A DNA stretch of 64,000 nt from Bacteroidaceae bacterium. Lineage in GTDB: Bacteria > Bacteroidota > Bacteroidia > Bacteroidales > Bacteroidaceae. The stretch lies in the NCBI GenBank assembly GCA_017535725.1, contig JAFXTO010000010.1, forward strand, positions 62,001 to 126,000, in the 5' to 3' direction. The notes beneath the pieces are model-generated. The model was not told where the DNA came from, ran no database searches, and saw only the letters and a list, made by a program, of their open reading frames with translations. Below, one piece after another: positions 1 to 64,000 of this stretch. Positions within the stretch are counted from its first letter, which is position 1. Every line of letters starts with the position of its first letter. The position numbers and the translations under genes are program-made.

Positions 1-2
1 AT

Positions 3-524
3 ACCTCCAGCGTTCAGGCCCGCGTCATGGAGCGTCAGCAGCCGCCCATCCGTGTCATCTGTCCAGGTCGTGTGTACCGCAACGAAGCAGTCAGCGCCCG
101 TGCCCACTGCTTCTTTCATCAGGTAGAAGGCCTTTATATCGACAAGCACGTTAGCTTCAAGGATTTGAAGCAGGTGCTGCTGCTTTTTGCTCAGGAAATG
201 TTTGGCCCAGAGACGAAGATTCGCTTGCGCCCCAGCTACTTCCCCTTTACCGAGCCTTCGGCTGAGATGGATGTCAGCTGCACCATCTGTGGCGGCAAGG
301 GCTGTTCCATGTGTAAGGGTTCTGGCTGGCTTGAAATCCTTGGCTGTGGTATGGTAGATCCCGCTGTCCTTGATGCCAATGGCATCGATAGCACCCAGTA
401 CACGGGTTATGCTTTCGGAATGGGTATCGAGCGCATCGCCAACCTGAAATATCAGGTGAAGGACTTGCGCTTGTTCTCGGAGAACGATGTGCGTTTCCTC
501 GAAGAGTTCACCGCTGCCAACTGA
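3..524 (+). CDS. pheS: Phenylalanine--tRNA ligase alpha subunit, 3' part
   Basis: C-terminal half of the alpha subunit of phenylalanyl-tRNA synthetase, which with PheT charges tRNA-Phe in the cytoplasm. The gene begins before the window; the first readable codons give [15 protein letters not shown], the class II motif 2 region. Further on are [20 protein letters not shown], a Cys-rich [17 protein letters not shown] segment usual in Bacteroidetes PheS, and motif 3 [16 protein letters not shown] near the end. The stop is followed after only 7 bases by the ATG of the ABC ATPase gene, so the two are probably co-transcribed. Identification is secure; only the N-terminal coiled coil and motif 1 are missing because of the window edge. 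Confidence 0.97.
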
Positions 525-531
525 CCTGCTA

Positions 532-1164
532 ATGCTTCACCTACGTTCCGCAACCCTCTCCTTTGGAGAACGGACTCTCTTCAGCGACTTCGAACTGCAT
601 GTGGCTGCAGGGCAGTTCGTAGGACTTTCGGGAGAGAGCGGTTGCGGCAAGACGTCGCTGTTGCGCGCTGTGCTGGGCTTTGTGCCTCTGACGGCGGGCA
701 GTATTGAAGTGTGTGGCAAGCCACTCGATGTACACCACATCGAGGCTATCCGGCGCGAGACCTCCTACGTGCCTCAGGAACTACAGCCGCCTGCTGCTAC
801 GGGAGCCGACCTCATACGCCTCACCCATCAGCTGGAGCACAATATACCGCTCCATGGCGAAAGAATGATTGCTTCGATTCAAAAAGCGTTGGGGCTTGAC
901 CAAAGCCTTGGGGAACTGGATGCGGCTAAACTCTCTGGAGGACAACGCCAGCGAATGCTTATTGCAGCAGCACTCGCCCTGCACAAACCACTGATGCTGC
1001 TTGACGAACCCACCTCGGCACTCGATGAAGAAAGTACCCAGCGAGTGGCGCTGGCATTACTCAGGGCGTGTCATGAGGAGAACCAGGCTGCGCTCGTTGT
1101 CAGCCACGACCCTGTGCTTCTGGCGTTCTGCGACAAAGTAATTGATTTAACTAGGCAATCCTAG
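532..1164 (+). CDS. fetA: ABC transporter ATP-binding protein, FetA (YbbL)-like
   Basis: Small stand-alone ABC ATPase of about 210 residues. Visible motifs: Walker A GESGCGKTSL, Q-loop VPQEL, signature LSGGQRQRM, Walker B LMLLDEPTSALD and a switch His in VVSHD. The upstream GTG at 487 would overlap pheS and adds unrelated residues, so the ATG at 532 is preferred. The matching permease is probably the FetB-like protein at 3341-4123, three genes downstream; in E. coli FetA and FetB form a putative iron exporter. Here aguB and aguA lie between the two halves. The FetA assignment rests mainly on that partner; the ATPase fold itself is certain. Confidence 0.75.
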   Translation: MLHLRSATLSFGERTLFSDFELHVAAGQFVGLSGESGCGKTSLLRAVLGFVPLTAGSIEVCGKPLDVHHIEAIRRETSYVPQELQPPAATGADLIRLTHQLEHNIPLHGERMIASIQKALGLDQSLGELDAAKLSGGQRQRMLIAAALALHKPLMLLDEPTSALDEESTQRVALALLRACHEENQAALVVSHDPVLLAFCDKVIDLTRQS

Positions 1165-1196
1165 GCAGACCTAGGTAGTCCTAGGTAATCCTAAAC
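1150..1196. repeat. Short tandem CCTAGG iteration
   Basis: About four imperfect copies of a unit near TCCTAGGYA with a 10-12 base period. The run starts inside the last codons of the ABC ATPase gene and fills the gap before aguB. It resembles the iterated fillers seen in other gaps of this window. No function is evident. Confidence 0.6.
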
Positions 1197-1209
1197 AACT
1201 TTCAACTCT

Positions 1210-2085
1210 ATGAAACTCGCCCTCATTCAGCAAGTCTGCACGGCTTCCCCCGATGACAACCGTAGCCGTCTCGCCGCTTCTATTGCCGAAGTGGCGGAGC
1301 GCGGCGCACAACTCGTCGTCCTGCAGGAACTGCACAACACGCCTTATTTCTGCCAGACGGAGTCGGTGGATAACTTCGACCTCGCAGAACCTGTTCCCGG
1401 TCCCTCGACCGAGTTCTTCGGTGCGCTGGCCCGTAAGCATGAGCTGGTGCTTGTTACTAGCCTCTTTGAACGTCGTGCTCCGGGACTGTACCACAACACG
1501 GCAGTCGTTTTCGAGCGTGATGGCAGCATCGCAGGCACTTACCGTAAGAACCATATCCCTGACGACCCCGCTTATTATGAGAAGTTCTACTTCACCCCTG
1601 GCGACCTCGGATTCCATCCGATTCAGACTAGTGTGGGACGGTTAGGCGTTCAGGTCTGCTGGGACCAGTGGTACCCCGAGGGTGCCCGCCTCATGGCGTT
1701 AGCCGGTGCTGACCTACTTATCTATCCCACGGCTATCGGTTATGAAAGCAGCGACACCCCAGAGGAACAAGCCCGTCAGCGCCAAGCCTGGCAACTGGTG
1801 CAGCGAGGTCATGCGGTGGCCAATGGACTTCCTGTCGTGGCGGTGAATAGGGTAGGTCATGAATCTGATCCCAGCGGACAGACTCGTGGTATACAGTTCT
1901 GGGGAAGTAGCTTTGTGGCTGGTCCACAGGGCGAACTCCTTGCCGAGGCATCGCCGACCGAACCTGAAAACCTCCTCGTGGATATCGACCTCCAGCGTTC
2001 GGAACAAGTGCGCCGCTGGTGGCCTTTCCTGCGAGACCGTCGCATTGACGCCTACGAAGACCTTACCCTCCGATTCCGCGATTAG
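1210..2085 (+). CDS. aguB: N-carbamoylputrescine amidase
   Basis: Nitrilase-superfamily enzyme that hydrolyses N-carbamoylputrescine to putrescine, CO2 and ammonia, the last step of the agmatine route. The catalytic triad is visible as Glu40 (LQELHNTPYF), Lys113 (YRKNHIPDD) and Cys150 (VQVCWDQWYPE). Length 291 matches the family. The next gene, aguA, makes its substrate, which strongly supports the specific call. The start ATG follows the CCTAGG repeat. No oddities in the coding sequence. Confidence 0.95.
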   Translation: MKLALIQQVCTASPDDNRSRLAASIAEVAERGAQLVVLQELHNTPYFCQTESVDNFDLAEPVPGPSTEFFGALARKHELVLVTSLFERRAPGLYHNTAVVFERDGSIAGTYRKNHIPDDPAYYEKFYFTPGDLGFHPIQTSVGRLGVQVCWDQWYPEGARLMALAGADLLIYPTAIGYESSDTPEEQARQRQAWQLVQRGHAVANGLPVVAVNRVGHESDPSGQTRGIQFWGSSFVAGPQGELLAEASPTEPENLLVDIDLQRSEQVRRWWPFLRDRRIDAYEDLTLRFRD

Positions 2086-2124
2086 TCTCGCCGGGCAGTT
2101 CTATGTCGATAAATCCCACTCTTT

Positions 2125-3339
2125 ATGGCACTCCATTATACTCCCTCCACTCCTACAATCAGCGACCTCACCCTGCATCTCACCATCCCTGACCTTCCGC
2201 GTCAGGAGGAGACCCACTTGCGGAGCACTTTCTTCCCTGCGGAGTGGCATCCGCAGAGTGGCGTACAGCTTACTTGGCCACACGCCAATACCGACTGGGC
2301 AGACCTGCTGCCCGAAGTCGATAACTGCTTTGTACACATAGCCTTTGAAATACTGAATCACGACGAACGCCTGCTAATCGTTACTCCTGAGCCAGACCGC
2401 ATACAGACACTTCTGGCCGAGCGATTGCCTGCCCGGCTGTTGCCTGCGGTATGCTATTTCGAGTGTCCCACGAACGATACTTGGGCTCGTGATCACGCCT
2501 TTCTCACACTCATCTCTCCCGATGGTCCTCTGCTCCTGGACTTCCAGTTCAACGGTTGGGGCAAGAAGTTTCCTGCAGACCTCGACAATCAGATTTGTAG
2601 GAGAATGGCGAATGAGATAAATGAGGTAAATGGGGCTGATGGGGCGAATGGGGCGAATGGGAGTTCGTTGCTTAGGGGTATTTATGAGCCGCACCTCGAC
2701 TTTGTCTTTGAAGGAGGAAGCATAGAGAGTGACGGGTGTGGAACGCTGATGACGACGAGCGAGTGTCTGCTTTCGCCCCACCGCAATCCCGGCCTCACCC
2801 GTGAGCAAATAGAACAACGCCTCCTCCATTACTTCCACGCAGAACGTGTCCTCTGGCTAGACCACGGCTATCTGGCAGGCGATGACACAGATAGTCATAT
2901 TGACACACTTGCCCGCTTCTGTCCTGGCGGAACCATTGCATATATACAATGTACCGACCCTGCGGATGAACACTATGAATCCCTGCGAGCGATGGAAGAA
3001 CAGCTCCGCACCTTCTGTGTGCTCGGTGCCTCTCCAGATGAAGATGCTTCCTATCAGCCCATTCCGCTACCTTTGCCATCTCCTATTTTTGACCCAGATG
3101 ATGGGCACCGCCTTCCTGCCACCTACGCCAACTTCCTCATCCTCAATAGCGCTGTGCTATTGCCCACCTACGGACAGCCCGCGAATGATGACCTCGCTCG
3201 TAGTCAACTCCAGCGTGCCTTCCCCCGCCACGAAATCGTTCCCGTTGACTGCCGTGTCCTCATACGCCAACACGGCTCTCTCCACTGTTCCACCATGCAA
3301 TTCCCCGTCGGAGTCATGGAAGTGAAAAAAGCAAAATAA
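2125..3339 (+). CDS. aguA: Agmatine deiminase
   Basis: Converts agmatine to N-carbamoylputrescine plus ammonia; a guanidino-modifying enzyme of the arginine deiminase fold. Family hallmarks: FFPAEWHPQSGVQLTWPH near the start, TWARDHAF, FEGGSIESDG, the catalytic His in GDDTDSHIDTLARF and the nucleophile Cys388 in HGSLHCSTMQFP near the C terminus. The 404 residues exceed the usual 350-370; much of the excess is a Gly/Asn/Ala-rich insert at residues 160-180 encoded by a short repeat. The gene lies 39 bases after aguB and one base before the FetB-like permease, so an operon is very likely. Confidence 0.95.
   Translation: MALHYTPSTPTISDLTLHLTIPDLPRQEETHLRSTFFPAEWHPQSGVQLTWPHANTDWADLLPEVDNCFVHIAFEILNHDERLLIVTPEPDRIQTLLAERLPARLLPAVCYFECPTNDTWARDHAFLTLISPDGPLLLDFQFNGWGKKFPADLDNQICRRMANEINEVNGADGANGANGSSLLRGIYEPHLDFVFEGGSIESDGCGTLMTTSECLLSPHRNPGLTREQIEQRLLHYFHAERVLWLDHGYLAGDDTDSHIDTLARFCPGGTIAYIQCTDPADEHYESLRAMEEQLRTFCVLGASPDEDASYQPIPLPLPSPIFDPDDGHRLPATYANFLILNSAVLLPTYGQPANDDLARSQLQRAFPRHEIVPVDCRVLIRQHGSLHCSTMQFPVGVMEVKKAK
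2605..2664 (+). repeat. In-frame microsatellite inside aguA
   Basis: Iterated 9-12 base units of the type AATGGGGC, AATGAGRT and GATGGGGC, encoding NEINEVNGADGANGANG. Agmatine deiminases known to me have a short loop here. The reading frame is preserved, so this looks like an expansion or a filler that entered a surface loop. Confidence 0.7.
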
Positions 3340-3340
3340 A

Positions 3341-4123
3341 ATGGACATCTCACTCACCTCGCTGGCTATCGGCCTCCTGCTGTTGCTCATTCCTCTCTAC
3401 TTCCTCTGGAAGCTGCGGACGGATCTTGTCCGTCCCACCCTTGTGGCCGCGCTTCGCATGATTGTCCAGCTCTTCCTCATCAGCATCTATCTGCGCTATC
3501 TCTTTGAGTGGGACTTGCCGTGGCTCAATACCCTCTGGGTGATTATCATGGCCCTCATAGCCACCCACACCACCGCTCAGCGTACAGGGTTGCGCCGCTC
3601 CATTGTTGCCTTGCCCGCCTTTGTCGGCTTTTTGATTGCTGCCCTTGTCGTTGGTTTCTTCTTTCTCCTGTTCGTCTTGCGTCTGGATCAGCCTTTCACC
3701 GCCCGCTACTTTATTCCCATTATGGGCATTCTGATGGGCAACATGCTTGGCGTAAACGTTCTCACCCTCAGTACTTTCTATAGTGGCATTCAGCGTGAGC
3801 AGGCCACCTACTACTACCTCCTCGGCAATGGTGCCACCCGCTTTGAGGCGTGGCTGCCCTTTATGCGTGAAGCAGTCACTAAGAGTTTCACCCCTTGCAT
3901 CGCCAATATGGCGGTCATGGGAATCGTCTCGCTGCCTGGCACCATGATTGGTCAGATTCTGGGTGGTTCTTCGCCCGATGTGGCTGTCAAGTACCAGATG
4001 ATGATTGTCATTATTACCATGTCTTCCTCCATGCTCTCCCTTATCCTCTCCCTTTGGCTTTCCACCCGTCGTGCATTCGATTCCTTTGGCCGCCTTGGAG
4101 AAGTGAATAAATTGAAACATTGA
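3341..4123 (+). CDS. fetB: FetB (YbbM, UPF0014)-family ABC permease
   Basis: Integral membrane protein of 260 residues with about seven hydrophobic segments, beginning SLAIGLLLLLIPLYFLWKL. Family signatures include RPTLVAALRMIVQLFLI, IPIMGILMGNMLG and SLPGTMIGQILGGSSP, typical of UPF0014/FetB proteins. In E. coli FetAB is a putative iron exporter linked to oxidative stress resistance; the substrate here is unknown. The likely ATPase partner is the protein at 532-1164. The start is one base after the aguA stop, indicating translational coupling. It ends just before a TTGAAACGTTGAA iteration that separates it from the cyclophilin gene. Confidence 0.9.
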   Translation: MDISLTSLAIGLLLLLIPLYFLWKLRTDLVRPTLVAALRMIVQLFLISIYLRYLFEWDLPWLNTLWVIIMALIATHTTAQRTGLRRSIVALPAFVGFLIAALVVGFFFLLFVLRLDQPFTARYFIPIMGILMGNMLGVNVLTLSTFYSGIQREQATYYYLLGNGATRFEAWLPFMREAVTKSFTPCIANMAVMGIVSLPGTMIGQILGGSSPDVAVKYQMMIVIITMSSSMLSLILSLWLSTRRAFDSFGRLGEVNKLKH

Positions 4124-4160
4124 AAAGTTGAAACGTTGAATAATTGAAACGTTGAAATAT
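4116..4160. repeat. TTGAAACGTTGAA-type iteration
   Basis: Four or five imperfect copies of a 10-12 base unit near GTTGAAACATTGAAA, starting in the last codons of the permease gene and filling the gap to the cyclophilin ATG. The same unit recurs at 22464-22492 and in reverse orientation at 59395-59465 and 37490-37530, so it is a genome-wide intergenic filler. Confidence 0.7.
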
Positions 4161-4161
4161 T

Positions 4162-4914
4162 ATGTGTCTTCGTCGTGCTTGTCGCTATATTGTAGCGACT
4201 TCCTTCATCCTCCTTTGCTCCCTCCTTTGTGTGAGTCTACTCTTCGATACATCGTCTCTCACTGCAAAACCCAAGCAGAAACCAGCTGTTGTCCGTATGG
4301 AAACCACGGCAGGTCTCATCCGTGTGCAGCTGAGTGACGAGACACCCATCCATCGGGATAACTTCCTCAAGATTGTACGTGATGGAGTCCTCGACAGTAC
4401 CCTCTTCCATCGTGTTATCAAGGATTTCATGATTCAGGGCGGCGATCCTGATAGCCGTGTCCACGCCACCCCTGATGGTCAGTTGCTATCGCCACCACGC
4501 GACAAGCAGCTGGGAGACGGAGATTTGGGCTACACCCTGCCTCCGGAGTTTGACCTTCCTTGGCTCTTCCACGAGCGAGGTGCCTTGGCGGCTGCACGCG
4601 AAGGTGACGATGTGAATCCCGAACAGCGCAGTTCCTCGACCCAGTTCTACATCGTCTATGGACGCTCATGGGGTGAGAATTCTCTTGGTAAGGTACGGGC
4701 TTCGCTCGCCGAAAACGACATTGAGATGACCTACGATATGTGGCAGACTTACCTCATGAAAGGCGGTTCACCTCACCTCGATGGTACCTATACCGTTTTT
4801 GGTCATGTCATCGAAGGGATGAAGGTTGTCAAGAACATCCAGTCGCAGCCCACAGACTCCCTCGACCGTCCCCTCCAAGATGTCATTCTTCTTCGAGCTA
4901 CGGTCGAGAAATAA
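4162..4914 (+). CDS. Peptidyl-prolyl cis-trans isomerase, cyclophilin type, exported
   Basis: Catalyses proline isomerisation during protein folding. An N-terminal hydrophobic segment (YIVATSFILLCSLLCVSLLF) points to export to the periplasm or anchoring in the inner membrane. The cyclophilin domain spans about residues 42-248: VRMETTAGLIRVQL, DSTLFHRVIKDFMIQGGDPD, STQFYIVYGRSW and YTVFGHVIEGMKVV. It has the extended loop between the catalytic and Gln-Phe motifs seen in Bacteroidetes homologues. The gene ends directly against the convergent 5-formyl-THF cyclo-ligase gene (4915) with no room for a terminator between them. Confidence 0.93.
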   Translation: MCLRRACRYIVATSFILLCSLLCVSLLFDTSSLTAKPKQKPAVVRMETTAGLIRVQLSDETPIHRDNFLKIVRDGVLDSTLFHRVIKDFMIQGGDPDSRVHATPDGQLLSPPRDKQLGDGDLGYTLPPEFDLPWLFHERGALAAAREGDDVNPEQRSSSTQFYIVYGRSWGENSLGKVRASLAENDIEMTYDMWQTYLMKGGSPHLDGTYTVFGHVIEGMKVVKNIQSQPTDSLDRPLQDVILLRATVEK

Positions 4915-5445
4915 TCAACAGACGACGCTGTCCATTAAGACGTCGTGAGGTTCTACTGGAATGTCCTTCACAATCTGGAAGTTCCAGCAAAGTCCAATTT
5001 TGTAAGTTCCGACAAGGCGCGGTAGAAGACGATCATAATAACCTCGTCCTCGACCCAGCCGTGCACCGGCAGGTGTGAAGGCTACCCCCGGAATGACTGC
5101 GAGGTCTATGGAAGAGTAATCCGTAAAGACATCACCGACAGGCTCCTGAATATGAAAAGCTCCTTCAACCAAATGCTCCTCACCGCTGTATTCCCTTAGC
5201 TCCAAGTCATAACCAGTCACCGCAGGCAGGATGATACGCTTACCGTGCTGGAAAGTATGACGGATGAGGTTGTCTGTGTTCACCTCATCGGGAAGTGAAT
5301 GGTACAGGAGTATTGTTTCTGCTGCAAGCCATTCTGGTGTACTGAGCAAATTTGCGATGGCCACACGTGACAAGGCTGCCCGCTCCTCTGTGGAGCAAGC
5401 AGCCTTGCGACGTCTGATTTCCTGACGTAATTCTTGCTTAGTCAT
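4915..5445 (-). CDS. 5-formyltetrahydrofolate cyclo-ligase
   Basis: ATP-dependent conversion of 5-formyl-THF to 5,10-methenyl-THF, a folate salvage step. The 176 residues match the family. Motifs: N-terminal KQELRQEIRRRK, YHSLPDEVNTDNLI, LAVIPGVAFTPAGARLGRGRGYYDRLL (nucleotide and folate site; positions about 113-139). It is the last gene of the leftward glnN-crp-dcp-dCMP deaminase-S41 run, 11 bases after the S41 protease. Nothing unusual in the sequence. Confidence 0.95.
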   Translation of the reverse strand: MTKQELRQEIRRRKAACSTEERAALSRVAIANLLSTPEWLAAETILLYHSLPDEVNTDNLIRHTFQHGKRIILPAVTGYDLELREYSGEEHLVEGAFHIQEPVGDVFTDYSSIDLAVIPGVAFTPAGARLGRGRGYYDRLLPRLVGTYKIGLCWNFQIVKDIPVEPHDVLMDSVVC

Positions 5446-5456
5446 TCTTCAATGTG

Positions 5457-7172
5457 TTATGCTGAAAGCCGTGCCAAGCGAACGTGCATGGTTCCTGGAC
5501 GTGCCTCACCAAAGCCTTGCATGGTTTGTGCGACAGCTTTTGCCTCACCTTCGTCCTCCTCGGATGGTAGTTCGGGAACGGATTTGCCCTCCTGCATCAG
5601 TTGCAAGGCACGCTGTACGGCGGGATCATCCTTACTCAGGTATTGCAAGCGCCATGACTGATCCTGTGCGTTGTAGATGATATTGGAAATCAGGCTGCGT
5701 TCAAACAGAGGGGTACTACGTTGAAGCATGAGGTTGCGGCGCTTGAGTCCGTGCTCCTCTCCGTAGCGTGCGAACTTCTCTGGGAGGTTCTGGCGCTTGA
5801 GCCAGTCTGTCATTTCATCTACGTTGTCGAAGCGGTTCAGTTGTTCGCGGTTCTGGTCAGTGTAGAGGAATGCATACTGAATGGTGAGTCCAGACCACTG
5901 GGCTTCCTTGAAGTAGGAGGTATAGAGGGTGGTGTCTTCGGGTACGAAAATATCGGGCATGATACCTCCGCCGCCATAAACGGTTCGTCCGATGCTGGTC
6001 TTGTACTCAGGTCCTTCTTGATGGATGCTGTCGGCCGAGAAGAATTCGCCGCGCTCGTAGCGCATTATCAGGTCGTTCTCGTACTCTTCGCCGTGCCCTT
6101 TCTCGTAGGGTTTCTGGATGCAGCGACCAGAGGGCGTATAGTAGCGTGCAATCGTAAGACGGACAACGCTGCCATCCTTGAACTCAATGGGTTGCTGTAC
6201 CAGTCCCTTGCCGAAGGAGCGCCGTCCGATGATGGTTCCTCGGTCATTGTCCTGTATGGCTCCGGCAAAAATCTCAGAGGCGGAAGCAGAGCCTTCGTCC
6301 ATGAGTACAATCAGTGGCAGCTGCTGGAACGTTCCGCGTCCGTCCGTCCGGTATTCCTCGCGTTCGCTATGGCGTCCCTCTGTATAGACCACCAACTTTC
6401 CAGCCGGAAGGAACTCGTTGACCATCATGATGGCGGTCTGCATGTATCCGCCCCTGTTGCCTCGCAGGTCGATGATGAGGTCTTTCATGCCACTCATATT
6501 CAGCCGTGCCAGTGCAAGCAGCATTTCGGGGTAGGTGTTCTCGCCAAAGCTCTCGATGGAGATGTAACCCGTGTGCTCGTTAAGCATAAAGTAGGAGTCC
6601 ACGCTTTCCACGGGCACGTCTCCTCGTACAACGGTGATGGACAGCGGTTCCTTGTGTCCGTGGCGATGGATGGTAAGCTTCACCTTGGAATTCTTGGGTC
6701 CGCGTAGCCGCTTCATGATTTCGCGGTTCTCCATACCTATGAGGCTGCTGTCATCAGCAGCCACGATGCGGTCGCCAGCCAGGACACCCACTTTCTCCGA
6801 GGGGCCACCCTTGATGACATTCATCACGTTGACCGTATCTTTCTGAACGGTGAACCGTACTCCAATTCCCGAGAAGCTGCCTCGCAGTTCCTCCGTTGTC
6901 TCCTCCGCTTCGGAGGCCGGGATGTAGCTGGAGTGGGGGTCCAACTCCGAGAGCAAGGCTGGCATCGCATTCTCAACCAGGTCATTGACGTTGACCGTAT
7001 CGACGTAGTTGTTGTCGATGATTTGCAGAAGGTAGTTCAGCTTGTTGCTACCCGTGTTGATGATGTTCAGGCGGTTGCCTGAGAAGTGGCTGGCGTAGAA
7101 AGTGCCAATCAGGATTCCTATGATGACAGCGACGGCCAGCAGAAGGGGGACGAGGCGTGATTTGGTGTTCAT
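5457..7172 (-). CDS. S41-family C-terminal processing protease with PDZ domain
   Basis: Periplasmic serine protease of the CtpA/Prc family that trims or degrades exported proteins from the C terminus. Order: membrane anchor or signal segment at residues 8-27 (VPLLLAVAVIIGILIGTFYA), S41 N-terminal helices, PDZ domain about 100-185 (GIGVRFTVQ, VIKGGPSEKVGVLAGDRIVAADD), then the protease core with DLRGNRGGY, the nucleophile region SASASE at 295-300 and the general base Lys322 in RSFGKGLVQQ. A C-terminal helical extension follows. The start is 57 bases after the dCMP deaminase stop. Cytoplasmic neighbours in the operon give no hint of its substrate. Confidence 0.95.
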   Translation of the reverse strand: MNTKSRLVPLLLAVAVIIGILIGTFYASHFSGNRLNIINTGSNKLNYLLQIIDNNYVDTVNVNDLVENAMPALLSELDPHSSYIPASEAEETTEELRGSFSGIGVRFTVQKDTVNVMNVIKGGPSEKVGVLAGDRIVAADDSSLIGMENREIMKRLRGPKNSKVKLTIHRHGHKEPLSITVVRGDVPVESVDSYFMLNEHTGYISIESFGENTYPEMLLALARLNMSGMKDLIIDLRGNRGGYMQTAIMMVNEFLPAGKLVVYTEGRHSEREEYRTDGRGTFQQLPLIVLMDEGSASASEIFAGAIQDNDRGTIIGRRSFGKGLVQQPIEFKDGSVVRLTIARYYTPSGRCIQKPYEKGHGEEYENDLIMRYERGEFFSADSIHQEGPEYKTSIGRTVYGGGGIMPDIFVPEDTTLYTSYFKEAQWSGLTIQYAFLYTDQNREQLNRFDNVDEMTDWLKRQNLPEKFARYGEEHGLKRRNLMLQRSTPLFERSLISNIIYNAQDQSWRLQYLSKDDPAVQRALQLMQEGKSVPELPSEEDEGEAKAVAQTMQGFGEARPGTMHVRLARLSA

Positions 7173-7229
7173 CTGAAAATGAAAAGTGATAGAATGAAAA
7201 TAGAATTACCTGTACGTTAACCGTGTGCA

Positions 7230-7655
7230 TCACTCGAATCCCTCGATGGGAAGGTGCTCCACCTGGATTCCAGCCCGGCGCAGGAGATCTACTCCGTCCG
7301 TAAGGCGGTATTCACGAGCGTAGATAACGCGGCGAATTCCTGCCTGAATGATGAGCTTGGAACACTCAATGCAGGGGGAGTCCGTGACATAGAGTGTGGC
7401 ACCCTCGGAGTTGTTGCCAGAGCGTGCAATCTTGGTGATGGCATTTGCCTCGGCGTGGAGGACATAAGGCTTGGTGACTCCGTCTTCCTCGCAGATATTC
7501 TCGAATCCTGAGGGGGTGCCGTTGTAGCCGTCGCTGATAATCATTTTGTTCTTTACGACGAGAGCTCCCACCTGACGGCGTATGCAGTAGCTGTTCTCGC
7601 TCCAGATGCGCGCCATGCGCAGGTAGCGAAGGTCGAGTTTATTATTTGATTCCAT
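7230..7655 (-). CDS. dCMP deaminase family protein (ComEB-like)
   Basis: Zinc-dependent deaminase, expected to convert dCMP to dUMP for thymidylate synthesis. Zinc and catalytic motifs: HAEANAI (His and proton-shuttle Glu) and PCIECSKLII. About 142 residues from MESNNKLDLRYLRMA, the usual N terminus; an ATG six codons upstream (7673) is less likely. With the chosen start the ATG overlaps the end of the M3 peptidase gene by 14 bases (ATGGAATCAAATAA), which implies translational coupling. An RNA-editing or other nucleotide deaminase role is less likely because the YNGTPSGF motif is typical of dCMP deaminases. Confidence 0.93.
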   Translation of the reverse strand: MESNNKLDLRYLRMARIWSENSYCIRRQVGALVVKNKMIISDGYNGTPSGFENICEEDGVTKPYVLHAEANAITKIARSGNNSEGATLYVTDSPCIECSKLIIQAGIRRVIYAREYRLTDGVDLLRRAGIQVEHLPIEGFE

Positions 7656-9690
7656 TGCGTTTGAGTAAAGCATCTATTGTGGGTTCCTGACCGCGGAAGC
7701 GGCGATAGAGAGTCATTGGGTGTTCGGTGCCTCCGCGCGAGAGGATGCAGTCGCGGAAGCGCTGGGCGGTAGGCTGGTCGAAAATGCCAGCCTGCTTGAA
7801 AACGGAGAAGGCGTCGGCATCCAGAACCTCGGCCCATTTGTAGCTGTAGTAGCCTGCTGCGTAGCCTCCTGCCATAATATGACTGAACTGAACGGTCATG
7901 CAAGTTCCAGGAACTTTTGGGAACAGCTGTGCGCGTTTCCAAGCCTGGTCCTCAAATGTCTGTAGGTCTTCCGTGAAGGGGTGTTCCAACGTGTAGAATG
8001 CCATATCCAGAAGTCCGAAACTGACTTGTCGGATGCAAGCGTAGGCCACGTTGAAGTTGCGACTGCGGACAATACGGTCTATGAGTTCTTGTGGAATGGG
8101 TTCGTTCGTCTGGTAGTGACGGGCGAAGGTGTTCAGGAACTCGGGTTCCACCGCCCAGTTCTCCATAATCTGCGAAGGTAGTTCCACGAAATCCCAGAAG
8201 ACACTCGTGCCTGAGAGAGAGGCAAAACGTGTGTTGGCGAAAATGCCATGCAGAGCGTGCCCGAATTCATGGAGGAAGGTTTCTACTTCGCCTAAAGTGA
8301 GAAGCGCAGGCTTCGTGTCGGTTGGTTTCGTGAAGTTCATTACCAAGGAGACGTGTGGTCGGCTGTTGCCATCTTCCTCGCTAATCCACTGGTCTTTGTA
8401 GCTGGTCATCCAGGCTCCAGCCTGCTTTCCCTTGCGGGGGAAGAAGTCGCAGTAGAGAACAGCCAGGAAAGAACCGTCGCGGTCAAGGACATCGTAGGCC
8501 GTCACATCAGGATGATACACAGGGATTTCGGGATTCTCACGGAAAGTGATACCATAGAGACGGGTGGCCAGACCGAAGACACCCTCCTTCACGCGCGCGA
8601 GTTCTAAATAAGGTCTGAGCATTTCGGCATCGATGTTGTAGCGTTCCATCTTTACCTTGTGCCCGTAGTAGGAGAAGTCCCAGGGCTGAAGTTGGAAGTT
8701 CTCGCCTTCCAGCTCATGTGCCTTGTCTTCGATTTCCTGTACTTCGCGACGTGCAGGCTCCAGGTAGGCATCCAGCAGCTGGTCCAGGAGGTGAAAGACG
8801 TTTTCTGCATTTTCTGCCATGCGGTGGACGAGCACATAGTCCGCGTAGGTCTTGTAGCCCAGAAGCTGTGCCCGCTCTTGGCGTAGGTTGACGATTCGGC
8901 GCACGATATCAACGTTGTTCTGCTCGTTCTCCTGAATGCAGATGGTGTTCTTTGCCATGTATAACTGCTGCCGAAGCTGACGGTTGTCAGCGTAAGTCAT
9001 GAAGGGTCCGTAGGAAGGTGCATGAAGGGTGAATAGCCATCCTTCCTTGCCTTGTTCCTTTGCAGCAAGGGCTGCCGCTTCGCGTGCAGAGTCTGGCAGT
9101 CCGCTGAGGTCTGACTCGTCGGTCAAGTGGAGTTCGTAGGCGTTGGTTTCCTTGAGGTTGTTTTGGGAAAATTGCAGGGTGAGCAAGCTCATCTCGTTGT
9201 TAATTTCGCGCAGTCGGCTCTGATGCTCTTCGTCGAGAGCGGCTCCGGCGCGGACGAAACCTTCGTAAGCGCGTTCCAGCAAGGTCTGTTCCTCTGCCGT
9301 CAGTTCCCGTTCTTCACCTGCCTGATAGCGCTCCCAGACAGCCTTCACTCGTTGGAAATACCCTTTATGGAAAAGCATGTTGTTGGCGTGCTCAGTCAGG
9401 ATAGGGGACATCTTCTGGGCCAGTGCCTCCATCTCGTCGTTGGTTTCGGCTGAGAGGAGGTTGAAGAACACCTTGGTGACACGTTCCAGCAGGTCGTCTG
9501 GTGAGGTAACTGCAATGGTATTGTCGAAAGTCGGAGACTCTGGGTTGTCCACGATACTCTGGATGAAGGCTTCGTCCTGACGGATGCCCTCCAAGATGGC
9601 AGGTTCGTAGTCTTCCAGGAGGATTTCGTGGAAGGGTGCCGTCTCGTGAGGAGTCTTATAGTGTTTGACGTAGAAAGGGTTGTCTCTCAT
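7642..9690 (-). CDS. dcp: M3-family zinc metallopeptidase, Dcp-like
   Basis: Oligopeptidase or peptidyl-dipeptidase that degrades short peptides. The zinc site HEFGHALHG is near residue 475 with the third ligand region SGTSVFWDFVELPSQIMENW just after. Length 682 and the opening NPFYVKHYKTPHETAPFHEI fit Dcp-like enzymes. No signal peptide is visible, so it is probably cytoplasmic. It follows the Crp-like regulator by 39 bases. The exact specificity (dipeptidyl versus oligopeptidase A type) cannot be fixed from sequence alone. Confidence 0.93.
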   Translation of the reverse strand: MRDNPFYVKHYKTPHETAPFHEILLEDYEPAILEGIRQDEAFIQSIVDNPESPTFDNTIAVTSPDDLLERVTKVFFNLLSAETNDEMEALAQKMSPILTEHANNMLFHKGYFQRVKAVWERYQAGEERELTAEEQTLLERAYEGFVRAGAALDEEHQSRLREINNEMSLLTLQFSQNNLKETNAYELHLTDESDLSGLPDSAREAAALAAKEQGKEGWLFTLHAPSYGPFMTYADNRQLRQQLYMAKNTICIQENEQNNVDIVRRIVNLRQERAQLLGYKTYADYVLVHRMAENAENVFHLLDQLLDAYLEPARREVQEIEDKAHELEGENFQLQPWDFSYYGHKVKMERYNIDAEMLRPYLELARVKEGVFGLATRLYGITFRENPEIPVYHPDVTAYDVLDRDGSFLAVLYCDFFPRKGKQAGAWMTSYKDQWISEEDGNSRPHVSLVMNFTKPTDTKPALLTLGEVETFLHEFGHALHGIFANTRFASLSGTSVFWDFVELPSQIMENWAVEPEFLNTFARHYQTNEPIPQELIDRIVRSRNFNVAYACIRQVSFGLLDMAFYTLEHPFTEDLQTFEDQAWKRAQLFPKVPGTCMTVQFSHIMAGGYAAGYYSYKWAEVLDADAFSVFKQAGIFDQPTAQRFRDCILSRGGTEHPMTLYRRFRGQEPTIDALLKRNGIK

Positions 9691-9729
9691 TATGAATGGG
9701 ATTATAGGGTATTGTATGTTTTTCTATGT

Positions 9730-10407
9730 TCAGAAGCTGGCACTCAACAGAGCTTCGAATGAAGGGATGAAGATATCCTGCCGTTCCAATTGTAGCAGTC
9801 CGTCGTGTTCCATTTCGTGGAGCGCACGGGCGACGAATCGTTTGTCTTCGCCCAGATACTCACCCATTTTCTGTTGTGAGATGCGGAAATGCTTCTCTCC
9901 TGCTGGTCGAAGTACATGGGCGCGCATGAATCCTCGGATGCGCCCTTTCAGACTCTGTTCTGCGGGTAGCCAGTGAAGCATGTCGTGCCGTACGACCGTT
10001 GTCGTCAACAGATTCATTACGTTCAGCCGGAATACCTCGAAGTAGGCTATCAGTGCTCCCACGGTACGTTTGTCCATCTGCAGGAGGCGCGTCTCACTTC
10101 GGGTCATCAGGGTATGCCGATAGTGCCGCAGGCTTCCGTAGAGCACTTCCAGTCCGCAGACAAAAGGTGTCGCCATCGTTTCTTCCACACTCCAAGTGCG
10201 GTCTGCCGAGCGGGTCGTGAGGGTGATATCCCCCTCCAACACGAATGTAAGTCCTTCGCAGAGTTGGTCTTGCTGGATGAGCACACTGCCTGTAGCTGCC
10301 GTCTCGAAATCCAACCGTGTGGATTCGAGGATGCGGGTGAGGTCGCCGTAACCCAGGCCCTGGAAGAGCGGCAGGCCGAGTAGTGTTTCGAACATCGATT
10401 GTTTCAT
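9730..10407 (-). CDS. Crp/Fnr-family transcriptional regulator
   Basis: 225-residue regulator with an N-terminal cyclic-nucleotide-like beta barrel (about 15-115; LFQGLGYGDLTRIL, VLEGDITLTT) and a C-terminal winged helix (about 165-215; FRISQQKMGEYLGEDKRFVARALHEMEHDGLL). There are no FNR-type iron-sulfur cysteines, so it is not an oxygen sensor of that kind. It lies 11 bases after glnN1 in the same orientation, so it may control nitrogen genes, but no direct evidence is visible. The effector is unknown. Confidence 0.88.
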   Translation of the reverse strand: MKQSMFETLLGLPLFQGLGYGDLTRILESTRLDFETAATGSVLIQQDQLCEGLTFVLEGDITLTTRSADRTWSVEETMATPFVCGLEVLYGSLRHYRHTLMTRSETRLLQMDKRTVGALIAYFEVFRLNVMNLLTTTVVRHDMLHWLPAEQSLKGRIRGFMRAHVLRPAGEKHFRISQQKMGEYLGEDKRFVARALHEMEHDGLLQLERQDIFIPSFEALLSASF

Positions 10408-10418
10408 TGTTCAGAATA

Positions 10419-12635
10419 TCAGCAGATGAAGAGCATCTCCCGATACTTCGGCAGAGGCCATATTTCGTCGTCGATAATAAGTTCCAACTTGTCGGTATGA
10501 TAGCGGATATCTTCGATGAGCGGCGCCACGGTGTCGTGGTATGCTATCGCCTTCTCGCGTCCGCTCTCGATGCGGTTGGCTACCTTACGCGCTTCGACCA
10601 GTTGTGCGACGTGCTCTGTGATATAGCAGGTGTGTCCTGCAATCTGGCGAATGAGCGAAAGGTTGTTTGCCGAAAGGCGGTCGGCTTCTTCTGCCGGGAA
10701 TAGCTCGCGCGACTTGTGGACGTTGTCGATGAGTGCGCTTTGGTAGCGGGTAGCTACAGGTATGACATGGTTCAGACAGAGGTCACCAAAGATGCGCGCT
10801 TCGATTTGAATCCTCTTCGTGTAGGTCTCCCATTTGATTTCGTTGCGTGCTTCCAGCTCCGCCCGTGTGAAGACATTCGTTTTGTGGAACATTTTTATGC
10901 TGCTCTCGTCCAGGTAGCGGTCGATGACCAGCGGGCACGATGCTTCCACGTCCAGTCCACGGCGTGCGGCTTCCTGCTTCCATTCTTCGCTGTAGCCATT
11001 GCCATCGAAGTGTATGGGCTTGCACAAACGGATGTCTTCACGCAAGACAGCCAGGATGGCGCGTTGGGTGAGTTCGGCCTGTGGGGTGGAGTCGCTGTGC
11101 TCCGAGAACTCCTTTATCTTCTTATCCACGCGTTCGCGGAAGTCCATCAACGCTTCGGCTACGGCGCTATTCAGGGCTATCATGGCACTGGCACAATTCG
11201 CTTCGCTGCCGACGGCGCGAAACTCGAATCGGTTTCCGGTGAAAGCGAAGGGCGACGTACGGTTGCGGTCGGTATTATCGATGAGGAGTTCCGGAATCTG
11301 GGGAATGTCCAAATGGATGGCGTGCTTGGTGCCGATGTTTTTTTCGAAGGTTCCGTCCTCGATGTGTTCCAGCACCTGGCTCAGTTGTTTGCCGAGGAAG
11401 ATGGAGATGATTGCAGGCGGTGCCTCGTGGGCTCCCAGTCGATGGGCATTAGAGGCGCTGACAATACTTGCTTTCAGGAGCCCGTTGTGGCGCCAGACGG
11501 CCATCAAGGTCTCTACGATGAAGGTGATGAAACGAAGATTGTCAAGAGGTGTCTTGCCTGGCCCGTGAAGCAGGATACCAGTATCGGTCGAGAGGCTCCA
11601 GTTGTTGTGCTTGCCGCTTCCGTTGATACCCAGGAAGGGCTTCTCATGGAGCAGGCAACGGAAGCCGTGCTTGCGTGCCACCTTCTTCATAAGCATCATC
11701 AGCAGCATGTTGTGATCCACGGCGAGGTTCGTTTCCTCAAAGATAGGAGCCAGCTCGAACTGGTTGGGTGCTGCCTCGTTGTGACGTGTCTTGCAGGGAA
11801 TGCCCAGTTCCAGAGCTTGTATTTCAAGGTCACGCATGAATGCAACCACGCGTTCAGGAATACTTCCGAAGTAGTGGTCATCCATCTGCTGATTCTTGGC
11901 GGATTCATGCCCCAGCAGCGTTCGGCCGGTCATCACCAAATCGGGGCGTGCTGCGTAGATTTCTTCATCGACGAGGAAATACTCCTGCTCCCAGCCGAGG
12001 TTGGAAATCACCCTCTTCACGTCGGGGTAGAAAAGCTGTGCTACGGCGGTAGCAGCCTTGTCCACAGCGTGTAGCGCTTTCTTCAACGGCGCTTTGAAGT
12101 CCAGCGCCTCGCCCGTATAGGAGATAAAAATGGTAGGAATCATCAGCGTGTCGCCAATAATGAAGACGGGCGAAGCAGGATCCCAGGCGGAGTAGCCTCG
12201 TGCTTCGAAGGTGCTTCGAATACCTCCGCTGGGAAAGCTGCTGGCATCGGGCTCCTGTTGCACCAGTTGTTTGCCGGTGAACTCTTCTACCATACCTCCT
12301 TTGCCGTCGTGCTCCACGAAACCATCGTGCTTCTCTGCCGTTCCTTCGGTCAGAGGCTGGAACCAGTGGGTGATGTGGGTGGCGCCCATTTCCATGGCCC
12401 ATCGTTTCATGCCTTCGGCCACCGCATCGGCTGTTGCCATATCCAGTGTGGCTTCATTCTCGATGACATCTATCATCTTTTCGTAGACTTTGGCCGGAAG
12501 GTAGCGGAACATCTTCTTGCGGTCAAAAACGTATTTGCCGAAAAACTCAGAAGGACGTTCTGCTGGAGAGGGGACTTCTATGGGACGTTTCTTGAATGCC
12601 TCGCTGACGACGTTGAATCTTAAAAGGGATGACAT
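10419..12635 (-). CDS. glnN: Glutamine synthetase type III (first copy)
   Basis: ATP-dependent ammonia fixation onto glutamate. The 738 residues and the order of motifs identify GSIII rather than GSI: AERPSEFFGKYVFDRKKM, ITHWFQPLTEGTAEKHD, DASSFPSGGIRSTFEARGY, NGSGKHNNWSLSTD, DNTDRNRTSPFAFTGNRFEFRAVGSEANCASAM. It closely resembles the second copy at 54079-56322 but lacks the 8-residue VPDG insert found there. First gene of a probable six-gene leftward operon that continues with the Crp-like regulator. The 133-base leader holds an A/T-rich ATAACG iteration and no obvious TAnnTTTG box. Confidence 0.97.
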   Translation of the reverse strand: MSSLLRFNVVSEAFKKRPIEVPSPAERPSEFFGKYVFDRKKMFRYLPAKVYEKMIDVIENEATLDMATADAVAEGMKRWAMEMGATHITHWFQPLTEGTAEKHDGFVEHDGKGGMVEEFTGKQLVQQEPDASSFPSGGIRSTFEARGYSAWDPASPVFIIGDTLMIPTIFISYTGEALDFKAPLKKALHAVDKAATAVAQLFYPDVKRVISNLGWEQEYFLVDEEIYAARPDLVMTGRTLLGHESAKNQQMDDHYFGSIPERVVAFMRDLEIQALELGIPCKTRHNEAAPNQFELAPIFEETNLAVDHNMLLMMLMKKVARKHGFRCLLHEKPFLGINGSGKHNNWSLSTDTGILLHGPGKTPLDNLRFITFIVETLMAVWRHNGLLKASIVSASNAHRLGAHEAPPAIISIFLGKQLSQVLEHIEDGTFEKNIGTKHAIHLDIPQIPELLIDNTDRNRTSPFAFTGNRFEFRAVGSEANCASAMIALNSAVAEALMDFRERVDKKIKEFSEHSDSTPQAELTQRAILAVLREDIRLCKPIHFDGNGYSEEWKQEAARRGLDVEASCPLVIDRYLDESSIKMFHKTNVFTRAELEARNEIKWETYTKRIQIEARIFGDLCLNHVIPVATRYQSALIDNVHKSRELFPAEEADRLSANNLSLIRQIAGHTCYITEHVAQLVEARKVANRIESGREKAIAYHDTVAPLIEDIRYHTDKLELIIDDEIWPLPKYREMLFIC

Positions 12636-12654
12636 ATAGGATTTTGGGGGTTAA

Positions 12655-12756
12655 ATTATCGGGATGTTGGGATGTCGAAATGTCGTAATAACGTAATAAC
12701 GGGATATCGTAATAACGTGATAACGAGATGTCGTGATAACGAAATATCGACTTCAT
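12655..12756. repeat. CGTAATAACG / TCGATATTTCG iteration
   Basis: About eight imperfect 10-12 base units such as CGTAATAACG and GATGTCGTGATAACGA between glnN1 and mltG. The same motif in the other orientation appears at 37370-37400 and 59340-59372. Probably a neutral, slippage-prone intergenic filler. Confidence 0.65.
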
Positions 12757-12768
12757 TAATTGTCTTGC

Positions 12769-13797
12769 TCATCTGATTCCACGTCGATTCAGGGCTTGCT
12801 GATAGCGGCGTGCATTCTTCTGATGGTCGGCGTAGGAATGAGCGAAATTGTGCGTGCCGCTGAAATCTTCCTTTGCACACATATAGAGATAGTCGTGCGA
12901 CTCATGGTGGAGTACTGCATCGATGCCTGCCACCGAGGGAATACGAATGGGGCCAGGGGGTAATCCGGTGTTGCGGTAGGTGTTGTAGGGACTGTCTATA
13001 CGCAAATGTACGTTGAGGATGCGGCGCAGGGTGTCGTTGTGAAGAGCGAATTTCACCGTGGGGTCTGCCTGTAGCGGCATGTCGATTCGTAGGCGGTTGA
13101 GGTACATTCCAGCCACTCGAGGCTTTTCAGGATTATTCGCCGTCTCCTCGTCGATGATACTGGCCAGTGTGATGACCTCCTCGTGGCTCAAACCCATCTG
13201 TTGTGCCGCTTCGTTGCGCCCTTCGTCGTTCCAGAATGCTTTGTTCTCACGTTGCATGCGTTCCATGAAAGCCTCCAAGGAGGTGTTCCAATAGAGCTCG
13301 TAGGTATTCGGAATGAACAGAGCGGGTAGGGTGGTAGGAGTATAACCATAGTTGCGGGCAAAGATGGAGTCAGAGAAAGCAAACGCCACATCGGCCGAAT
13401 CCAGCATCAGTTTCTGTGCCATTACGCCCGCCAGTTTCTCCAACCGACGGACCGATGGAACCGTGAAGCGGACAGGAGCCTGCTTACCATGTTTAAGCTT
13501 GCGATAGACACTGAACATTGTTTCGCCGGGTTCCACAGCGTAGCGACCTGTGCGAGGATGAAATTCCGATAGCCAACGAGCAACCGTCCAACCTCTGAGG
13601 CTACGGGCTTTGGCCACCTCACGGAGTTGTTGCTTGACATCGTCTTCCTTGTCCATCGGGCGGATGTAGAGGTAGGTGGTTTCGGTGATGTCGAAGGGGG
13701 TACTCATCAGACTCTTCCAACTCCATAGGGCAAACAATGCAGCAGCGGCGACTGTTGCGCCGAAGCTCCAGAGCACTATCTTTGTGGTCTTTTTCAT
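12769..13797 (-). CDS. mltG: Endolytic murein transglycosylase MltG
   Basis: Inner-membrane YceG/MltG-family lytic transglycosylase that cuts nascent glycan strands. One N-terminal transmembrane helix (IVLWSFGATVAAAALFALW), a LysM-like region (ARSLRGWTVARWL, GRYAVEPGETMFSVYRKLKHG) and the catalytic domain with the active-site Glu in ITLASIIDEETANNPEKPR followed by VAGMYLNRLRIDMPLQADPTV and YNTYRNTGLPPGPI. Length 342 is normal. It lies downstream of the tRNA-Thr gene on the same strand. Confidence 0.95.
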   Translation of the reverse strand: MKKTTKIVLWSFGATVAAAALFALWSWKSLMSTPFDITETTYLYIRPMDKEDDVKQQLREVAKARSLRGWTVARWLSEFHPRTGRYAVEPGETMFSVYRKLKHGKQAPVRFTVPSVRRLEKLAGVMAQKLMLDSADVAFAFSDSIFARNYGYTPTTLPALFIPNTYELYWNTSLEAFMERMQRENKAFWNDEGRNEAAQQMGLSHEEVITLASIIDEETANNPEKPRVAGMYLNRLRIDMPLQADPTVKFALHNDTLRRILNVHLRIDSPYNTYRNTGLPPGPIRIPSVAGIDAVLHHESHDYLYMCAKEDFSGTHNFAHSYADHQKNARRYQQALNRRGIR

Positions 13798-13885
13798 GTT
13801 ACCTGCAATATGCGCGCGTGCGTGTTAAAATAAGGAAACGCAGACACCCATTTCCATGGAATATCTGCGATTGTTTAGGTATCAG

Positions 13886-13958
<73 letters not shown>

Positions 13959-13982
13959 AAGACGCTTGTCTTAAATCGGCTG

Positions 13983-13990
13983 CAAAAGTA
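13983..13990 (-). promoter_or_regulatory. -7 promoter box for tRNA-Thr
   Basis: TACTTTTG on the minus strand, matching the Bacteroidetes -7 consensus TAnnTTTG, about 25 bases before the mature tRNA 5' end. Confidence 0.6.
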
Positions 13991-14107
13991 GTTCTTTTCT
14001 TTGAACTGACCAAAAAAGTGGCTCGTTTTTTTATTCGAGAGTTTCATTTTTTATGCTTTTCATGTACGTAAAGGCAAAAAATGCACTTTTTTGCACCTCT
14101 TGAAGCA

Positions 14108-14142
14108 AAAACTTTAAACTTTAAACTTTAAACTTTAAACTT
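14108..14142. repeat. AAACTTT iteration
   Basis: Five tandem copies of the 7-base unit AAACTTT, immediately before the serB promoter. The related AAACATTAAACTTTAAAC filler is found at 24936-24962, 25660-25705 and 25832-25860. Confidence 0.7.
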
Positions 14143-14148
14143 TTTACC

Positions 14149-14156
14149 TACCTTTG
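14149..14156 (+). promoter_or_regulatory. -7 promoter box of serB
   Basis: TACCTTTG, an exact match to TAnnTTTG, 29 bases before the serB ATG. Confidence 0.7.
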
Positions 14157-14184
14157 CACAAAATAAAACAACATTTACCTCTTT

Positions 14185-15420
14185 ATGAACGAAGAACTCA
14201 TACTAATTCAGATTACAGGTGAAGATCGTCCGGGTCTCACCGCTTCGATGATGGAAATCTTGGCTCGTTACAACTGTGACGTCCTCGATATTGGTCAGGC
14301 CGACATTCACAACACGCTTTCGCTGGGTATTCTCATCCGCGTGAACGAGGAAGCCAGTGGACATGTGATGAAACACGTGCTCTTCAAGGCCTCGGAACTG
14401 GGTGTTGTCGTCCGTTTCTCCCCGATCAGCAAGGAAGACTACACCGCGTGGGTGGGTCGCCAGGGCAAGAATCGCTACATTCTTACTTTGCTTGGACGTA
14501 AGTTGCAGGCCAATCAAATGGCTGCTGTGGCCAATATCGTGGCCAAACAGGGCTTCAATATTGATGCCATCAAGCGTCTGACAGGTCGAGCTCCGCTCAA
14601 TGGGCCGCGCGAAGGAGTGAGGGCATGCATCGAATTTTCCTTGAGAGGAGAGCCCAAGGACAGGGCAGAAATGCAGGCAGACCTCATGCATTTGAGCTCA
14701 CAAATGGAAGTGGACTTCTCGCTGCAGCGTGATAATATGTTCCGCCGCATGCGCCGTCTCATCTGTTTCGATATGGACTCAACACTCATTACCACGGAGG
14801 TTATCGATGAACTGGCTATGCGTGCTGGGGTAGGCGACCAAGTGAAGGAAATTACGGCCCGTGCTATGCGTGGTGAGATAGATTTCAAGGAGAGCTTCAC
14901 AGAACGGTGCAAGTTGCTCAAAGGGTTGGACGTCAGCGTGATGCAGGACATTGCGGAACACCTTCCCATTACGGAGGGCGCCGACCGCCTGATGTATGTC
15001 CTGAAACGCTATGGCTACAAGATTGCCATCCTCTCTGGTGGCTTCACCTTCTTCGGTGAATACCTACAGAGGCGCTGGGGTATTGACTATGTATATGCCA
15101 ACGAGCTGGAAGTAGGTGAGGACGGTCGTCTCACGGGCAATTATGTAGGTGAGATTGTCGATGGACGCCGGAAGGCAGAACTCCTCCGCCTGATAGCCCA
15201 AGTGGAGAAGGTTGACTTGCAGCAGGCTATTGCTGTCGGCGACGGAGCCAATGATCTTCCGATGCTCTCAGAGGCAGGACTGGGTATCGCCTTCCATGCA
15301 AAGCCTCGTGTGGTGGCTAATGCCAAACAAAGTATCAACACCATTGGACTGGACGGCGTGCTGTATTTCCTTGGCTTCAAGGACAGCTACCTCGACGAGA
15401 AAGCAGGAGGGCGTCTGTAA
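14185..15420 (+). CDS. serB: Phosphoserine phosphatase with tandem ACT domains
   Basis: Final step of serine synthesis, phosphoserine to serine. Two ACT-type regulatory domains occupy about residues 1-170 (LILIQITGEDRPGLTASMMEIL; RYILTLLGRKLQANQMAAVANI), then the HAD domain begins with the nucleophile motif CFDMDSTLIT and continues to LSGGFTFF and VGDGANDLPML. Length 411 agrees with the ACT-containing SerB forms. A good TACCTTTG box lies just upstream. The ACT domains suggest feedback control by serine, as in homologues. Confidence 0.96.
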   Translation: MNEELILIQITGEDRPGLTASMMEILARYNCDVLDIGQADIHNTLSLGILIRVNEEASGHVMKHVLFKASELGVVVRFSPISKEDYTAWVGRQGKNRYILTLLGRKLQANQMAAVANIVAKQGFNIDAIKRLTGRAPLNGPREGVRACIEFSLRGEPKDRAEMQADLMHLSSQMEVDFSLQRDNMFRRMRRLICFDMDSTLITTEVIDELAMRAGVGDQVKEITARAMRGEIDFKESFTERCKLLKGLDVSVMQDIAEHLPITEGADRLMYVLKRYGYKIAILSGGFTFFGEYLQRRWGIDYVYANELEVGEDGRLTGNYVGEIVDGRRKAELLRLIAQVEKVDLQQAIAVGDGANDLPMLSEAGLGIAFHAKPRVVANAKQSINTIGLDGVLYFLGFKDSYLDEKAGGRL

Positions 15421-15466
15421 ATGGTAAAATATCTGATGCCTTCCTGTCGGAAAAACGAATCTTCCT

Positions 15467-16099
15467 ATGATTAAGAATATTGTATTTGACTTCGGCGGCG
15501 TGCTCTTCGACCTTTCCTGGGAGCAGGCCGTCCGGCGTTTCAAGGCTATAGGTCTTGCCGATGCCGAGCAACGTCTGGATCGCTTTCATCAGCGAGGTAT
15601 CTTCGAGCAGTTGGAATCCGGCCTGCTTTCTACTGATGACTTCCTCCAGGAACTGGGGCAACTCTGTCATCGTTCTCTCAGCTACGACGAGGTGCTTCAT
15701 GCATGGTTGGGTTATGTTGGTGCTCCCATGGACGAAGCCAAACTGAATACCCTCGACCAATTGCGTGCCGAAGGCTATCGCACCTTCCTTCTCTCGAACA
15801 CGAATCCGTTTGTGCAAGCTTGGGCTGAGGGCAGGGATTTTTGCCTTTCACACCGGCCACTCAGCAGTTATCTGGAGAAATGCTATACCTCGTATGAGGT
15901 ACGTATCATGAAGCCCGATCCTGCCATCTTCCAGTTCATGCTTCGTGATGCAGATATTCTTTCTGACGAAACCATCTTCCTGGACGACAGCCCTGCAAAT
16001 ATCGCTGCTGCAGAATCACAAGGAATTCACACCCTGCTGGTCGAGAAGAACGGCTCCTGGGAATCATCGCTTCGGGAGGCCATCCGTTCATTCGAATAA
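15467..16099 (+). CDS. HAD-superfamily hydrolase, YihX-like subfamily IA
   Basis: A 210-residue phosphatase-type HAD protein. Motif I IVFDFGGVLFDL, motif II FLLSNTN, motif III Lys in RIMKPDP and motif IV FLDDSPANIAAA are all visible. The substrate is unknown; relatives dephosphorylate small sugar phosphates or nucleotides. It lies 46 bases after serB in the same direction and may be co-transcribed. Its stop is 6 bases from the convergent gene at 16106. Confidence 0.88.
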   Translation: MIKNIVFDFGGVLFDLSWEQAVRRFKAIGLADAEQRLDRFHQRGIFEQLESGLLSTDDFLQELGQLCHRSLSYDEVLHAWLGYVGAPMDEAKLNTLDQLRAEGYRTFLLSNTNPFVQAWAEGRDFCLSHRPLSSYLEKCYTSYEVRIMKPDPAIFQFMLRDADILSDETIFLDDSPANIAAAESQGIHTLLVEKNGSWESSLREAIRSFE

Positions 16100-16105
16100 A
16101 AGGTG

Positions 16106-16813
16106 TCAAACCTTGGTGATCACTCGGCAGAAGACATCGAAGTCGGTGTCTAACCGCGATAGTTCATACGGCTGGATTTCGAGGGAAAAGGTACCTCGTA
16201 TTTCAGATAAGTCGAAATAGGTCCGCAACATGCTGGCGAGGTTGAAGCAGAGGTTGTTGCCACGCTTCATGACCTGTCGGACGACACTCATGAGGTACGC
16301 CTTGTCGTGCTCTTCGTAGCAGAGTGTCCGTAGCAGGACGAATGCCGCAACAATACCTTCTGTTCGCAGCAGGAATTCTACCTTGCGGCGATTATCCACT
16401 ATCCCCAGCCGCATGAACAGGTCTTCCATCGTCTGGGGATTCTTGATGGCTGGAAGCCACAGCGCCAGCAGCTTTTGGCGGTCGATGAGACGGGTAGGGG
16501 AGGAGAGCGCTTCTGCCAGTTGTTGGAAGCCTGCATCGTTCAGCGACAGTGTGCCTTTCTGCAACCGCAGCAATGCCGCTTTACCGGTGGTGACGGTAAA
16601 CGCTTTTGGTTGCCAGAGCACCAGTTTCTGCATCACATCCCAGAAAACACCAGCATCCGCCGCAGGCAGCAAACGCTCACCCAACAAGTAGCCTGCTGTG
16701 CGAAAGTGAGCGTTTGACAGACCTTCGAGGTATTTTTGCATGGCTTGCCAGTCGCCCGCTTCGAAAAGCGAGCTGAGGCGCTGGAAAATAATGGGATGGT
16801 AGTGCTGATCCAT
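16106..16813 (-). CDS. Conserved hypothetical protein
   Basis: A 235-residue predicted soluble, mostly helical protein that I do not recognise (opening HYHPIIFQRLSSLFEAGDWQ). No signal peptide, membrane segment or catalytic motif is evident. Its ATG overlaps the stop codon of the N-acetylmuramoyl-L-alanine amidase gene (TAATG), so translation is coupled to it and a cell-envelope link is possible but unproven. Confidence 0.75.
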   Translation of the reverse strand: MDQHYHPIIFQRLSSLFEAGDWQAMQKYLEGLSNAHFRTAGYLLGERLLPAADAGVFWDVMQKLVLWQPKAFTVTTGKAALLRLQKGTLSLNDAGFQQLAEALSSPTRLIDRQKLLALWLPAIKNPQTMEDLFMRLGIVDNRRKVEFLLRTEGIVAAFVLLRTLCYEEHDKAYLMSVVRQVMKRGNNLCFNLASMLRTYFDLSEIRGTFSLEIQPYELSRLDTDFDVFCRVITKV

Positions 16814-18126
16814 TATTTCTGCTGCTGCAACGCCTCGGCGGTTGTTATTTGTTTATCGCCGCTGAAGGCCACGATGAATGCTTCGGGGAACGTTTCGCGG
16901 ACTTGAACGAGTTCGTTCTTGATGTCCTTATAACTTTCGCTGTGCCCATAGATGACTTTAAAGCGTCCATTGGAGGGAATCTGTCTCACATTCTTATAGC
17001 CTTTCAGTCGATAGTCACCGTCTTTCAGCTGGGTGGCGCTATTCATCAACTGAATTGCGAAATAGGGCTTCTTGGAATTTGTATCCTTCTTGGTTTCAGC
17101 TTCCTTCTTGGCCTCTTCCTTCTTCTTGGCTTCAGTTTCCTTCTTGGCCTCTTCTTCTTTCTTAGCTTCAGCTTCCTTCTTGGCCTCTTCTTCTTTCTTG
17201 GCCTCTTCTTCTTTCTTAGCTTCAGCTTCCTTCTTGGCTTCAGCTTCCTTCTTGGCTTCAGCTTCCTTCTTGGCCTCTTCCTCCTTCTTGGCCTCAGCTT
17301 CCTTCTTGGCCTCTTCCTCCTTCTTGGCTTCAGCCTCCTTCTTGGCCTCAGCTTCTTTCTTAGCTTCAGCTTTCTTCTTGGCCTCTGCCTCCTCGTCATC
17401 TGTGTCAGCAACTTTGGTGGTCGTATTTGCAGCCTTCTTGATGGGTGCATAATGGGTGATACGGAACTGTTGCAGGTCTCGTTTCGATACGCTTCCGTTC
17501 TTTGTCATGTCTTTCCATTCTGCCAGTGCATTGTAGATGGCATCTGCCAGCTCTTTCTGTCCGTCTTTGCTATGGAGATATGCTTCTTCGTTGAAGTTCG
17601 AGATAAAACCAATTTCAGTCAGCACACAGGGCATATTGGTGTGTTCACACACGTACATCTCCCGCTGTTTCACTCCCCTGCTGTTTACCCGTCCGTGGGA
17701 GAGGTACTGTCGCTGGAGCAATAGTGCCAGTAGTTCGCTCTTTCCTGCCTGCGTTCCTTTCAGGGGAACATTGGTTGCGTAAAACGATTCGGTGCCGCGG
17801 GCGAAATGATTCGCTGCGGAGTTTACATGAATGGAGATGAACAGGGTGGCACCGCGTGCGTTGGCAATGTCGCAACGTTCTTGTAGGCTAAGGTACTTGT
17901 CCTTCTCGCGTGTGTACACAACACGTACACCACTGATATGCTTCTGCACCAATCGGCCCACCTCCTTGGCTACCGCCAGGGTGATATCTTTTTCCTTGGC
18001 CAGTTTTCCTTCGCAACCTACGTCGCGACCTCCGTGACCTGCGTCAATGACCCATGTAACTTTCTTGGCACCATATACGCCAAAAACCATCACCAAAAAG
18101 GCGAATAATAGACAAATTCTTTTCAT
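16813..18126 (-). CDS. N-acetylmuramoyl-L-alanine amidase with EAKK-repeat linker and SPOR-like tail
   Basis: Exported peptidoglycan amidase. Signal peptide at residues 1-19 (RICLLFAFLVMVFGVYG), Amidase_3 domain about 23-210 with zinc-site motifs VIDAGHGGRDVG, FISIHVNS and the catalytic Glu in CVLTEIGFISN. Residues about 243-345 are an almost uninterrupted run of EAKKEAEAKKEEE units, predicted as a long charged helix. The last 85 residues (PYFAIQLMNSATQL onward) look like a divergent SPOR-type domain that binds denuded glycan. It probably spans the periplasm with the charged helix as a spacer. The repeat length is likely variable between strains. Confidence 0.92.
   Translation of the reverse strand: MKRICLLFAFLVMVFGVYGAKKVTWVIDAGHGGRDVGCEGKLAKEKDITLAVAKEVGRLVQKHISGVRVVYTREKDKYLSLQERCDIANARGATLFISIHVNSAANHFARGTESFYATNVPLKGTQAGKSELLALLLQRQYLSHGRVNSRGVKQREMYVCEHTNMPCVLTEIGFISNFNEEAYLHSKDGQKELADAIYNALAEWKDMTKNGSVSKRDLQQFRITHYAPIKKAANTTTKVADTDDEEAEAKKKAEAKKEAEAKKEAEAKKEEEAKKEAEAKKEEEAKKEAEAKKEAEAKKEAEAKKEEEAKKEEEAKKEAEAKKEEEAKKETEAKKKEEAKKEAETKKDTNSKKPYFAIQLMNSATQLKDGDYRLKGYKNVRQIPSNGRFKVIYGHSESYKDIKNELVQVRETFPEAFIVAFSGDKQITTAEALQQQK
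17094..17400 (-). repeat. Coding minisatellite (EAKK repeat) in the amidase
   Basis: About twenty copies of a 15-base unit near GAGGCCAAGAAGGAA, with alternating GAGGCC, GAAGCT and GAAGAG codons. Encodes (E/A)EAKKE units. Such an array can expand or contract in steps of five residues without changing frame. Confidence 0.9.
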
Positions 18127-18145
18127 ATTTACTCCTTATTTGGCG

Positions 18146-18153
18146 CAAAGGTA
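18146..18153 (-). promoter_or_regulatory. -7 promoter box of the amidase gene
   Basis: TACCTTTG on the minus strand, 20 bases before the amidase ATG; exact fit to TAnnTTTG. Confidence 0.65.
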
Positions 18154-18196
18154 CGTCTTTCTATCGAATTATGGAGGGAAAATGAAAAAAAAGTTG

Positions 18197-18204
18197 TATT
18201 TTTG
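18197..18204 (+). promoter_or_regulatory. -7 promoter box of the small gene at 18229
   Basis: TATTTTTG, fitting TAnnTTTG, 25 bases before the ATG; divergent from the amidase promoter. Confidence 0.6.
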
Positions 18205-18228
18205 CAGAAATTTAACAGCAAATAACGT

Positions 18229-18423
18229 ATGAGCGACGGTAATTTCAATCGAGCACTACTCCCAACGACACCATACGCCAGTGGATTGAAGGCTGGCAAG
18301 TCCATGATGAAGATGAAAGCCACGGAGGTTTTTAAACAATGGTTATTGAACAACCGCCCGGAGATGACGGAAACAGATATTCAGGCCACTATTGAAGACT
18401 TCCGCCGCAAATTGGTCATTTAG
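18229..18423 (+). CDS. Small conserved hypothetical protein (64 aa)
   Basis: Short basic protein (SDGNFNRALLPTTPYASGLK onward) with a C-terminal predicted helix ETDIQATIEDFRRKL. It has its own promoter box and reads like a short protein family I have the impression of meeting in Bacteroidales, but I cannot name a function. The ATG is well placed after AACGT. No signal peptide. Confidence 0.7.
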   Translation: MSDGNFNRALLPTTPYASGLKAGKSMMKMKATEVFKQWLLNNRPEMTETDIQATIEDFRRKLVI

Positions 18424-18441
18424 TGTAGAGAGTAGGTATTC

Positions 18442-18449
18442 TAAGTTTG
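18442..18449 (+). promoter_or_regulatory. -7 promoter box of the pectate lyase gene
   Basis: TAAGTTTG, 24 bases before the pectate lyase ATG at 18473. Confidence 0.55.
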
Positions 18450-18472
18450 TTCCCCAAAAATACATTCGACTT

Positions 18473-20644
18473 ATGAGAAAGTTCTTATTATCTCTTGCTT
18501 TTCCATTTCTTGTGGGTTGTCCTGCGTGGGCTCAGCAACTGGCCTTCCCGGGTGCCGAGGGCTACGGAGCCTACGCCACAGGCGGTCGTGGCTGTCAGAT
18601 TGTGCATGTGACGAATCTGAATGCCTCCGGTAGTGGTTCGCTGGCTGATGCCGTCAGTAAACCCAATCGTTTTGTCGTTTTCGACGTGGGTGGTGTCATT
18701 GACATCACGGGCAATAGCATTACTATCGCCAGTAACATCACCATTGCTGGACAGACGGCTCCGGGCGAGGGCATCACCATCTACGGAGGCCGTGTCATTG
18801 CCTCCAATGCCAAGAATGTCATCCTCCGATACCTTCGCATGCGTGGGGGCAAGAGCGTGAACAGCAGTAAGTGTACCTTGACTCTCGACTATTGCGAGAA
18901 CCTCATTATGGACCACTGCTCCGTCTCGTGGGGGCCTTGGGATAACGTCCATATCAAGGACGCTAACAACATCACGTGGCAGTACTGTATCAACTCCGAG
19001 GGCATCGAGCCCCAGCGCTTCGGTTCCATCACCGATGGCACCCGTAACTGGACGATTAGCCATTGCCTCTGGGCTGACAACAAGAGCCGAAACCCGAAGA
19101 TGAAGTGTTACGTGCAGTATTATAATAATGTGGTGTACAACTATGGAATGGGTATCATTGGTGGCCACTCCGCCGCCGACAACTACCAGGACGTGATGAA
19201 CAACTACTTCATAGCTGGTCCCAACGGATCGGCCAAATACTTTGATGATTGGACGGCCACCGATCATCTCTACAGTTCGGGCAATTACTTCGACGGCAAC
19301 TGCGACGGAATGCTCAACGGAACCCTCATCACCGACCACCACCAGGCTACCGCAATGTCCCAGAAGAACTTCAATACCACCCATCCGATGAACCTCCAGA
19401 CAGCAGAGGATGCATACAGCAGTATTGTGGAACAGGTGGGCGCTTCGCGTGTGCGTGATGTCCACGACAAACGAATCATCGAACAGCTGACCTCGCTCGG
19501 CAAGAAAGGGGCTTTCATCGCCAGTGAGGACGACGTGCGCGGCATCGGAAGTGTGGCAGGGGGAGCACGGCCGAAGGATACAGATAACGACGGAATGCCC
19601 GATGAATGGGAATCAGCCAACGGACTGAACCCCATGAAGGACGATGCCAACGAATACACCCTCGGAGGAGGATATACCAATATCGAACACTATGTGAACA
19701 GCCTTGCCCAGAAGACAGAAATTAATCCCCTGCAGGTGGCTATCTCTTCTGCACAGGGAGTGGCAGAAACCGCCGCAATCGATGTCACCAACGGCTACTC
19801 CTCTGCAGCTCTGGCTACATTGATGGACGCCATTGCTGCCGCCCAGAAGTTCTATGACGAAAGCGGTAATGATGCCACAGAGACCCAATTAGATTCTGCG
19901 GCAGCCGTCCTCAACAAGGCAGTGACAACTTTTCAGGAATCGCGTATTACCACCTTCATGGGCTACTCTACTGACTACTGCTACAACATTTACAGCTATG
20001 GCACTCACTCTGGTGCCAGCACAGCAAATGCTGACCGCAACACCCAGCGCCGCTATCTCTACACCATCAAGTCAAAGGACGGCCAACGCGATTCGCTCGT
20101 CTATCGTATTGGACTCACCGACAACGATATAAGTGGTGGTAAGTCGGACGCTATTGCCAAGAATCCAGCCGCCCTTTGGGCTATTGAGGATGCCGGCAAT
20201 GGCTATGTCTATATCCGTAGCCAGAAGGTTGGTTCCTACTTGCAAATAGAACGCCTGCTTTCCGCCAACTCTGTAGCCGTTTATCCACTCTATGCCAAGG
20301 ACGACAACGGCAAGAATGCTTTCTACATGGATGCAGACGAGACCGGCAAACGACTGTTCAACGTCGGAGCTCCAGACAGTAACGGCAAGGGTGGCCCGTT
20401 GGAGTTCTTCTCCGTTCATGCGGACCGTACCCGTCTGCGCTGGGTTTTCGAGGTGACCAAGGTAAAAGTAAACCTGCCTAATACCGTCTTTCAACCCTCC
20501 GCGATGCCTTCTATGACCTCATCCTCGATGCGTTACTACAGCCTCGATGGCCAACAGCTGTCCCGGCCGCCGCGTACAGGTATCTTCTTCAAGCAGCAGA
20601 CAACGGCCGACGGACACGTCAATGTACATAAGCTGGTAAGGTAA
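18473..20644 (+). CDS. Secreted pectate lyase-like protein with T9SS-like C-terminal tail
   Basis: Probable pectin-degrading polysaccharide lyase. The start is set at MRKFLLSLAFPFLVGCPAWAQ, a clear signal peptide; the upstream in-frame extension from 18392 lacks one. Pectate-lyase beta-helix about residues 22-340: FPGAEGYGAYATGGRG, RYLRMRGGKSVNS, LIMDHCSVSWGPWDN, HCLWADNKSRNPK. A calcium-loop segment DTDNDGMPDEWE follows, then a helical FIVAR-like segment, and a C terminus with YYSLDGQQLSRPPRTGIF resembling the T9SS-type sorting tails of Prevotella. Orphan gene, not in a recognisable polysaccharide utilisation locus (no SusC/SusD nearby). Confidence 0.9.
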   Translation: MRKFLLSLAFPFLVGCPAWAQQLAFPGAEGYGAYATGGRGCQIVHVTNLNASGSGSLADAVSKPNRFVVFDVGGVIDITGNSITIASNITIAGQTAPGEGITIYGGRVIASNAKNVILRYLRMRGGKSVNSSKCTLTLDYCENLIMDHCSVSWGPWDNVHIKDANNITWQYCINSEGIEPQRFGSITDGTRNWTISHCLWADNKSRNPKMKCYVQYYNNVVYNYGMGIIGGHSAADNYQDVMNNYFIAGPNGSAKYFDDWTATDHLYSSGNYFDGNCDGMLNGTLITDHHQATAMSQKNFNTTHPMNLQTAEDAYSSIVEQVGASRVRDVHDKRIIEQLTSLGKKGAFIASEDDVRGIGSVAGGARPKDTDNDGMPDEWESANGLNPMKDDANEYTLGGGYTNIEHYVNSLAQKTEINPLQVAISSAQGVAETAAIDVTNGYSSAALATLMDAIAAAQKFYDESGNDATETQLDSAAAVLNKAVTTFQESRITTFMGYSTDYCYNIYSYGTHSGASTANADRNTQRRYLYTIKSKDGQRDSLVYRIGLTDNDISGGKSDAIAKNPAALWAIEDAGNGYVYIRSQKVGSYLQIERLLSANSVAVYPLYAKDDNGKNAFYMDADETGKRLFNVGAPDSNGKGGPLEFFSVHADRTRLRWVFEVTKVKVNLPNTVFQPSAMPSMTSSSMRYYSLDGQQLSRPPRTGIFFKQQTTADGHVNVHKLVR

Positions 20645-20769
20645 TTTTATTTTTCATTCTTTCATTTGCCGCCATTCGGCGTCAACACAGAGTTCACAGA
20701 GCAGACAGAGGCCACAGAGCTAACTTTTATTTTTCATTTTTCATTTTTTATTCTTTCATTTTTCCTTCT
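20645..20769. repeat. Intergenic repeats after the pectate lyase gene
   Basis: Contains TTTTTCATTCTTTCATT iterations and, at 20663-20724, a dispersed element beginning CATTTGCCGCCATTCGGCG followed by CACAGAG-type units. The same element recurs at 62293-62354, and its CACAGAG units also occur inside carA. No gene or clear terminator seen. Confidence 0.75.
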
Positions 20770-22461
20770 TCAGTCCTCTGTCAGTTTGCGATAGCGGATG
20801 CGGCGCGGCTCTTCGAGTCCGAGGCGCTTGAGTTTGTTAGCCTCGTAGTCCGTGTAGCTGCCTTCGAAGAAGAAGACGTTGCCATCGCCCTCGAAGGCGA
20901 GAATATGGGTGCAGATACGGTCGAGGAACCAACGGTCGTGGCTGATAATCACGGCACAACCGGCAAATGATTCAAGTCCTTCCTCCAATGCTCGCAGGGT
21001 GTTGACATCGATGTCGTTGGTGGGCTCGTCGAGGAGCAGCACATTGCCTTCCTCCTTCAGCGCCATAGCCAGATGCAGGCGGTTGCGCTCGCCTCCGCTG
21101 AGTACTCCGCACTTTTTCTCTTGGTCGGCTCCTGCGAAATTAAATCTACTAAGGTACGCGCGCGCATTGATATCTCTTCCACCCATGCGAAGCAGTTCGT
21201 TGCCCTGAGAGATGGTCTGATACACGGTCTGGTCTGCATGAATATCGCGGTGGCTTTGGTCTACATACGCCAGCTTCACGGTCTCGCCGACTTCAAACGT
21301 GCCTCCGTCGGCTTTCTCCAGCCCCATAATCAGGCGGAAGAGGGTGGTCTTGCCGGCACCGTTGGGACCTATGACGCCTACGATACCGTTGGGCGGCAGC
21401 ATGAAGTTGAGGTCGTGGAAAAGTACCTTGTCGCCGTAAGCCTTGCTCACTCCGTGGGCTTCGATAACCTTGTTTCCCAGACGAGGACCACTGGGGATGT
21501 AGATTTCCAACCGCTGTTCCTTTTCTTTCTGGTCTTCGTTGAGCATTCGCTCGTAACTAGACAGACGCGCCTTGCCCTTGGCCTGACGCGCCTTGGGCGC
21601 CATTCGTACCCACTCCAACTCGCGCTGCAGGGTCTTGCGGCGTTTGCTCTCGGTCTTCTCTTCCATCTCCAGCCGCTTGCTCTTCTGCTCCAGCCAGCTG
21701 CTGTAGTTGCCCTGCCAGGGAATCCCCTCGCCGCGGTCGAGTTCCAGAATCCATCCGGCCACGTCGTCCAGGAAATAGCGGTCGTGGGTGACGGCAATGA
21801 CGGTGCCCTCGTACTGGTTCAGGTGCTGTTCCAGCCAGTCGATACTTTCGGCATCGAGGTGGTTGGTGGGCTCGTCCAACAGGAGAACATCGGGCTTCTG
21901 CAGCAGCAGGCGGCAGAGGGCCACACGACGACGTTCACCTCCCGAGAGTTGACCGCACAACTGATCCTGCGGCGGGCAGCGCAGGGCATCCATGGCACGG
22001 GCCAGCTTGGTATCGAGGTTCCAGGCATCGGTGGAGTCGATGATATCCTGCAACTCACCTTGACGTGCAAAGAGCGCATTCATCTTGTCCTCGTCCTCGT
22101 AGTATTCGGGCAGTCCAAATTTCTGATTGATTTCCTCGTACTCGGCCAGGGCGTCCACAATATGTTGTACGCCTTCTTCCACCACCTGGCGCACCGTCTT
22201 CGAGTCGTCTAACTGTGGCTCCTGGGGCAGGTAGCCTACGCTGTAGCCGGGGGCGAAGACCACATTGCCTTGATAGCTTTGGTCCAGGCCGGCGATGATT
22301 TTCAGCAGGGTGGACTTACCGGAGCCATTCAGGCCGATGATACCTATCTTGGCGCCGTAGAAGAAGCTGAGATAGATGTTCTTTAGTACTTGTTTCTGAG
22401 TTTGTTGGATGGTCTTGCTTACACCAACCATTGAGAAGATAATTTTCTTGTCGTCTGCCAT
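20770..22461 (-). CDS. ettA: Energy-dependent translational throttle protein EttA (ABC-F ATPase)
   Basis: Ribosome-associated ABC-F protein of 563 residues with two ATPase domains: Walker A GLNGSGKSTLL and GPNGAGKTTLF; signatures LSGGERRRVAL and LSGGERNRLHL; Walker B LLLDEPTNHLD and LLLDEPTNDID. The linker between domains (EKTESKRRKTLQRELEWVRM, APKARQAKGKARL) and overall length match EttA rather than resistance-type ABC-F proteins. It lies 41 bases after the GH73-LysM gene on the same strand, separated by a TTGAAATG iteration. Confidence 0.95.
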   Translation of the reverse strand: MADDKKIIFSMVGVSKTIQQTQKQVLKNIYLSFFYGAKIGIIGLNGSGKSTLLKIIAGLDQSYQGNVVFAPGYSVGYLPQEPQLDDSKTVRQVVEEGVQHIVDALAEYEEINQKFGLPEYYEDEDKMNALFARQGELQDIIDSTDAWNLDTKLARAMDALRCPPQDQLCGQLSGGERRRVALCRLLLQKPDVLLLDEPTNHLDAESIDWLEQHLNQYEGTVIAVTHDRYFLDDVAGWILELDRGEGIPWQGNYSSWLEQKSKRLEMEEKTESKRRKTLQRELEWVRMAPKARQAKGKARLSSYERMLNEDQKEKEQRLEIYIPSGPRLGNKVIEAHGVSKAYGDKVLFHDLNFMLPPNGIVGVIGPNGAGKTTLFRLIMGLEKADGGTFEVGETVKLAYVDQSHRDIHADQTVYQTISQGNELLRMGGRDINARAYLSRFNFAGADQEKKCGVLSGGERNRLHLAMALKEEGNVLLLDEPTNDIDVNTLRALEEGLESFAGCAVIISHDRWFLDRICTHILAFEGDGNVFFFEGSYTDYEANKLKRLGLEEPRRIRYRKLTED

Positions 22462-22502
22462 GGAATGTTGAAATGTTGAAATGTTGAAAATTGGGCGGCC
22501 GA

Positions 22503-23417
22503 TTATCTCAGCCAGATGAGGTCGCCTACCTGTGGAACATAGTCAGGGCTGAGAGCATTCAGCTTGTAGAGATTCTTGAGTCGGATGGCATAGCGCTGTG
22601 AGATGTCGTACATCGATTCTCCGGGCTGCACGCGGTGCGGGGTCAGCTTCAGCGACTTGTCGCCCTTCGTCCGCTTCTTGTTCAGATAGACGACGTCGCC
22701 TGCTTGCAGACGGCTGTCCTTGGGGCGTTCGTTGTACTTGCGCAGTTTGCGCACGCTGACTCCCGTTTCCCTTGCCACCTGTTCCCAAGTGTCGCTGCTG
22801 TTGGCGATGATGAGGTAACACTTGTTTACTTTGTAGACGATGTGCTGCTGGAAGAACTGGCTCTCCTCGGCGGCTGAGCTCTTCTTGGAATGGTAACGGC
22901 CTTTGGAGTAGGAGTCGAACTGCGAGAGGTTGTAGCGTTCGATGATACCGATGAGCATCGGAGCGTAGTTCGGATTGGTGGCATAGCCGCAGCGCTTCAG
23001 ACCATTCGCCCAACCCTTGTAGTCTGTCAGCTTCAGGTCGAAGAGCGAGCGGTAGCGCTGGTTGTTGCGCAGGAACTTGGAGTGGTCTTCATAGCTTTCG
23101 GCATCCGTTTTATAAGCGCGGAAGCGGTCGTTGGGGTGATCGTCGGCAATGACGATGTAGGGGCCAGTCCAATTCGAACCTACTTTGATGCCGAAATGAT
23201 TGTGTGCTTCGCGTGCCAGACGGCTGCGGCCGGCACCGCTTTCACAGATACCTTGCGCAAGGGTGATACTTGCTGGAATCTGGTAGCGCCGCATCTGGTC
23301 CACGGCCATATCCTTGTAGTTTTCTACATAGACCCAATTGGCGTCCTTTTGGGACTGCCCAAAAGCCGCGAGCACCGTTGTGAAAACGTATAAAAAGACT
23401 AAAAATAGATGTTTCAT
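22503..23417 (-). CDS. Secreted glucosaminidase (GH73) with two LysM domains
   Basis: Peptidoglycan hydrolase. Signal peptide from the ATG at 23417 (KHLFLVFLYVFTTVLAAFGQ). GH73 domain about residues 25-160 with the catalytic Glu region ITLAQGICESGAGRSRLA, HNHFGIKV and DRFRAYKTDAESYEDHSKFL. Two LysM motifs follow, about 190-245 (VNKCYLIIANSSDTWEQVA) and 258-304 (HRVQPGESMYDISQRYAI), which bind peptidoglycan. A second ATG two codons upstream is possible but adds nothing. Its -7 box is at 23443-23450. Confidence 0.93.
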   Translation of the reverse strand: MKHLFLVFLYVFTTVLAAFGQSQKDANWVYVENYKDMAVDQMRRYQIPASITLAQGICESGAGRSRLAREAHNHFGIKVGSNWTGPYIVIADDHPNDRFRAYKTDAESYEDHSKFLRNNQRYRSLFDLKLTDYKGWANGLKRCGYATNPNYAPMLIGIIERYNLSQFDSYSKGRYHSKKSSAAEESQFFQQHIVYKVNKCYLIIANSSDTWEQVARETGVSVRKLRKYNERPKDSRLQAGDVVYLNKKRTKGDKSLKLTPHRVQPGESMYDISQRYAIRLKNLYKLNALSPDYVPQVGDLIWLR

Positions 23418-23442
23418 ACCCAAAAATGTGTGGTTGAGTGCA

Positions 23443-23450
23443 CAAAAGTA
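23443..23450 (-). promoter_or_regulatory. -7 promoter box of the GH73-LysM gene
   Basis: TACTTTTG on the minus strand, 26 bases before the ATG at 23417; divergent from the cdd promoter 33 bases away. Confidence 0.55.
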
Positions 23451-23483
23451 CCACTTTTTTCTCGAATAATGAAAAAAGCTTCG

Positions 23484-23491
23484 TATATTTG
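23484..23491 (+). promoter_or_regulatory. -7 promoter box of cdd
   Basis: TATATTTG, exact TAnnTTTG, 25 bases before the cdd ATG. Confidence 0.65.
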
Positions 23492-23515
23492 TGCCCCATT
23501 TAATAAAAAATAGGT

Positions 23516-23995
23516 ATGAAAGAGCTTCATATAGACCTCAAATTTCATTTTTGTGACCTCCAAGAGCTGGATGCAGCCGACCGTCTGTTGGTTCAATCCG
23601 CCTGCGAGATGACCGCTACCAGCTATTCGCCCTATTCACACTTCCAGGTAGGCGCTGCCATCCGTTTGAAGGATGGTCAGGTCTTTCGTGGCAGCAATCA
23701 GGAGAACGCTGTCTTTCCCGTTGGACTGTGTGCCGAGCGCACGGCTTTCTTTGCAGCCTCGGCCAGTGCTCCCGGTGTTCCGCCTGTAGCCATCGCCATA
23801 GCAGCCCAGACCTGTGGCACCTTCACCGCCAAGCCAGTGACCCCGTGCGGTTCCTGCCGTCAGGCTTTGCTCGAAGCCGAGACGCGCTTCAACCAGCCTA
23901 TCCGCGTCCTCCTCTATGGTACCGAAGGCGTCTACATCGTGCCGAGTGTGAAATCCCTTCTTCCTCTTACCTTCGACGGTTCTGAAATCGCATGA
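23516..23995 (+). CDS. cdd: Cytidine deaminase
   Basis: Pyrimidine salvage enzyme, cytidine/deoxycytidine to uridine/deoxyuridine. Zinc and catalytic motifs CAERTAFF and TPCGSCRQAL are intact, as is SYSPYSHFQVGAAI. Length 159 fits the small homotetrameric form. Its last four bases overlap the start of the GH25 gene (ATGA), so the two are translated together although functionally unrelated. Confidence 0.96.
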   Translation: MKELHIDLKFHFCDLQELDAADRLLVQSACEMTATSYSPYSHFQVGAAIRLKDGQVFRGSNQENAVFPVGLCAERTAFFAASASAPGVPPVAIAIAAQTCGTFTAKPVTPCGSCRQALLEAETRFNQPIRVLLYGTEGVYIVPSVKSLLPLTFDGSEIA

Positions 23996-24840
23996 AATAT
24001 ATCCTCCTCGCACTCTTCCTTTTCGTCGTAATCGGTGCCTTTGCTGCCTCCCATAGCTCATCGAGCCCGTTGCCGTCTGGCGATGCTCCCTCCGATAAGA
24101 AGCACAAGGGCAAGAAAGTCCTCACCTACGACGACCTCCTTCCTCAGCCCGACTCCCTCCCTGCCTCCCTCTCTCCCCAGCAGCCCCTGGCCGATGATAA
24201 CCCCATGACTGTCGAAGTCCGCGGCCACAGCACCAACCGCAAGATTCAGGGCATTGACGTCTCTCACTATCAAGGTACTATCAACTGGAACAAGGTTGCC
24301 GGTAGTGGCGAGGTCAGCTATGTCTACATCAAGGCCACCGAGGGCGAGAAGCTCGTGGATGCCACCCTGCGACCCAACCTCTTTGGCGCTCGCCGGGCAG
24401 GGCTTTACGTGGGTGTCTACCATTTCTTCCGTCCCAACGTTGGTGTTCAGCAGCAGTTCCTGAATTTCACCAGCAATGTCAATATTCGTGAGATGGACCT
24501 CATTCCTATTATCGACATCGAGCATCTTGGACGTGTTTCCAAGTCTACCTTCCAAGCCCGCCTCAGGCAGTTCCTCGGCAAGGTGGAACGCCATTTCGGA
24601 GTGCGCCCCATCCTTTATACCTCGCGCGATTTCTATAATAAATACCTCGCCGGTCCTTTCACGAACTATAAATATATGATTGCGCGTTACCACGAGGAAG
24701 TGCCCGAACTCTGTGACAATGCACCCTTCGTCATGTGGCAGTACACCTCCAAGGGTCGCTTACCAGGAATCAGTCATAACGTGGATCGCAGCTGCTTCAT
24801 GGATGACTACACCCTCGACGACATCCTCCTGAAACGCTAA
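23992..24840 (+). CDS. GH25 lysozyme-family muramidase
   Basis: Exported cell-wall hydrolase cutting the MurNAc-GlcNAc bond. Signal or anchor sequence KYILLALFLFVVIGAFAA, a disordered Ser/Pro linker to about residue 80, then the GH25 barrel: GIDVSHYQGTINW (catalytic Asp), YVYIKATEGEKLVD, YHFFRP, IPIIDIEHLG (catalytic DxE), PILYTSRDFYNKYL and FVMWQYTSKG. Length 282. The ATG overlaps the cdd stop. Function could be remodelling of self wall or attack on competitors. Confidence 0.93.
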   Translation: MKYILLALFLFVVIGAFAASHSSSSPLPSGDAPSDKKHKGKKVLTYDDLLPQPDSLPASLSPQQPLADDNPMTVEVRGHSTNRKIQGIDVSHYQGTINWNKVAGSGEVSYVYIKATEGEKLVDATLRPNLFGARRAGLYVGVYHFFRPNVGVQQQFLNFTSNVNIREMDLIPIIDIEHLGRVSKSTFQARLRQFLGKVERHFGVRPILYTSRDFYNKYLAGPFTNYKYMIARYHEEVPELCDNAPFVMWQYTSKGRLPGISHNVDRSCFMDDYTLDDILLKR

Positions 24841-24965
24841 ACTCTAAACTCAATAACTCAATAACTCAAAAACTCAATAACTCAATAACTCAAAAACTCA
24901 ATAACTCAAAAACTACTCTAAACTCTACACTCTAAACATTAAACATTAAACTTTAAACATTAATC
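24841..24965. repeat. CTCAATAACTCAAAAA iteration
   Basis: About nine 10-base units near CTCAATAACT, then CTAAACTCTACACT and AAACATTAAAC units. The same unit in opposite orientation (GAGTTATTGA) fills 59165-59320 and 60755-60815. Confidence 0.8.
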
Positions 24966-24970
24966 TCAAA

Positions 24971-25606
24971 GTGCACATCGCCATCGCAGGAAACATAGGC
25001 TCCGGCAAGACCACACTCACCAATATGCTTGCCCGCCACTACGGCTGGGAGGCACGGTTTGAGCCCGTGGAAGACAACCCCTATTTGGAGGATTACTACA
25101 AGGACATCCCCCGATGGAGTTTCAACCTTGAGGTGTATTTCCTCAAGCAGCGCTTCCGCGACCTGTTGGACATCGCACACGCCGACCACACCATCATCCA
25201 GGATCGCAGTATCTATGAGGGCGTCTATGTCTTCACCGCCAATAACCGCGCCATGGGTAACCTCAGCGACCGTGACTTCGAGACCTATATGGAACTCTTT
25301 GAGCAGATGACGGAAATCGTACGCTACCCCGACCTGATGATATACCTCCGTGCTTCTGTGCCACACCTCGTGCAGAACATCCAGAAGCGTGGACGCGACT
25401 ACGAGCAGACCATACCCATCGATTACCTCTCCGGACTCAACAGCCTCTACGAAGAGTTCATTTACCAGAAATACAAGGGGCGCGTGCTCACCGTCGAAGT
25501 AGACGACCTCGACTATCAGCATCGTCCATCCGACTTCGCCACTATCATCGACCGCATAGACTCCCGCCTCTTCAACCTATTCCCGGAAATCCCATTTGAC
25601 TCTTGA
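24971..25606 (+). CDS. Deoxynucleoside kinase, first tandem copy
   Basis: Salvage kinase phosphorylating deoxynucleosides. P-loop AGNIGSGKTTLT at residues 6-17, substrate motifs EPVEDNPYL and IIQDRSIYEG (ERS/DRS motif), and RGRDYEQTIPIDYL. 211 residues. The start codon is GTG at 24971, aligning exactly with the ATG of the second copy at 25882. No good Shine-Dalgarno sequence is seen, as usual for Bacteroidetes. About 60 percent of residues match the neighbour, so the pair arose by tandem duplication and may act on different bases or as a heterodimer, as known for Lactobacillus dAK/dGK. Confidence 0.93.
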   Translation: MHIAIAGNIGSGKTTLTNMLARHYGWEARFEPVEDNPYLEDYYKDIPRWSFNLEVYFLKQRFRDLLDIAHADHTIIQDRSIYEGVYVFTANNRAMGNLSDRDFETYMELFEQMTEIVRYPDLMIYLRASVPHLVQNIQKRGRDYEQTIPIDYLSGLNSLYEEFIYQKYKGRVLTVEVDDLDYQHRPSDFATIIDRIDSRLFNLFPEIPFDS

Positions 25607-25881
25607 AATAAACTCTTAACTCTCACCCCTAAAAGCCCTCGCCCCCGCGGGGAGAGTTCTTTAAACATTAAACATTAAACTTTAAACTATTAAACTACTC
25701 TACACTCTACACTCTAAACTATCCTTCAACGTTTCCGCTCGACCTATGGTCGCTTCATGCTTGAAGAATGTCAATAACCCCGAACGACCGAGGCAGACCT
25801 CTTCTGCTGAGGACGGAATGTTGGAGAGGGGCTTTAAACATTAAACATTAAACTTTAAACTGCGGCAAAGCCGCCCCCCCC
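25607..25881. repeat. Intergenic filler between the two deoxynucleoside kinase genes
   Basis: Contains AAACATTAAACTTTAAAC units (25660-25705, 25832-25860), CACTCTACACTCTAAAC units, and at 25617-25660 an arm with CCCTCGCCCCCGCGGGGAGAG whose inverted partner GGAGAGGGGCTTT lies at 25822-25835. The arms resemble the palindromic repeats found inside gltB and gltD. No gene seen. Confidence 0.7.
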
Positions 25882-26496
25882 ATGCACATCGCCATCGCAG
25901 GAAACATAGGCTCCGGCAAGACCACCCTCACCAAAATGCTTGCCCGCCACTACGGCTGGAAGCCCAACTTTGAATCCGTGGAGTTCAACCCCTATCTCGA
26001 CGACTTCTACGCCGACATGTCGCGCTGGTCGTTCAACCTCCAGATCTACTTCCTCAACAAGCGCTTCAAGGATGTGGTGGAAATCTCCAAGTCCAAGGAC
26101 ACCATCATCCAAGACCGCACCATATTCGAGGATGCCCGCATCTTCGCGCCCAACCTTCACGCCCAAGGCTATATGTCAGACCGCGACTTCGAGAACTACT
26201 GCGACCTCTTCGACCTGATGATGTCCCTTGTCCGACTGCCCGACCTGATGATATATATCCGCAGCAGCATTCCCACTCTCATCGCTCAGATACAAAAGCG
26301 AGGCCGCGAGTATGAGCAGAGCATTCGTATCGACTACCTACAAGGCTTGGGCACCCGCTACGAGGAATGGATTAAGGGCTACACCGGCAACCTCATCATC
26401 GTTGACGGCGACACCTGCAAGTTCGAGGCCAATCCCGAGGACTTCCGCTCCATCACCGACAAAATCGACGCCAACCTCTACGGACTCTTCAGCTGA
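25882..26496 (+). CDS. Deoxynucleoside kinase, second tandem copy
   Basis: 204-residue paralogue of the gene at 24971 with the same P-loop AGNIGSGKTTLT, IIQDRTIFED and RGREYEQSIRIDYL. The substitution DRSIYEGVYV to DRTIFEDARI lies at the substrate pocket and may mark a different base preference. The ATG is preceded by a run of eight C residues. The final codons are duplicated after the stop (see 26467-26529). Confidence 0.93.
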   Translation: MHIAIAGNIGSGKTTLTKMLARHYGWKPNFESVEFNPYLDDFYADMSRWSFNLQIYFLNKRFKDVVEISKSKDTIIQDRTIFEDARIFAPNLHAQGYMSDRDFENYCDLFDLMMSLVRLPDLMIYIRSSIPTLIAQIQKRGREYEQSIRIDYLQGLGTRYEEWIKGYTGNLIIVDGDTCKFEANPEDFRSITDKIDANLYGLFS

Positions 26497-26529
26497 GCAT
26501 CGCGCCAACCTCTATGGACTCTTCAGTTG
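26467..26529 (+). repeat. Tandem duplication of the end of the second kinase gene
   Basis: The last 27 bases of the gene (CGCCAACCTCTACGGACTCT...TGA) are repeated 33 bases further on with two changes, encoding ANLYGLFS-stop twice. The second copy is untranslated because the first stop is intact. Confidence 0.85.
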
Positions 26530-26634
26530 ATAATCGACGAGCCCAATTAAATCATAGTATGTCCTATTAATTCTTGAGTCTACCCAACAATCCGCAATGA
26601 ATTGTTCCGGGTGCACTAATTAAATTTAGAATAA

Positions 26635-26720
26635 GTTGACACAAAAACTATCCGATCATTCCGATACATTCCGCATTTTATCGGATAGTATCGGAATGAT
26701 CGGATAGTTTTTGCGTCAAC
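26635..26720. repeat. Long perfect inverted repeat (MITE-like or terminator-like)
   Basis: Two 33-base arms with one mismatch, 26635-26667 and 26688-26720, starting GTTGAC and ending GTCAAC, separated by a 20-base loop. A further AAATTTAA/TTAAATTT pair extends the symmetry outward to about 26620-26729. The arms contain TCCGATCATTCCGATAC. It could be the folded terminator of the kinase genes or a small non-autonomous element. Confidence 0.85.
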
Positions 26721-26785
26721 AAAATTTAATTTGATTCAACTTTGGCGGATGCGTGCAACGGATGAAGCTACGTGCATACGCCAAA

Positions 26786-26873
26786 GCACGTAGATTCATG
26801 AACGGATGCACGTAGATTCATGAGCCGATGCACGTAGGTTGATATGCCGATGCACGTAGGTTCATGAGGCTCA
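26786..26873. repeat. Four tandem 22-bp repeats
   Basis: Units begin at 26786, 26808, 26830 and 26852 with consensus GCACGTAGRTTCATGA plus a six-base variable tail ending in CCGAT or CGGAT. A partial inverted copy (ACGTGC) lies just before. There are no spacers, so this is not a CRISPR array. The rest of the 26530-27040 gap is A/T-rich with no gene. Confidence 0.85.
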
Positions 26874-26974
26874 CGGCGCGGCATTTCATGCCGTTTTTCG
26901 GTGATTTCACCCTGCTTTTCTGCTTTTTTATATTTTTCTGGGCGTATCTTACTGATTAAATCAGATAAATTGTG

Positions 26975-26982
26975 TATTTTTG
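26975..26982 (+). promoter_or_regulatory. -7 promoter box of the VanX-like gene
   Basis: TATTTTTG fitting TAnnTTTG, 59 bases before the ATG at 27041. Confidence 0.5.
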
Positions 26983-27040
26983 TACGCTAATTCATGATGT
27001 AACAGATAGAATTCTATTTCATGATAAATCAGATAGAACT

Positions 27041-27817
27041 ATGAGAAAAGGTAATTTGTGGATGGTGATAGCCCTCCTATCAATCAGCGGTGTCATGCTG
27101 GATTCGTGCTCCCCTCAGAAGACGGAGACGTGCGCGGCGGAGGATTCCAGTCAGTTTGTGACGCTGACGGATGTTGTTCCGGATGCCATTTTGGAGATTC
27201 GCTACTTCGGAACGTATAACTTTGTGGGTACGCGCATTGATGGCTACGAAGCGCCGACGGCGTTGCTCACGCGCGAGGCGGCAGACAGCCTGCGTGCCGT
27301 CAGCGACGACGTCATGCGCCAGGGCTATCGTCTGAAGATTTATGATGCCTATCGTCCGCAGAAGGGCGTGGATCACTTTGTTCGTTGGGCCTCGAATATA
27401 GGGGACACGCTGATGAAACGCTACTTCTATCCCGATTTGGACAAGAGCGTGCTCTTCGATCAGGAATATATCTATGCACACAGCGGTCACAGCCGCGGTT
27501 CCACGGTGGATCTGACCTTGTTTGACATGCAGACGGAGAAGGAACTGGATATGGGGGGAACCTTCGACTGGTTCGGCCCTGAGAGTCATCCTGACTTCTG
27601 TGGCAATCCCGAGACAGGCACCTACACGGGCGACAATAGCCTGAGTCCTGTGGGTAGAAGCATTACGGAGGAGCAGTTCGCGCATCGCATGATTCTGCGC
27701 ACGGCAATGCTTCGTCATGGCTTCAAGGCCCTGGATTCCGAGTGGTGGCACTTCACGCTTCGGGATGAGCCGTTCCCCGACACCTATTTTACTTTCCCCG
27801 TTAGACAGCTGGAATAA
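27041..27817 (+). CDS. D-Ala-D-Ala dipeptidase-family lipoprotein (VanX/DdpX-like, M15D)
   Basis: Zinc dipeptidase expected to cleave D-Ala-D-Ala or related wall peptides in the periplasm. Start at MRKGNLWMVIALL, a lipoprotein signal with lipobox LDSC (Cys about 25). M15 motifs: YDAYRPQKGVDHF, the zinc site SGHSRGSTVDLTLFD and the C-terminal EWWHFTL. Length about 258. Despite the VanX fold there is no vancomycin-resistance context (no VanH/VanA), so a role in peptidoglycan turnover or nutrient use is more likely. It is followed after 5 bases by the DUF4491 gene. Confidence 0.9.
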   Translation: MRKGNLWMVIALLSISGVMLDSCSPQKTETCAAEDSSQFVTLTDVVPDAILEIRYFGTYNFVGTRIDGYEAPTALLTREAADSLRAVSDDVMRQGYRLKIYDAYRPQKGVDHFVRWASNIGDTLMKRYFYPDLDKSVLFDQEYIYAHSGHSRGSTVDLTLFDMQTEKELDMGGTFDWFGPESHPDFCGNPETGTYTGDNSLSPVGRSITEEQFAHRMILRTAMLRHGFKALDSEWWHFTLRDEPFPDTYFTFPVRQLE

Positions 27818-27822
27818 GACTT

Positions 27823-28110
27823 ATGTATTTCACAGGTATACTCATTGCTTTAGCCACGTTCCTGACCATTGGTCTGTGGCATCCCATCGTCATCAAGACT
27901 GAATACTATTGGGGTACTCGCCCCTGGATTGTGTATCTCATTATCGGCATCGGTTGCATCGTGGGCGCCCTGTTCATCGAAGATCCGCTGTTTTCTTCCA
28001 TTGTCGGTGTGTTTGGTGCATCGGCGCTGTGGGGGATCGGTGAACTGTTTGCGCAGAAGAAGAGGGTGGAAAAGGGATGGTTCCCCAAGAATCCGAAAAG
28101 GAGGAAGTAG
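27823..28110 (+). CDS. DUF4491 family membrane protein
   Basis: 95-residue inner-membrane protein with three hydrophobic segments (GILIALATFLTIGLW, IVYLIIGIGCIVGALF, IVGVFGASALWGIGELF) and a basic C terminus ending WFPKNPKRRK. It matches the small Bacteroidetes family DUF4491, of unknown function. Five bases after the VanX-like gene, so co-transcribed. Confidence 0.85.
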   Translation: MYFTGILIALATFLTIGLWHPIVIKTEYYWGTRPWIVYLIIGIGCIVGALFIEDPLFSSIVGVFGASALWGIGELFAQKKRVEKGWFPKNPKRRK

Positions 28111-28389
28111 GGGAGGGAGGATTCTCGACGGGAAAACCGTCGAGCACCAACGCGGGGTGGGGAGCTCGATGGGGAAGGGATGAGTGCGGAGGAGGAAGGG
28201 ATGAGTGCGGAAGGGGGAAGGGATGAGTGAGGAAGGGGGACGGGATGAGTGCGGAGAGGGGGGAGGTCTCGGCAGGGAGGTGGCTTGATGGGTAGGAAGC
28301 GTGGTGGGGAGGGAGTTCGAAGGGAGGGGAGCTCGGTGGGTGGGGAGTTCGGAGGGAAGGGATGAGTGCGGGGATGGAGTGGGGGTTAC
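28111..28389. repeat. G-rich minisatellite region
   Basis: Strand-asymmetric, almost purine-only DNA with repeated GGGATGAGTGCGGA units (about 20-22 base period, at least five copies) between DUF4491 and the convergent phosphatase gene. Positions 28122-28158 hold a hairpin element TCGACGGGAAAACCGTCGA followed by GCACCAACGCGG that recurs nearly unchanged inside the phosphatase gene at 29378-29412. Many GGG runs make quadruplex formation plausible. No gene seen. Confidence 0.8.
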
Positions 28390-31300
28390 TTATTTAATTA
28401 ATAATTTTTTACCGCGGTGTATATAGATGCCTTTGTGGAGGTCGGTTGCAGCTTTATGGAGATCGGCTGCAGGGATACGACGGCCTGAGAGGTCAAAGTA
28501 GTCGTCGGTGGTGGCGCGAGTGGAGAGCGTGGCAGGGATGTCCCTGACGGCGTCTGAGGGGTCATCGGCCAGCATGATTGCTCGGAACTCGTCGATATCT
28601 GCTTGTGAAATGCCTAACTTCTGGCGGAAGAAGGTGTTGAACTTCTTCTGGAGGGTAGCTCCCGAGAGGCCGTTGAAGTAATCGTAGAAGGCGTCCTGCG
28701 TGTTGCGTGTGCGCAGGCCTGAAGGTGAGAGCGATGTGAGTTCGTAGTTCTTGTTGGACTGGTCGCGCGGCACTCCAAGTAGTCCTTCGAGCATGAGTGA
28801 GAGCAGGCCTGTTCGGTCAGCCCCTATACGGCAATGGAAGAAGATGTTGCCCCCTTTGCGTAGGGTGTTGATGATGAGTTCGAATTCTGCCTTCCATCGT
28901 GCATACGCTTCGGTAGAAGTCAGGTTCTCGGGTTCGCAGTCCATGGCGTTGGCGTAGTAGAAGGTGCCAGCCTCGGTGGTGAATCCGAAAGCGGACTTTC
29001 CTGCACTCTGCTCATAGTCTATTCGGAGGTCTATCTCGGCGGTGATACCGAGGTTGCGGAGGCGCTTGACAGCAGCTGTGGTGGCGGTGTGTGAGCCGTT
29101 GAGCTCTCCACCTCGATAGATACGCCCGTAGCGGATGTACTTGCCCTCTGTGGTGCGCCACCCTCCGAGGTCGCGTACGTTGTCAATGCTGGGAGCGTAG
29201 ATCATGCGCAGGAGGCCGTCGGTGTGGAACTTGCCTTTGGCGACGGTGGTGCCTTGGCTTTGAATTTCGTAATAATAGGTGCGCTGCGGGAGGAGGTTGG
29301 GGATGTAGAATAGTTTGCCGTCGGTGAGGCGAGAGGTGAGGGTGGTGTTCTCGACGGGGGAGGTGGTGAGGGTGGTTTCCTCGACGGGGAAACCGTCGAG
29401 CACCAACGCGGTGGTGTTTTCGGGGGAGGAGGTGTTTGACGGAGTGGCGTTCTCGGGGGAGGAAGCGGTGAAGGCCGATGGGGTGGCGTTTTCGGGGGAG
29501 GAAGCGGTGAAGGCCGATGGGGTGGTGTTTTCGGGGGAGGAGGCGGTGAGGGCCGATGGGGTGGTGTCCTCGGGGGAGGAGGGTGCTTCGGCGGGGGAGG
29601 CGTCGAGTGGTGAGGGGGAGATTGTGAGTTTGTATTTTGCGGTGGTGTGTGTGGTGACAGGTATTCCTACGTTGTTGGGTTGGTCACGTCGTCCTGGAGG
29701 GGCTATGTTGTAGTTGGTGATGTGGCTACTGGTGGTTGCGTTGTAGTCTTCGAGTTCGAGGAATCGTCGTGCCTGGAGGTTTTCGAGGTTGACGTTGAAA
29801 TCCATATTGAGGGGGTCTGCGATGGTGTAGGTCAGTTGCTCTGCCTTGGTTACCGTCTTGCCATCAACGGATGTCGCTGTCCAAGTGTAGTTTGTGAGGT
29901 CACCGTTCATGGCTCCTCCGTCCCAGGGCAACGGAGTAATATCGGCCTGCTTGTCGGTCACCGAGGTTGCGGGGATGTTGAAGCCTGCAATCTCCTGGGT
30001 GGAGCTGATGACGCAAGGTTCGCATGGATGGACGGTGGCCACGGGGAATATAGTGGCCTGTCCGTTGATGATGCTACCGACGCAGTACAGCTGCTGGTTG
30101 TCGTCGCTCTTGAGCTCAAAGGGAACGCAGAGGGGTGTTAGCTGTCCGGCAGGAATGGTCTTGTTGATGGAAACGGTGGGCGTCGGGCCATAGAGTAGCC
30201 TAAGGTTGTCGGCGAGGAAGAGGTTGTCAGCGGCCTTCGGGGTCTTAATACGGAAGCCCAGGGAGAGGTTGCCATCTTCAGCGAGGTCATTTTCGACGAC
30301 AGCGGGATAGTCCCCCATGGCGAAAGCCTCCATAGCTGTCTTGTCGGACGTTGGCGCAGATCGTCCGTCCACGGTGGCCAGAATATCGGTGTCATGTGTG
30401 TGTGCACGCCGCGCATCATCAAAGATATTAAGAACGGGCGCGTAGGTACGTGTGATGAAGATCGAAACGGGATGGTCCTCGGTTCCTGCCTCGTACATCT
30501 CCAGCGCATCGGCAATAGCAGCAGGGCGGTAGAAAGCATTGGCCCGGAAGGTGTAGTGCCCGGCCGGCATGTTGCTAATCGTTTGTGACAGGTTGGTCAG
30601 TGCTGATACGTTGTTAGCTCGCTGCACGCCCTGTATCTTGAGAAGTGAGGTGAGGTCAAACTGTCCTGTGGCACTCGTACCCGTCTTCACCAGTTGCATG
30701 AGAGCCTCCCTGAGCAGGTTGTTCTGCTGGGTTATCTCCTCGTCGGTGATGTCCTTTGCCTGCAGCGCCTCGCGTACCTGGCTGAGTACGGCGTCGTAGG
30801 AGGTACGGTCGAGTGCCTGGCTGGCAATTCCCTCATAGAGGTTGACTGTGGTCATGCGTCTATTCTGTTCGTATGCCTCTGTCTCTCCGTAATATATGAG
30901 TCGGAAATCGTCGGCTCGGAACCAGCCCGTGGAACGCATACCTATCGTCAGATTTTTATCGGAGGACGTCTGGTAAATGGTCACTTCGTAGGTCTGCTTG
31001 AAAGTCAATTTCGACTGTGGAACAAAGCTGCTCACGCAGTTGTTGCCAAAGAGTTCCACGGGTGCATTCACGCTATTGTATGTGTTGCTGGATGCAAGTG
31101 CAGAGAGGTGGTATTCACCAGCTGGCATGTTGTTGAGCGTCTGTTGGACGTATTGCTCTGGGTTGGCGTAGGCGTAGCTGTCGTTGATGGACCATGTATT
31201 GAAAAGATAGAAGCCCTGGGTACCCTCCGTCTCGTATTCATTTTCGCTCTTCTTTACACCCACGTCTCCTCCCTGGCTGGGCTTACCGGCCACCCATCCG

Positions 31301-32178
31301 TCCAGTGTTCCTGTCTCGAACGAGGGATTTGCTATCAGTGCGGTCACATCCAAATGACTTCCTTCGGTCAGTTGCAACTTGCTGAGGAAACTTCCTCCTG
31401 CAGTCCGCAGTCCGTCGATGGCGCTCTGGATGTTCACTGTGCTTGTCGCAGCGTCCACGGCCTCCTGTGCCTTTGTTAGCGCTTCGCTCAATGCCTCGCG
31501 GTCAGCATCTGCACAACTGATGTTAACCTGGTCTGCCACCCAAGCCTCTATCTGTGTGCGGAGTTCCATGTATTCCGCGTAAGTCGGTGTCAGCTTCAGT
31601 GCCTCTGCGTTGTAGAGCGACCCTTCGGCAAAACATTGCCAGTAGTATTTGTCGGCTGATGAACTGTTGCTCATCGTGTAGCTGATATATTTGTCGTTGC
31701 CCACGCATTGGAACTGGAAACCTTTGCCTGCGGTATAGGCGATTCGCCAGACGCCGAGTCCGTCGGCATCCTGCCCGTAGACATGGCTCTTGCCAGTCGG
31801 TTCGCTCTGTCCAGCGAAAAAGCACCATCCAGCACTGTTCAAATAGGCGGAACCTCCGATGCCACGTGGGAACAGTTCGTGGAGACCGTTGGATATGCTC
31901 ACCCGATAGACGCGTTCTCCCTGATAAGTGATTTCCTCAGCCTTGAAGAGGTAGTAATAGTCTGCTCCGCCACAGATGAGGGCTGATTCGCCAGGCGACA
32001 TCACATTTTGATTGTTCTCGCGCGTTCAATAAGGAGAACGATAGGTACCGTTGTCACTATAAGCCATGATAAAATAGCCTGTGGTCAATTGCTGGACTTC
32101 GGTAAGTTCAACGTCGGTGGCATGAGCGCTGCAGATAGAGCATACAGCAAGTAGAATCAGGTAGAAAAAACGCTTCAT
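28390..32178 (-). pseudogene. Secreted multidomain tyrosine phosphatase gene with in-frame TGA
   Basis: Reading from the ATG at 32178 gives a signal peptide (KRFFYLILLAVCSICSAHA), then codon 51 is TGA (32026-32028); the same frame continues open for about 1200 codons to 28390. Parts in order: RICIN-like N-terminal segment, helical FIVAR-like repeat, carbohydrate-binding-like NPSFETGTLDGW domain, a 13-residue Ser/Pro repeat encoded at 29310-29620, then a Y_phosphatase3 domain with VRDLGGWRT and the P-loop FHCRIGADRTGLLS (CX5R). The C terminus YFDLSGRRIP...GKKLLIK is T9SS-like and contains a small duplication ADLHKAATDLHK. An internal GTG at 32004 would give a protein without export signal, so the gene is probably inactive, or the TGA is a sequencing error. 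Confidence 0.8.
29310..29620 (-). repeat. 39-bp coding minisatellite in the phosphatase gene
   Basis: About four 39-base units encoding TASSPENATPSAF plus shorter related units (SPVENTT, SSPEDTTPS). Embedded at 29378-29412 is the hairpin element shared with 28122-28158, read here as VLDGFPVE. G-rich on the plus strand like the region at 28111-28389. Confidence 0.85.
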
Positions 32179-32304
32179 TTAGTCAAGATTTTTAGTTTTT
32201 CGGGCGTAAAGATACTCCTTTCTCTTGAGAAATAGCGAAATTAATACCTAAAAGTTTGGAAAAAATGCTGATGGACCCCTATTTTCCTCAGTAGTCCCTG
32301 CTGT

Positions 32305-34152
32305 TTATTCCACGGTCACACTCTTGGCGAGGTTGCGGGGCCGGTCTACGTCCTTGCCTTTGCATACAGCGATGTGATATGCGAGTAACTGGAGTGGAAT
32401 GCTGGCGATGAGGGGCTGGAAGCACTCGAAGGTGTCGGGTAATTCTATGACGTGGTCTGCCAGATTCTTGATTTGCTGGTCGCCAGCGGTGACGAGGGCT
32501 GTGACACGTCCACCGCGAGCACGCACTTCCTGAATGTTGCTGATGACCTTTTCGTAGAGCTTGTCGCGAGTGGCGATGACGAAGACGGGCATTTCGGAGT
32601 CGATGAGTGCGATGGGGCCGTGCTTCATCTCTGCGGCGGGATAGCCTTCGGCGTGGATATATGAGATTTCCTTCAGCTTCAAGGCTCCTTCGAGAGCGAC
32701 GGGATAGTTATAGCCGCGGCCGAGGTATAGGCAGTTCTTGGCGTAGGTGAAGATTGGGGCCAGCCGTTCTATCTGTTCGTTGGTTTTCAACGCCTCTTCC
32801 ATCTTCTCGGGGATGCGTGTCAGTTCGGCCACCATCTCCTTGTACACTTCGCCAGAGATGGTGCGGCGCTCATTCGCAATGCAGAGTGCCAGCATAGAAA
32901 GGACTGTGACCTGTCCCGTGAATGCCTTGGTGCTGGCCACGCCGATTTCGGGTCCCACGTGGATATAGACACCCGTGGAGGTCTGACGGGGGATGCTGGC
33001 TCCGATGGCATTGCAGATGCCAAAGACGAAGGCACCGGCGCTGCGGGCCTGCTCGATGGCGGCAAGCGTGTCGGCCGTCTCACCGCTCTGCGAGATGGCG
33101 ATGACTACATCATCGGGGAAGATAACGGGTTCGCGGTAACGGAATTCCGAGGCATATTCCACCTCTACAGGGATGCGGCAGAGACTCTCGATAAGTTGTT
33201 TGCCGATGAGTCCTGCGTGCCAGCTGGTGCCGCAAGCGACGATGATAATACGACGTGCAGCCACCAGTTTCTCTCGGTAGTCAATAACGGCCGACAGGGT
33301 GATGCGGTCTGCATCCACATTGATTCGTCCACGGATGCAGTCGCGGATGCAGTTGGGTTGCTCGAAGATTTCCTTGAGCATGAAGAACGGATAGCCGCCT
33401 TTTTCCAGCTGCCCGAGCGTTACGTCTATCTGCTTCACCTTGGGGTGCTGCGTTTCGTTGTCCATATTGACGACCTTCAGCTCCTCGCCCAATCGCATCA
33501 CGGCGATGTCGCCATCGTTCAGATAGACCACCTTGTCGGTGTATTCGGCTATGGGGCTGGCATCGGAAGCCAGGAAGAAGTCGCCGTCGGCACCCAGTCC
33601 CACGACGAGTGGTGAGCTCTGACGGGCACAGATGATGGTGTCGGGATTTTCACGGTCGAGAATGGCAATGGCGTATGCACCGATGACCTGATGGAGTGCC
33701 ACCTGTACGGCCTCCAGCAACTGGAGGTCGTTGCTCAACATGATGTGCTCGATGAGTTGAACCAGCACCTCGGTGTCCGTGACGCTCTTGAACTGAATGC
33801 CGCGTGCCACAAGGTTCTCCTTGATGGTTGCATAGTTTTCGATGATACCGTTGTGAATAAGTGCCAGGCGGCCGGAGGCAGAGTAATGGGGGTGTGCATT
33901 GGATGCATTGGGTTCGCCGTGCGTGGCCCAGCGGGTGTGAGCAATACCAGCACATCCGCTGATGTCCTTTTCCTCGCAGAAGGCTTCCAGGTCGGCCACC
34001 TTGCCTTTAGCTTTGTACACGTTGAGTCCGCCCTGATCATCAATCATAGCTACACCGGCGCTGTCATAACCACGGTATTCCAGTCTCTTGAGTCCTTTAA
34101 TTAAAATGGGATAGGCTTTCTTCTGGCCTATATATCCTACAATGCCGCACAT
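32305..34152 (-). CDS. glmS: Glutamine--fructose-6-phosphate aminotransferase (isomerizing)
   Basis: Makes glucosamine-6-phosphate from fructose-6-phosphate and glutamine for wall and LPS synthesis. N-terminal Ntn glutaminase with Cys2 (MCGIVGYIG), RWATHGEPN and HNGIIENY; two SIS domains follow (CGTSWHAG, SQSGETADT, EGYPAAEMKHGPIAL) and the C-terminal PRNLAKSVTVE. Length 615 is standard, with no inserted repeats. No glmS ribozyme fold was recognised upstream; a TACCTTTG box lies at 34263-34270. Last gene of the leftward nitrogen run. Confidence 0.97.
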   Translation of the reverse strand: MCGIVGYIGQKKAYPILIKGLKRLEYRGYDSAGVAMIDDQGGLNVYKAKGKVADLEAFCEEKDISGCAGIAHTRWATHGEPNASNAHPHYSASGRLALIHNGIIENYATIKENLVARGIQFKSVTDTEVLVQLIEHIMLSNDLQLLEAVQVALHQVIGAYAIAILDRENPDTIICARQSSPLVVGLGADGDFFLASDASPIAEYTDKVVYLNDGDIAVMRLGEELKVVNMDNETQHPKVKQIDVTLGQLEKGGYPFFMLKEIFEQPNCIRDCIRGRINVDADRITLSAVIDYREKLVAARRIIIVACGTSWHAGLIGKQLIESLCRIPVEVEYASEFRYREPVIFPDDVVIAISQSGETADTLAAIEQARSAGAFVFGICNAIGASIPRQTSTGVYIHVGPEIGVASTKAFTGQVTVLSMLALCIANERRTISGEVYKEMVAELTRIPEKMEEALKTNEQIERLAPIFTYAKNCLYLGRGYNYPVALEGALKLKEISYIHAEGYPAAEMKHGPIALIDSEMPVFVIATRDKLYEKVISNIQEVRARGGRVTALVTAGDQQIKNLADHVIELPDTFECFQPLIASIPLQLLAYHIAVCKGKDVDRPRNLAKSVTVE

Positions 34153-34322
34153 ATTTTATGAGTTTTTAAGTTTATGAGTTCTTAAGTTTGGAGTATAAAG
34201 TTTGGAACTTGGAATTTGACGAAATGCTTACCTTTTGTTAACTCTTTCGCCGAAATCGGCGGCAAAGGTAGCAAAAAGTAAGCAAATGACCATACTTTTT
34301 AAGCAAAAAGATGGTTTTTGGC
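34153..34322. promoter_or_regulatory. glmS leader with -7 box
   Basis: A/T-rich spacer with an ACTTAAGAACTCATAAA iteration near glmS and a minus-strand TACCTTTG at 34263-34270. Nothing resembling the missing second half of carB is present here. Confidence 0.55.
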
Positions 34323-37300
34323 CTATAAATATGATAAATATAGGTAGTTGGTCTGAGCAGGATACTCTGCAGCAAGGGTATCAATCTGATTGACGGTGGG
34401 AACGAGGCCGAGTTCCTTCCTCCACTGGCGGATGAGGTGTCCGGCCTCTTCCATGGAATGCGTTTCACCAAGTCCGAGGGCACGGGCAATCTGGAAATCG
34501 GAGAAACCGTAAACCTTGGCTTCGCGGAGGAGAGTGACGAATTCGGGGGCTTCGAGGTATTCCAGCAGCTCGGTGTTGTCCATGAATTCAGTGAACTCGG
34601 AGAACTGGGCGAAGGATTGCAGACGTTCGTTGATGTGTATGATATGATGGAGCTTTTGTAGGAACCAGCGGTCTATCTTCGTGAACTGGTGAATCTGCTG
34701 TACGCTGTAGCCTACCATCATGGCCTTGGCGATGACAAATATGCGTGTGTCGGTGGCATGTTGTAGTGCAGCTGGAATATCAGTCACGTGCTGTGCTTTG
34801 TTATCTACGAAGCCGTGCATCCCTTGACCTATCATTCGGAGTCCTTTCTGTATGGCTTCTTCGAAGGTGCGCCCTATGGCCATCACTTCGCCAACACTCT
34901 TCATCGAGGAACCCAGTTCGTGGTTCACGCCGTGGAACTTGGACAAATCCCATCGAGGAATCTTGCATACCACATAGTCGAGGGCTGGCTCGAAGAAGGC
35001 ACTGGTGGTCTTGGTGACAGAGTTCTTCAGGTCGAAGAGGCCGTAGCCGAGACCGAGTTTGGCGGCGACGAAGGCGAGGGGATAGCCTGTTGCCTTGGAG
35101 GCGAGAGCGGAGGAGCGGGAGAGGCGTGCATTCACCTCGATGACCCGATAATCCTCTGACTGTGGGTCGAGGGCATACTGTACGTTGCACTCGCCCACGA
35201 TGCCGATATGACGGATAATCTTGATGGCAAGGGCTCGGAGTTTGTGGTACTCACTGTTTGTCAGGGTCTGTGAAGGAGCTACCACAATGGATTCACCTGT
35301 ATGAATGCCCAGCGGGTCGAAGTTCTCCATATTACAGACCGTGATGCAATTATCAAAACGGTCGCGTACCACCTCATACTCGATTTCTTTCCAGCCTTTC
35401 AGCGACTTTTCTACCAGTACTTGTGGCGAGAACGAGAATGCTTCTTCGGCCTGAACCAGCAGCTCTTCGTCATTATCACAAAAGCCGGAACCGAGACCGC
35501 CGAGGGCGTAGGCTGCACGTAGAATAACGGGGAATCCCAATTCGTGGGCTGCTTTCTGCACTTCCTCTACCGTGGAACAAGCCTCGCTCTTGATGGTCTT
35601 CACGTCAATCTCATCGAGTCGTTTCACGAACAGTTCACGGTCTTCGGTGTCAATGATGGCTTGAATGGGGGTGCCGAGTACTTTGACACCATACTTATCC
35701 AAAACCCCTCGTTTGTAGAGTTCCACTCCGCAGTTCAAGGCGGTCTGTCCACCAAACGACAACAAGATACCATCGGGACGTTCCTTTTCGATGACACGTT
35801 CCACGAATTCGGGCGTTACGGGCTGGAAATAAACGACATCGGCCACATCCTTTGAAGTTTGTACTGTAGCGATATTCGGGTTAATGAGTATGCTTCTCAC
35901 CCCCTCTTCCTTCAACGCCTTCAGGGCCTGTGCTCCAGAGTAGTCAAACTCGCCCGCCTGGCCAATCTTCAAGGCGCCAGAACCGAGGAGCAACACACTC
36001 TTTATAGTTGACGAGTAGACGAGTTCTTCAAGCGTGAAGCGTCGCAAGGCGCCGAGCGGACGAGTTCTTGAGGTTTCAAGCGAGCAAGCTCGAGCGGACA
36101 AGTTGTTACCTTCATCTATCAACCTGTCAACTTGTTTACTTTTCAACTTGTCAACTAAAGAAACGAACTCATCAAACATCCATTCAGTATCGGTTGGACC
36201 ACTACAAGCCTCTGGGTGGAACTGTGCCGAGAACCAAGGGTTCGTCTTGTGGCGGATGCCTTCGTTGGAACCATCGTTCATGTTCACAAAGAGGGGTTCC
36301 CAATCGGAGGGTAGGGTGCTGTCATCTACAGCATAGCCGTGATTCTGCGAGGTGATGAAGCAGCGGGTGGTTCCTACTTGACGAACAGGTTGGTTATGCG
36401 AACGATGTCCATATTTTAACTTGTATGTTTTTGCGCCAGCAGCACGTGCCAGCAGTTGATTACCCAGGCAGATGCCCATAAGGGGACGGATAAAGACACT
36501 CCCCACGCCCTCCCTGTTAGGGAGCGAGCAGTTACTATTGATAGCTTCTTTTTGCAGAAAAACACGGATGTGTTCTACTGTCTTACCGCATTGCTCGGGG
36601 TCGCCAGGTCCATTGGCCAGGAAGAGACCGTCGAAATCAAGCTGGTTGAAGTCGTAGTCCCAAGGAACGCGGATGACTTCCACACCCCGCTTGAGGAGAC
36701 AGCGGATAATGTTGGCCTTCACTCCGCAATCCACGAGTACAACCTTTGGTGGCACAGAGAATGCTGAGGAAACAGAGGACACAGGGTTTATTTCTTCCGC
36801 AGTCGGTTTGTAGGTGATCACTTCCTTGCAACTCACCTGTTCCACCCAGTTTATAGAGCCGTAGGCAAGATTCTCTTGAGGGTCTATATCTTCTATATGG
36901 CTTAGACCTTCTATAACAATCCGTCCTCTCATCACGCCGTGCTCGCGGAGGAGTTTGGTGAGGCGGCGGGTGTCGATTCCTGTGATAGCAGGAATCTTCT
37001 CGCGTTTAAGCCACGAGCCCAGCGACTCCTTGCCATTCCAATGAGAATACTCCTCGCTGTATTCAGCAACAATAAGCCCTTTGACGTGGATTTTCTCGCT
37101 TTCCATGAACAACGGAAGCATATTTCTCTGTAAACTCTGTTCTCTCTCTGTGCTCTTTGTTTCGGGTACACCATAGTTACCTATCAGCGGATAAGTAAAT
37201 GTCAGTATCTGTCCAGCATAGCTTGGGTCTGTCAAGCTCTCTGGGTATCCCGTCATGGCGGTATTGAACACTACTTCGCCCATCGTGTTTTGCTCAGCTC

Positions 37301-37361
37301 CGAACGACCAGCCGCAAAACACCGTGCCATCTTCCAATATCAGTCTTGCTTCTTTGCTCAT
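34323..37361 (-). CDS. carA: Fused carbamoyl-phosphate synthase: CarA plus N-terminal half of CarB
   Basis: Glutamine-dependent carbamoyl phosphate synthesis for pyrimidines and arginine. Residues 1-400 are CarA: LILEDGTVFCGWSFG, GIDTRRLTKLLREHG, the GATase nucleophile in MGICLGNQ, SQNHGYAVD and QFHPE. Residues 401-452 are a linker made of dispersed repeats. Residues 453-1012 are the first CarB synthetase half, close to eukaryotic CPS1/CAD: LLLGSGALKIGQAGEFDYSG, RAAYALGGLGSGF, EVNARLSRSSALASKATGYP. The ORF stops (TAG) at TNYLYLSYL, where the second synthetase half should begin, and that half is absent nearby. Start ATG at 37361 (a GTG precedes it). CarA also carries repeat-derived inserts at about 67-80, 190-204 and 274-289. 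Confidence 0.88.
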   Translation of the reverse strand: MSKEARLILEDGTVFCGWSFGAEQNTMGEVVFNTAMTGYPESLTDPSYAGQILTFTYPLIGNYGVPETKSTEREQSLQRNMLPLFMESEKIHVKGLIVAEYSEEYSHWNGKESLGSWLKREKIPAITGIDTRRLTKLLREHGVMRGRIVIEGLSHIEDIDPQENLAYGSINWVEQVSCKEVITYKPTAEEINPVSSVSSAFSVPPKVVLVDCGVKANIIRCLLKRGVEVIRVPWDYDFNQLDFDGLFLANGPGDPEQCGKTVEHIRVFLQKEAINSNCSLPNREGVGSVFIRPLMGICLGNQLLARAAGAKTYKLKYGHRSHNQPVRQVGTTRCFITSQNHGYAVDDSTLPSDWEPLFVNMNDGSNEGIRHKTNPWFSAQFHPEACSGPTDTEWMFDEFVSLVDKLKSKQVDRLIDEGNNLSARACSLETSRTRPLGALRRFTLEELVYSSTIKSVLLLGSGALKIGQAGEFDYSGAQALKALKEEGVRSILINPNIATVQTSKDVADVVYFQPVTPEFVERVIEKERPDGILLSFGGQTALNCGVELYKRGVLDKYGVKVLGTPIQAIIDTEDRELFVKRLDEIDVKTIKSEACSTVEEVQKAAHELGFPVILRAAYALGGLGSGFCDNDEELLVQAEEAFSFSPQVLVEKSLKGWKEIEYEVVRDRFDNCITVCNMENFDPLGIHTGESIVVAPSQTLTNSEYHKLRALAIKIIRHIGIVGECNVQYALDPQSEDYRVIEVNARLSRSSALASKATGYPLAFVAAKLGLGYGLFDLKNSVTKTTSAFFEPALDYVVCKIPRWDLSKFHGVNHELGSSMKSVGEVMAIGRTFEEAIQKGLRMIGQGMHGFVDNKAQHVTDIPAALQHATDTRIFVIAKAMMVGYSVQQIHQFTKIDRWFLQKLHHIIHINERLQSFAQFSEFTEFMDNTELLEYLEAPEFVTLLREAKVYGFSDFQIARALGLGETHSMEEAGHLIRQWRKELGLVPTVNQIDTLAAEYPAQTNYLYLSYL
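36006..36158. repeat. Repeat-built linker joining CarA and CarB
   Basis: Contains the dispersed TTTCAAGCGAGCAAGCTCGA element (36073-36095), a variant TTCTTCAAGCGTGAAGCG, and AACTTGTCAACTTGTTTAC filler units. All of it is open in the carAB frame, encoding KLKSKQVDRL and SARACSLETSRT. The filler type is otherwise intergenic, suggesting the fusion formed by reading through a former spacer. Confidence 0.8.
36496..36540 (-). repeat. Palindromic arm (family A) inside carA
   Basis: GCCCTCCCTGTTAGGGAGCG with outer ACTCCCC and inner AGTTACTATTG, encoding [13 protein letters not shown] between VFLQKEA and the GATase motif MGICLGNQ. Single arm; no inverted partner nearby. Confidence 0.8.
36751..36790 (-). 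repeat. CACAGAG-type repeat inside carA (copy 1)
   Basis: CACAGAGAATGCTGAGGAAA then CAGAGGACACAG, encoding NPVSSVSSAFSVPPK. Same unit family as the intergenic repeats at 20690-20724 and 62310-62354. Confidence 0.7.
37122..37160 (-). repeat. CACAGAG-type repeat inside carA (copy 2)
   Basis: Units CTCTGTAAACTCTGTTCTCT and CTCTGTGCTCT, encoding TKSTEREQSLQRN after NYGVPE. CarA proteins normally have a shorter loop here. Confidence 0.7.
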
Positions 37362-37364
37362 CAC

Positions 37365-37520
37365 ATTGTCGTTATTACGTTATTTCGTTATTACGTTTTA
37401 CCGTCAATATTCAACGTTTAGTTTCGCTGACTTTCGTCACGACTCGGCCATTTCAAGCAAGCTTGATGGCTCTCGCTGCTCCGAAAGTTCAACGTTTCAA
37501 CCTTTCAACTTTTCAACCTT
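37365..37520. repeat. carAB-asnB spacer with dispersed repeats
   Basis: Holds GTTATTACGTTATTTCG units (37370-37400), a 58-base dispersed element at 37425-37482 (CGCTGACTTTCGTCACGACT, then CTCGGCCATTTCAAGCAAGC, ending CTCGCTGCTCC) repeated at 62362-62420, and TTCAACCTTTCAAC units. No convincing promoter box for carAB was found. Confidence 0.75.
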
Positions 37521-39272
37521 TCAATATGCCTTTTCATGAACCCCTTTTACAGCGCGTCCACTGGGGTCGTTCATATTCTTGAATGCGGCATCCCATTCGA
37601 GTGCAATGGCTGTGGAGCAGGCAACTGAAGCCTCCTGGTTCACACTGCGGGCTGCGCTGTCGCTGGGGAAATGCTCCGCAAAGATACTACGGTAGTAATA
37701 CTCTTCCTTGTTGAGTGGCGGGTTGATGGGGAAACGTTCGGCAGCGTGCGCCATCTGTTCGTCCGTGACAGCCTCGGAGGTGATTTTTTTCAGCGTGTCG
37801 ATCCAAGAATAACCCACTCCGTCGCTGAACTGTTCCTTCTGTCGCCAGGCGATTTCATCGGGCAACATATCAGCGAAAGCCTCGCGGACAATGCGCTTTT
37901 CAATCTCGAAGCCGTCGCCGCCCTTCTTCAAACCACACATTTTCGCTTCTGGATTCGTTCGCATCGCCACATCCAAGAACTCTTTATCGAGGAACGGTAC
38001 GCGTCCCTCAACGCCCCAGGCACAGAGGCTCTTGTTGGCACGGAGACAATCGTAGTAGTGTAGCTTGCTGAGCTTTCGGACTGTCTCTTCGTGGAAAGCC
38101 TGCGCGTTGGGTGCTTTGTGGAAATAGAGATAACCACCGAAAATCTCATCAGCTCCCTCGCCACTGAGCACCATCTTGATACCCATCGATTTGATGACGC
38201 GAGCCAACAGGTACATCGGTGTGGAGGCCCGGATGGTAGTCACATCGTAGGTCTCTATGAAATAGATAACATCGCGGATGGCATCGAGGCCCTCCTGAAT
38301 GGTGTAGTTAATTTCGTGGTGTACGGTGCCGATGTGCTTGGCCACGAGGCGAGCTTTCTCCAAGTCTGGTGCCCCCTTCAAACCTACTGCGAAGCTATGC
38401 AGACGGGGCCAGTAGGCACGGGTCTGGGAGTCGTCCTCAATGCGGTGCTCGCTGAACTTCTCGGCGATGGCTGAAACGACACTTGAATCCAATCCACCGC
38501 TAAGCAAAACGCCGTATGGTACATCAGACATTAGCTGTCGCTTTACGGCCGCTGTGAGGGCTTCGTGTATTTCTTCCGCGCTGGCGGGGTTGTCTTTTAC
38601 TGCTTGATAGTCGAACCAGTCGCGCTTGTAATAACGCTTCATGCCTGGTTCCTTGCTCCAGTAATAATGCCCTGGTAGGAACGGCTCGTAGCGCTCGCAT
38701 TGTCCTTCGAGGGCCTTCAACTCGCTGGCCACATAAACCTTTCCATCGCTGTCATAACCTATATAAAGAGGTATCACGCCAATGGGGTCGCGGGCAATCA
38801 GGAATTCATCCCGTTCTTCGTCGTAGAGGGCAAAGGCGAAAATGCCGCTGAGCTGTTCCAGCATAATTGACAAGTTGTTTAGTTGTTTACTTTTCAACTC
38901 GTCAGCTCGAGCTTGCTCGCTTGAAACTTCAAGAATATTTCTCATTTCACGATACAATGCCAATATCACCTCGCAGTCACTGCCCGTCTGGAACTCATAC
39001 GATCCAGCAAACCGGCGACGGATTTCCTGATGGTTATATATTTCACCATTGACAGCCAATACCTGCTTGCGGTCAGGTGAGAACAACGGCTGTCCACCAC
39101 TCTCAGGATCCACGATACTCAGTCGTTCGTGGGCAAGGATGGCACTCCCGCCACAATATATTCCACTCCAGTCTGGTCCGCGATGACGAATCTTCTGACT
39201 CATACGCAACGCTTTCTGTCGTAAACCAGACGTTTGCTGCTTGATGTTAAAGATAGATACAATTCCACACAT
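37521..39272 (-). CDS. asnB: Asparagine synthase B (glutamine-hydrolysing)
   Basis: Converts aspartate plus glutamine to asparagine. Ntn glutaminase with Cys2 (MCGIVSIFN), HRGPDWSGI, AVNGEIYNHQ; synthetase domain with PP-loop LLSGGLDSSVVSAI and GEGADEIFGGYLYFHKAP. The 583 residues exceed the usual 550-555, explained by an insert at about residues 112-135 (ILEVSSEQARADELKSKQ) in the glutaminase domain that is encoded by a dispersed repeat. The insert sits just before GIFAFALYDEERD in a loop that is normally a few residues. It is 25 bases after pyrG. Confidence 0.96.
   Translation of the reverse strand: MCGIVSIFNIKQQTSGLRQKALRMSQKIRHRGPDWSGIYCGGSAILAHERLSIVDPESGGQPLFSPDRKQVLAVNGEIYNHQEIRRRFAGSYEFQTGSDCEVILALYREMRNILEVSSEQARADELKSKQLNNLSIMLEQLSGIFAFALYDEERDEFLIARDPIGVIPLYIGYDSDGKVYVASELKALEGQCERYEPFLPGHYYWSKEPGMKRYYKRDWFDYQAVKDNPASAEEIHEALTAAVKRQLMSDVPYGVLLSGGLDSSVVSAIAEKFSEHRIEDDSQTRAYWPRLHSFAVGLKGAPDLEKARLVAKHIGTVHHEINYTIQEGLDAIRDVIYFIETYDVTTIRASTPMYLLARVIKSMGIKMVLSGEGADEIFGGYLYFHKAPNAQAFHEETVRKLSKLHYYDCLRANKSLCAWGVEGRVPFLDKEFLDVAMRTNPEAKMCGLKKGGDGFEIEKRIVREAFADMLPDEIAWRQKEQFSDGVGYSWIDTLKKITSEAVTDEQMAHAAERFPINPPLNKEEYYYRSIFAEHFPSDSAARSVNQEASVACSTAIALEWDAAFKNMNDPSGRAVKGVHEKAY
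38867..38937. repeat. Dispersed repeat (family C) inside asnB
   Basis: Shares about 40 bases, in opposite orientation, with 36065-36108 in the carAB linker: TTCTTGARGTTTCAAGCGAG then CAAGCTCGAGC and GACRAGTTG. Read in frame as EVSSEQARADEL here and as SARACSLETSRT in carAB. Confidence 0.85.
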
Positions 39273-39297
39273 AGTTTAATTGGACAATTATATGATT

Positions 39298-41115
39298 TTA
39301 CAATTTTTCAATACAGGCTTTGATAAACGAAATGAACAATGGATGCGGATGCAATACCGTAGACGAGTATTCAGGATGAAACTGCGTGCCGATGTACCAG
39401 CGCTTGTCTGGTATCTCGACAATCTCTACCAGATCGGCAGCAGGGTTGATTCCCACGCACTTCATGCCCATTGCCTCGTATTCCTCTTTAAAAACATTGT
39501 TAAACTCGTAGCGGTGACGGTGCCTTTCTCTGATAAGAAGACCGGACTCTCCCCCTGCCCTCCCTTTTAGGGAGGGAGCGGATTCTCCTGACTGAGAGTA
39601 TGCTTCAAAAGCTTTGCTTTCAGGTCGTAATAGGCACTCATAAGCTCCTAATCTCATAGTTCCGCCCATCTGGGTGATGGACTTTTGCTCTGACATGAGG
39701 TCTATAACATTTACGGGAGGCTCGATTTCCAAAGGTAACCGCTCCCTCCCTAAAAGGGAGGGCGGGGGGAGAGTCTGTTGGGTGTCAGGTCTCATCTCAG
39801 CGCTGTTGGCGTCCTTGTAGCCCAACACATTACGGGCGAATTCAATGACCATCATCTGCATACCCAGACAGATGCCGAAGGTTGGAATATCGTGCGTGCG
39901 AGTGTACTCTGCCGCGATAATCTTGCCCTCGATACCACGCTGGCCGAAACCAGGGCAAATGACGATGCCTGCCATGCCTTCGAGCTTCTTGGCCACGTTC
40001 TGACTTGTAATCTCTTCGCTGTTGACGAAGTGCAACTGTGCCTTCAGGTCGTTATAAATGCCAGCCAGATTCAGACTCTCTCGAATGCTCTTGTAGGCAT
40101 CCTGCAAGTGGTATTTTCCCACCAGCCCGATGTGAACTTCGCGCTTGGCGTTGCGCTGTTTGTCTAAGAAGTCACGCCAAGGTTTCATGGCTGGCGTCTC
40201 TCCCACTGGAATACCAATCTTACGCAAAATGGCTGCGTCAAGCCCTTGGGACTGCATACTCACTGGTACCTCATAAATGCTGGGCATATCCTCGCTTTGC
40301 ACCACGCACTCCAAATCGACGTTACAAAACGATGCCACCTTCATGCGCATAGAGTCGTCGAGGTGGCGTTCTGTCCTGAGGACGAGAATATCAGGCTGAA
40401 TCCCCATTCCTTGTAGTTCCTTCACGCTATGCTGCGTCGGTTTTGTCTTCAGTTCGTCAGCCGCCTTCAAGTAAGGTACGTAAGTCAGATGAACGCACAC
40501 TGCATCACGTCCTAACTGCCAACGCAGCTGACGGATAGCCTCCATAAACGGAGCACTTTCGATGTCGCCGATAGTACCGCCGACCTCTGTGATGACAAAG
40601 TCGTAGGGGGACTCTCCCCCCGCCCTCCCTGTTAGGGAGGGAGCAGAATGTCTTGTAGGCAGTTCTCTTTCAGAGTCAAAGGTAACTGCTCCCTCCCTGA
40701 CAGGGAGGGCGGGGGGAGAGTCTGGTATTCTCAGCATCCTCCGCTTTATCTCATCCGTAATGTGCGGCACCACTTGTATCGTCTTTCCCAGATAGTCGCC
40801 GTGCCGCTCGCGGTCTATTACCGTTTTGTAGATGCGCCCCGTCGTGATACTGTTGTTGCGTGTGGTGTGTATACCCGTAAACCTTTCATAATGTCCCAGG
40901 TCGAGGTCGGTCTCGAAACCATCCTCCGTCACGTAGCATTCGCCGTGCTCGTAGGGATTCAGCGTCCCTGGGTCGATGTTGATATACGGGTCGAATTTCT
41001 GAATGGTGACCTTGTAGCCACGTGCCTGCAGCAGTTTACCGATGGTGGCGGAGATGATTCCCTTGCCAAGCGAGGAAACCACGCCACCAGTTACGAAAAT
41101 GTATTTTGTATCCAT
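39298..41115 (-). CDS. pyrG: CTP synthase
   Basis: Amidates UTP to CTP with glutamine. Amidoligase domain: YIFVTGGVVSSLGKGI, PYINIDPGTLNPYEHGE, ITEVGGTIGDIES; GATase domain: the nucleophile in FGICLGMQMMVIEFARNV and the C-terminal QFHPEYSS. The 605 residues compare with about 535-545 in typical enzymes. The excess is three repeat-derived inserts at about residues 128-168, 446-462 and 511-524, all in frame. The native segment PPVNVIDLMSEQK to FEAYSQ lies between the last two. The active-site motifs are untouched, so the enzyme is probably functional. Confidence 0.96.
   Translation of the reverse strand: MDTKYIFVTGGVVSSLGKGIISATIGKLLQARGYKVTIQKFDPYINIDPGTLNPYEHGECYVTEDGFETDLDLGHYERFTGIHTTRNNSITTGRIYKTVIDRERHGDYLGKTIQVVPHITDEIKRRMLRIPDSPPALPVREGAVTFDSERELPTRHSAPSLTGRAGGESPYDFVITEVGGTIGDIESAPFMEAIRQLRWQLGRDAVCVHLTYVPYLKAADELKTKPTQHSVKELQGMGIQPDILVLRTERHLDDSMRMKVASFCNVDLECVVQSEDMPSIYEVPVSMQSQGLDAAILRKIGIPVGETPAMKPWRDFLDKQRNAKREVHIGLVGKYHLQDAYKSIRESLNLAGIYNDLKAQLHFVNSEEITSQNVAKKLEGMAGIVICPGFGQRGIEGKIIAAEYTRTHDIPTFGICLGMQMMVIEFARNVLGYKDANSAEMRPDTQQTLPPPSLLGRERLPLEIEPPVNVIDLMSEQKSITQMGGTMRLGAYECLLRPESKAFEAYSQSGESAPSLKGRAGGESGLLIRERHRHRYEFNNVFKEEYEAMGMKCVGINPAADLVEIVEIPDKRWYIGTQFHPEYSSTVLHPHPLFISFIKACIEKL
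39544..39583 (-). repeat. Palindromic arm (family A) in pyrG, distal
   Basis: GCCCTCCCTTTTAGGGAGGG flanked by GACTCTCCCCC, encoding SAPSLKGRAGGES just before the conserved RERHRHRYEFNN. Inverted partner of the arm at 39730-39776. Confidence 0.85.
39730..39776 (-). repeat. Palindromic arm (family A) in pyrG, middle
   Basis: CTCCCTCCCTAAAAGGGAGG with outer GAGAGTC and an edge TACCTTTG on the minus strand at 39730-39737. Encodes [14 protein letters not shown] before VNVIDLMSEQ. Confidence 0.85.
40610..40733 (-). repeat. Composite palindromic element (family A) in pyrG
   Basis: Two inverted arms containing GCCCTCCCTGACAGGGAGGG and CTCCCTCCCTAACAGGGAGG around a 35-base spacer. Encodes [19 protein letters not shown] and [18 protein letters not shown], almost identical at DNA and protein level to the copy in dapF at 45931-46033. 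Contains minus-strand TACCTTTG at 40677-40684. Confidence 0.92.
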
Positions 41116-41141
41116 TTGATATCGGGATTATTCATTTATGG

Positions 41142-42869
41142 TTAATGATTCAGGAACCATTCTACGAATGCTTCATTCACACGACGGATGCCGCCAGGCG
41201 TAGGATAATGACCCGTGAAATACCAATCGCCCTGATGGTTGGGACAGGCGGTGTGCAAGCCCTCGATGCTTTGGAATACCAGCTCGACGGGTGCCTTCAT
41301 TCCTTCTGGCCGCAGCATTTCAACGATTTTTGCGTTGATTTCTGCAACGGTGAAAGGGTCATAAATACGTCTGACATGATTTGATTCAAAAGGATGTTCC
41401 TTGCAAGCTTGATAGACCTCGTTGATGATTTGATTGGTCATGCGTTTCTCTTTCAACAGAGCTATCGCTGCGCGAAATGCGCAGAGGTCTTCTAACCGGG
41501 CCATGTCAATACCATAAAAATCAGGGTAGCGTACCTGCGGTGAACTGCTGACTATCACAATTTTCTTGGGATGCAGACGGTCGAGAATCTTGAAAATGCT
41601 CTCTTTCAAGGTCGTTCCGCGAACAATTGAGTCATCAATAATGACCAGGTTGTCTTCGTTGGGTCGCAGGCAACCGTAGGTAATGTCATAGACGTGGGCT
41701 GCAAGATCATTACGAGCTCCAGCCTCGGTGATGAATGTACGTAGTTTGATATCTTTCCATGCAACTTTCTCTGTTCGCACGTCGAGGCCTTGTCTGCGGA
41801 AGCCTTCGACCATACCATAGAAAGCCACCTCTGCGGTATTGGGAATGAACGAAAAGACGGTGTGGTCGGTATCGTGGTTAATAGCTTTAAGGATAGGGGT
41901 TGTAAGTTGTTCGCCCAACCGCTTGCGTTCCTGATAGATGTCGCAGTCCGAACCTCGGCTGAAATAGATTCGTTCGAAACTGCATTGGCTGTCGCCGCGT
42001 TGCGGTAGGATGGTTTCTGTTCTCATCTCCCCGAGTCTGTTGACAATCAACGCCTCGCCTGGAGCAATCTCATGGATTTGTTCTGTTGTGAGGTCAAAAG
42101 TGGTTTGCAACACAGGACGTTCACTGGCCACCGCCACAACCTCGTCGTCCTGATAGAAAAAGGCTGGGCGTATCCCCCAAGGATCACGCACGGCAAACAT
42201 CTCGCCTGAGCCAGTGAGGCCGCAGAGCACGTAGCCCCCATCGTAGTCGGGTAGGGAAGTGCGCAGCACGCGGGCCATATCCACATGGTCATCAATATAA
42301 CGGGTGATGTCGAGGTCTTGGAGACCCATTTTCTTTGCCTCCTCGAAGCATCTCTCCACCTCGCGGTCAAGGCGGTGCCCAATCCATTCAAGTGTGATAT
42401 AGCTGTCGCCATACATTCTTGGCGACTGTCCCTGACGCACAATCTTCGCAAAGATTTCATCGATATTCGTCATGTTGAAGTTGCCACAGAGACACAAGTT
42501 CTTTGCCCGCCAATTGTTTCGGCGAAGGAAAGGATGCACATACTGCAGGCCACTTTTACCTGTCGTGGAGTAACGAAGGTGCCCCATGTATAGGGAGGCA
42601 GAATCCCAACAAGTTGTCCTTCCGAAAATCTCCGTGATGGCATCCTTTCCCTCCGCCTTCTCACGAAACATATATTCTTCCCCAACGGGAGCAGCCAGGT
42701 TGACGCAGGCAATACCTGCGCCCTCCTGACCGCGATTGTGTTGTTTTTCCATCATGAGATACAGTTTATTCAGTCCGTAGTGTCCTGTACCGTACTTCTC
42801 CTGATAGAATGTCTGTGGCTTCAATAGACGAATCATCGCCACGCCACATTCATGTTTGAGTTCTTCCAT
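41142..42869 (-). CDS. purF: Amidophosphoribosyltransferase (PurF-like, Bacteroidetes long form)
   Basis: Glutamine PRPP amidotransferase, first step of purine synthesis. Ntn glutaminase with Cys8 (LKHECGVAMI), QHNRGQEGAGI and GHLRYSTTGKSG; PRTase domain with the PRPP loop VIIDDSIVRGTTLKES and a following SSSPQVRYPDFYGIDM. C-terminal ACPNHQGDWYFTGHYPTPGG is typical of this Bacteroidetes subfamily. The 575 residues seem shorter than the roughly 625 I recall for Bacteroides homologues, with loops near 88 and 350 reduced; no repeats are inserted. It lies 9 bases after the porin-like gene. Confidence 0.93.
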   Translation of the reverse strand: MEELKHECGVAMIRLLKPQTFYQEKYGTGHYGLNKLYLMMEKQHNRGQEGAGIACVNLAAPVGEEYMFREKAEGKDAITEIFGRTTCWDSASLYMGHLRYSTTGKSGLQYVHPFLRRNNWRAKNLCLCGNFNMTNIDEIFAKIVRQGQSPRMYGDSYITLEWIGHRLDREVERCFEEAKKMGLQDLDITRYIDDHVDMARVLRTSLPDYDGGYVLCGLTGSGEMFAVRDPWGIRPAFFYQDDEVVAVASERPVLQTTFDLTTEQIHEIAPGEALIVNRLGEMRTETILPQRGDSQCSFERIYFSRGSDCDIYQERKRLGEQLTTPILKAINHDTDHTVFSFIPNTAEVAFYGMVEGFRRQGLDVRTEKVAWKDIKLRTFITEAGARNDLAAHVYDITYGCLRPNEDNLVIIDDSIVRGTTLKESIFKILDRLHPKKIVIVSSSPQVRYPDFYGIDMARLEDLCAFRAAIALLKEKRMTNQIINEVYQACKEHPFESNHVRRIYDPFTVAEINAKIVEMLRPEGMKAPVELVFQSIEGLHTACPNHQGDWYFTGHYPTPGGIRRVNEAFVEWFLNH

Positions 42870-42878
42870 ATAATTGGG

Positions 42879-43568
42879 TTACAGATTGAACGATACGCCA
42901 AAAAGGAGATAGAGCTTCTCGTTGCGTGGGTTGGCGGTGAGGCCTGCAAAGACGGGAAGATGATATTTGTCCTTGATGACGAAGTCCTTGGTGGCGCGAA
43001 GGCTGACGTTGGTGACACAGAAGCCATTGGCGTTGTAGCTGGTGGTGGCCCAGGGCACAACCCCCATCGTAGCAGTCCAGTCCAGACCACCCAAACGGAA
43101 TGGAGCTGACAACTCAAAATAGCTGCTGTAGGCGCGTTTGCTATCGTTATTGAGGCCGTCGTTGCCCGCAAAGTTGGTGTACCACTGCAGGCTGAGGAAG
43201 CCGAAGTCGTAGCCAATGCCTGCCTCCCAGATGTGAGTGGTCTTATCATTTTTGTACTGGAAATAGCTGCCCGTGGAGAACCAGTAATCGGTAATGCCGA
43301 CGGAGAAGCCTTTATAGGTGTAATCGAGCGTGAAGTCCAGCTCCTTGTCATCGGAAAAGTCGCTGATGCCTACACTGCCCCAAGTAGAGAGGCTTAGCCC
43401 TTTCCAGCTGATGCCGAGAGTAGGCTGTAGGCTCACATCGCCTAAGTCCTGGCCACGCCAGATGTATTGTTTGACGAGGTCAACACCAAGGGTGGCCTCC
43501 ACTTTATCTTGTGCTCCAACTGTAGTTAAACTGACTACAGAAAGAATAACTGCTAATATCTTTTTCAT
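42879..43568 (-). CDS. Putative outer-membrane beta-barrel protein (porin-like)
   Basis: 229 residues from MKKILAVILSVVSLTTVGAQ, a clear signal peptide (an upstream start at 43583 would place residues before it). The mature part is rich in alternating aromatic strands such as YIWRGQDLGDVSLQPTLGISW, FSVGITDYWFSTGSYF and ends LYLLFGVSFNL, typical of small beta-barrels. The YIWRG motif resembles TorF-like putative porins. Its position between amtB and purF suggests passage of a nitrogen compound across the outer membrane, which is inference only. Confidence 0.8.
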   Translation of the reverse strand: MKKILAVILSVVSLTTVGAQDKVEATLGVDLVKQYIWRGQDLGDVSLQPTLGISWKGLSLSTWGSVGISDFSDDKELDFTLDYTYKGFSVGITDYWFSTGSYFQYKNDKTTHIWEAGIGYDFGFLSLQWYTNFAGNDGLNNDSKRAYSSYFELSAPFRLGGLDWTATMGVVPWATTSYNANGFCVTNVSLRATKDFVIKDKYHLPVFAGLTANPRNEKLYLLFGVSFNL

Positions 43569-43612
43569 AAGGCAATTATACATCTTTATTAGTTGTCATT
43601 TTTTACTTTATT

Positions 43613-44866
43613 TTAATTGTAACAAGTCTCTCCGTGTTCATAGATGTCCAGACCTTCGTCCTCGATACGAGCGGGAACACGTAGGCCATGCAGTTTCTTG
43701 ATGCCATAGAAGAGAACTATACCACAGGCAGCAGCCCAAAGGTCGATGATGAGGATGCCAAAGCACTCAGCTCCGAAGAATCCCCAGCCATGACCATACA
43801 GAGCACCGTTCGTGACAGAGAGCAAGCCAGTAAGTAAGGTGCCGAGAATACCGCAGACACCATGTACAGAGCTTGCACCCACGGGATCGTCAATGTGCAA
43901 TTTGTGGTCGATGAACTCAATGGCAAAGACCAGCACCGTTCCGCAGATAAGGCCGATGGCGACCGCTCCCACGGGAGAGACCACATCGCAACCAGCCGTG
44001 ATGCCCACCAGACCTGCCAGCACACCGTTCAGCGTCAGGGAGAACGAAGGCTTCTTGTACTTCAGCCACGTAAAAAACATTGTTGCCACACCACCGGCAG
44101 CAGCTGCCAGATTCGTGGTCAGGAAGACATGACTGATGGCCGTGCGGTTCACCTCCCCACTGGCTGCCAGCTGAGAGCCAGGGTTGAAACCGAACCAACC
44201 CAACCAGAGGATAAATACGCCCAAAGCAGCAAGCGTCAGCGAGTGACCGGGGATAGCACGGCTCTTGCCGTCCTTGCCATATTTGCCACGACGGGCACCG
44301 AGTGCCATAGCGCCGATCAATGCCAGCACGCCGCCCACGCTGTGTACGATGGCCGAACCTGCAAAGTCGTGGAAGACATCGCCGAAAGTGGTCATCATGA
44401 AGCTGTCGTCCGCATCGTTGCAAAGCCAGCCGCCGCCCCACGTCCAATGTCCTTCAATAGGATAGATAAACAGCGAGATAATGGCGCTGTAGATGACGTA
44501 CATTGAAAACTTGGTGCGCTCGGCCATGGCACCACTCACAATCGTTGCACTGGTTGCACAGAACACCGTTTCGAAAATGAGGAAGCCTTCTACTGGCAAC
44601 TCGCCATTGTAGAAACTGAGGTCGCCCCAGTTGGGCATTCCTATGAAGCCTGCGCCGTCTGATCCGAACATGAAACCAAAGCCCACAAACCAGAACAGCA
44701 ATGATCCGAACATGAAATCCACGAAGTTCTTGAAGAGGATGTTGGCCGTGTTCTTGCTACGAGTGAAACCAGCCTCGCACAGCGCAAAGCCTGGTTGCAT
44801 GAAGAACACCAACATTGCAGCCAATAACATCCATACAGTATCTAAAGAAAGTGCTATTTCGTTCAT
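43613..44866 (-). CDS. amtB: Ammonium transporter
   Basis: Inner-membrane Amt/Rh-family ammonium channel, 417 residues with about 11 membrane segments. Family motifs: MQPGFALCEAGFTRSKN, GAMAERTKF, the first pore His in FAGSAIVHSVGGVLALIGAM, GWFGFNPGSQL and the second pore His in SSVHGVCGILGTLLTGL. It follows glnK by 31 bases, the standard arrangement in which GlnK gates AmtB. The short C-terminal tail ends YEHGETCYN. Confidence 0.97.
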   Translation of the reverse strand: MNEIALSLDTVWMLLAAMLVFFMQPGFALCEAGFTRSKNTANILFKNFVDFMFGSLLFWFVGFGFMFGSDGAGFIGMPNWGDLSFYNGELPVEGFLIFETVFCATSATIVSGAMAERTKFSMYVIYSAIISLFIYPIEGHWTWGGGWLCNDADDSFMMTTFGDVFHDFAGSAIVHSVGGVLALIGAMALGARRGKYGKDGKSRAIPGHSLTLAALGVFILWLGWFGFNPGSQLAASGEVNRTAISHVFLTTNLAAAAGGVATMFFTWLKYKKPSFSLTLNGVLAGLVGITAGCDVVSPVGAVAIGLICGTVLVFAIEFIDHKLHIDDPVGASSVHGVCGILGTLLTGLLSVTNGALYGHGWGFFGAECFGILIIDLWAAACGIVLFYGIKKLHGLRVPARIEDEGLDIYEHGETCYN

Positions 44867-44897
44867 AATAGTAATGTCGTGTTTAATGTTATCCTTT

Positions 44898-45245
44898 TTA
44901 TTTCTTATCTCTCAATACCGTGTCACCATTTTCACCCGTGCGAATGCTCCAGGTGTCAATCATGTCGCTAACGAAGATGCGGCCGTCGCCGACCTCGCCT
45001 GTATGGGCCGTGTCGATGATCACCTTCACGGTGGGCTGCACGAACTGGTCGCGACAAACGATTGTAATAGCTACACGCTCAATGACGTCCGTTGAGTATT
45101 GCACGCCGCGGTAGATGCGTTCCTGTCGGCTTTGGCCGATGCCGTGCACGTCGTGATACTCAAACCAGTCAATGTCTGAGCTGAGCAATGCCTCCTTGAC
45201 ATCCTCAAACTTTGTTTTCCTGATAATTGCTTCAATCTTTTTCAT
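44898..45245 (-). CDS. glnK: Nitrogen regulatory PII protein
   Basis: 115-residue trimeric PII signal protein sensing 2-oxoglutarate and ATP/ADP. Sequence landmarks: [20 protein letters not shown]-loop [17 protein letters not shown] with Gln38 and Tyr50 (the position uridylylated in proteobacteria), and the B-loop [12 protein letters not shown]. First gene of the leftward operon, directly upstream of amtB. Whether Tyr50 is modified is unknown since no GlnD is in the window. The -7 box is at 45304-45311. Confidence 0.96.
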
Positions 45246-45506
45246 TACTTAATAAATGTTACTTGTGAGCGTCCTGTTATTACACATTGCAATGTTTTCG
45301 CTGCAAATGTACGACATTTTGTCAATGAAACAATCAATATTCAATCGTTTTGTAACGTAACACATTCTTTCTTTGACATGTGTCAATTATTAATTACTTC
45401 ATATATACTTTTTGATACTAAATGTGCTCGTTTCTGTGACAAAATGACTACCTTTGCATCGGAAATAAGAACAAAAGCATTGTTTATGCGTGTAAATAAC
45501 ACCAAA
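45246..45506. promoter_or_regulatory. Divergent control region of the nitrogen locus
   Basis: Holds a minus-strand -7 box TACATTTG (45304-45311) 59 bases before glnK and a plus-strand -7 box TACCTTTG (45449-45456) before dapF. Between them are an exact 14-base palindrome TTGACATGTGTCAA (45373-45386), a half site TGTCAA (45320-45325) and an imperfect palindrome TGTAACGTAACA (45351-45362). These are candidate operators for a nitrogen or Crp-type regulator. The spacing allows one bound protein to act on both operons. Confidence 0.65.
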
Positions 45507-46418
45507 ATGGTAGATAAAATACATTTTACGAAGATGCATGGGGCTGGCAACGATTATATATACGTTGACACCTTATTATATAATATAAAGGATCCAGCTG
45601 CTGCGGCTCGCCTGTGGAGCGACCGTCATAAGGGCATTGGCTCGGATGGACTTGTGCTTATCGGACGAAGCACCATTCCAGAGGCGGATTTCACGATGCG
45701 CATTTTCAATGCCGACGGCTCGGAGGCACTAATGTGTGGCAATGCCAGCCGCTGCGTAGGGAAATATGTCTATGAGAGGGGACTGACCAAAGAGACACAA
45801 ATAAAACTCCTTACGCTTTCGGGTATTAAGGTGCTTGACCTTCTTGTGAGGGACGGCATCGTGGAAAGTGTGACAGTTGATATGGGAGAGCCCGTTTTTG
45901 AGAACCCAAAACAATATAATCCCACATACTCTACTCCCGCCCTCCCTGTTAGGGAGGGAGCAGTTACCTTTGACTCTGAAGTAGAGCTGCCTACAAGACA
46001 TCCTGCTCTAACAGGGAGGGCGGGGGGAGAGTCCGCCGGGGTCGAGTCTTCCCTTTTTGTCTCAATGGGCAACCCGCACTATGTCATCTTTACCGACGAT
46101 GTGGATGCTGTGGAGACTTTAGGAAAAGAAATGGAATACCATCCCGCGTTTCCCGAACGTTGCAACATCGAATTTGCTGAAATGCGTCCTGACGGCATTC
46201 GGGTGCGCGTTTGGGAACGCGGCAGTGGCATCACGATGGCTTGTGGAACTGGTGCCTGTGCTACGGCTGTAGCTGCCTGTAAGACAGGTCGCGCAGGTTG
46301 CCGGAGCCACATCATCATGGATGGCGGAACGCTAGAGATAGAATGGAGCGAGGCTGACAATCATGTTTATATGACGGGGCCGGCAGAGTTCGTATTTGAA
46401 GGAGATGTGGAGGAATGA
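45507..46418 (+). CDS. dapF: Diaminopimelate epimerase
   Basis: Interconverts LL- and meso-diaminopimelate for lysine and peptidoglycan. Start at [21 protein letters not shown], the family N terminus; in-frame ATGs at 45486 and further upstream are possible, but 45378 lies before the promoter. Catalytic cysteines in [10 protein letters not shown] and [12 protein letters not shown]. The 303 residues exceed the usual 265-275 because residues about 142-176 are a repeat-encoded insert before [11 protein letters not shown]. It opens the rightward arm of the locus, 31 bases before dapL, whose product it uses. Confidence 0.95.
45931..46033 (+). repeat. Composite palindromic element (family A) in dapF
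   Basis: Left arm GCCCTCCCTGTTAGGGAGGG, edge TACCTTTG (45965-45972), 35-base spacer, right arm with AACAGGGAGGGCGGGGGGAG. Encodes [18 protein letters not shown] then [16 protein letters not shown]. About 90 percent identical to pyrG 40610-40733 and read in the same frame. The right arm has lost part of its inner palindrome. Confidence 0.92.
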
Positions 46419-46449
46419 AAAATGAAAGAGAGAAAATTGAAAATTGAAG

Positions 46450-47619
46450 ATGAAGATAAATGACAATTATTTGAATTTGTCCAGCAACTATTTGTTCGCG
46501 GATATTGCTAAGAGGGTCAGGGCATTCAAGGCGCAAAGCCCCAAAGCAGATGTGATTTCATTGGGTATCGGTGACGTCACCCAGCCGCTTTGCCCTGCGG
46601 TGGTGGAAGCCTTGCACAAGGCTGCTGATGAAATGGGAACAGCTGCCACCTTCCATGGCTACGGTCCCGAACAGGGGTACGACTTCCTACGCAACGCCAT
46701 CGTGGAACATGTTTTTCGAGCCCGCGGAATGAGTATCGATGCCGATGAGATCTTCGTGAGCGACGGAGCCAAGAGTGATACGGGTAATTTTCAGGAGTTG
46801 CTGTCTACTGATAGCGTGGTGGCTGTGACGGATCCAGTCTATCCCGTTTACGTGGATTCCAACCTCATGGCAGGTCGCAGTATCGTGAAACTGCCTTGCA
46901 CGGCAGAAAATGGCTTCGTGCCCGAATTGCCCCGTCAGCACGTGGATGTCATCTATTTATGCTATCCCAACAATCCGACAGGAACGACCCTTACCAAGGA
47001 GCAGTTAAAGAAATGGGTGGATTACGCCCTCTCCAACGATGCCCTCATCTTCTATGATGCCGCCTACGAGGCTTTCATTCAGAATGATGATATACCTCAT
47101 AGTATTTATGAGATTCCTGGTGCCAAGCGTTGTGCTGTAGAGTTTCATAGTTACTCTAAGACAGCTGGCTTTACAGGTGTTCGCTGCGGCTTTACGGTGG
47201 TTCCGAAAGACCTGCAAATATCCCTAAATCCATTGTGGAACCGCCGTCAGACAACCAAGTTTAACGGTACAAGTTACCTCAGTCAGCGAGCTGCAGAGGC
47301 AATCTATTCTCCTGAGGGAAAGAAACAGGTACGGGCAACCATTCAATATTATATGAAGAACGCCTGCGTCATGCGTGAGGAATTGACCGATATGAACTTC
47401 AAGGTTTATGGTGGTGCAGATTCCCCTTATCTGTGGGTTCGCACTCCCAACAGCATGACCTCCTGGGAGTTTTTCGATTGGATGCTCCACTCGGCTCATG
47501 TGGTTTGCACCCCAGGCGCAGGCTTCGGCCCTTCTGGAGAAGGGTATGTAAGGCTGACGGCTTTCGGAACACATGAGAAAACGGAGGAAGCCCTCCATCG
47601 TATCGATAAGAAACTGTAA
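46450..47619 (+). CDS. dapL: LL-diaminopimelate aminotransferase
   Basis: PLP enzyme making LL-diaminopimelate directly from tetrahydrodipicolinate, bypassing the succinylase route. Start ATG at 46450 ([21 protein letters not shown]); a TTG two codons earlier is less likely. Motifs: [43 protein letters not shown], the PLP lysine region [16 protein letters not shown]. Length 389 fits. It joins dapF in supplying meso-DAP, and is 32 bases before gltB. Confidence 0.95.
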
Positions 47620-47651
47620 ATTCGAAAAATCAGAAAAACGAGAATATAATT

Positions 47652-50600
47652 ATGGTTAGTCAACAAGGATTATATCAAGAAGCTTATGAGCATGATGCTT
47701 GTGGCGTGGGAATGATTGTGAACATCCACGGTGGAAAAAGTCATGAACTGGTGGATAACGCCCTGAAGGTGCTGGAAAATATGGAGCACCGAGGAGCCGA
47801 GACGCGCGACAAGACGGGCGACGGCGCAGGTATCATGGTGCAGATTCCACATGAGTTTATTCTTCTGCAGGGTATTCCTGTGCCTGAAAAAGGAAAATAT
47901 GGTACAGGATTGGTGTTCCTTCCGAAGGACGAAAAGGCTCAACAGGAAATTCTGAGCGTGATGATTGAGGAGATTGAGCGCGAGGGACTACAGCTGATGC
48001 ACGTAAGAACAGTGCCGACGTGTCCGGAAGTACTGGGCGATGCTGCAAGGGTCGTGGAGCCGGATATTAAGCAGATCTTCATAACAACCAGCCTCACCCC
48101 CGACCCCTCTCCAAAGGGCGAGGGGAGTAGTATCATTCAGGGTGATGTGTCAGAGCTTGACCGTTCATTATATAAAATAAGGAAGAGGATAGAGGACCGT
48201 ATAGCCGAAATGGCAAAGGTATCTACTCCCCTCTCCAATCGGAGAGGGGTCGGGGGTGAGGCTTATGTCTGCTCCCTTTCTTCAAAGAATCTTATCTACA
48301 AAGGAATGCTGACGAGCGGACAGCTGCGGCGCTATTTCCCTGACTTGTCGAGTCCCTATTTCACAAGCGGACTGGCGCTGGTGCACTCACGTTTCAGCAC
48401 AAACACATTCCCTACGTGGTCATTGGCCCAGCCTTTCCGCTTGCTGGCGCACAATGGTGAGATTAACACCATTCGCGGTAACCGTGGCTGGATGAAGGCT
48501 CGCGAGAGCGTGCTGAACAGCGAGGCGCTGGGTGATATCAAGGACTTGAGGCCGATTGTACAGGAGGGCATGAGTGATTCTGCCAGTCTGGATAACGTCT
48601 TCGAGTTCCTGATGATGAGCGGACTCTCGCTGCCGCAAGCGATAGCTATCTTGGTGCCGGAAAGCTTCAACGACAAGAACCCGATTAGCGAGGATTTGAA
48701 GGCATTCTATGAATATCATTCAATCTTGATGGAGCCTTGGGACGGGCCTGCTGCACTGTTGTTCAGCGACGGCCGTTATGCAGGCGGAATGCTTGACAGG
48801 AACGGTTTGCGTCCTAGCCGTTACACGATTACCAAGAGCGGCATGATGGTTGTGGCCTCAGAAGTTGGCGTGATGGACTTCGAGCCGGGCGACGTGGTAA
48901 GCAAGGGTCGTCTGCAGCCGGGCAAGATTCTACTTATCGACACACAGGAAGGAAAGATATACTACGACGGCGAAATCAAGGAGCAGCTGGCAAAGGCTCA
49001 TCCTTATCGCGAGTGGCTGAACGAGAACCGTGTGCAATTGGAGAAACTGAAGAGTGGAAGGCACGTGGAAAACGGTGTGGAGAATCTTCAGCAGAAGCTC
49101 GTTACCTTTGGTTTCGGCCAGGAGGACATTGATAAGACTATCGTTCCTATGGCGACAGCAGGTCAGGAGCCTGTAGCTGCAATGGGTAACGATACTCCGC
49201 TGGCTGTTATCAGCGATCGTCCTCAGGTATTGTTCAACTATTTCCGCCAGCAGTTTGCTCAGGTGACGAATCCTGCTATCGACCCGATTCGCGAGGAGCT
49301 GGTAATGAGCCTGACAGAATACATCGGTGCCGTGGGAACGAACATCCTGACACCAGATGCATCGAACTGTAAGATGGTTCGTCTGCCGCAACCCGTGCTC
49401 ACAAACACACAACTCGATATATTATGTAATATAAGGTATAAAGGTTTCAAAACCAAGAAGCTGGCTATGACATTTAGCCTCACCCCCAGCCCCTCTCCGA
49501 TTGGAGAGGGGAGTAATTACCTTTCAAGTGCGGAAGAGGGGTTGCGTTTGGCTCTTGATAAGCTATGTAAGGATGCTGAGGCCTGCGTTGACGAGGGCGT
49601 GAACTACATTATATTGACAGATAAAATCGATGATGCAAAGGTGTCTACTCCCCTCTCCAATCGGAGAGGGGTCGGGGGTGAGGCTTTTATCCCCTCCCTG
49701 TTGGCAGTCTCTGCCGTTCACCATTATCTGATTTCAGTGGGCAAGCGCGTACAGACAGCGCTGATTGTGGAGAGCGGTGAGATTCGCGAGGTGATGCATG
49801 CGGCGCTGTTGCTAGGATATGGAGCAAGCGCGCTGTGTCCATATATGACGTTCGCCGTGCTGGATGACTTGGTGAAGAAAGGCAAGATTCAGGAGGAGTA
49901 CGCTACGGCGGAGAAAAACTACATCAAAGCGGTGGACAAGGGTCTTAAGAAGATTATGTCGAAAATGGGCATCAGCACCATCCGCAGCTATCGCGGCGCA
50001 AAGATTTTCGAGAGCATCGGACTGAGCGAAAACCTGCTGAGACGGTACTTCGGCACCGAAGTGAGTACCATCGGTGGTGTTGGGCTTAAGGAGATTGCTC
50101 GCGATGCTATCCGTCTGCACGAGGCAGGCTGTGGAGTCGGTCGCTGTGCCACCGTGACACCCCTTCCAAACCAGGGGCAGTTCGCATGGCGCAAGGACGG
50201 CATCAAGCACGCGTGGAACCCGGAGACGATAGCGAAACTGCAACTGGCTACCCGTCAGGGCAACTACGATAAGTTTAAGGAGTGGGCCAAGATTGTCGAC
50301 GAGAAGGAGAGCCCTATCTTCATCCGCGATTTCTTCGGCTTCAAGAAGGCAGCCAAGCCTACTCCTATTGACGAGGTGGAGCCGGTGGAATCCATCGTCC
50401 GGCACTTCGTGACGGGTGCCATGAGTTTTGGCGCCTTGAGTATCGAGGCGCACGAGGCGCTGGCTCTGGCCATGAACAAGCTGGGTACACGCAGCAATAC
50501 CGGCGAGGGTGGCGAGGACAACGCTCGCTACCATACAGAGGTGGATGGCGTTTCCCTGTCCAGCAAGACTAAGCAGATTGCATCAGGACGCTTTGGCGTG

Positions 50601-52334
50601 ACAGCAGAGTATCTGGTGAATTCCGAGGAAATACAGATTAAGGTGGCACAGGGCGCAAAGCCCGGCGAGGGCGGACAGTTGCCCGGTTTCAAGGTGAACG
50701 AGATTATCGCCAAGACGCGTAACGCTATACCGGGCATCAGCCTGATAAGCCCGCCACCCCATCACGACATTTATAGCATCGAAGATCTGGCGCAGCTCAT
50801 CTTCGACCTGAAGAATATCAACCCGACAGCCGCCGTCAGCGTGAAACTCGTAGCCGAGAGTGGTGTGGGAACCATCGCCGCAGGTGTGGCAAAGGCCAAG
50901 GCCGATCTTATCGTCATTAGTGGCAGCGAAGGTGGTACGGGTGCTTCGCCCGCTTCGAGTATGCGCTTCGCTGGAATATCGCCCGAGATTGGTCTCGCAG
51001 AGACGCAGCAGACGCTGGTGATGAACGGCCTGCGTAACCAGGTACGTCTCCAAACCGACGGACAGCTGAAGACCGCGAAGGACGTGATTATCATGGCAAT
51101 GTTAGGTGCCGACGAGTTTTCGTTTGGTACGCTGCCGCTGATTGTGCTGGGCTGTGTGATGATGCGTAAGTGTAACACGAATACCTGCCCAATGGGTGTT
51201 GCCACACAGAACCCGGAACTGCGCAAGCATTTCGAGGGTCGTGCTGAGTACGTAGTAAACTTCTTCACTTTCCTGGCTGAACAAGTGCGTGAATACCTCG
51301 CTGAAATCGGTGTGCACTCGCTGAAGGAAATCATCGGTCACACCGAGCTCATCGAAACCACTGTGCCCGAGGTGTCTGCGTCGGGTTCCTCCGTCTTCGA
51401 GAAGTGGCGCACCATCGACTTCGCCCGTCTGCTGCACAAGCCTGAAAGTCAGAAACCCATGTACTGGGATCGCGGCGCATTCACAAAGGTTAGCGGCGTG
51501 AAAGACGAGGAGATCATCCGCGCCGCCCAGAAGGCCATCGACCAGCAGGAGGAGGTGACGCTCGATTATGCCATCAAGAATACCGACCGCGCCGCCTGCA
51601 CAATGCTTTCGGGTGTTATTGCGAAGAAATATGGCGAGGCAGGACTGCCCGATGGCACGATAAAGATTAAGTTCAAGGGATCGGCAGGTCAGAGCTTTGG
51701 TGCCTTTGCAGTGTGCGGCCTCGACATTAGGCTTGAGGGCGAGACCAACGACTACTTTGGCAAGGGCCTCAGCGGCGGGCGCATCAGCATCCTTCCTCCT
51801 GCCCGCAGGAGCGACGACTTCAAGGCCGAGGAGAACATTATCGCTGGAAACACAGGCCTTTACGGTGCCACGAGCGGAGAGCTCTATATCAATGGCAAGG
51901 TGGGCGAACGCTTTGGCGTGCGCAACTCAGGCGCCATCGCCGTCATCGAGGGCGCAGGCGACCACTGCTGTGAATATATGACCGGCGGTCGCGTGGTTGT
52001 GCTCGGCAAGACGGGTCGTAACTTCGCAGCCGGAATGAGCGGCGGTGTGGCCTACGTGTATGACCCCGACCACACTTTCGACTACTTCTGCAATATGGAT
52101 ATGGTAGAGCTCTCGCTGGTCGAGGACAGCATATCTCGCAAAGAGTTGCTCGAACTCATCCGACAGCACTATCTGCACACTGGTTCGGCCCTCGCCGGCC
52201 GAATGCTCGATGACTGGCATCGCTACATCGATGACTTCATCCAGGTGGTGCCCATCGAGTACAAGCGTGTGCTGCAGGAGGAGCAGAACAAGAAACTGCA
52301 GGAGAAAATCGCCAATATTCAGCGAGACTATTAA
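47652..52334 (+). CDS. gltB: Glutamate synthase large subunit
   Basis: Transfers glutamine amide to 2-oxoglutarate, yielding two glutamates. The Ntn nucleophile is Cys17 (YEHDACGVGMI), implying removal of a 16-residue propeptide. Then the central domain, FMN-binding synthase domain (TGAMSFGALSIEAHEALA, GSEGGTGASPASSMR, 3Fe-4S region CVMMRKCNTNTCPMGVATQ) and the beta-helix C-terminal domain. At 1560 residues it is about 50 longer than I expect for Bacteroidetes; four repeat arms at about residues 147-161, 188-204, 609-625 and 662-678 explain this. They flank two native segments in inverted pairs and spare the active sites. Confidence 0.97.
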   Translation: MVSQQGLYQEAYEHDACGVGMIVNIHGGKSHELVDNALKVLENMEHRGAETRDKTGDGAGIMVQIPHEFILLQGIPVPEKGKYGTGLVFLPKDEKAQQEILSVMIEEIEREGLQLMHVRTVPTCPEVLGDAARVVEPDIKQIFITTSLTPDPSPKGEGSSIIQGDVSELDRSLYKIRKRIEDRIAEMAKVSTPLSNRRGVGGEAYVCSLSSKNLIYKGMLTSGQLRRYFPDLSSPYFTSGLALVHSRFSTNTFPTWSLAQPFRLLAHNGEINTIRGNRGWMKARESVLNSEALGDIKDLRPIVQEGMSDSASLDNVFEFLMMSGLSLPQAIAILVPESFNDKNPISEDLKAFYEYHSILMEPWDGPAALLFSDGRYAGGMLDRNGLRPSRYTITKSGMMVVASEVGVMDFEPGDVVSKGRLQPGKILLIDTQEGKIYYDGEIKEQLAKAHPYREWLNENRVQLEKLKSGRHVENGVENLQQKLVTFGFGQEDIDKTIVPMATAGQEPVAAMGNDTPLAVISDRPQVLFNYFRQQFAQVTNPAIDPIREELVMSLTEYIGAVGTNILTPDASNCKMVRLPQPVLTNTQLDILCNIRYKGFKTKKLAMTFSLTPSPSPIGEGSNYLSSAEEGLRLALDKLCKDAEACVDEGVNYIILTDKIDDAKVSTPLSNRRGVGGEAFIPSLLAVSAVHHYLISVGKRVQTALIVESGEIREVMHAALLLGYGASALCPYMTFAVLDDLVKKGKIQEEYATAEKNYIKAVDKGLKKIMSKMGISTIRSYRGAKIFESIGLSENLLRRYFGTEVSTIGGVGLKEIARDAIRLHEAGCGVGRCATVTPLPNQGQFAWRKDGIKHAWNPETIAKLQLATRQGNYDKFKEWAKIVDEKESPIFIRDFFGFKKAAKPTPIDEVEPVESIVRHFVTGAMSFGALSIEAHEALALAMNKLGTRSNTGEGGEDNARYHTEVDGVSLSSKTKQIASGRFGVTAEYLVNSEEIQIKVAQGAKPGEGGQLPGFKVNEIIAKTRNAIPGISLISPPPHHDIYSIEDLAQLIFDLKNINPTAAVSVKLVAESGVGTIAAGVAKAKADLIVISGSEGGTGASPASSMRFAGISPEIGLAETQQTLVMNGLRNQVRLQTDGQLKTAKDVIIMAMLGADEFSFGTLPLIVLGCVMMRKCNTNTCPMGVATQNPELRKHFEGRAEYVVNFFTFLAEQVREYLAEIGVHSLKEIIGHTELIETTVPEVSASGSSVFEKWRTIDFARLLHKPESQKPMYWDRGAFTKVSGVKDEEIIRAAQKAIDQQEEVTLDYAIKNTDRAACTMLSGVIAKKYGEAGLPDGTIKIKFKGSAGQSFGAFAVCGLDIRLEGETNDYFGKGLSGGRISILPPARRSDDFKAEENIIAGNTGLYGATSGELYINGKVGERFGVRNSGAIAVIEGAGDHCCEYMTGGRVVVLGKTGRNFAAGMSGGVAYVYDPDHTFDYFCNMDMVELSLVEDSISRKELLELIRQHYLHTGSALAGRMLDDWHRYIDDFIQVVPIEYKRVLQEEQNKKLQEKIANIQRDY
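48090..48134 (+). repeat. Palindromic arm (family A, CCCCTCTCC type) in gltB, pair 1 left
   Basis: Begins AGCCTCACCCCCGACCCCTC and ends GAGGGGAGTAGTATC; encodes SLTPDPSPKGEGSSI. Inverted partner at 48214-48263. Confidence 0.9.
48214..48263 (+). repeat. Palindromic arm in gltB, pair 1 right
   Basis: Reverse complement of the left arm: CTCTCCAATCGGAGAGGGGT, GGGGGTGAGGCT. Carries CAAAGGTA at its inner edge (TACCTTTG on the minus strand). Encodes KVSTPLSNRRGVGGEA. Confidence 0.9.
49476..49524 (+). repeat. Palindromic arm in gltB, pair 2 left
   Basis: AGCCTCACCCCCAGCCCCTC followed by TCCGATTGGAGAGGGGAGTA and ATTACCTTTC. Encodes SLTPSPSPIGEGSNYL. Inverted partner at 49636-49685. Confidence 0.9.
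49636..49685 (+). repeat. Palindromic arm in gltB, pair 2 right
   Basis: CAAAGGTGTCTACTCCCCTC, then TCCAATCGGAGAGGGGTCGG and GGGTGAGGCT. Encodes KVSTPLSNRRGVGGEA, the same peptide as in pair 1. Confidence 0.9.
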
Positions 52335-52449
52335 GGATAAAAAAGATTATAGGAATATAATAATAGAAAAGTAATGATTATGATGTAGTGTGTTTGTTGT
52401 TCTGCAATCCTTACATTCTTTAATTTTTATATTTTTAAATTTTTTCATC

Positions 52450-54054
52450 ATGGGAAATCTTAAAGCTTTTATGGAGATACACCGCCTGGAGGCGGGCTAC
52501 CGTCCTATTCACGATAGAATCCACGACTTCGGCGAGGTGGAGCAGACGCTCAACACTCGCGAACGCAAGCTGCAGGCCTCGCGCTGCATGGATTGTGGCG
52601 TGCCTTTCTGCCACTGGGCCTGTCCGTTAGGTAACAAAGCCCCCGAGTGGAATGACGCCCTATACAAGGGCGATTGGGAGCTGGCTTATCGCCTGCTGAA
52701 CAGCACCAACCCCTTCCCCGAGTTCACCGGTCGCATCTGTCCTGCCCTCTGCGAGAAGGCTTGCGTGCTCAACCGCTTCAACCACGAGCCCACTACCAAC
52801 CGCGAGGACGAGGCCGCCATCACCGAGGCCGCCTTCCGCGAGGGCTACATACAGCCGCGCACCGATATTAAGCGCATCCTGAAGCCCTCCACCACCGTGT
52901 CCTCCGCCGTGCCCACCGCCGCCGTTCCCTCCGCCGCGCCCTCCTCCGCCGTTCCCTCCGCCGCGCCCGCCGCCACCGTGCCCGATGCATTAGCATCGGG
53001 TACCCCCGTCCGCGTCGCAGTCATCGGCGCCGGCCCTGCCGGCCTCGCTTGCGCCGATGCCCTCAACCAGATGGGTTACACCGTCACTGTCTTCGAGAAG
53101 AACGAAGCCGCTGGCGGCCTCCTCCGCTACGGTATCCCCAACTTCAAGCTGAACAAGGCCATCATTGACCGCCGTCTCAAACTGATGGAACAGGAGGGCA
53201 TCAAGTTTAAGTACAATGTCAGCCTCACCCCCAACCCCTCTCCTAAAGGAGAAGGGAGTGATTACTTCTGCATTCAGGATGAGAACGGACATACTACTCC
53301 CCTCGCCTTTAGGAGAGGGGACGGGGGTGAGGCTTTCGATGCCATCGTCCTCGCCACAGGCACCCCCACCGCCCGCGACCTCCCCATTACCGGCCGCTCG
53401 TTGAAAGGTGTCCACTTCGCCCTTGAGCTACTGTCGCAGCAGAACCGCGTCCTCGCAGGTATGGAGTTCAGCAAGGAGGAGCGTATCACCGCCAAAGGCA
53501 AGGACGTCCTCGTCATTGGTGGCGGCGACACAGGATCCGACTGCATCGGCACCGCCCACCGTCAGGGCTGCAAGTCCGTCACTCAGATTGAAATCATGCC
53601 CCGTCCTGTCGAAGGCCCCGAAGACCCGCAGAATCCATGGCCCAACTGGCCTCGCACCCTCAAAACCACCTCGTCGCACGAGGAAGGATGCACCCGCCGC
53701 TGGAACATCAACACCCTTGAATTCCTCTCCGCCGCCACTGTGCCCGACGGTTTTCCCGTCGGGAAAGATGCTGCTCCTGATCACGTCGCCGCCGTTCGCA
53801 TCCAGCCCATCGACTGGAAGCCCAACCCTGCTGGTGGCCGTCCCCTTATGGTCGAGGTCGGCGAACCGGAAATCATTAAAGCCGAACTTGTTCTGCTGGC
53901 TATGGGATTCTTGAAGCCAGAACACCCAGAATACCCAGAAAACGTCTTCGTCTGTGGCGATTCTGCCAATGGCGCAAGCCTCGTCGTTCGTGCGATGGCC
54001 AGCGGTAAGCAGACCGCCAATCGCGTTCATGAATATTTAAGTAAAATCTTTTAA
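52450..54054 (+). CDS. gltD: Glutamate synthase small subunit
   Basis: NADPH-oxidising flavoprotein partner of GltB. Start ATG at 52450 (GNLKAFMEIHRLEAGYRPIH). N-terminal 4Fe-4S cysteines CMDCGVPFCHWACP and CPALCEKACVLN, FAD motif VAVIGAGPAGLACADAL, NADPH motif VLVIGGGDTGSDCIG and C-terminal VFVCGDSANGASLVVRAM. The 534 residues exceed the usual 450-490. Inserts: an Ala/Pro/Ser-rich linker at about 147-185 between the Fe-S and FAD parts, a pair of palindromic arms at 258-295, and a VPDGFPVG hairpin at 432-438. The gap from gltB is 115 bases without a clear promoter. Confidence 0.96.
   Translation: MGNLKAFMEIHRLEAGYRPIHDRIHDFGEVEQTLNTRERKLQASRCMDCGVPFCHWACPLGNKAPEWNDALYKGDWELAYRLLNSTNPFPEFTGRICPALCEKACVLNRFNHEPTTNREDEAAITEAAFREGYIQPRTDIKRILKPSTTVSSAVPTAAVPSAAPSSAVPSAAPAATVPDALASGTPVRVAVIGAGPAGLACADALNQMGYTVTVFEKNEAAGGLLRYGIPNFKLNKAIIDRRLKLMEQEGIKFKYNVSLTPNPSPKGEGSDYFCIQDENGHTTPLAFRRGDGGEAFDAIVLATGTPTARDLPITGRSLKGVHFALELLSQQNRVLAGMEFSKEERITAKGKDVLVIGGGDTGSDCIGTAHRQGCKSVTQIEIMPRPVEGPEDPQNPWPNWPRTLKTTSSHEEGCTRRWNINTLEFLSAATVPDGFPVGKDAAPDHVAAVRIQPIDWKPNPAGGRPLMVEVGEPEIIKAELVLLAMGFLKPEHPEYPENVFVCGDSANGASLVVRAMASGKQTANRVHEYLSKIF
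52888..53005 (+). repeat. Ala/Pro-rich coding repeat plus hairpin in gltD
   Basis: Iterated GCCGTTCCCTCCGCCGCGCC units encoding SAVPSAAPSS, ending in the hairpin CCCGATGCATTAGCATCGGG (52981-53000), read as VPDALASG. Confidence 0.85.
53221..53334 (+). repeat. Inverted pair of palindromic arms in gltD
   Basis: Left arm 53221-53268 (AGCCTCACCCCCAACCCCTC, encoding SLTPNPSPKGEGSDYF) and right arm 53291-53334 (ending GACGGGGGTGAGGCT, encoding TPLAFRRGDGGEA), separated by only about 22 bases. Confidence 0.9.
53743..53763 (+). repeat. Family B hairpin in gltD
   Basis: CCCGACGG / CCGTCGGG stem around a short T/C loop, preceded by GCCACTGTG. Encodes TVPDGFPVG. The 5' flank GCCACNGTGCCCGAYG is shared with 52976-52988 and 55634-55648. 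Confidence 0.85.
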
Positions 54055-54078
54055 CAAACCCCTTAAACAAACACAATT

Positions 54079-56322
54079 ATGGCAAACGATTTGAGATTTC
54101 AGGTTGTAGGAGAGGCATTTAAGAAGAAGCCCCTCGGAGTACAAACACCAGCGGAGAGACCTTGCGAGTATTTCGGCAAGCATGTCTTCAACCGCGAGAA
54201 GATGTACAAGTATCTGCCCAAGGACATCTATGAGAAAATGATTGATGTCATCGACAATGGCGCACAACTCGACCGTAAAGTGGCCGACGCAGTGGCCGCC
54301 GGTATCATGCAGTGGGCCAAGGAGAACGGCGTCACACACTACACGCACTGGTTCCAGCCGCTGACGGAAGGCACCGCAGAGAAGCACGACTCGTTTATTG
54401 AACACGACGGTAAGGGTGGCATGATCGAAGAGTTCAGCGGCAAGCTGCTCGTGCAGCAGGAGCCGGATGCAAGCTCGTTCCCAAGCGGCGGCATCCGCTC
54501 TACCTTCGAGGCACGTGGCTACTCGGCTTGGGATCCCACCAGCCCCGTCTTCATCATCGATGACACGCTTATCATCCCCACCGTTTTCATCAGTTATAGC
54601 GGCGAGGCACTCGACTACAAGGCTCCGTTGCTCCGTGCGCTGAAGGCCGTGAACGTGGCCGCCACAGAGGTCTGCCACTACTTCGACCCCTCCGTGAAGA
54701 AAGTCACCAGCAACCTCGGCTGGGAGCAGGAGTATTTCCTCGTCGATGAGGGATTGTACGCAGCCCGTCCCGACCTGCTGCTGACGGGCCGCACCCTCAT
54801 GGGTCACGACTCGGCCAAGAACCAGCAAATGGACGACCACTATTTCGGCGCCATTCCCGAGCGCGTTGCTGCTTTCATGCGCGAGCTGGAAATCACGGCC
54901 CTTGAACTCGGCATTCCCGTGAAGACCCGCCACAACGAGGTCGCACCGAACCAGTTCGAGCTGGCTCCAATCTTCGAGGACACGAACCTCGCCGTGGATC
55001 ACAACATGTTGTTGATGTCCGTGATGAAGCGCGTGGCCCGCAAGCACGGCTTCCGTGCCCTCTTGCACGAGAAACCTTTTGCTGGTATTAACGGAAGTGG
55101 TAAGCACAACAACTGGAGCCTCTCCACCGACAACGGCGTGCTGCTCCACGCTCCTGGCAAGACGCCCGAACAGAACCTGCGCTTCGCCACCTTCATTGTA
55201 GAGACATTGATGGGTGTATATAAGCACAATGGCCTGCTGAAAGCTTCCATCATGAGTGCCACTAATGCCCACCGTCTCGGCGCCAACGAGGCACCTCCCG
55301 CTATCATCTCCTCGTTCCTTGGCCGTCAGGTGAGCGAGTTGCTCGACCACATCGAGAAGGCCGATAAGGAGGATATCCTGGCGATGGCCGGCAAGCAGGG
55401 CATGAAGATGGATATCCCCGAAATCCCCGAACTGCTCATCGACAACACCGACCGCAACCGCACCAGCCCCTTCGCCTTCACCGGAAACCGCTTCGAGTTC
55501 CGTGCCGTGGGCAGTGAGGCCAACTGCGCCAGCGCCATGATTGCCCTGAACACCGCTGTGGCAGAGGCACTTGTCAGTTTCAAGCAGCGTGTGGATGCAC
55601 GTGTCGCTGAAATCGCCAACGACCCCATATTTGCCACAGTGCCCGACGGTTCTTCGTCGGGTCATAATCCCGTCTTCCACGCCATTATCGACATCCTGCG
55701 CGAGGATATCAAAACCTGCAAGCCTATCCGCTTCGACGGCAACGGCTACAGCGACGAATGGAAGGAGGAAGCTGCCCGTCGTGGCCTCGACGTGGAGACC
55801 TCGTGCCCCGTTATCTTCGAGCGCTACCTCGATGCCGACAGCATCGCGATGTTCGAGAGTATGGGCGTGATGACCAAGAAGGAGTTGGAAGCTCGCAACG
55901 AGGTGAAATGGGAGACCTACACCAAGAAGATTCAGATCGAGGCTCGCGTTCTCGGCGACCTCAGTATGAACCACATCATTCCTGTGGCCACGCGCTACCA
56001 GAGCCAGCTGCTGAGTAATGTGGAGGACATGCGCGCCGTGTTCCCCGCCGAGAAAGCCGATGCCCTCAGTGCCCGCAACCTGAAGCTCATCGAGGAGATA
56101 GCCACCCGCACCGCCACCATCGAAACCAAGGTGGAGGAACTCGTCGCTGCTCGCAAGGTGGCCAACAAGATTGAGGACGAGCACGCCAAGGCCATTGCCT
56201 ACCATGACACCATCGCCCCGATGTTCGATGTCATCCGTCGCCAGATAGACAAACTCGAACTCATTGTGGATGATGCCCTCTGGCCGCTGCCCAAGTACCG
56301 CGAACTGCTGTTCATCCGGTAA
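54079..56322 (+). CDS. glnN: Glutamine synthetase type III (second copy)
   Basis: 747-residue GSIII paralogue of the gene at 10419, with the same motif order: PAERPCEYFGKHVFNREKM, THYTHWFQPLTEGTAEKHD, GSGKHNNWSLSTDNG, DNTDRNRTSPFAFTGNRFEF. Placed 24 bases after gltD, completing a GS-GOGAT operon, so this is likely the copy used for nitrogen assimilation. Compared with the first copy it has about 8 extra residues at 521-528 (VPDGSSSG), encoded by a family B hairpin. A strong hairpin follows the stop. Confidence 0.97.
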   Translation: MANDLRFQVVGEAFKKKPLGVQTPAERPCEYFGKHVFNREKMYKYLPKDIYEKMIDVIDNGAQLDRKVADAVAAGIMQWAKENGVTHYTHWFQPLTEGTAEKHDSFIEHDGKGGMIEEFSGKLLVQQEPDASSFPSGGIRSTFEARGYSAWDPTSPVFIIDDTLIIPTVFISYSGEALDYKAPLLRALKAVNVAATEVCHYFDPSVKKVTSNLGWEQEYFLVDEGLYAARPDLLLTGRTLMGHDSAKNQQMDDHYFGAIPERVAAFMRELEITALELGIPVKTRHNEVAPNQFELAPIFEDTNLAVDHNMLLMSVMKRVARKHGFRALLHEKPFAGINGSGKHNNWSLSTDNGVLLHAPGKTPEQNLRFATFIVETLMGVYKHNGLLKASIMSATNAHRLGANEAPPAIISSFLGRQVSELLDHIEKADKEDILAMAGKQGMKMDIPEIPELLIDNTDRNRTSPFAFTGNRFEFRAVGSEANCASAMIALNTAVAEALVSFKQRVDARVAEIANDPIFATVPDGSSSGHNPVFHAIIDILREDIKTCKPIRFDGNGYSDEWKEEAARRGLDVETSCPVIFERYLDADSIAMFESMGVMTKKELEARNEVKWETYTKKIQIEARVLGDLSMNHIIPVATRYQSQLLSNVEDMRAVFPAEKADALSARNLKLIEEIATRTATIETKVEELVAARKVANKIEDEHAKAIAYHDTIAPMFDVIRRQIDKLELIVDDALWPLPKYRELLFIR
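55642..55661 (+). repeat. Family B hairpin in glnN (second copy)
   Basis: CCCGACGGTTCTTCGTCGGG: 7-base stem CCCGACG/CGTCGGG with a 6-base loop, preceded by GCCACAGTG as in gltD. Encodes TVPDGSSSG; absent from the paralogue at 10419-12635. Confidence 0.88.
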
Positions 56323-56332
56323 TTATTCATAA

Positions 56333-56381
56333 CCTACTTAATAGGGCGGCCTCAACGGGTCGCCCTATTACATTAAGTAGG
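56333..56381 (+). terminator. Stem-loop after glnN (second copy)
   Basis: CCTACTTAATAGGGCG pairs with CGCCCTATTACATTAAGTAGG (one bulged C) across a short loop, 11 bases after the stop. No long T tract follows, but the stem of about 17 pairs is the obvious end of the dapF-glnN transcript. Confidence 0.75.
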
Positions 56382-56496
56382 ATATTTCCTGTCTGTGCAT
56401 CTTCTATCTCGAATGCTCAATCAAGAAATGTCCCTATTTCTGTTTCCATGAGCCACTTTTAGAGTAAGAAAGGCATTATTAATTCAAGAAAAGTAG

Positions 56497-56504
56497 TACC
56501 TTTG
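56497..56504 (+). promoter_or_regulatory. -7 promoter box of guaA
   Basis: TACCTTTG, 31 bases before the guaA ATG; exact TAnnTTTG match. Confidence 0.7.
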
Positions 56505-56534
56505 CACCCGTAATTAGATACATCTATATACTCT

Positions 56535-58079
56535 ATGCAACAAAAAATCATTATCTTGGATTTCGGGTCGCAGACAACCCAGCTCATTGGCCGTCGCGTC
56601 AGGGAGATGGACACATTCTGCGAGATTTTGCCCTACAATAAGTTCCCTCAGAACGATGACAGCATTATTGGCGTGATACTGAGCGGTTCTCCATATTCCG
56701 TTTACGACCAGAATGCCTTCCGGGTGGATTTCAGTCAGTTCGTAGGCAAGTACCCCGTGCTGGGCATCTGCTACGGCGCCCAATTGATGTCCTACTGCTG
56801 GGGAGGCAAGGTGGAACCTGCGGGCAGCCGCGAGTACGGCCGTGCCCAGCTGAAGCAATTCAACACCACTAATCCCTTGTTCAAAGGATTTGAAAAGGAC
56901 TCACAAGTGTGGATGAGTCATGGCGACACCATCACCGCCTTACCTGACGGCTTTCAGGCGATTGCCTCTACGGAAGACGTGAAATACGCCGCTTACACCA
57001 ACTCCGAGAAACGCATCTGGGGCGTACAGTATCATCCCGAAGTTCATCACTCCCTGCAGGGATTTCAGCTGCTTCGGAATTTTGTGGTGGATATTTGTGG
57101 TAGTCGGCAGCAATGGAGTGCTGCCTCGTTTGTGGAAACAACCGTCAGGGAACTGAAGGAGCAGTTGGGCGACGACCGTGTCATTTTGGGTCTGAGTGGA
57201 GGGGTGGATTCCAGTGTCTGTGCAACCCTACTACACCGTGCCATCGGTAGCAACCTGACCTGTATCTTCGTGGACCACGGCATGTTGCGCAAGAATGAGT
57301 TCAACAAGGTCTTGGAGGCCTACAATGGTCTGGGATTGAATGTCATTGGAGTGGATGCCAGCAAGAAGTTCTTCCACGATTTGCAAGGTGTGGAAGAACC
57401 CGAGCAGAAGCGCAAAATCATCGGACGGGACTTCATCGAAGTGTTTGATGCAGAGGCCAGGAAGATAAAGGATGCCAAGTGGTTGGCACAAGGAACCATC
57501 TATCCAGATCGTATCGAGAGCCTGAACATCACGGGCAAGGTCATCAAGAGTCATCACAATGTGGGTGGCTTGCCTGAGCAGATGCACCTGCAACTCTGCG
57601 AGCCGCTGAAGTGGCTCTTCAAGGACGAGGTGCGCCGCGTGGGACGTCAGTTGGGAATGCCGGAGAGACTCATCAAGCGCCATCCCTTCCCTGGACCGGG
57701 CTTGTCGGTGAGGATATTAGGCGAAGTCACCCCTGAAAAAGTGAGGGTGCTGCAGGAGGCCGATGATATTTATATCGACGCGATGCACAACTACATCTGT
57801 GAGGACGGTGAATCCTTGTACGACAAGGTGTGGCAAGCTGGCGTCATCTTGCTCAGCAACGTCAGAAGCGTGGGGGTGATGGGTGATGAACGTACCTACG
57901 AGCATCCGGTGGCATTGAGAGCGGTAACCAGTCAGGACGCAATGACAGCGGACTGGGCACACTTGCCTTACGACTTTCTTGCCAAGGTGTCGAATGACAT
58001 CATCAATAAGGTAAAGGGAGTGAACCGAGTCTGCTATGACATTTCCTCCAAGCCACCATCAACAATCGAGTGGGAGTAA
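56535..58079 (+). CDS. guaA: GMP synthase (glutamine-hydrolysing)
   Basis: Amidates XMP to GMP. GATase with nucleophile in [16 protein letters not shown] and [12 protein letters not shown]-pyrophosphatase with [15 protein letters not shown]; dimerisation domain ending [18 protein letters not shown]. Length 514 is standard and no repeat inserts are present. It has its own promoter and terminator, so it is independent of the upstream operon although it is another glutamine amidotransferase. Confidence 0.97.
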
Positions 58080-58089
58080 GTAACTTACT

Positions 58090-58176
58090 AAAGTTTCCTA
58101 CCCGTTGATTTGTGTTGCATTATAGACGCTTTCAGCGTCTGTTGTACGCCACAAATCATAACGGGTGGGAAACTTT
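58090..58176. terminator. Bidirectional terminator between guaA and cysK
   Basis: Long imperfect stem: AAAGTTTCC-ACCCGTT-GATTTGTG pairs with CACAAATC-AACGGGT-GGAAACTTT, with a nested hairpin AGACGCTTTCAGCGTCT in its loop. It lies between convergent genes, 10 bases after guaA and 34 bases after the cysK stop on the other strand. T runs on both strands suit bidirectional function. Confidence 0.8.
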
Positions 58177-58209
58177 TGTTATCTGTTTGAACTTTAGTTC
58201 AAAGAGACA

Positions 58210-59157
58210 TTACAGGGGATATTCCTCGAAGGCGTAGAGTACGGTGGAGAGGTAGCGTTCACCAGTATCAGGCAACAGTACCACGATTTTTTTGCCTTTG
58301 TTTTCCGGGCGCTTAGCCACTTCGATAGCAGCGAAGAGAGCAGCACCGGCAGAAATACCTACCAGCAGGCCCTCCTGTTGGGCAATCTCGCGACCAGTGC
58401 GGATAGCGTCGTCGTTCTCCACGTCAAACACCTCGTCTATAACATCAGAGTTGTAGGTCTTGGGAATGAAACCAGCTCCGATACCTTGAATCTTGTGTGG
58501 GCCGCTCTGTCCGCCGTTCAGTACAGGGCTCGACTTGGGCTCTACGGCAATGATCTTCACGTTGGGATTCTGTTCCTTCAGGTATTTACCCGTGCCGCTA
58601 ATTGTTCCTCCGGTGCCCACGCCACCGATGAAGATGTCAACCTGTCCGTCGGTGTCGCGCCAAATCTCGGGACCCGTAGTGGCGTAGTGCTTAGCGGGGT
58701 TGGCTGCATTCTCGAACTGCTGGAGGATGACGCTGCCGGGAATCTCATCCCTGAGGGCTTCTGCCGCACGGATGGCGCCTGGCATACCGTCCTTACCAGG
58801 AGTGAGGCGTACTTCAGCACCGTAGGCCTTCACGAGGTTGCGACGCTCAACACTCATCGTCTCGGGCATTGTCAGAATCAAATGGTAGCCTTTGACGGCA
58901 GAGACCAGTGCCAGTCCTACGCCAGTGTTGCCGCTGGTGGGTTCGATGATAGTGGCTCCAGGTTTCAGAATGCCTTTCGCCTCTGCATCCTCAATCATGG
59001 CGAGGGCAATGCGGTCTTTGACGCTGCCGCCGGGGTTGAAAAACTCTACTTTAGCTATAACTGGGGTTTCCAGTCCCTTGGCCTGTGAATACTTATTGAG
59101 CTCTACAAGTGGGGTGTTGCCGACGAGCTCGGTCAGCTGTTTTGCAATGTGTGACAT
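58210..59157 (-). CDS. cysK: Cysteine synthase A
   Basis: PLP enzyme joining sulfide to O-acetylserine. PLP lysine K47 in [12 protein letters not shown], substrate loop [14 protein letters not shown] phosphate loop [13 protein letters not shown] and SAGAALFAA. Length 315 is normal. Downstream of metY on the same strand but separated by 300 bases of filler, so joint transcription is uncertain. Confidence 0.96.
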
Positions 59158-59164
59158 GTTATTG

Positions 59165-59458
59165 TGAGTTTTAATTGAGTTATTGAGTTATTGAGTTATT
59201 GAGTTTATGAGTTATTGAGTTTATGAGTTTTTGAGTTATTGAGTTATTGAGTTATTGAGTTATTGGGTTTATGAGTTATTGAGTTTATGAGTTTTTGAGT
59301 TATTGAGTTATTGAGTTTTTTATTCTTTCGCGGCCTTCGATATTCCGTTATAACGTTATTCCGTTATTACGACAAATCATCGGCCGCCAATATTTCAATC
59401 TTTCAACGTTTCAATCTTTCAACGTTTCAATCTTTCAACGTTTCAATCTTTCAACGTT
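59165..59458. repeat. Filler between cysK and metY
   Basis: About fifteen 10-base units of GAGTTATTGA / GAGTTTATGA (59165-59320), GTTATAACGTTATTCCG units (59340-59372) and seven copies of TTTCAATCTTTCAACG (59395-59465), the last running into the metY stop region. No gene or clear promoter seen. Confidence 0.85.
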
Positions 59459-60748
59459 TCAACATTTCTCCAGCGCCTGCGCCAAATCCTCGAGGATATC
59501 GTCGATGTGCTCAGTACCGATAGACAGACGAACGGTGGAGGGGGTGATATGTTGTTCGGCAAGTTCCTCGGGCGAGAGTTGAGAGTGCGTGGTGGTGTAG
59601 GGATGAATCACCAGACTCTTCACATCGGCCACGTTGGCAAGCAGCGAGAAGATTTGAAGGGCGTCGATGAACTTCCAAGCTTCTTCCTGTCCTCCCTTAA
59701 TCTCGAATGTGAAGATGGAGCCAGCGCCGTAGGGGAAATATTTCTGATAGAGCTGGTGATCGTGGTGACTCTCGAGGGCCGGATGATTCACGCGGGCGAC
59801 CTTAGGATGGTTCTTCAGAAATTCTACCACCGCCAGTGCATTTGCCACATGACGCTCCACGCGCAGGCTCAGTGTCTCGACGCCTTGCAAGAGGATGAAT
59901 GCATTGAAGGGCGAAATGGCAGCACCCGTATCGCGCAATAGCACCGCACGGATGCGAGTCACAAAGGCTGCAGGACCAGCCACATCTGCAAAGACCGCAC
60001 CATGGTATGAGGGGTCGGGCTTTGCCAGCGTAGGGAAACGGTCGGGGTTCTGTTTCCAATCGAACGTGCCGCCATCGACGATGACACCACCGAGCGAGGT
60101 TCCGTGACCGCCCAGAAACTTGGTGGCGGAATGAACGACAACGTCTGCTCCGTGCTCCAAGGGACGAATCAGGTAGGGCGTTGCGAAGGTGTTATCAACG
60201 ATGAACGGGATTCCGTGCTTGTGAGCCACGGCAGCTACACCTTCGATGTCCAGCACGTCGGAGTTTGGATTACCGAATGTTTCGGCATATATTACTTTTG
60301 TGTTCGGTTGAATGGCAGCTTCGAGGGCTGCGAGGTCGTTGATATTGATAATGGTGTTCGTGATGCCTTGTGTACTGAGTGTGTGGGTGATGAGGTTGTA
60401 GCTGCCGCCGTAGAGATTGTCGGCAGCTACGATATGGTCGCCAGCCTGGACAATATTCTGCAGGGCGTAGGTGATGGCAGCTGCACCCGAGGCGACGGCC
60501 AGTCCTGCCACGCCACCCTCGAGGGCTGCCACGCGGTCTTCGAAGACTCCTTGCGTGGAGTTGGTCAGGCGACCATAAATGTTTCCTGCATCGCGAAGAC
60601 CGAAGCGGTCAGCTGCGTGTTGAGAGTTGCGGAACACATACGATGTGGTCTGATAGATGGGCACCGCACGGGCGTCGGTGGCGGGGTCAGCCTGTTCTTG
60701 GCCTACATGAAGTTGAAGGGTCTCGAAACGAAATTTTTTCTGTGACAT
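59459..60748 (-). CDS. metY: O-acetylhomoserine aminocarboxypropyltransferase (sulfhydrylase)
   Basis: PLP enzyme making homocysteine from O-acetylhomoserine and sulfide. 429 residues, within the MetY range. RFETLQLHVGQEQADPATDA, YGRLTNSTQGVFEDRVAALEGG, FVDNTFATPYLIRP preceded by YAETFGNPNSDVLDIE, and the PLP lysine in HSATKFLGGHGTSLGG. An Lrp-family regulator gene is divergent 313 bases away and a -7 box lies at 60925-60932. A cystathionine gamma-synthase role is less likely given the length and VHSATKFLGGHG context. Confidence 0.95.
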   Translation of the reverse strand: MSQKKFRFETLQLHVGQEQADPATDARAVPIYQTTSYVFRNSQHAADRFGLRDAGNIYGRLTNSTQGVFEDRVAALEGGVAGLAVASGAAAITYALQNIVQAGDHIVAADNLYGGSYNLITHTLSTQGITNTIININDLAALEAAIQPNTKVIYAETFGNPNSDVLDIEGVAAVAHKHGIPFIVDNTFATPYLIRPLEHGADVVVHSATKFLGGHGTSLGGVIVDGGTFDWKQNPDRFPTLAKPDPSYHGAVFADVAGPAAFVTRIRAVLLRDTGAAISPFNAFILLQGVETLSLRVERHVANALAVVEFLKNHPKVARVNHPALESHHDHQLYQKYFPYGAGSIFTFEIKGGQEEAWKFIDALQIFSLLANVADVKSLVIHPYTTTHSQLSPEELAEQHITPSTVRLSIGTEHIDDILEDLAQALEKC

Positions 60749-61061
60749 AGTGATATGAGTTTATGAGTTATTAATTGAGTTTATTTGAGTTTATGAGTTA
60801 TTGAGTCTTTAATCGTTTAATCGTTTAACCGTTTAATCGTTAGACTTTTTGAGTTATTTTTATCTTTCCCTCGCCCCTTCAGGGGAGAGTCGGAGAGGGG
60901 CCTCCATTTTTTTCTTTTGCGCTGCAAAGGTACGACTTTTTGGAAATATCTTCCAAATTTCTTGTGTAATTCAGAATAAAGCACTACTTTTGCGGCGTGA
61001 AAAGAAAATCCTTCTGTTTGAGGCTCGCAAAATAGCCCTTTGCAGAATAATATTCTAAGAA
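60749..61061. promoter_or_regulatory. Divergent metY / lrp control region
   Basis: Minus strand: -7 box TACCTTTG (60925-60932) with a TTTG -33 box at 60954-60957, 21 bases apart, for metY. Plus strand: TACTTTTG (60985-60992) for the regulator gene. The metY leader of about 170 bases contains GAGTTTATGAG and TTTAATCGTTTAACCG units and at 60868-60903 a palindromic CCCTCGCCCCTTCAGGGGAG arm related to the coding repeats. No recognisable SAM riboswitch. Confidence 0.65.
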
Positions 61062-61526
61062 ATGACCGACACATTAGACGAAATCGACCTGAAAATCCTG
61101 AAAACGCTTCAAAAAAATGCCAAATTGACCACAAAAGAGTTGGCTGAAGCCGTTAATTTGACCCCGACACCCGTCTTTGAGCGACAAAAACGGCTCGAAC
61201 GACAGGGTTATATCCTGCGTTACACCGCTATCCTCGATCCAGAGAAAATGGGACAAGGACTGCTGGTGTTCTGCAAAGTGAAGCTCCAACAGATCAATCA
61301 CGAGATTGCCGAGGCTTTCATACGTCGCATCCAGCGCATACCAGAGGTGACGGAGTGCTACAACATATCAGGCACGCACGACTATCTATTAAAGGTGCGC
61401 GTGCGCGATATGAAACAGTATCAGGAATTCATTCTCAACAAGCTCGGTAATATCGACCATGTGGGAGCCATCGAAAGTACCTTTGTGATGAGCGAGGTGA
61501 AACAGAGCTACGGCATCAATATTTGA
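61062..61526 (+). CDS. Lrp/AsnC-family transcriptional regulator
   Basis: 154-residue regulator: N-terminal winged HTH (DEIDLKILKTLQKNAKLTTK, LAEAVNLTPTPVFERQKRLE) and C-terminal RAM ligand-binding domain (QRIPEVTECYNISGTHDYLL). Divergent from metY, so regulation of sulfur amino acid synthesis is a reasonable guess. The last 11 bases overlap the convergent membrane-protein gene. Confidence 0.94.
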   Translation: MTDTLDEIDLKILKTLQKNAKLTTKELAEAVNLTPTPVFERQKRLERQGYILRYTAILDPEKMGQGLLVFCKVKLQQINHEIAEAFIRRIQRIPEVTECYNISGTHDYLLKVRVRDMKQYQEFILNKLGNIDHVGAIESTFVMSEVKQSYGINI

Positions 61527-62016
61527 GTATACAAGCGTATAATCCCGACCCGATTAGGCAGGGAATGAGTCCGATGAGCATCCCCCAGAGGGACTGAATG
61601 AAGTGGTAGCGTTTCTGGTGGTAGGCAGCATCCATGTGTTCCGTTCCGGGCAGACGGACAGATTTCATGTTCGCAAAAAGCACCCAGTCGAGGAACAGGC
61701 AGTCGTACCAGTCGATAAAAAGCCAGATACCATAGCTCAGCGTCAGGGCGGACCAGAAATCGTAGGCTCCGGCCAGCCACATCAAGATGAGCATCAGCGC
61801 CAGCGCCACAAGTAGTGCACAGCCTTTCTTCACGAGCACCGTCTTCGAGAAGAACTCCGAGGGCAACCGCTCGTGCGTCTTGAAATACTCCTCTTGAATA
61901 TCCTGCGGATAATCATGAATCCACCACACAGGATTCTTCACCAATGGTATCAGTATCATCATCGTGAATGCAATGGTCATCACGATGGTCTCAATAATGA
62001 TAATTGTCCAGTTCAT
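61516..62016 (-). CDS. Hypothetical membrane protein
   Basis: 166 residues with four hydrophobic segments (IIIIETIVMTIAFTMMILIP, KGCALLVALALMLILMWLAG, ALTLSYGIWLFIDWYDCLF, LWGMLIGLIPCLIGSGLYA). I do not recognise the family. No conserved catalytic motif is visible; the loop with WWIHDYPQDIQEEYFKTHER between segments 1 and 2 is the longest soluble part. Promoter box at 62072-62079. Confidence 0.8.
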   Translation of the reverse strand: MNWTIIIIETIVMTIAFTMMILIPLVKNPVWWIHDYPQDIQEEYFKTHERLPSEFFSKTVLVKKGCALLVALALMLILMWLAGAYDFWSALTLSYGIWLFIDWYDCLFLDWVLFANMKSVRLPGTEHMDAAYHQKRYHFIQSLWGMLIGLIPCLIGSGLYACILKY

Positions 62017-62071
62017 GTCCTTGTCATAAATAACTTACTCGTCTACTGGCATCGCCAGCGCTTCAGGCCTG

Positions 62072-62079
62072 CAAAAGTA
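62072..62079 (-). promoter_or_regulatory. -7 promoter box of the membrane-protein gene
   Basis: TACTTTTG on the minus strand, 56 bases before the ATG at 62016. Confidence 0.5.
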
Positions 62080-62528
62080 CATATTATTTTCGGTGTGGCA
62101 TCGTCTATTTGTCAAATATTTGAGAATCATACTCCCTACTTTTTCAAATTTTAACAGAAAAAGAGCGCACCCGTCATCGAATTTTTATATTTGTCGGCAG
62201 TGCGCGGCGGTTGAGGAAAACGTAAGTGGTATTAACAAACAGCGCACCGCCGTGTCTCGCGACAAAGCGGTGCGCTTCAATTTTAATTCTTACATTTGCC
62301 GCCATGCGGCGTCAACACAGAGGACACGGAGAATACAGAGACCACAGAGTCAACTATAGCATCGCTGACTTTTGTCACGACTCGGCCATTTCAAGCAAGC
62401 TTATTGGCGCTCGCTGCTCCAGAAAATATGAAACTAGTTTCATACTTTATATGACTTTTCTCGTCATGACACTGCTAAAACAAGTTTTGTATTGCTCATT
62501 TGACTTGACGAAAAAGTTCTGCGTTTTG
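62080..62528. repeat. Gene-free spacer with dispersed repeats
   Basis: About 450 bases without a convincing gene. It holds CATTTGCCGCCATGCGGCG plus CACAGAG units (62293-62354, as at 20663-20724), the 58-base element at 62362-62420 (as at 37425-37482), and a perfect 18-base palindrome at 62427-62444. A run near 62190-62290 repeats GTGCGCGG/GTGCGCT-type motifs. Confidence 0.75.
62427..62444. promoter_or_regulatory. Perfect palindrome TATGAAACTAGTTTCATA
   Basis: An 18-base perfect dyad of operator-like form. It lies 85 bases beyond the 3' end of the Crp-type gene and far from any start codon in the window, so its target is unclear. Confidence 0.5.
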
Positions 62529-63107
62529 CTACTGCTGGGCGTCGAAAGTGATGCCTTTGCGGATTTTGGACAACATCTGCGGGGTGATGCTGAGGAAGGA
62601 GGAAATGGCGTTTAGCGACAAATGGTCAACGATTCCGGGACAACGGCGCAACAACAGCTCGTAACGCTCGCGGGCCGTGGCACGGTGGAGTTCCAAGTAG
62701 GTTCGGCGTGCCTGACTGAGAAGGTGCTCAGCGATGATGCTGCGCAATTCCATCGTCTCCATGTCCTGGCGGAACAACTGCATCAACTGTTGACCCGTGA
62801 CCCTGAGCACGCGGCTGGGCATCATCGCCACGATGGAGGTCTGCGCCGGGCGTCCGTCGAGACAACTGGGATAATCGCCCACGTATTCGCCCTCGAATGA
62901 GAACCAAGTGATGTGCTCCCTGTCGCTGCCGATTTCATGCGTCACGTACTTGAAGCAGCCTTCCATCACGAAACCGAACCATCGTGCCGGGTCGCCCTCC
63001 CTCTCCAACTGGTCGCCTTTGCGGTAAGCAATCTCTTCACCCTCCCGCTTGCAAAACTCCCGCAGCACCTGCAGGTCAATACAGTTATTGCTGAATTTCT
63101 GTTCCAT
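62529..63107 (-). CDS. Crp/Fnr-type cyclic-nucleotide-binding-domain protein
   Basis: 192 residues with an N-terminal cNMP-like barrel (FCKREGEEIAYRKGDQLERE, FEGEYVGDYPSCLDGRPAQT) and a compact C-terminal helix-turn-helix (LSLNAISSFLSITPQMLSKIRKG). This short Bacteroidetes subfamily lacks FNR cysteines. It is located 83 bases downstream of the Rpn gene on the same strand, but a terminator separates them. The regulated genes are unknown. Confidence 0.88.
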   Translation of the reverse strand: MEQKFSNNCIDLQVLREFCKREGEEIAYRKGDQLEREGDPARWFGFVMEGCFKYVTHEIGSDREHITWFSFEGEYVGDYPSCLDGRPAQTSIVAMMPSRVLRVTGQQLMQLFRQDMETMELRSIIAEHLLSQARRTYLELHRATARERYELLLRRCPGIVDHLSLNAISSFLSITPQMLSKIRKGITFDAQQ

Positions 63108-63133
63108 CCTGTCGTCCTCTCTTTGATTGAAAA

Positions 63134-63164
63134 AGCGGATAGTGCCGCTGCCGGGCTATCCGCT
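63134..63164 (-). terminator. Rho-independent terminator of the Rpn gene
   Basis: On the minus strand AGCGGATAG pairs with CTATCCGCT around a GC-rich loop and is followed directly by TTTTTCAAT. It lies 26 bases after the Rpn stop. Confidence 0.85.
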
Positions 63165-63190
63165 GATGTCGTTGATACCTTTATTATATA

Positions 63191-64000
63191 TTACATCCCC
63201 TCGATTTCCTCAGCTGTGAGGCCGGTGTACTTCGCAATCAGTTCCACTGTCATGCCGTCGGCCTTCATACGACGGGCGGTATCCTCTTTCTCCTGCTTTA
63301 TTCCTTTCTTGATACCCTTCTTTTCTCCCTTCTGCTCTGCCGTCTTCATAGTACTGTTATAGTCCCAGTAGTTCTTCACGCTCACCTCGTACTCGCGGCG
63401 CTCCTCCGGCGAGTACTTGGCTATCTCGGCCTGCTCAAACAGGCGGTCGAAGATGCGGTCTTGCAGTGCTTTTGGACGGTCGAGCAGACGGGAGAGGTTG
63501 CGCAGGACGAACATCCACTTGTCGAACATCGTCACCAACTCGTCCTCCGTCTTGTTGAACTTCGGCATTTCAAGATAGACGAAGGTCAACTTCGGATAGA
63601 ACACATGGTTGTCCTCCACGTCTTTCAGCTTAATTTCGTGGCGGTAGCTTCCGGCGAGATATTCGTCACCGGGGAACTTGAAGTTGAGCACGCCGACGGT
63701 ATAGACATCCTCCAGGTGGTAGTCCCAGTCCTTGCCCTTCGGGGCCTGCTCGCGGATGGCAAACGTGGAGTAGTAGAGGCTGCGGTCCTTGAAGTAGGTC
63801 TGCTCGGCCTTCTGCATCTCGACGATGAAGCGGCCTCCGTCCTTGGTCTTGCAATAGACGTCGAACACGGCGCGACGATCACCGTAGCCGTCGCCCAGAT
63901 GCTCGCTGTTCAGGTACTGCACGTCCTCTATCTCCTTCTCGTCGTTATTGAAAAGGGCGTTGAGGAAACTCATCAGCAGGTCCTTGTTCATCTCCGTACC
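63191..64000 (-). CDS. Rpn-family PD-(D/E)XK nuclease / putative transposase, 5' truncated
   Basis: Recombination-promoting nuclease family (PDDEXK). The first in-window Met (63991) is preceded in frame by further codons (TE), and relatives start about 20-25 residues earlier with a KRIFG-type motif, so the start lies beyond the window. Active-site segment: RRAVFDVYCKTKDGGRFIVEMQ with the Asp and Glu-x-Gln pattern; YYSTFAIREQAPKGKDWDY follows. The C terminus has a Lys-rich KGEKKGIKKGIKQEKED helix and a resolvase-like HTH (MTVELIAKYTGLTAEEIEGM). Such genes are multicopy and move horizontally in Bacteroidetes. Confidence 0.92.
   Translation of the reverse strand, partial: GTEMNKDLLMSFLNALFNNDEKEIEDVQYLNSEHLGDGYGDRRAVFDVYCKTKDGGRFIVEMQKAEQTYFKDRSLYYSTFAIREQAPKGKDWDYHLEDVYTVGVLNFKFPGDEYLAGSYRHEIKLKDVEDNHVFYPKLTFVYLEMPKFNKTEDELVTMFDKWMFVLRNLSRLLDRPKALQDRIFDRLFEQAEIAKYSPEERREYEVSVKNYWDYNSTMKTAEQKGEKKGIKKGIKQEKEDTARRMKADGMTVELIAKYTGLTAEEIEGM

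Follow-up and report, generated by a model that had tools for sequence, protein, structure and literature searches.

Rickettsia palindromic elements, as the accessible part of PMC10969869 presents them, are palindromic repeats of about 150 bp that form several families and lie in frame inside unrelated genes. REP sequences and REPINs are short palindromes arranged in inverted doublets, with several families per genome (PMC3116915, accessible part), and REPs located inside genes are on record as well (PMC3733652, accessible part). A DUF559 gene has been assigned to the EDxHD family in the accessible part of PMC9403480. The element described here, which occurs in a 64-kb stretch of DNA (the window) and well beyond it, resembles the Rickettsia elements in its effect, REPINs and MITEs in its form, and the EDxHD/Vsr-like homing nucleases in its enzyme. 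In the open-licence literature on DUF559, as far as its texts were accessible, we found no description of a DUF559 gene between palindromic arms, and the accessible parts of PMC3733652, PMC3116915, PMC10969869, PMC12907096, PMC12308824, PMC9403480, and PMC3943268 do not describe the element. One of these sources reports, in its accessible part, that repeated segments of Legionella with a transposase and a DUF559 gene are hotspots of mutation and recombination, which fits a mobile or repeated nature of DUF559 segments.

Results

The window contains two copies of a short element, here assigned to family A, one inside dapF (45927..46035, plus strand, host ORF 45378-46418 on the same strand; the left arm and head are somewhat diverged) and one in the first loop of pyrG (40610..40722, minus strand, ORF 39298-41115, also minus; 113 bp, from GACTCTCC to GGAGAGTC). 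The first-pass annotation had recognized them as the same palindromic element of about 100 bp, and the copies are indeed 88 to 89% identical (89% over query positions 6 to 103, E 2.1e-34, in the search of the source genome) and form an 84-nt inverted match at 90%, a likeness far beyond chance. Each copy is a pair of inverted arms, read directly at 45929-45959 (+) and 46001-46031 (-) in dapF and at 40612-40642 (+) and 40690-40720 (-) in pyrG. The typical family A arm is GACTCTCCCCCCGCCCTCCCTGTTAGGGAGGGAGC, in which a C-rich outer head is followed by a GC-rich palindrome. The pyrG copy ends at 40722, not at 40733 as first proposed. The central spacer had been taken to be 35 bases long and free of palindromic constraint; a spacer is present, but counted from one 30-base arm core to the other it is 43 nt long in dapF and 49 nt in pyrG, and many copies have conserved spacer ends. 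In agreement with the annotation, both copies are translated within their host ORFs into nearly the same peptide, in which an SA is variable, and the hosts are unrelated, the Pfam assignments being DAP_epimerase for dapF and CTP_synth_N/GATase for pyrG. PyrG had also been claimed to be longer than its family, and it has 40 residues where the best-matching solved CTP synthase, 9kao, has three, between residues 128 and 132.

Further units are present in the window. On the C-terminal side of pyrG, family A arms at 39545..39579 (+) and 39741..39775 (-), the latter in the minority reading frame, flank native GATase sequence. A second repeat, family B, forms two pairs of arms in an ORF that we take to be gltB. 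The arms of the first pair lie in two loops, at 48090..48130 (+) and 48213..48263 (-), with native sequence between them, and those of the second lie at 49476..49524 (+) and 49635..49685 (-). A family B short element is found at 53221..53334 (+) in the ORF that follows (556 aa, stop to stop), presumably gltD-like, and a single family A-like arm at 36494..36540 (+).

The dapF/pyrG element is one family among several. When the dapF copy was used as a 103-bp BLAST query against the source genome, 102 matching pieces were obtained, bearing in mind that a palindromic arm can match more than once, and the family B pattern CTCACCCCCnnCCCCTCTCC, with up to 2 mismatches allowed, occurred there at 48 sites versus 7 for the reversed control pattern. 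In the source-genome stretches that were read, 96 of 108 arm-like units lay within ORFs that measure at least 150 aa from stop to stop, a small number of these ORFs being doubtful. The hosts that exceeded the NCBIfam cut-off were MutS2, ValRS, Mfd, UvrA, IspD, TrpRS, GlnRS, and GcvPA; rhamnulokinase and PurM-like hosts scored below it, and 6 of the 20 host proteins scanned gave no NCBIfam family at the limit used. Arms also occur at source-genome contig ends (L035-L038), where they are uninformative.

An exact 30-base scan of a genome collection, with overlapping copies removed by context, yielded at least 105 loci in named MAGs, with at least 183 distinct A arms. The carriers, as judged from the 80 of these loci that are listed, are MAGs titled Prevotellaceae, Bacteroidaceae, or Bacteroidales bacterium, many of them with a ruminant source. 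In the 105 loci obtained, 150 of 183 A arms lay in ORFs of at least 200 aa, in contrast to the mainly extragenic placement in REPIN/RAYT systems, and although the consensus leaves two frames open per strand, one of them predominates: among plus arms 45 of 52 use it, and among minus arms 86 of 98 do. Heads-out pairs accounted for 67 of 71 neighbours within 1 kb (A arms, same 105 loci), an inverted-doublet arrangement shared with REPIN/RAYT systems. The outer end, 5'-RGACTCTCC in family A, is sharp: over 82 A pairs, A is found at -1 in 159/164, G at -2 in 160/164, and a purine at -3 in 160/164. It differs from the GTAG end tag of REPIN/RAYT systems, and the outer ends of these 82 pairs showed no excess of target duplication, unlike MITEs.

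Comparison with relatives showed that the host genes also exist in an uninterrupted form. PyrG was aligned for 30 loci, out of 51 genomes with a match, which provided 29 loci besides that of the window (23 from congeners and 6 from other families), and none of the 29 carries the dapF/pyrG element at the PyrG loop. Judged by eye, the loop near residue 129 looks empty in 15 of the 23 congeners, contains other repeats in 6 (for example, VDELTSGQ..RQLVNS and PLPTSPKGEE..PPLGGQEGG), and contains a longer stretch of ambiguous kind in 2. It also looks empty in all six loci from other families; the first-pass annotation had named the same residues across distant phyla as an argument against an insertion. 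Insertion-free alleles, which it had suggested seeking by aligning relatives, were thus found for PyrG, and DapF, compared within the genus only, behaves alike: a similar arm peptide, APSLQGRAGGGS, is present in G015, and there is nothing in most of the others. In GltB, likewise compared within the genus, the first family B pair is common to the window and G015. The second loop pair holds family B in the window, other repeat-like pairs in G015, G016, and G003, and none in G031, G034, G035, and G036. Single arms were seen in DapF of G018 and G019 and in GltB of G025. The PyrG, DapF, and GltB loops are permissive sites that have been struck repeatedly. Taken together, the many copies in unrelated genes, the empty alleles in relatives, and the sharp ends support the ORF-compatible mobile repeat proposed at the outset, and they strongly indicate mobility. 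A second kind of in-frame insert was seen in an asnB-like ORF at about 38860-38910 of the window, made of TTGACAAG / CTTGTCAA octamers (VDKLTSxQ..RQLVNS) in a partly inverted arrangement; this kind of insert occupies similar loops in PyrG of G031, G018, and G016 and in GltB of G016.

The first-pass annotation did not reach the several families, the same architecture in other phyla, or a larger form of the element that encodes a nuclease. This form is a cassette of about 0.5 kb composed of a left arm, a sole gene of 121 codons for DUF559 (PF04480, a Vsr-like nuclease of the PD-(D/E)XK type), and an inverted right arm. When 8 kb of two carrier loci, L118 and L134, were compared, they aligned only over L118 3528-4024, i.e., 497 bases from arm to arm including DUF559; the neighbours are presumably argB-like and speA-like genes in L118 and L130 and fmt-like and clc-like genes in L134. 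The source genome has two intact cassettes (L014 5711-6199 and 10288-10772) and a third with an in-frame TGA (L328, on C42). The arms of the third share one nested repeat, in a 128-base inverted match, which suggests that they may have been homogenized. In one source-genome cassette, the stop codon of DUF559 and the start codon of the following gene overlap, and the right end of the same cassette encodes the N-terminus of that gene. Insertion can therefore supply a neighbour with a new start, and similar N-termini occur in several further genes that begin close to an arm. Residues E29, Q48, D57, E68, G71, D83, and R86, which are of active-site type, are identical in 75/75 DUF559 sequences. The DUF559 query matches PDB 3hrl (E 3.3e-16) and, weakly, 3r3p, entitled 'Mobile intron protein' (E 0.0027), which we take to be I-Bth0305I. 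The homology with EDxHD/Vsr-like homing endonucleases, weak as it is to 3r3p, is accompanied here by inverted-arm bounds and by gene-less copies, in which the element departs from them.

The inner ends of the arms connect the short copies with the cassette. A typical short spacer measures 49 or 52 nt and has AGCGGTTACCTTTG at its beginning and TTCARRACATTCTGCT at its end, and the sequence just inside the cassette arms typically begins AGCGGTCACCTTTC and ends CTCAAATACATTCTGCT. When 86 A pairs, four of which are cassettes, were classed by these ends, 39 were left-right, 21 left-left, and none right-right, with one end unclassed in 25 and both ends in 1; left-right ends were found in 18 of the 32 short A pairs (spacer below 60 nt). 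Many of the short copies have thus retained the inner cassette ends on both sides and are best read as putative deletion derivatives that arose by internal deletion. Inverted ends together with internal deletion of a longer element are also known from MITEs, a likeness that holds in part (18/32 short and 39/86 of all pairs being left-right), but the longer element here encodes a DUF559 nuclease and no recognized transposase, whereas MITEs have a transposase-encoding parent. The left-left pairs are a second class, to which, by eye, the pairs that flank native DNA, such as family B in gltB, seem to belong by their inner ends. Our guess is that such native-flanking pairs could originate from inverted-repeat templated repair. 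The gltB family B pairs are not accounted for by a deletion-derivative model, and the single arms also count against it.

To express how generally arms flank DUF559, a local inverted match scoring at least 15 within 260 bases was counted as flanking throughout. By this score, inverted arms flank 30 of 32 DUF559 loci (31 of 33 rows, as L351 appears twice), whereas 0 of 165 control windows taken at these loci are flanked; the 32 comprise 30 loci from the genus and 2 from named MAGs, after two of 34 (L330 and L352) had been left out for too weak a protein match. Among the best matches of a search of the phylum Bacteroidota (30, minus two at contig edges), 11 of 28 DUF559 loci were flanked versus 0 of 140 controls, and 17 of 28 fell below the threshold. 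According to Pfam, two of the Bacteroidota copies lie in frame inside MetH (L381) and LeuRS (L361), and both are read through. The MetH copy has inverted arms (17.5), and a second MetH copy, L387, is just under the threshold at 14.0; the LeuRS copy scores 7.0, i.e., no arms by score, and has arm-like peptides near its edges. L361 and L387 are included in the 17. Outside the phylum, 9 of 12 plasmid DUF559 loci were flanked versus 2 of 72 controls, the control maximum being 15.5 against the threshold of 15. These 12 loci, from cyanobacteria, Deinococcus, and Alphaproteobacteria, were picked from 36 matches for taxon spread; two further E. coli matches were read and left unscored.

Several observations on individual loci can be added. 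In Deinococcus plasmids L394, L396, and L398, DUF559 cassettes that are related to each other occupy two distinct junctions in a group of hpa genes, and in D. psychrotolerans and D. proteolyticus the inverted repetition extends even beyond the arms, as if the cassette had been inserted in a hairpin or one flank had been copied. Deinococcus QL22, considered as an empty site, lacks the cassette that D. psychrotolerans has between paaD and paaZ, although the alignment at the junction is poor. In E. coli, the DUF559 gene ycjD lies between sapF and fabI (L401, L402, and L404), with arm-like palindromes on its 3' side. Among genomes with any match, pieces of a 900-bp ycjD query were present at a median of 4 places, and a place covering at least 80% of it was present in 3362 of 5426 genomes. 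As a strain-level test, ycjD gave no clean empty site, since the four ycjD-less alleles examined carry an efflux operon next to sapF.

Discussion

We consider it likely, from the sequence comparisons, that the segments in dapF and pyrG, of about 110 bp each, represent short non-autonomous versions of a DUF559 mobile cassette of about 0.5 kb whose movement would depend on its nuclease. The DUF559 nuclease would cut or nick the target DNA, the cassette would be copied into the break in a homing-like manner, and the short gene-less copies would be moved in trans. Since the sequences contain no stop in the frames in which they are read, an insertion would add a hydrophilic loop peptide without breaking the host gene, and at operon junctions it would create a new N-terminus or C-terminus. 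The strong frame bias may reflect selection for reading frames that do no harm. That the nuclease itself drives the movement is a narrower claim, for which we see about an even chance. It is favoured because of the tight and repeated enclosure of the gene by arms in several phyla and because of its kinship to homing nucleases. The load of arms per genome, in contrast, tracks the RAYT-like gene better than DUF559, and this counts against DUF559 as the mover. In 37 genomes, at least 10 A matches were found in 9 of 22 carriers versus 0 of 15 non-carriers of the RAYT-like gene (p 0.005) and in 7 of 22 carriers versus 2 of 15 non-carriers of DUF559 (p 0.26), and for at least one A match the p values were 0.018 and 0.092, respectively, in what is a small sample of related genomes that includes incomplete MAGs, covers family A only, and is uncorrected for phylogeny.

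Because of this association, we retain as a possible, though rather doubtful, explanation that these are REPIN-type elements moved in trans by the RAYT-like Y1 transposases of the genus, with DUF559 genes as passengers trapped between arms. REPINs are not known to show target duplication, and both its absence here and the heads-out doublets would fit; the RAYT-like family, which is related to Y1_Tnp and diverged, has matches in 25 of 41 genomes, including 9 of the 9 with at least 10 A matches. The place where a mobilizing gene would be sought speaks differently: inverted arms within 260 bp were found at none of 20 RAYT-like ORFs (4 from the source genome and 16 from 12 congeners), against 30 of 32 scored DUF559 loci, so the repeat-flanked gene is DUF559 where REPIN/RAYT systems have a cognate RAYT. 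Moreover, arm-flanked DUF559 recurs in Deinococcus and cyanobacteria, and the arms are without the GTAG tag that RAYT-linked REPs are reported to carry (PMC3733652, accessible part). The RAYT-like proteins themselves (L060:520-1926 and L307-L326) combine a Y1_Tnp-related region with a C-terminal part, and genomes of the genus encode them at several places; in many copies the Y1 region contains a linker that varies and often consists of tandem repeats, and a single arm-like palindrome lies near L318.

Replication errors, in which a hairpin prompts template switching and an inverted copy of the arm is made close by with no dedicated enzyme, seem unlikely to us as the general explanation. Such switching could explain the left-left pairs, the gltB pairs that flank native sequence, and the L328 arms with a nested insert on both sides, but it fails to explain how arms with exact outer ends came to be dispersed over many unrelated genes, and the cassettes in new neighbourhoods. 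It is very improbable that selection has kept the segments as functional parts of the proteins, such as regulatory or localization peptides: the strong frame bias and the placement in loops would be expected of these, but the same loops hold different repeats or peptides and hold none in many congeners, and conservation is at the DNA level and not in the peptide alone. An assembly or binning artefact, which the origin of the window in a 76% complete genome of 72 contigs and the listing of only MAGs or uncultured isolates as named carriers might bring to mind, is hardly credible, as the same arms occur in MAGs from several named projects and the same architecture in plasmids recorded as complete sequences.

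With the DUF559 cassette as the probable parent, the repeats have the appearance of reduced versions of a selfish element that has received little study. The annotation of the Rickettsia palindromic elements as an analogy is apt in effect, in that both insert in frame in unrelated protein genes, a likeness in description; the arms here also bound nuclease cassettes, whereas the accessible part of PMC10969869 names no nuclease-cassette parent. More broadly, there may be a multi-phylum class of mobile elements with a DUF559/Vsr-like gene, inverted palindromic arms, and no transposase, through which host translation passes or restarts, and whose gene-less derivatives seeded peptides in core genes of rumen Bacteroidales; we are evenly divided on whether this wider picture will hold. 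If it is true, DUF559 would be the mobilizing enzyme that has so far been missing for a large group of palindromic repeats, this Pfam family, whose function is not known, would gain a role in mobility, and the inserts would show in many natural examples how core enzymes acquire new peptide segments with the frame unbroken. For annotation, it should be kept in mind that such inserts lengthen proteins, and they may contribute to the low completeness estimates of MAGs of the genus.

The window also contains other repeated sequences. Arrays of 8-base units of the TTGAGTTA and CAACGTTT types are found at 59150-59330, 24839-24926, 37472-37540, and 59386-59486. Further interspersed repeats link 37419-37482 with 62357-62420, which are 91% identical, and 20646-20725 with 62276-62355, which are 84% identical.
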